A stretch of 7,122 nucleotides of DNA from a bacterium (GTDB lineage Bacteria > ARS69), in contig JALGZR010000134.1 in the NCBI GenBank assembly GCA_025774805.1, positions 1-7,122 on the forward strand. The letters run 5' to 3'. The notes under the pieces are model-generated. The model searched no databases. It was not told the DNA's origin and saw only the letters and a list, made by a program, of their open reading frames with translations. Position numbers and translations under genes: made by a program. Positions 1 to 7,122 of this stretch are shown here, in pieces (within the stretch, counting starts at the first letter, position 1; every line of letters begins with the position of its first letter).

Positions 1-2484
1 GGATTCGAGATCCGCTGGTCGGCCCAGTCGGACCAGCTCTGGTCGGACGAGGAAGGTGGCGCCAACATGGATACCGACGGCATAGGCGCCATCGACAACG
101 TGTACGTCACGTTCAACTCCTCGACCGGGGCGATCGCGGACGACTTCGAGAGCAACAGCTTTTCCGCGCTCGATTCCACCGGGTCCGGCAACGCCCAGTG
201 GGTGCTTGCGACCGCGGCGAGCACCTACGACGGATGGCACCTCGAGCTCGATCCCCAGTACAAGAACAAGGGGAACACCTGCGACTTCTCGAACGATTGG
301 ATGTGGGCCGCCAAGCCGGCGGGGCAGGCGATCCCGGAGAACGACTTCCGGTACGTCGTCACGACTCCGGTCTTCGACGTCTCCGGGTGGATGGGAGCCG
401 TCATCGAGTACGCCGCCTACATGTGCGCGGACGGAGCCCGGGAGGACTTCGTCGATCACGACATCCGGGTGTACAACGACAGTCTGGCACGCTGGACGGC
501 CTGGCGCGACCACGACGGCAGCATCTGGTACTCGGGATGCGACTTCTGGAACATGAACCAGGACCGGGACGATCTGACGGAGTTCCTGGGACCGGGGGTC
601 GACTCGCTGCAGTTCGCGTTCGAGCTGATCGACATCTCCCAGGCCGGCGAGTGGTCCTGGGGCAAGCACGGAGGCGTCCAGTACCTGGTCGACCACGTCT
701 CGTTCGGCAGCTTCGACGGGTCGGGGTCGACCTTCGACATCGTTCGAGGCATCTTCACGGACACGTTCTCGTTGTCGGATCCGTCCCACACGCCGACCCT
801 GGTGAACGCGGAGCAGGGCAACTGGATCGGGATCCACGCGGGCGGCCGTCTCTTCTCGGACCACGACTCGCTGGGCGTGGACGTCCAGGACATCAACGGA
901 ATCACGCGGACGAACATCCATCTCTTCTGGCGCCACGACGCTCCGGCGGGTACTCCCACCGGGCCGCGGGACTCGGAGCAGGTGTTCACGCCCTGGATGA
1001 TGAAGTCCATGGACTACTCCTCTCCCGATCCCCAATCCACCACCGACGAGGGAGTCTACCGGGCCATCATCGGCGACGACACCGGCGGCAACGAGGACGT
1101 CAGCGGGGCGGGGGGTGACAGCCTCATCTGGCTGCCCGGCCTCACCGTCGAGTACTACGTCCGGGCCATCGACAACAGCGTGCCCCCGGACACGGCCACC
1201 TGGCCGGGGGCCGCCTCCGACACGACCGGCAACGCGGAGTTCTCGATCCTGCCGTTCGGCCTGACCTGCGGGCCGGGTGATGAGCGGATTCTCCTCGTGG
1301 ACGACTTCCCGCGCGGCTACATCGACTGGGAGAACTCGACGAACTTCAATCCCACGGGCGGTCTGGGCTGGGGTGCGTTCGACGCCGGCGGCGCGGACTT
1401 CGAGGTGGCCGAGGTCCTGATCGAGAGGGCGCTCGCGCTCCTCTACGGCGGCTCTCCGACCGACCCGAACTGGGACAAGTACGACGTCGGGGGCTCCGGA
1501 TCGGGCGAGCAGGCCGAGCCCCGCGGAGTCTCCGACTCGGATCGAGGTCTCGGTGCGTACATGGACGATCTGAACCAGCCCGTGTACGACCTGATGATCT
1601 GGACCAACGGTCGCTTCGACTCCTACGCGTTCTACGACACGACGCGCATCGAGCTGAAGACCTACCTCGAGCGCGGTGGAAACCTGTTCCTCACGGGGGA
1701 CGAGATCGCGTACGCGCTCGGTCCGACTCCCGGTGTCGGGCAGGCGGCCGATTCGGTGATCCACTTCATCGACGAGTACCTCGGGATCGTGTTCGCGGCG
1801 GTCGGAGACAACCAGACCGGGGACCGCATCCTCAACGTGGTGGGGGAGCCCTCGACCTCGTTGGACGGGGTCGCACTCGGCATCTACGGCGAGTGCCCGC
1901 TCCGGCTGAACTGGGACCGCTTGACCGAGTCGACGGCCAGCGATCTCGACGTTCAGACGCTGGCCACGTATCAGAATGGCACTCCGGAGGACAACGGCCG
2001 CGCCTCGATCATCAAGGCGACCCGGACCGACTTCCCGGAGGCCGGGACCGCGGTAACGACGGGATTCGACATCTGTGCTCTGCTGAACGATCGGGCCCGA
2101 GCCTGCATCCTGGGTCGGGTCATCGTGAACGACTACGGAATGACGGTCTCGAACACACCCGACTGCGTGCGGCACGGCAACGATGCGCCGCAGATCGCGA
2201 GCGGATTCGGATTCAACCTGGCCGCGGCGTCGCCGAATCCGTTCTCGAAGTCGACCTCCATCCGGTTCAGCGTTCCGGGCCGTACGCACGTCAAGATCGA
2301 CGTGTACAACATCCTCGGTCAGAGGGTGCGTACGCTCGTCAACGAGCCGCTGGAGGCGGATTCCTACGTCCGCGAGTGGGACGGCCGCGCCGATGGCGGT
2401 GAGCGGGTCTCCAGCGGGATCTACTTCTACAAGATGGTCGCCGGGGAATACGCCGCCACGAAGAAGGCGGTGCTGTTGCGGTAG
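1..2484 (+). CDS. Secreted multidomain protein with C-terminal type IX (FlgD-like) sorting domain, 5'-truncated
   Basis: The reading frame is open from the first base, so only the last 827 residues are seen. Residue numbers here count from base 1. Residues 1-40 look like the end of a beta-rich domain (GIGAIDNVYVTF at 27-38). About 45-240 is a second, similar aromatic- and Asp-rich domain ending in a comparable strand (VQYLVDHVSFG). About 427-700 resembles the GATase-1/ThuA-like alpha/beta regions of large secreted FCB proteins: LLVDDF near 431-436, YDLMIWTNG at 529-537, and YLERGGNLFLTGDE at 555-568. About 737-827 is a FlgD-like Ig/T9SS type A sorting domain: SPNPF at 744-748, YNILGQRVRTL at 769-779, SGIYFYKM at 805-812, and a basic end KKAVLLR. 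Known members of this class are exported by Sec, carried across the outer membrane by type IX secretion, and anchored or released. No catalytic residues were recognised, so the substrate is unknown. The ATG at 67 is probably internal. A strong hairpin follows the stop codon. Confidence 0.85.
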   Translation, partial: GFEIRWSAQSDQLWSDEEGGANMDTDGIGAIDNVYVTFNSSTGAIADDFESNSFSALDSTGSGNAQWVLATAASTYDGWHLELDPQYKNKGNTCDFSNDWMWAAKPAGQAIPENDFRYVVTTPVFDVSGWMGAVIEYAAYMCADGAREDFVDHDIRVYNDSLARWTAWRDHDGSIWYSGCDFWNMNQDRDDLTEFLGPGVDSLQFAFELIDISQAGEWSWGKHGGVQYLVDHVSFGSFDGSGSTFDIVRGIFTDTFSLSDPSHTPTLVNAEQGNWIGIHAGGRLFSDHDSLGVDVQDINGITRTNIHLFWRHDAPAGTPTGPRDSEQVFTPWMMKSMDYSSPDPQSTTDEGVYRAIIGDDTGGNEDVSGAGGDSLIWLPGLTVEYYVRAIDNSVPPDTATWPGAASDTTGNAEFSILPFGLTCGPGDERILLVDDFPRGYIDWENSTNFNPTGGLGWGAFDAGGADFEVAEVLIERALALLYGGSPTDPNWDKYDVGGSGSGEQAEPRGVSDSDRGLGAYMDDLNQPVYDLMIWTNGRFDSYAFYDTTRIELKTYLERGGNLFLTGDEIAYALGPTPGVGQAADSVIHFIDEYLGIVFAAVGDNQTGDRILNVVGEPSTSLDGVALGIYGECPLRLNWDRLTESTASDLDVQTLATYQNGTPEDNGRASIIKATRTDFPEAGTAVTTGFDICALLNDRARACILGRVIVNDYGMTVSNTPDCVRHGNDAPQIASGFGFNLAAASPNPFSKSTSIRFSVPGRTHVKIDVYNILGQRVRTLVNEPLEADSYVREWDGRADGGERVSSGIYFYKMVAGEYAATKKAVLLR
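2220..2481 (+). other. FlgD-like / T9SS type A C-terminal sorting domain (coding sub-feature)
   Basis: This is the last 88 or so residues of the upstream secreted protein. It starts with the NPF motif that commonly opens these domains (N746-P747-F748). It continues with the alternating strand pattern IRFSVPG, VKIDVYNILGQ, VREWDG, SGIYFYKM, and ends in a short basic-hydrophobic tail right at the stop codon. In type IX systems this domain is recognised at the outer membrane after Sec export and is often cleaved off. No type IX machinery gene is in the window, so use of that route is inferred from the domain alone. Confidence 0.8.
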
Positions 2485-2509
2485 GGCCGAGCGATCGTCT
2501 CGATCGAAC

Positions 2510-2541
2510 GGGGGGGCCGATCCTTCGGGATCGGCCCTTCC
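2510..2541 (+). terminator. GC-rich hairpin with TTCG loop, likely intrinsic terminator
   Basis: Bases 2514-2523 (GGGCCGATCC) and 2528-2537 (GGATCGGCCC) are perfectly complementary around a TTCG loop closed by C-G, an exceptionally stable tetraloop. The stem can extend to 2510 and 2541 through two G-U wobbles and two G-C pairs. It begins 25 bases after the stop codon of the secreted protein and ends 22 bases before the next start. The 3' flank is only TTCCTC, not a run of T. It could therefore be a strong but T-poor terminator, or a transcript-stabilising 3' end. Confidence 0.7.
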
Positions 2542-2550
2542 TCATGAATG

Positions 2551-2559
2551 CCGGGGTAA
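2551..2559 (+). promoter_or_regulatory. Ribosome binding site of the inositol monophosphatase gene
   Basis: The GGGGTAAGG-like purine stretch lies 4-5 bases before the ATG at 2564. The reading frame is open far upstream to 2183, but that part overlaps the secreted-protein gene and the hairpin. This site fixes the start at 2564, because the in-frame stretch between the hairpin and 2564 has no other usable start codon. Confidence 0.55.
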
Positions 2560-2563
2560 GGCC

Positions 2564-3400
2564 ATGGAACGTCTGGAGATTCTCGAGGAGGCCACCCGGA
2601 TCGCGCGCGCCGCCGGCCGTCTCCTTCTCGAATTCGTCGGCGAGTCCCTCGACGTCCGGTTGAAGGGGGACGTGAATCTGGTGACGCGCGCGGATCACGC
2701 CTCCGAGGAGCTCATCGTGAGCGCGATCCGCCGGGGTTTCCCCACGCACGGCATCCTTGCGGAGGAGGGGGGGCGTGCGCCGGCCGGGGCGGCCGCGGAG
2801 CGGCTCTGGGTCGTCGACCCTCTCGACGGGACGACGAACTTCGCGCACGGTCTTCCGCTATGGAGTGTCTCGATCGGGGTCTGCGACGCCGAGGGGCCGG
2901 AGATCGGCGTGGTCTACGACCCCTCTCGGGACGAGTGCTTCACGGCGGCGCGCGGGCACGGGGCCCGGCTCGACGGCGTTGCGATTCGGGTGTCCGAAAC
3001 GGGGGATCTCGGAAGAGCCCTCCTGGTCACCGGATTCCCCTACGACATTCGCACGAGCGAGATCGACAACCTGGACCACTTCACCCACTTCATGAAGCGG
3101 TGTCGGGCCGTCCGCCGACTCGGCAGCGCCGCCCTCGATCTCGCCTACATCGCCTGCGGCCGATTCGACGGGTTCTGGGAGCTGAAGCTGCACCCCTGGG
3201 ACGTCGCGGCCGGGGTCCTGCTGGTGGAGGAGGCAGGGGGTCGGGTCACCCGATTCGGCGGGGAGCCCTTCGACATCCACTCGAACGAGATCGTGGCCGG
3301 TCCGGAGCCTCTGCTCGAGGCGATGCGGGGGGTACTCGCCCTCGGGCGTCGGGCGGCCCCGCCCTCGGATGAGCCACTCCAAACTCTTGAAGAATCATAA
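2564..3400 (+). CDS. Inositol monophosphatase family protein (SuhB-like)
   Basis: This 278-residue protein is close to the usual 260-270 of bacterial inositol monophosphatases. The family removes phosphate from myo-inositol 1-phosphate and related sugar phosphates using Mg2+; it is cytoplasmic, and no signal peptide is present. All diagnostic motifs are intact: KGDVNLVTRAD at 34-44, AEEGG at 66-70 (metal-ligand Glu), WVVDPLDGTTNFAHG at 82-96 (motif A, Asp85 and Asp88), RRLGSAALDLAY at 184-195, and WDVAAG at 212-217 (motif B, Asp213). The order and spacing fit SuhB-type enzymes better than CysQ or fructose-1,6-bisphosphatase. A histidinol-phosphatase or other sugar-phosphate specificity cannot be excluded. 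The last 17 or so residues, rich in Pro, Ala and Glu, extend beyond the core fold. The ATG at 2564 has a purine-rich site just upstream. The gene lies after a strong hairpin, so it probably starts its own transcript, but no convincing promoter is seen in the short gap. Confidence 0.93.
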   Translation: MERLEILEEATRIARAAGRLLLEFVGESLDVRLKGDVNLVTRADHASEELIVSAIRRGFPTHGILAEEGGRAPAGAAAERLWVVDPLDGTTNFAHGLPLWSVSIGVCDAEGPEIGVVYDPSRDECFTAARGHGARLDGVAIRVSETGDLGRALLVTGFPYDIRTSEIDNLDHFTHFMKRCRAVRRLGSAALDLAYIACGRFDGFWELKLHPWDVAAGVLLVEEAGGRVTRFGGEPFDIHSNEIVAGPEPLLEAMRGVLALGRRAAPPSDEPLQTLEES

Positions 3401-3417
3401 GTTACGCTGAAGTACCC

Positions 3418-3446
3418 TTGCGGGCTCCTCCTCCTGTTGCTAAGAT
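3418..3446 (+). promoter_or_regulatory. Putative sigma70-like promoter of the outer-membrane fusion gene
   Basis: TTGCGG (3418-3423) and TAAGAT (3441-3446) are separated by exactly 17 bases. They match the -35 consensus at 3 of 6 positions and the -10 consensus at 4 of 6, including the conserved first TA and last T. The stretch 3381-3450 is clearly more AT-rich than its surroundings, as expected of a promoter. It would give a leader of about 60 bases before the start at 3512. The consensus in this lineage is unknown, so this remains a pattern match. Confidence 0.4.
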
Positions 3447-3500
3447 CACACCGGGGCTCGGACTCCGCGCGCCGAGCTCGCCCGCCCTCCAGACCCCCAC

Positions 3501-3504
3501 GAGG
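3501..3504 (+). promoter_or_regulatory. Ribosome binding site (GAGG) that sets the start at 3512
   Basis: GAGG lies 7 bases before the ATG at 3512, an ideal spacing. The protein begins with a proper signal peptide from that ATG, which supports this start. The other ATG, at 3505, is out of frame. Confidence 0.65.
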
Positions 3505-3511
3505 ATGATCC

Positions 3512-6500
3512 ATGGCCGGACGACTCGGTCTCCCGCGGCTCCTTCCCCTTCTGATCGCCGGTGCTGTCGGACTGCTGCCCGGGCCCGCCCTCGCCCAGTT
3601 CGGGAAGAACAAGGTCCACTACAAGGACTTCCACTGGCGGACGATCGAGACCCCCAACTTCGAGATCTACTACTACGACGGGGAGGAGGAGTCGGCGTTC
3701 CGGGCCGCCCGGATGGCCGAGCGGGCCTACAGCCGCCTCTCCCGGATTCTCGGTCACGAGGTGGAGGAGAGGATCCCGGTCATCGTCTATGCCTCTCACA
3801 CCGACTTCCAGCAGACGAACATCACGCCCGGCCTCATCCCGGAGGGAACCGGCGGCATCACCGAGTTCACCAAGCGCCGGGTCTTCCTGCCCTTCACCGG
3901 CTCGTACGGGGAGTTCGACCACGTCTTGACGCACGAGCTCGTTCACGCCTTCCAGGTGGATCTCCTGTTCGGAGCGACCTCGGACGTCAATCCGTTCTCC
4001 TTCCAGCCTCCACTCTGGTTCATGGAGGGCATGGCGGAGTACCTCTCCCTCGGCGGAATCGATCCGAACACGGAGATGTGGCTCAGGTGGTCCGCCCTCG
4101 ACGGCCAGTTGATCCCGCTCCAGTACATGGACCGCATCTACGACATCCGCGTCTACCGAATCGGTCAGGCCATCCTCTCCTTCCTCGGGGAGCGCTTCGG
4201 GGACGAGCGTCTCGGGGAGCTCCTCCGCAAGACCGTGTACTTCCGTTCGGTCGAGGTCGCGATCGAGAAGTGCTTCGGAATGGACCTCGAAGCGTTGAAC
4301 GAAGAGTGGGAGGATCACGTTCGCCGGAAGTACTACCCGCGAATCGTGGACCTCCACCGACCCGAGGAGCACGGCCGGCGCCTTCTCCGGAAGAAGGGCT
4401 TCAACGGCGTGCACATCGCGCCGTCGCTCTCCCCGGACGGACAGCGCGTCGTCTACATCCGCGACGGCCGGTTCTCGAAGGACATCGTCCTCGCCTCCGC
4501 CATCGACGGAAAGGCGCTTTCCACCCTCGTCCGGGGGGAGCGTTCCGAGGAGTTCGAGTCCCTGCGCTACTTCTACACCTCGATCGGGTGGTCGCCCGAC
4601 GGCCGGCGTCTCGCCTTCCCCTCCAAGAGCGGGGGAGAGGACGTTCTGAACATCTTCGACGTCGAGCGAAGGAAGACGGTCGAGGCCCTGAGACTCGGCT
4701 TCGACACCCTGTATTCCCCCGCGTTCCATCCCGACGGGCGACACGTCGTGTTCTCCGGAATCCGGGGCGGGAAGTCGGACCTCTTCCAGGTCGATCTGGA
4801 AACGCGCGAGCTCGAGCAACTGACCGACGATCCGTATCTGGCGCGAGATCCGCAGTGGTCGCCGGATGGAAAGAGACTCGCCTTCGTGACCGACCGGGGG
4901 CCCGACACCGATCTCGAGAGCCTGATCTTCGGGAAGCCCAAGGTCGCGATTCTGGACGCCGAGACCGGACAGATCCGTGTCCTTCCCGGCCAGGAGGGAA
5001 AGAGCATCACCCCGCAGTGGGGTCCGGACGGACGCCACCTCGCCTTCGTCTCCGATCGGGACGGGGTGTCCGACCTCTACGTCCAGGATCTGCGGACGGA
5101 TCGGCTCCACCGTCTGACTCAGCTCATCACCGGCGTGACCGGAGTCATCGAGTCCAGCCCGCCGTTCTCCTGGTCGAAGAACGGGGAGCGGATCATCTTC
5201 ACCACGTTCATGGGGGACGGTTGGGAGCTCTACGAGATCGCGGATCCGCTCTCGAAGATGTTCGAGGTCGAGCGGTTGGAGCCGCTCGAGCAGATCGCCC
5301 GGCGGGAGCGGGACGGGAGCATCCCGTGGGACCACCCCGATCCCGCCACCGAGGATCGCCTCCTCGCCGCCGCGGAGGCGAGCGGCGACGCGCCGGTCCC
5401 GGAGAAGACCGGGCCAACGACGGCGGCGGCCACCGGACCCGAGGCAGGGACCCCAGTCGTGCGGGCGGCCGAGCCGGCCGGGAGCTCCGAATCCCTTCCG
5501 CCGACCTCGGAGGACGGGGGCGGTCCGTCCTCGGAGCCCGCGACCACCCGGCTGGTCGACCTTCTCGGGCGGGGCTCCTCCCCGGTGCCGGTCGCCGGCC
5601 CGGGACACCTCTCCCCCGAGCGACGAGAGCCCGCCCCCGGAGTCCGCGATTCCGACCCGGCTCCGACGCCTCCCCGTATGACGCTGTCCGACGTGATCGC
5701 CGAGACGACCCATGACCTCCCCCATCCGGACTCGCTCGAGTCGAGACCGTACCGGCTCAAGTGGTCGCCCGACTTCGTGGGAGCTTCCCCGGTGTTCGCG
5801 TCCAACGTCGGTTTCGCCGGCTCGGCTCAGATCGCGATCTCCGACATCCTCTCGAATCACGTGATCCAGATCGGGGCGTCGATCTACGGGTCGTTCGACG
5901 ACTCGGACCTGTTCCTCGGCTACACGAACCAGAAGAGCCGAACGAACTGGGGAGCCGCGGCCTTCCAGTTCCGGAACGACTACGGAATCTACTCGGCCCC
6001 GGACCGAACGGGGTACGAGAGCCAGATCTTCCGGGGGGTCCAGGCCTACATCTACCGTCCGTTCTCCAAGTTCAGCCGGCTGGAGTTCGCGGTCCGAGGG
6101 ATGGCCGTTTCGCGGACCGTCTTCACACAGAGCTTCGTGAGCGGCTACGTGACCTCCGACGAGGTCGGCTCGGACCATCTTTACTACGGGGGGCCGGAGA
6201 TCGCCCTGGTGAACGACAACGTCGTGTACGGTTACTCGGGACCACTCAACGGCCAGCGCGGGCGCCTCTCCGTGGAACAGGCCCTCGGGGACATCCAGTT
6301 CACGACGACGATCGGCGACTACCGCCGGTACTTCGCGCTCGGGCGAACGACCACCTTCGCGATTCGCGTCATCGGGGGAGCGAGCGAGGGGAACACGCCC
6401 CAGATCTTCCGGGTGGGAGGGCCGGAGACCCTGAGGGGAATCGGATACGGATCCTCCCAAGGCGAGCACCTGGGCCTGCTCAACCTCGAGTTGCGCTTTC

Positions 6501-6772
6501 CGCTCGTCGAGACCCTGAGGCTCGGCTGGCCGCTGCGGGTCGGGCTCGGAGGTATCAACGGGGTCTTCTTCTTCGACCTGGGCGGGGCCTGGGATGACGA
6601 CGCCCGCCTGTTCCGGGGCGGCCGTCTCGACGACATCTCGTCGGGATTCGGCTTCGGCCTCCGTCTGGGGCTCGGGTACTTCTCGCTCAAGTACGACATC
6701 GCCCAGCGGCACGACTTCAAAGAGACGCTCGAAGACTCACGGAGTTACTTCTCCATCGGGGTGGACTACTAG
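3512..6772 (+). CDS. Outer-membrane fusion: HExxH metallopeptidase - six-bladed TolB-like propeller - Omp85/BamA-like barrel
   Basis: This 1086-residue envelope protein reads in order as follows. Residues 1-28 are a Sec signal peptide (basic start, hydrophobic core, PALA before Gln29). About 40-280 is a peptidase MA-like zinc metallopeptidase: HELVH at 141-145 (His141 and His145 as ligands, Glu142 catalytic) with WFMEGMAEY at 169-177, where Glu172 is the probable third ligand. About 299-578 holds six PD40/TolB-type repeats, with SPDG-like turns at 307, 361, 406, 450, 504 and 555, so a six-bladed propeller. About 595-740 is a Pro/Ala/Glu/Ser/Gly-rich, probably disordered linker. About 745-1086 is a beta barrel with Omp85 hallmarks: LRGIGYG at 974-980 (Arg975, the lumen-loop Arg-Gly motif), NLELRFPL at 991-998, and a final Tyr. 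No POTRA domain is visible. Homologues are often annotated as TolB-like, PD40 or BamA/TamA proteins; a specific function is not known to me. Outer-membrane insertion with a protease domain in the periplasm or at the surface is inferred. Confidence 0.9.
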   Translation: MAGRLGLPRLLPLLIAGAVGLLPGPALAQFGKNKVHYKDFHWRTIETPNFEIYYYDGEEESAFRAARMAERAYSRLSRILGHEVEERIPVIVYASHTDFQQTNITPGLIPEGTGGITEFTKRRVFLPFTGSYGEFDHVLTHELVHAFQVDLLFGATSDVNPFSFQPPLWFMEGMAEYLSLGGIDPNTEMWLRWSALDGQLIPLQYMDRIYDIRVYRIGQAILSFLGERFGDERLGELLRKTVYFRSVEVAIEKCFGMDLEALNEEWEDHVRRKYYPRIVDLHRPEEHGRRLLRKKGFNGVHIAPSLSPDGQRVVYIRDGRFSKDIVLASAIDGKALSTLVRGERSEEFESLRYFYTSIGWSPDGRRLAFPSKSGGEDVLNIFDVERRKTVEALRLGFDTLYSPAFHPDGRHVVFSGIRGGKSDLFQVDLETRELEQLTDDPYLARDPQWSPDGKRLAFVTDRGPDTDLESLIFGKPKVAILDAETGQIRVLPGQEGKSITPQWGPDGRHLAFVSDRDGVSDLYVQDLRTDRLHRLTQLITGVTGVIESSPPFSWSKNGERIIFTTFMGDGWELYEIADPLSKMFEVERLEPLEQIARRERDGSIPWDHPDPATEDRLLAAAEASGDAPVPEKTGPTTAAATGPEAGTPVVRAAEPAGSSESLPPTSEDGGGPSSEPATTRLVDLLGRGSSPVPVAGPGHLSPERREPAPGVRDSDPAPTPPRMTLSDVIAETTHDLPHPDSLESRPYRLKWSPDFVGASPVFASNVGFAGSAQIAISDILSNHVIQIGASIYGSFDDSDLFLGYTNQKSRTNWGAAAFQFRNDYGIYSAPDRTGYESQIFRGVQAYIYRPFSKFSRLEFAVRGMAVSRTVFTQSFVSGYVTSDEVGSDHLYYGGPEIALVNDNVVYGYSGPLNGQRGRLSVEQALGDIQFTTTIGDYRRYFALGRTTTFAIRVIGGASEGNTPQIFRVGGPETLRGIGYGSSQGEHLGLLNLELRFPLVETLRLGWPLRVGLGGINGVFFFDLGGAWDDDARLFRGGRLDDISSGFGFGLRLGLGYFSLKYDIAQRHDFKETLEDSRSYFSIGVDY

Positions 6773-6885
6773 AGATCCACAGGCCGGCTCCTCGGTCCTC
6801 GGGGACGGCCGCCGCCGGAGATCGATCGATCGGGCCGGGAAGGCCGGAACGGACGGACCGGCCGCCGGGGAAAGAGGCGAGGAGA
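6773..6885. other. Intergenic region with short palindromes
   Basis: This 113-base GC-rich gap has no T-rich terminator. It contains a perfect 12-base palindrome, GATCGATCGATC (6820-6831), and a 6-base-pair stem of GGCCGG (6842-6847) and CCGGCC (6858-6863) with a 10-base loop. No promoter is convincing. The simplest reading is read-through from the outer-membrane fusion gene into the lipoprotein gene. The hairpin stands 8 bases before the AAAGAGG site and could affect translation or mRNA stability, but that is speculative. Confidence 0.4.
6871..6877 (+). promoter_or_regulatory. Ribosome binding site of the lipoprotein gene (AAAGAGG)
   Basis: AAAGAGG ends 8 bases before the GTG at 6886. A second GAGG at 6879-6882 is too close to the start to be the main site. 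Together with the lipoprotein signal that starts at once after the GTG, it supports a GTG start. Confidence 0.6.
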
Positions 6886-7122
6886 GTGGCACGTGTCGTA
6901 AGAGCGCTGGCCGCCGTGATCATCCTCGGCGGCTGTGCCGGGGGAGGATCCGGAAGCAGCGGGCCGGCCATCGACCTGGCGAGCACGGTCCCGGCTCCCG
7001 AGACTTTCGAGGACGTCGATCTCGAGCACCTGCGCTGGGCGCTCACCGCAGAAGAGCAGCAGGTCTTCCTCGCGCTTCCCGTCCCGGAGCGTGAGGAGTT
7101 CATGCGCGTCCGCTGGGCCGCC
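6886..7122 (+). CDS. Predicted outer-membrane lipoprotein, N-terminal part; possible GWxTD-domain protein
   Basis: This gene starts with GTG and runs off the right edge, so only 79 residues are visible. The N-terminus is a typical lipoprotein signal: two basic residues (Arg3, Arg6), a hydrophobic core, then the lipobox LGGC with Cys17 as the lipidated residue. Ala18 at the +2 position favours sorting to the outer membrane rather than retention in the inner membrane, by the E. coli rule. A Gly/Ser-rich spacer follows. Residues 50-79 (LTAEEQQVFLALPVPEREEF, then MRVRWAA) resemble the opening of GWxTD-domain proteins of FCB and related bacteria, where a 'LPxxERxxFxxxxW' helix precedes an RDPTP-type segment. 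That segment would lie just past the window edge, so the family assignment is tentative. It lies 113 bases after the outer-membrane fusion gene with no clear terminator between, so the two may be co-transcribed. Confidence 0.75.
   Translation, partial: MARVVRALAAVIILGGCAGGGSGSSGPAIDLASTVPAPETFEDVDLEHLRWALTAEEQQVFLALPVPEREEFMRVRWAA

Follow-up and report, generated by a model that had tools for sequence, protein, structure and literature searches.

The 1086-residue protein encoded in the stretch of DNA analysed here (the window, 7122 bases) is, by its sequence and predicted fold, an Omp85 protein without POTRA domains, of the WD40-Omp85 type, with an apparently intact gluzincin metallopeptidase at its N-terminus. 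POTRA-less propeller Omp85 proteins are an already known kind. As far as the literature shows, two things have not been described: the peptidase as a conserved component of such proteins, and the near-universal presence of the family in Gemmatimonadota (118 of 121 genomes, of which more below). No functional description of, or experiment on, any member of the fusion was found in the openly available literature.

The gene and its predicted architecture

The window is an entire contig (G000:C227) of a genome of 5.1 Mb, assembled in 284 contigs and closest, among named relatives, to Candidatus Eisenbacteria. The gene under study (Table 1) reads through as the sequence-only reading had stated. An antisense open reading frame of 1088 aa (3446-6712, minus strand) was rejected as a high-GC shadow because, in comparison with the L009 orthologue from a sister genome, codon positions 1, 2 and 3 of the plus frame diverge by 0.25, 0.18 and 0.43, lowest at position 2 and highest at position 3; the homologues are also in the plus frame. 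The plus-frame gene is real. It has orthologues in four sister genomes (65-67% identity) and a paralogue within its own genome (contig C63, 35-37% identical). The gene order in this family, FlgD_ig protein, inositol-monophosphatase family, fusion gene and putative lipoprotein, is kept in the sister genus. The upstream incomplete frame (window positions 1-2484) ends in a C-terminal FlgD_ig/Por_Secre_tail sorting domain. The downstream putative lipoprotein was considered as a GWxTD protein, a name dropped because there is no Pfam match, and it is left unnamed.

Table 1. Features of the window, with related loci in the last line (window positions unless a locus is named)
Feature	Coordinates	Strand	Basis
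Gene under study, 1086 aa	3512-6772	+	open throughout
Probable Sec signal peptide (ALA|Q), residues 1-28	3512..3595	+	sequence; pLDDT low at 1-28
Predicted gluzincin (M9/MA-like) zinc metallopeptidase domain, residues 29-278	3596..4345	+	Peptidase_MA_2 E 6.9e-7; fold; profile
HExxH zinc site, H141-E142-L-V-H145	3932..3946	+	H141, E142, H145 invariant 81/81
Glu172, third zinc ligand, within WFMEGMAEY	4025..4027	+	81/81; aligns with collagenase WxxEGxAE
Tyr215 (YxxG), probable transition-state tyrosine	4154..4156	+	Y215, G218 invariant; aligns with collagenase YrwG/YnyG
Six-bladed TolB-type propeller (PD40 repeats), residues 285-583	4364..5260	+	Pfam; AlphaFold2; TolB fold
Variable linker, mostly disordered, residues 584-743	5261..5740	+	no POTRA; pLDDT <50 at 624-715
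16-stranded Omp85 barrel with aromatic end, residues 744-1086	5741..6769	+	AlphaFold2; fold comparison; PF01103
L974-R975-G976, Omp85 loop-6 RG motif, between strands 11 and 12	6431..6439	+	AlphaFold2; conservation
Neighbour: inositol-monophosphatase-family gene	2564..3400	+	PF00459 E 9e-69; also neighbour in sister genus, L124
Neighbour: putative lipoprotein gene, truncated by contig end	6886..7122	+	sequence; L124 has putative lipoprotein ORF at corresponding place
Divergent clade, related peptidase-propeller proteins	L136:1260-4463, L141:455-3487, L135:688-3741, L134:1211-4342, L133:860-4192, L137:688-3954, L138:1-2913		profile search

The proposal that three modules are fused in this chain is borne out by Pfam, AlphaFold2 and comparison with folds in the PDB. 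None of the outcomes named beforehand as refuting it occurred: a barrel is modelled after residue 745, no POTRA fold lies at 580-745, and the predicted zinc ligands His141, His145 and Glu172 are in place in the sequence. The AlphaFold2 model of the full protein, built on 81 homologues, has a mean pLDDT of 85 and a pTM of 0.83. Directly after the signal peptide there is a conserved Q29-F30-G31-x-N33-K-V, in which Q29, F30, G31, N33 and V35 are each kept in at least 90% of the 81 homologues. The six PD40 repeats, likened earlier to those of TolB, correspond to six modelled blades with about 23 strands (residues 289-577); the Pfam PD40 profile matches with E 1.9e-30, five stretches being over the cut-off. 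Against TolB the propeller gives Z 28.3 with rmsd 2.1 over 244 residues at 24% identity. The fusion differs from TolB in having no TolB N-terminal domain by Pfam, in its predicted membrane anchor and in lying far under the TolB equivalog cut-off (133 vs 343 bits); the best listed stretch, 360-463, matches the propeller part of the TolB profile.

Sixteen barrel strands spanning residues 752-1082 were modelled, the number that had been expected for Omp85, and the LRG motif stands where it had been placed. The nearest folds in the PDB are D. radiodurans BamA (Z 24.7) and TamA and Sam50 (about Z 23), and the Omp85 domain profile PF01103 passes its cut-off at E 1.1e-9. R810, R856, D902, G914, D936, R938, R975, G976, E993, R995 and P997 are invariant in 81/81 homologues, and the C-terminal residue is F, Y or W in 79/81. 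A 16-stranded Omp85-fold barrel and an RG motif in loop 6 are among the hallmarks of the Omp85 superfamily. The protein shares both with BamA and TamA, but differs from them in carrying a propeller and a protease in the place of POTRA, and it coexists with BamA-type proteins.

Between propeller and barrel, neither a Pfam POTRA match nor a folded domain in the AlphaFold2 model was found, in keeping with the earlier prediction of a disordered linker without POTRA at 580-745. Confidence is mostly low at residues 590-715, with a short well-predicted segment immediately ahead of the barrel. The linker is the least conserved part of the protein, varying from 29 to 240 residues across homologues, with high nonsynonymous divergence. 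The protein has none of the POTRA domains (at least one) that some definitions of Omp85 require, though not that of Heinz and Lithgow. It was too broad to say, as the earlier reading did, that the barrels of known Omp85 proteins are preceded by POTRA, since Heinz and Lithgow 2014 list POTRA-less Omp85 subfamilies and define among them WD40-Omp85, a propeller and a barrel likened there to a BamA-BamB fusion (PMC4104836). Section 10 of the same paper assigns PF00149 to a separate 'Metallo' class, called metalloprotease (PMC4104836), a label repeated in the 2024 PlpD paper, which describes the metalloprotease and WD40-like Omp85 subfamilies as poorly characterised and the POTRA-less propeller-barrels as intriguing targets (PMC11116518). 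By architecture, an N-terminal TolB-like propeller on an Omp85 barrel with no POTRA, it is the WD40-Omp85 class that the protein studied here matches. We take PF00149 to be a metallophosphoesterase family, not a protease, so that the 'Metallo' class is no precedent for the fused protease. The members examined here carry an N-terminal gluzincin, whereas the main text of PMC4104836 does not mention a peptidase in the WD40-Omp85 subfamily.

The peptidase domain

Of the profile matches, PD40 and PF01103 are above their cut-offs and Peptidase_MA_2 (PF13485) is just under it, at 29.7 vs 32.4 bits; the homologues L062 (37.9 bits) and L135 (39 bits) exceed it. The domain is predicted with confidence in the full-length model and was also modelled alone by AlphaFold2, with a pLDDT of 87.5. 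Its fold is nearest to M9 collagenase (Z 18.0, rmsd 3.1 over 225 residues), with the M30 peptidase lugdulysin as a further match, although the Pfam M9 cut-off is missed (18.9 vs 26 bits). A profile of the domain picks up a Grimontia collagenase by sequence (E 3e-5), in an alignment where the HExxH region, the glutamate of EGxAE and the tyrosine of YxxG coincide. The protein thus resembles the M9 catalytic domain in these three elements and in fold; it differs from it in scoring below the family cut-off and in being joined to a propeller and a barrel.

The HELVH motif at 141-145 and the third ligand Glu172, both pointed out from the sequence, are in place, and with the predicted fold they give the HExxH and downstream glutamate of the gluzincin clan MA(E). 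The distance from E142 to Y215, 73 residues, is the E242/Y315 spacing in the title of a lugdulysin mutant. H141, E142, H145, E172, Y215 and G218 are invariant in 81/81 homologues, a count in which one motif per locus is conserved partly by selection, as loci were collected by a HELVHA or WFxEGxAE pattern; the conservation of Y215, R975 and G976 is unaffected by this. Because H141, E142, H145, E172, Y215, R975 and G976 are invariant in 81/81, the protease is probably active. That the domain might instead be a catalytically dead relic, with the peptidase fold kept for binding only, has the least chance of all the readings we considered: the searched literature gave no activity measurement for any member, but HExxH, Glu172 and Tyr215 are invariant and a divergent clade also keeps HExxH and the glutamate.

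Distribution and genomic setting

Relatives number more than 500 in reference genomes of about ten diderm phyla. They were found in Eisenbacteria, Gemmatimonadota, Latescibacterota, Krumholzibacteriota, KSB1, Calditrichota, Fermentibacterota, Cloacimonadota, LCP-89 and Fibrobacterota (Chitinivibrionales), and there are single relatives labelled Acidobacteria and Clostridiales, for which mis-binning is possible. At E <= 1e-60 the family was matched in 118 of the 121 Gemmatimonadota genomes, with up to three matches counted in one genome, and the three match-less genomes may be false negatives, only six of many candidates having been scored. Many of the Gemmatimonadota members are flanked by DUF2232, ribosomal proteins S6 and L9 or a DegV/FakA-like gene, and on the opposite side by SPOR and SMC genes. 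Because carriage is near-universal in this phylum and often at this core locus, a housekeeping rather than an accessory use is suggested. A link to anti-phage defence was set aside, there being no PADLOC match.

The tree of the family has two old paralogous clades, with the window protein in one and the paralogue from its own genome in the other. Phylum labels cluster on it: they change 12 times, where shuffling gives a mean of 24. A profile search also recovered a divergent clade of seven members (Table 1), in which HExxH and the glutamate ligand are kept with an insertion between the two. Six of the seven have barrel-profile matches, weak in L133, and L138 is cut by the limits of its stretch. 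WFxEGxAQ stands in this clade in place of WFxEGxAE.

Every barrel-bearing member examined has the peptidase. The reverse is not the case, as a barrel-less version, a 633-aa protein on Salinibacter ruber plasmid pSR116 (L143:3932-5833), matches peptidase and propeller over almost its full length. It is annotated as basic secretory protein-like, and the adjacent gene encodes a predicted S10 carboxypeptidase. Five other barrel-less candidates (G008:C252, G118:C6, G011:C329, G109:C185 and G022:C103) all come to no more than a few hundred bases from the edge of a contig, which leaves the Salinibacter protein as the only standing case. The peptidase-propeller can therefore stand as a free module, which favours the view that the barrel is at least an anchor.

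The genome that carries the window has 13 Omp85-domain matches in all, POTRA-bearing BamA-type proteins included, and for this reason replacement of BamA by the fusion protein was rejected. Several of these matches have non-POTRA N-termini, an expanded Omp85 repertoire. One, a 782-aa protein on contig C215 (L122:829-3174), has three PDZ matches ahead of an Omp85/ShlB-type barrel match and is another unusual N-terminal fusion to an Omp85 barrel. Another, a 601-aa ORF on contig C177 (L120:2197-3999, minus strand) with a putative start, extends near the edge of its stretch; in it a CBM48/AMPK1_CBM glycogen-binding-type domain precedes an Omp85 barrel.

Possible roles of the fusion protein

The most likely role for this protein, to which we give about an even chance, is that of a periplasmic metalloprotease tethered to the outer membrane and serving it, whose job would be to mature outer-membrane or exported proteins or to control their quality. 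The protein would be exported by Sec and its barrel then inserted into the outer membrane. Since a 16-stranded barrel has both its termini on the periplasmic side, periplasmic placement is the default topology; propeller and protease would then hang in the periplasm from the flexible linker. The propeller would probably dock a substrate or partner, standing where other systems have POTRA domains, BamB or TolB. The protease would cut proteins on the inner side of the outer membrane, most likely in maturation or quality control, which would be comparable to the action of the free M48 protease BepA on BAM. The invariance across 81 homologues, the folds, the carriage and core locus in Gemmatimonadota, the phylum-clustered tree and the retention of HExxH and glutamate in the divergent clade all suggest such a role.

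Two precedents may be added by analogy. BepA is a zinc protease that acts on barrels assembling at BAM; like the predicted placement of the fusion, it is a metalloprotease on the inner side of the outer membrane, but it is a free protein with a TPR domain, whereas the fusion has its protease and an Omp85 barrel in one covalent chain. PlpD and FplA (type Vd, patatin-Omp85) likewise combine an N-terminal enzyme domain with an Omp85 barrel in a single polypeptide, with a lipase and POTRA where the fusion has a zinc protease and a propeller. Neither of the type Vd hallmarks, a patatin domain and POTRA ahead of the barrel, was found by Pfam or AlphaFold2. The PlpD enzyme domain has been shown to be periplasmic (PMC11116518).

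Counted against the quality-control role are the Salinibacter protein, from which the barrel may be an anchor only, the BamA-type proteins among the 13 Omp85 matches, and neighbouring genes that name no substrate. It is possible, if rather doubtful, that the barrel is an outer-membrane anchor and nothing else, and that the protein, uninvolved in barrel assembly, is a periplasmic protease for housekeeping or for scavenging nutrients. The predicted carboxypeptidase beside the barrel-less version and the nearest fold, collagenase, would fit this, as would a linker so variable that tight coupling to the barrel seems unnecessary. However, R810, R856, D902, D936, R938, R975, G976 and E993 are invariant over about ten phyla, and such conservation seems to be above the needs of a passive anchor.

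The sequence-only reading had offered as an alternative an OMP-assembly factor with built-in proteolytic quality control, which is plausible. A stronger version makes the single chain a self-sufficient machine: the barrel would assemble client barrels via its lateral gate, the propeller would dock them and the protease would remove stalled ones. We consider this version unlikely; an assembly role is not required, since the genome has its own POTRA-bearing BamA-type proteins. If true, the propeller would replace POTRA and BamB, the protease would be a built-in BepA, and Gemmatimonadota and related phyla would employ this machine alongside canonical BamA.

Self-translocation had also been proposed, by analogy with type Vd proteins: the barrel would export peptidase and propeller to the cell surface as a type V-like secreted protease. 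This is quite improbable. A long disordered linker, as modelled, could thread the barrel, and there is the historical type Vd proposal for PlpD, but because the PlpD enzyme domain remains periplasmic (PMC11116518) that analogy is weakened and has ceased to speak for secretion. A 16-stranded barrel would need to let through two folded domains of about 550 residues, and the linkers of some homologues have only about 30 residues.

There is also a slim chance that the protease serves type IX cargo or other exported proteins, trimming FlgD-type/Por_Secre_tail C-terminal signals. FlgD_ig proteins lie near both the window gene and its paralogue, in a genome with a type IX-like system (149 FlgD_ig matches, a SprA-like translocon and 14 C25 matches). 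However, with 149 matches in 5.1 Mb FlgD_ig is so common that this proximity is near expectation, and C25, which is present, is the peptidase family of the known T9SS sortase PorU; the link was set aside.

While POTRA-less propeller-barrels have been on lists as uncharacterised since 2014, the intact-looking zinc protease in the members seen, together with the near-universality in the sampled Gemmatimonadota, makes a testable enzyme out of an orphan subfamily and provides the BepA-BAM partnership with a covalent counterpart.
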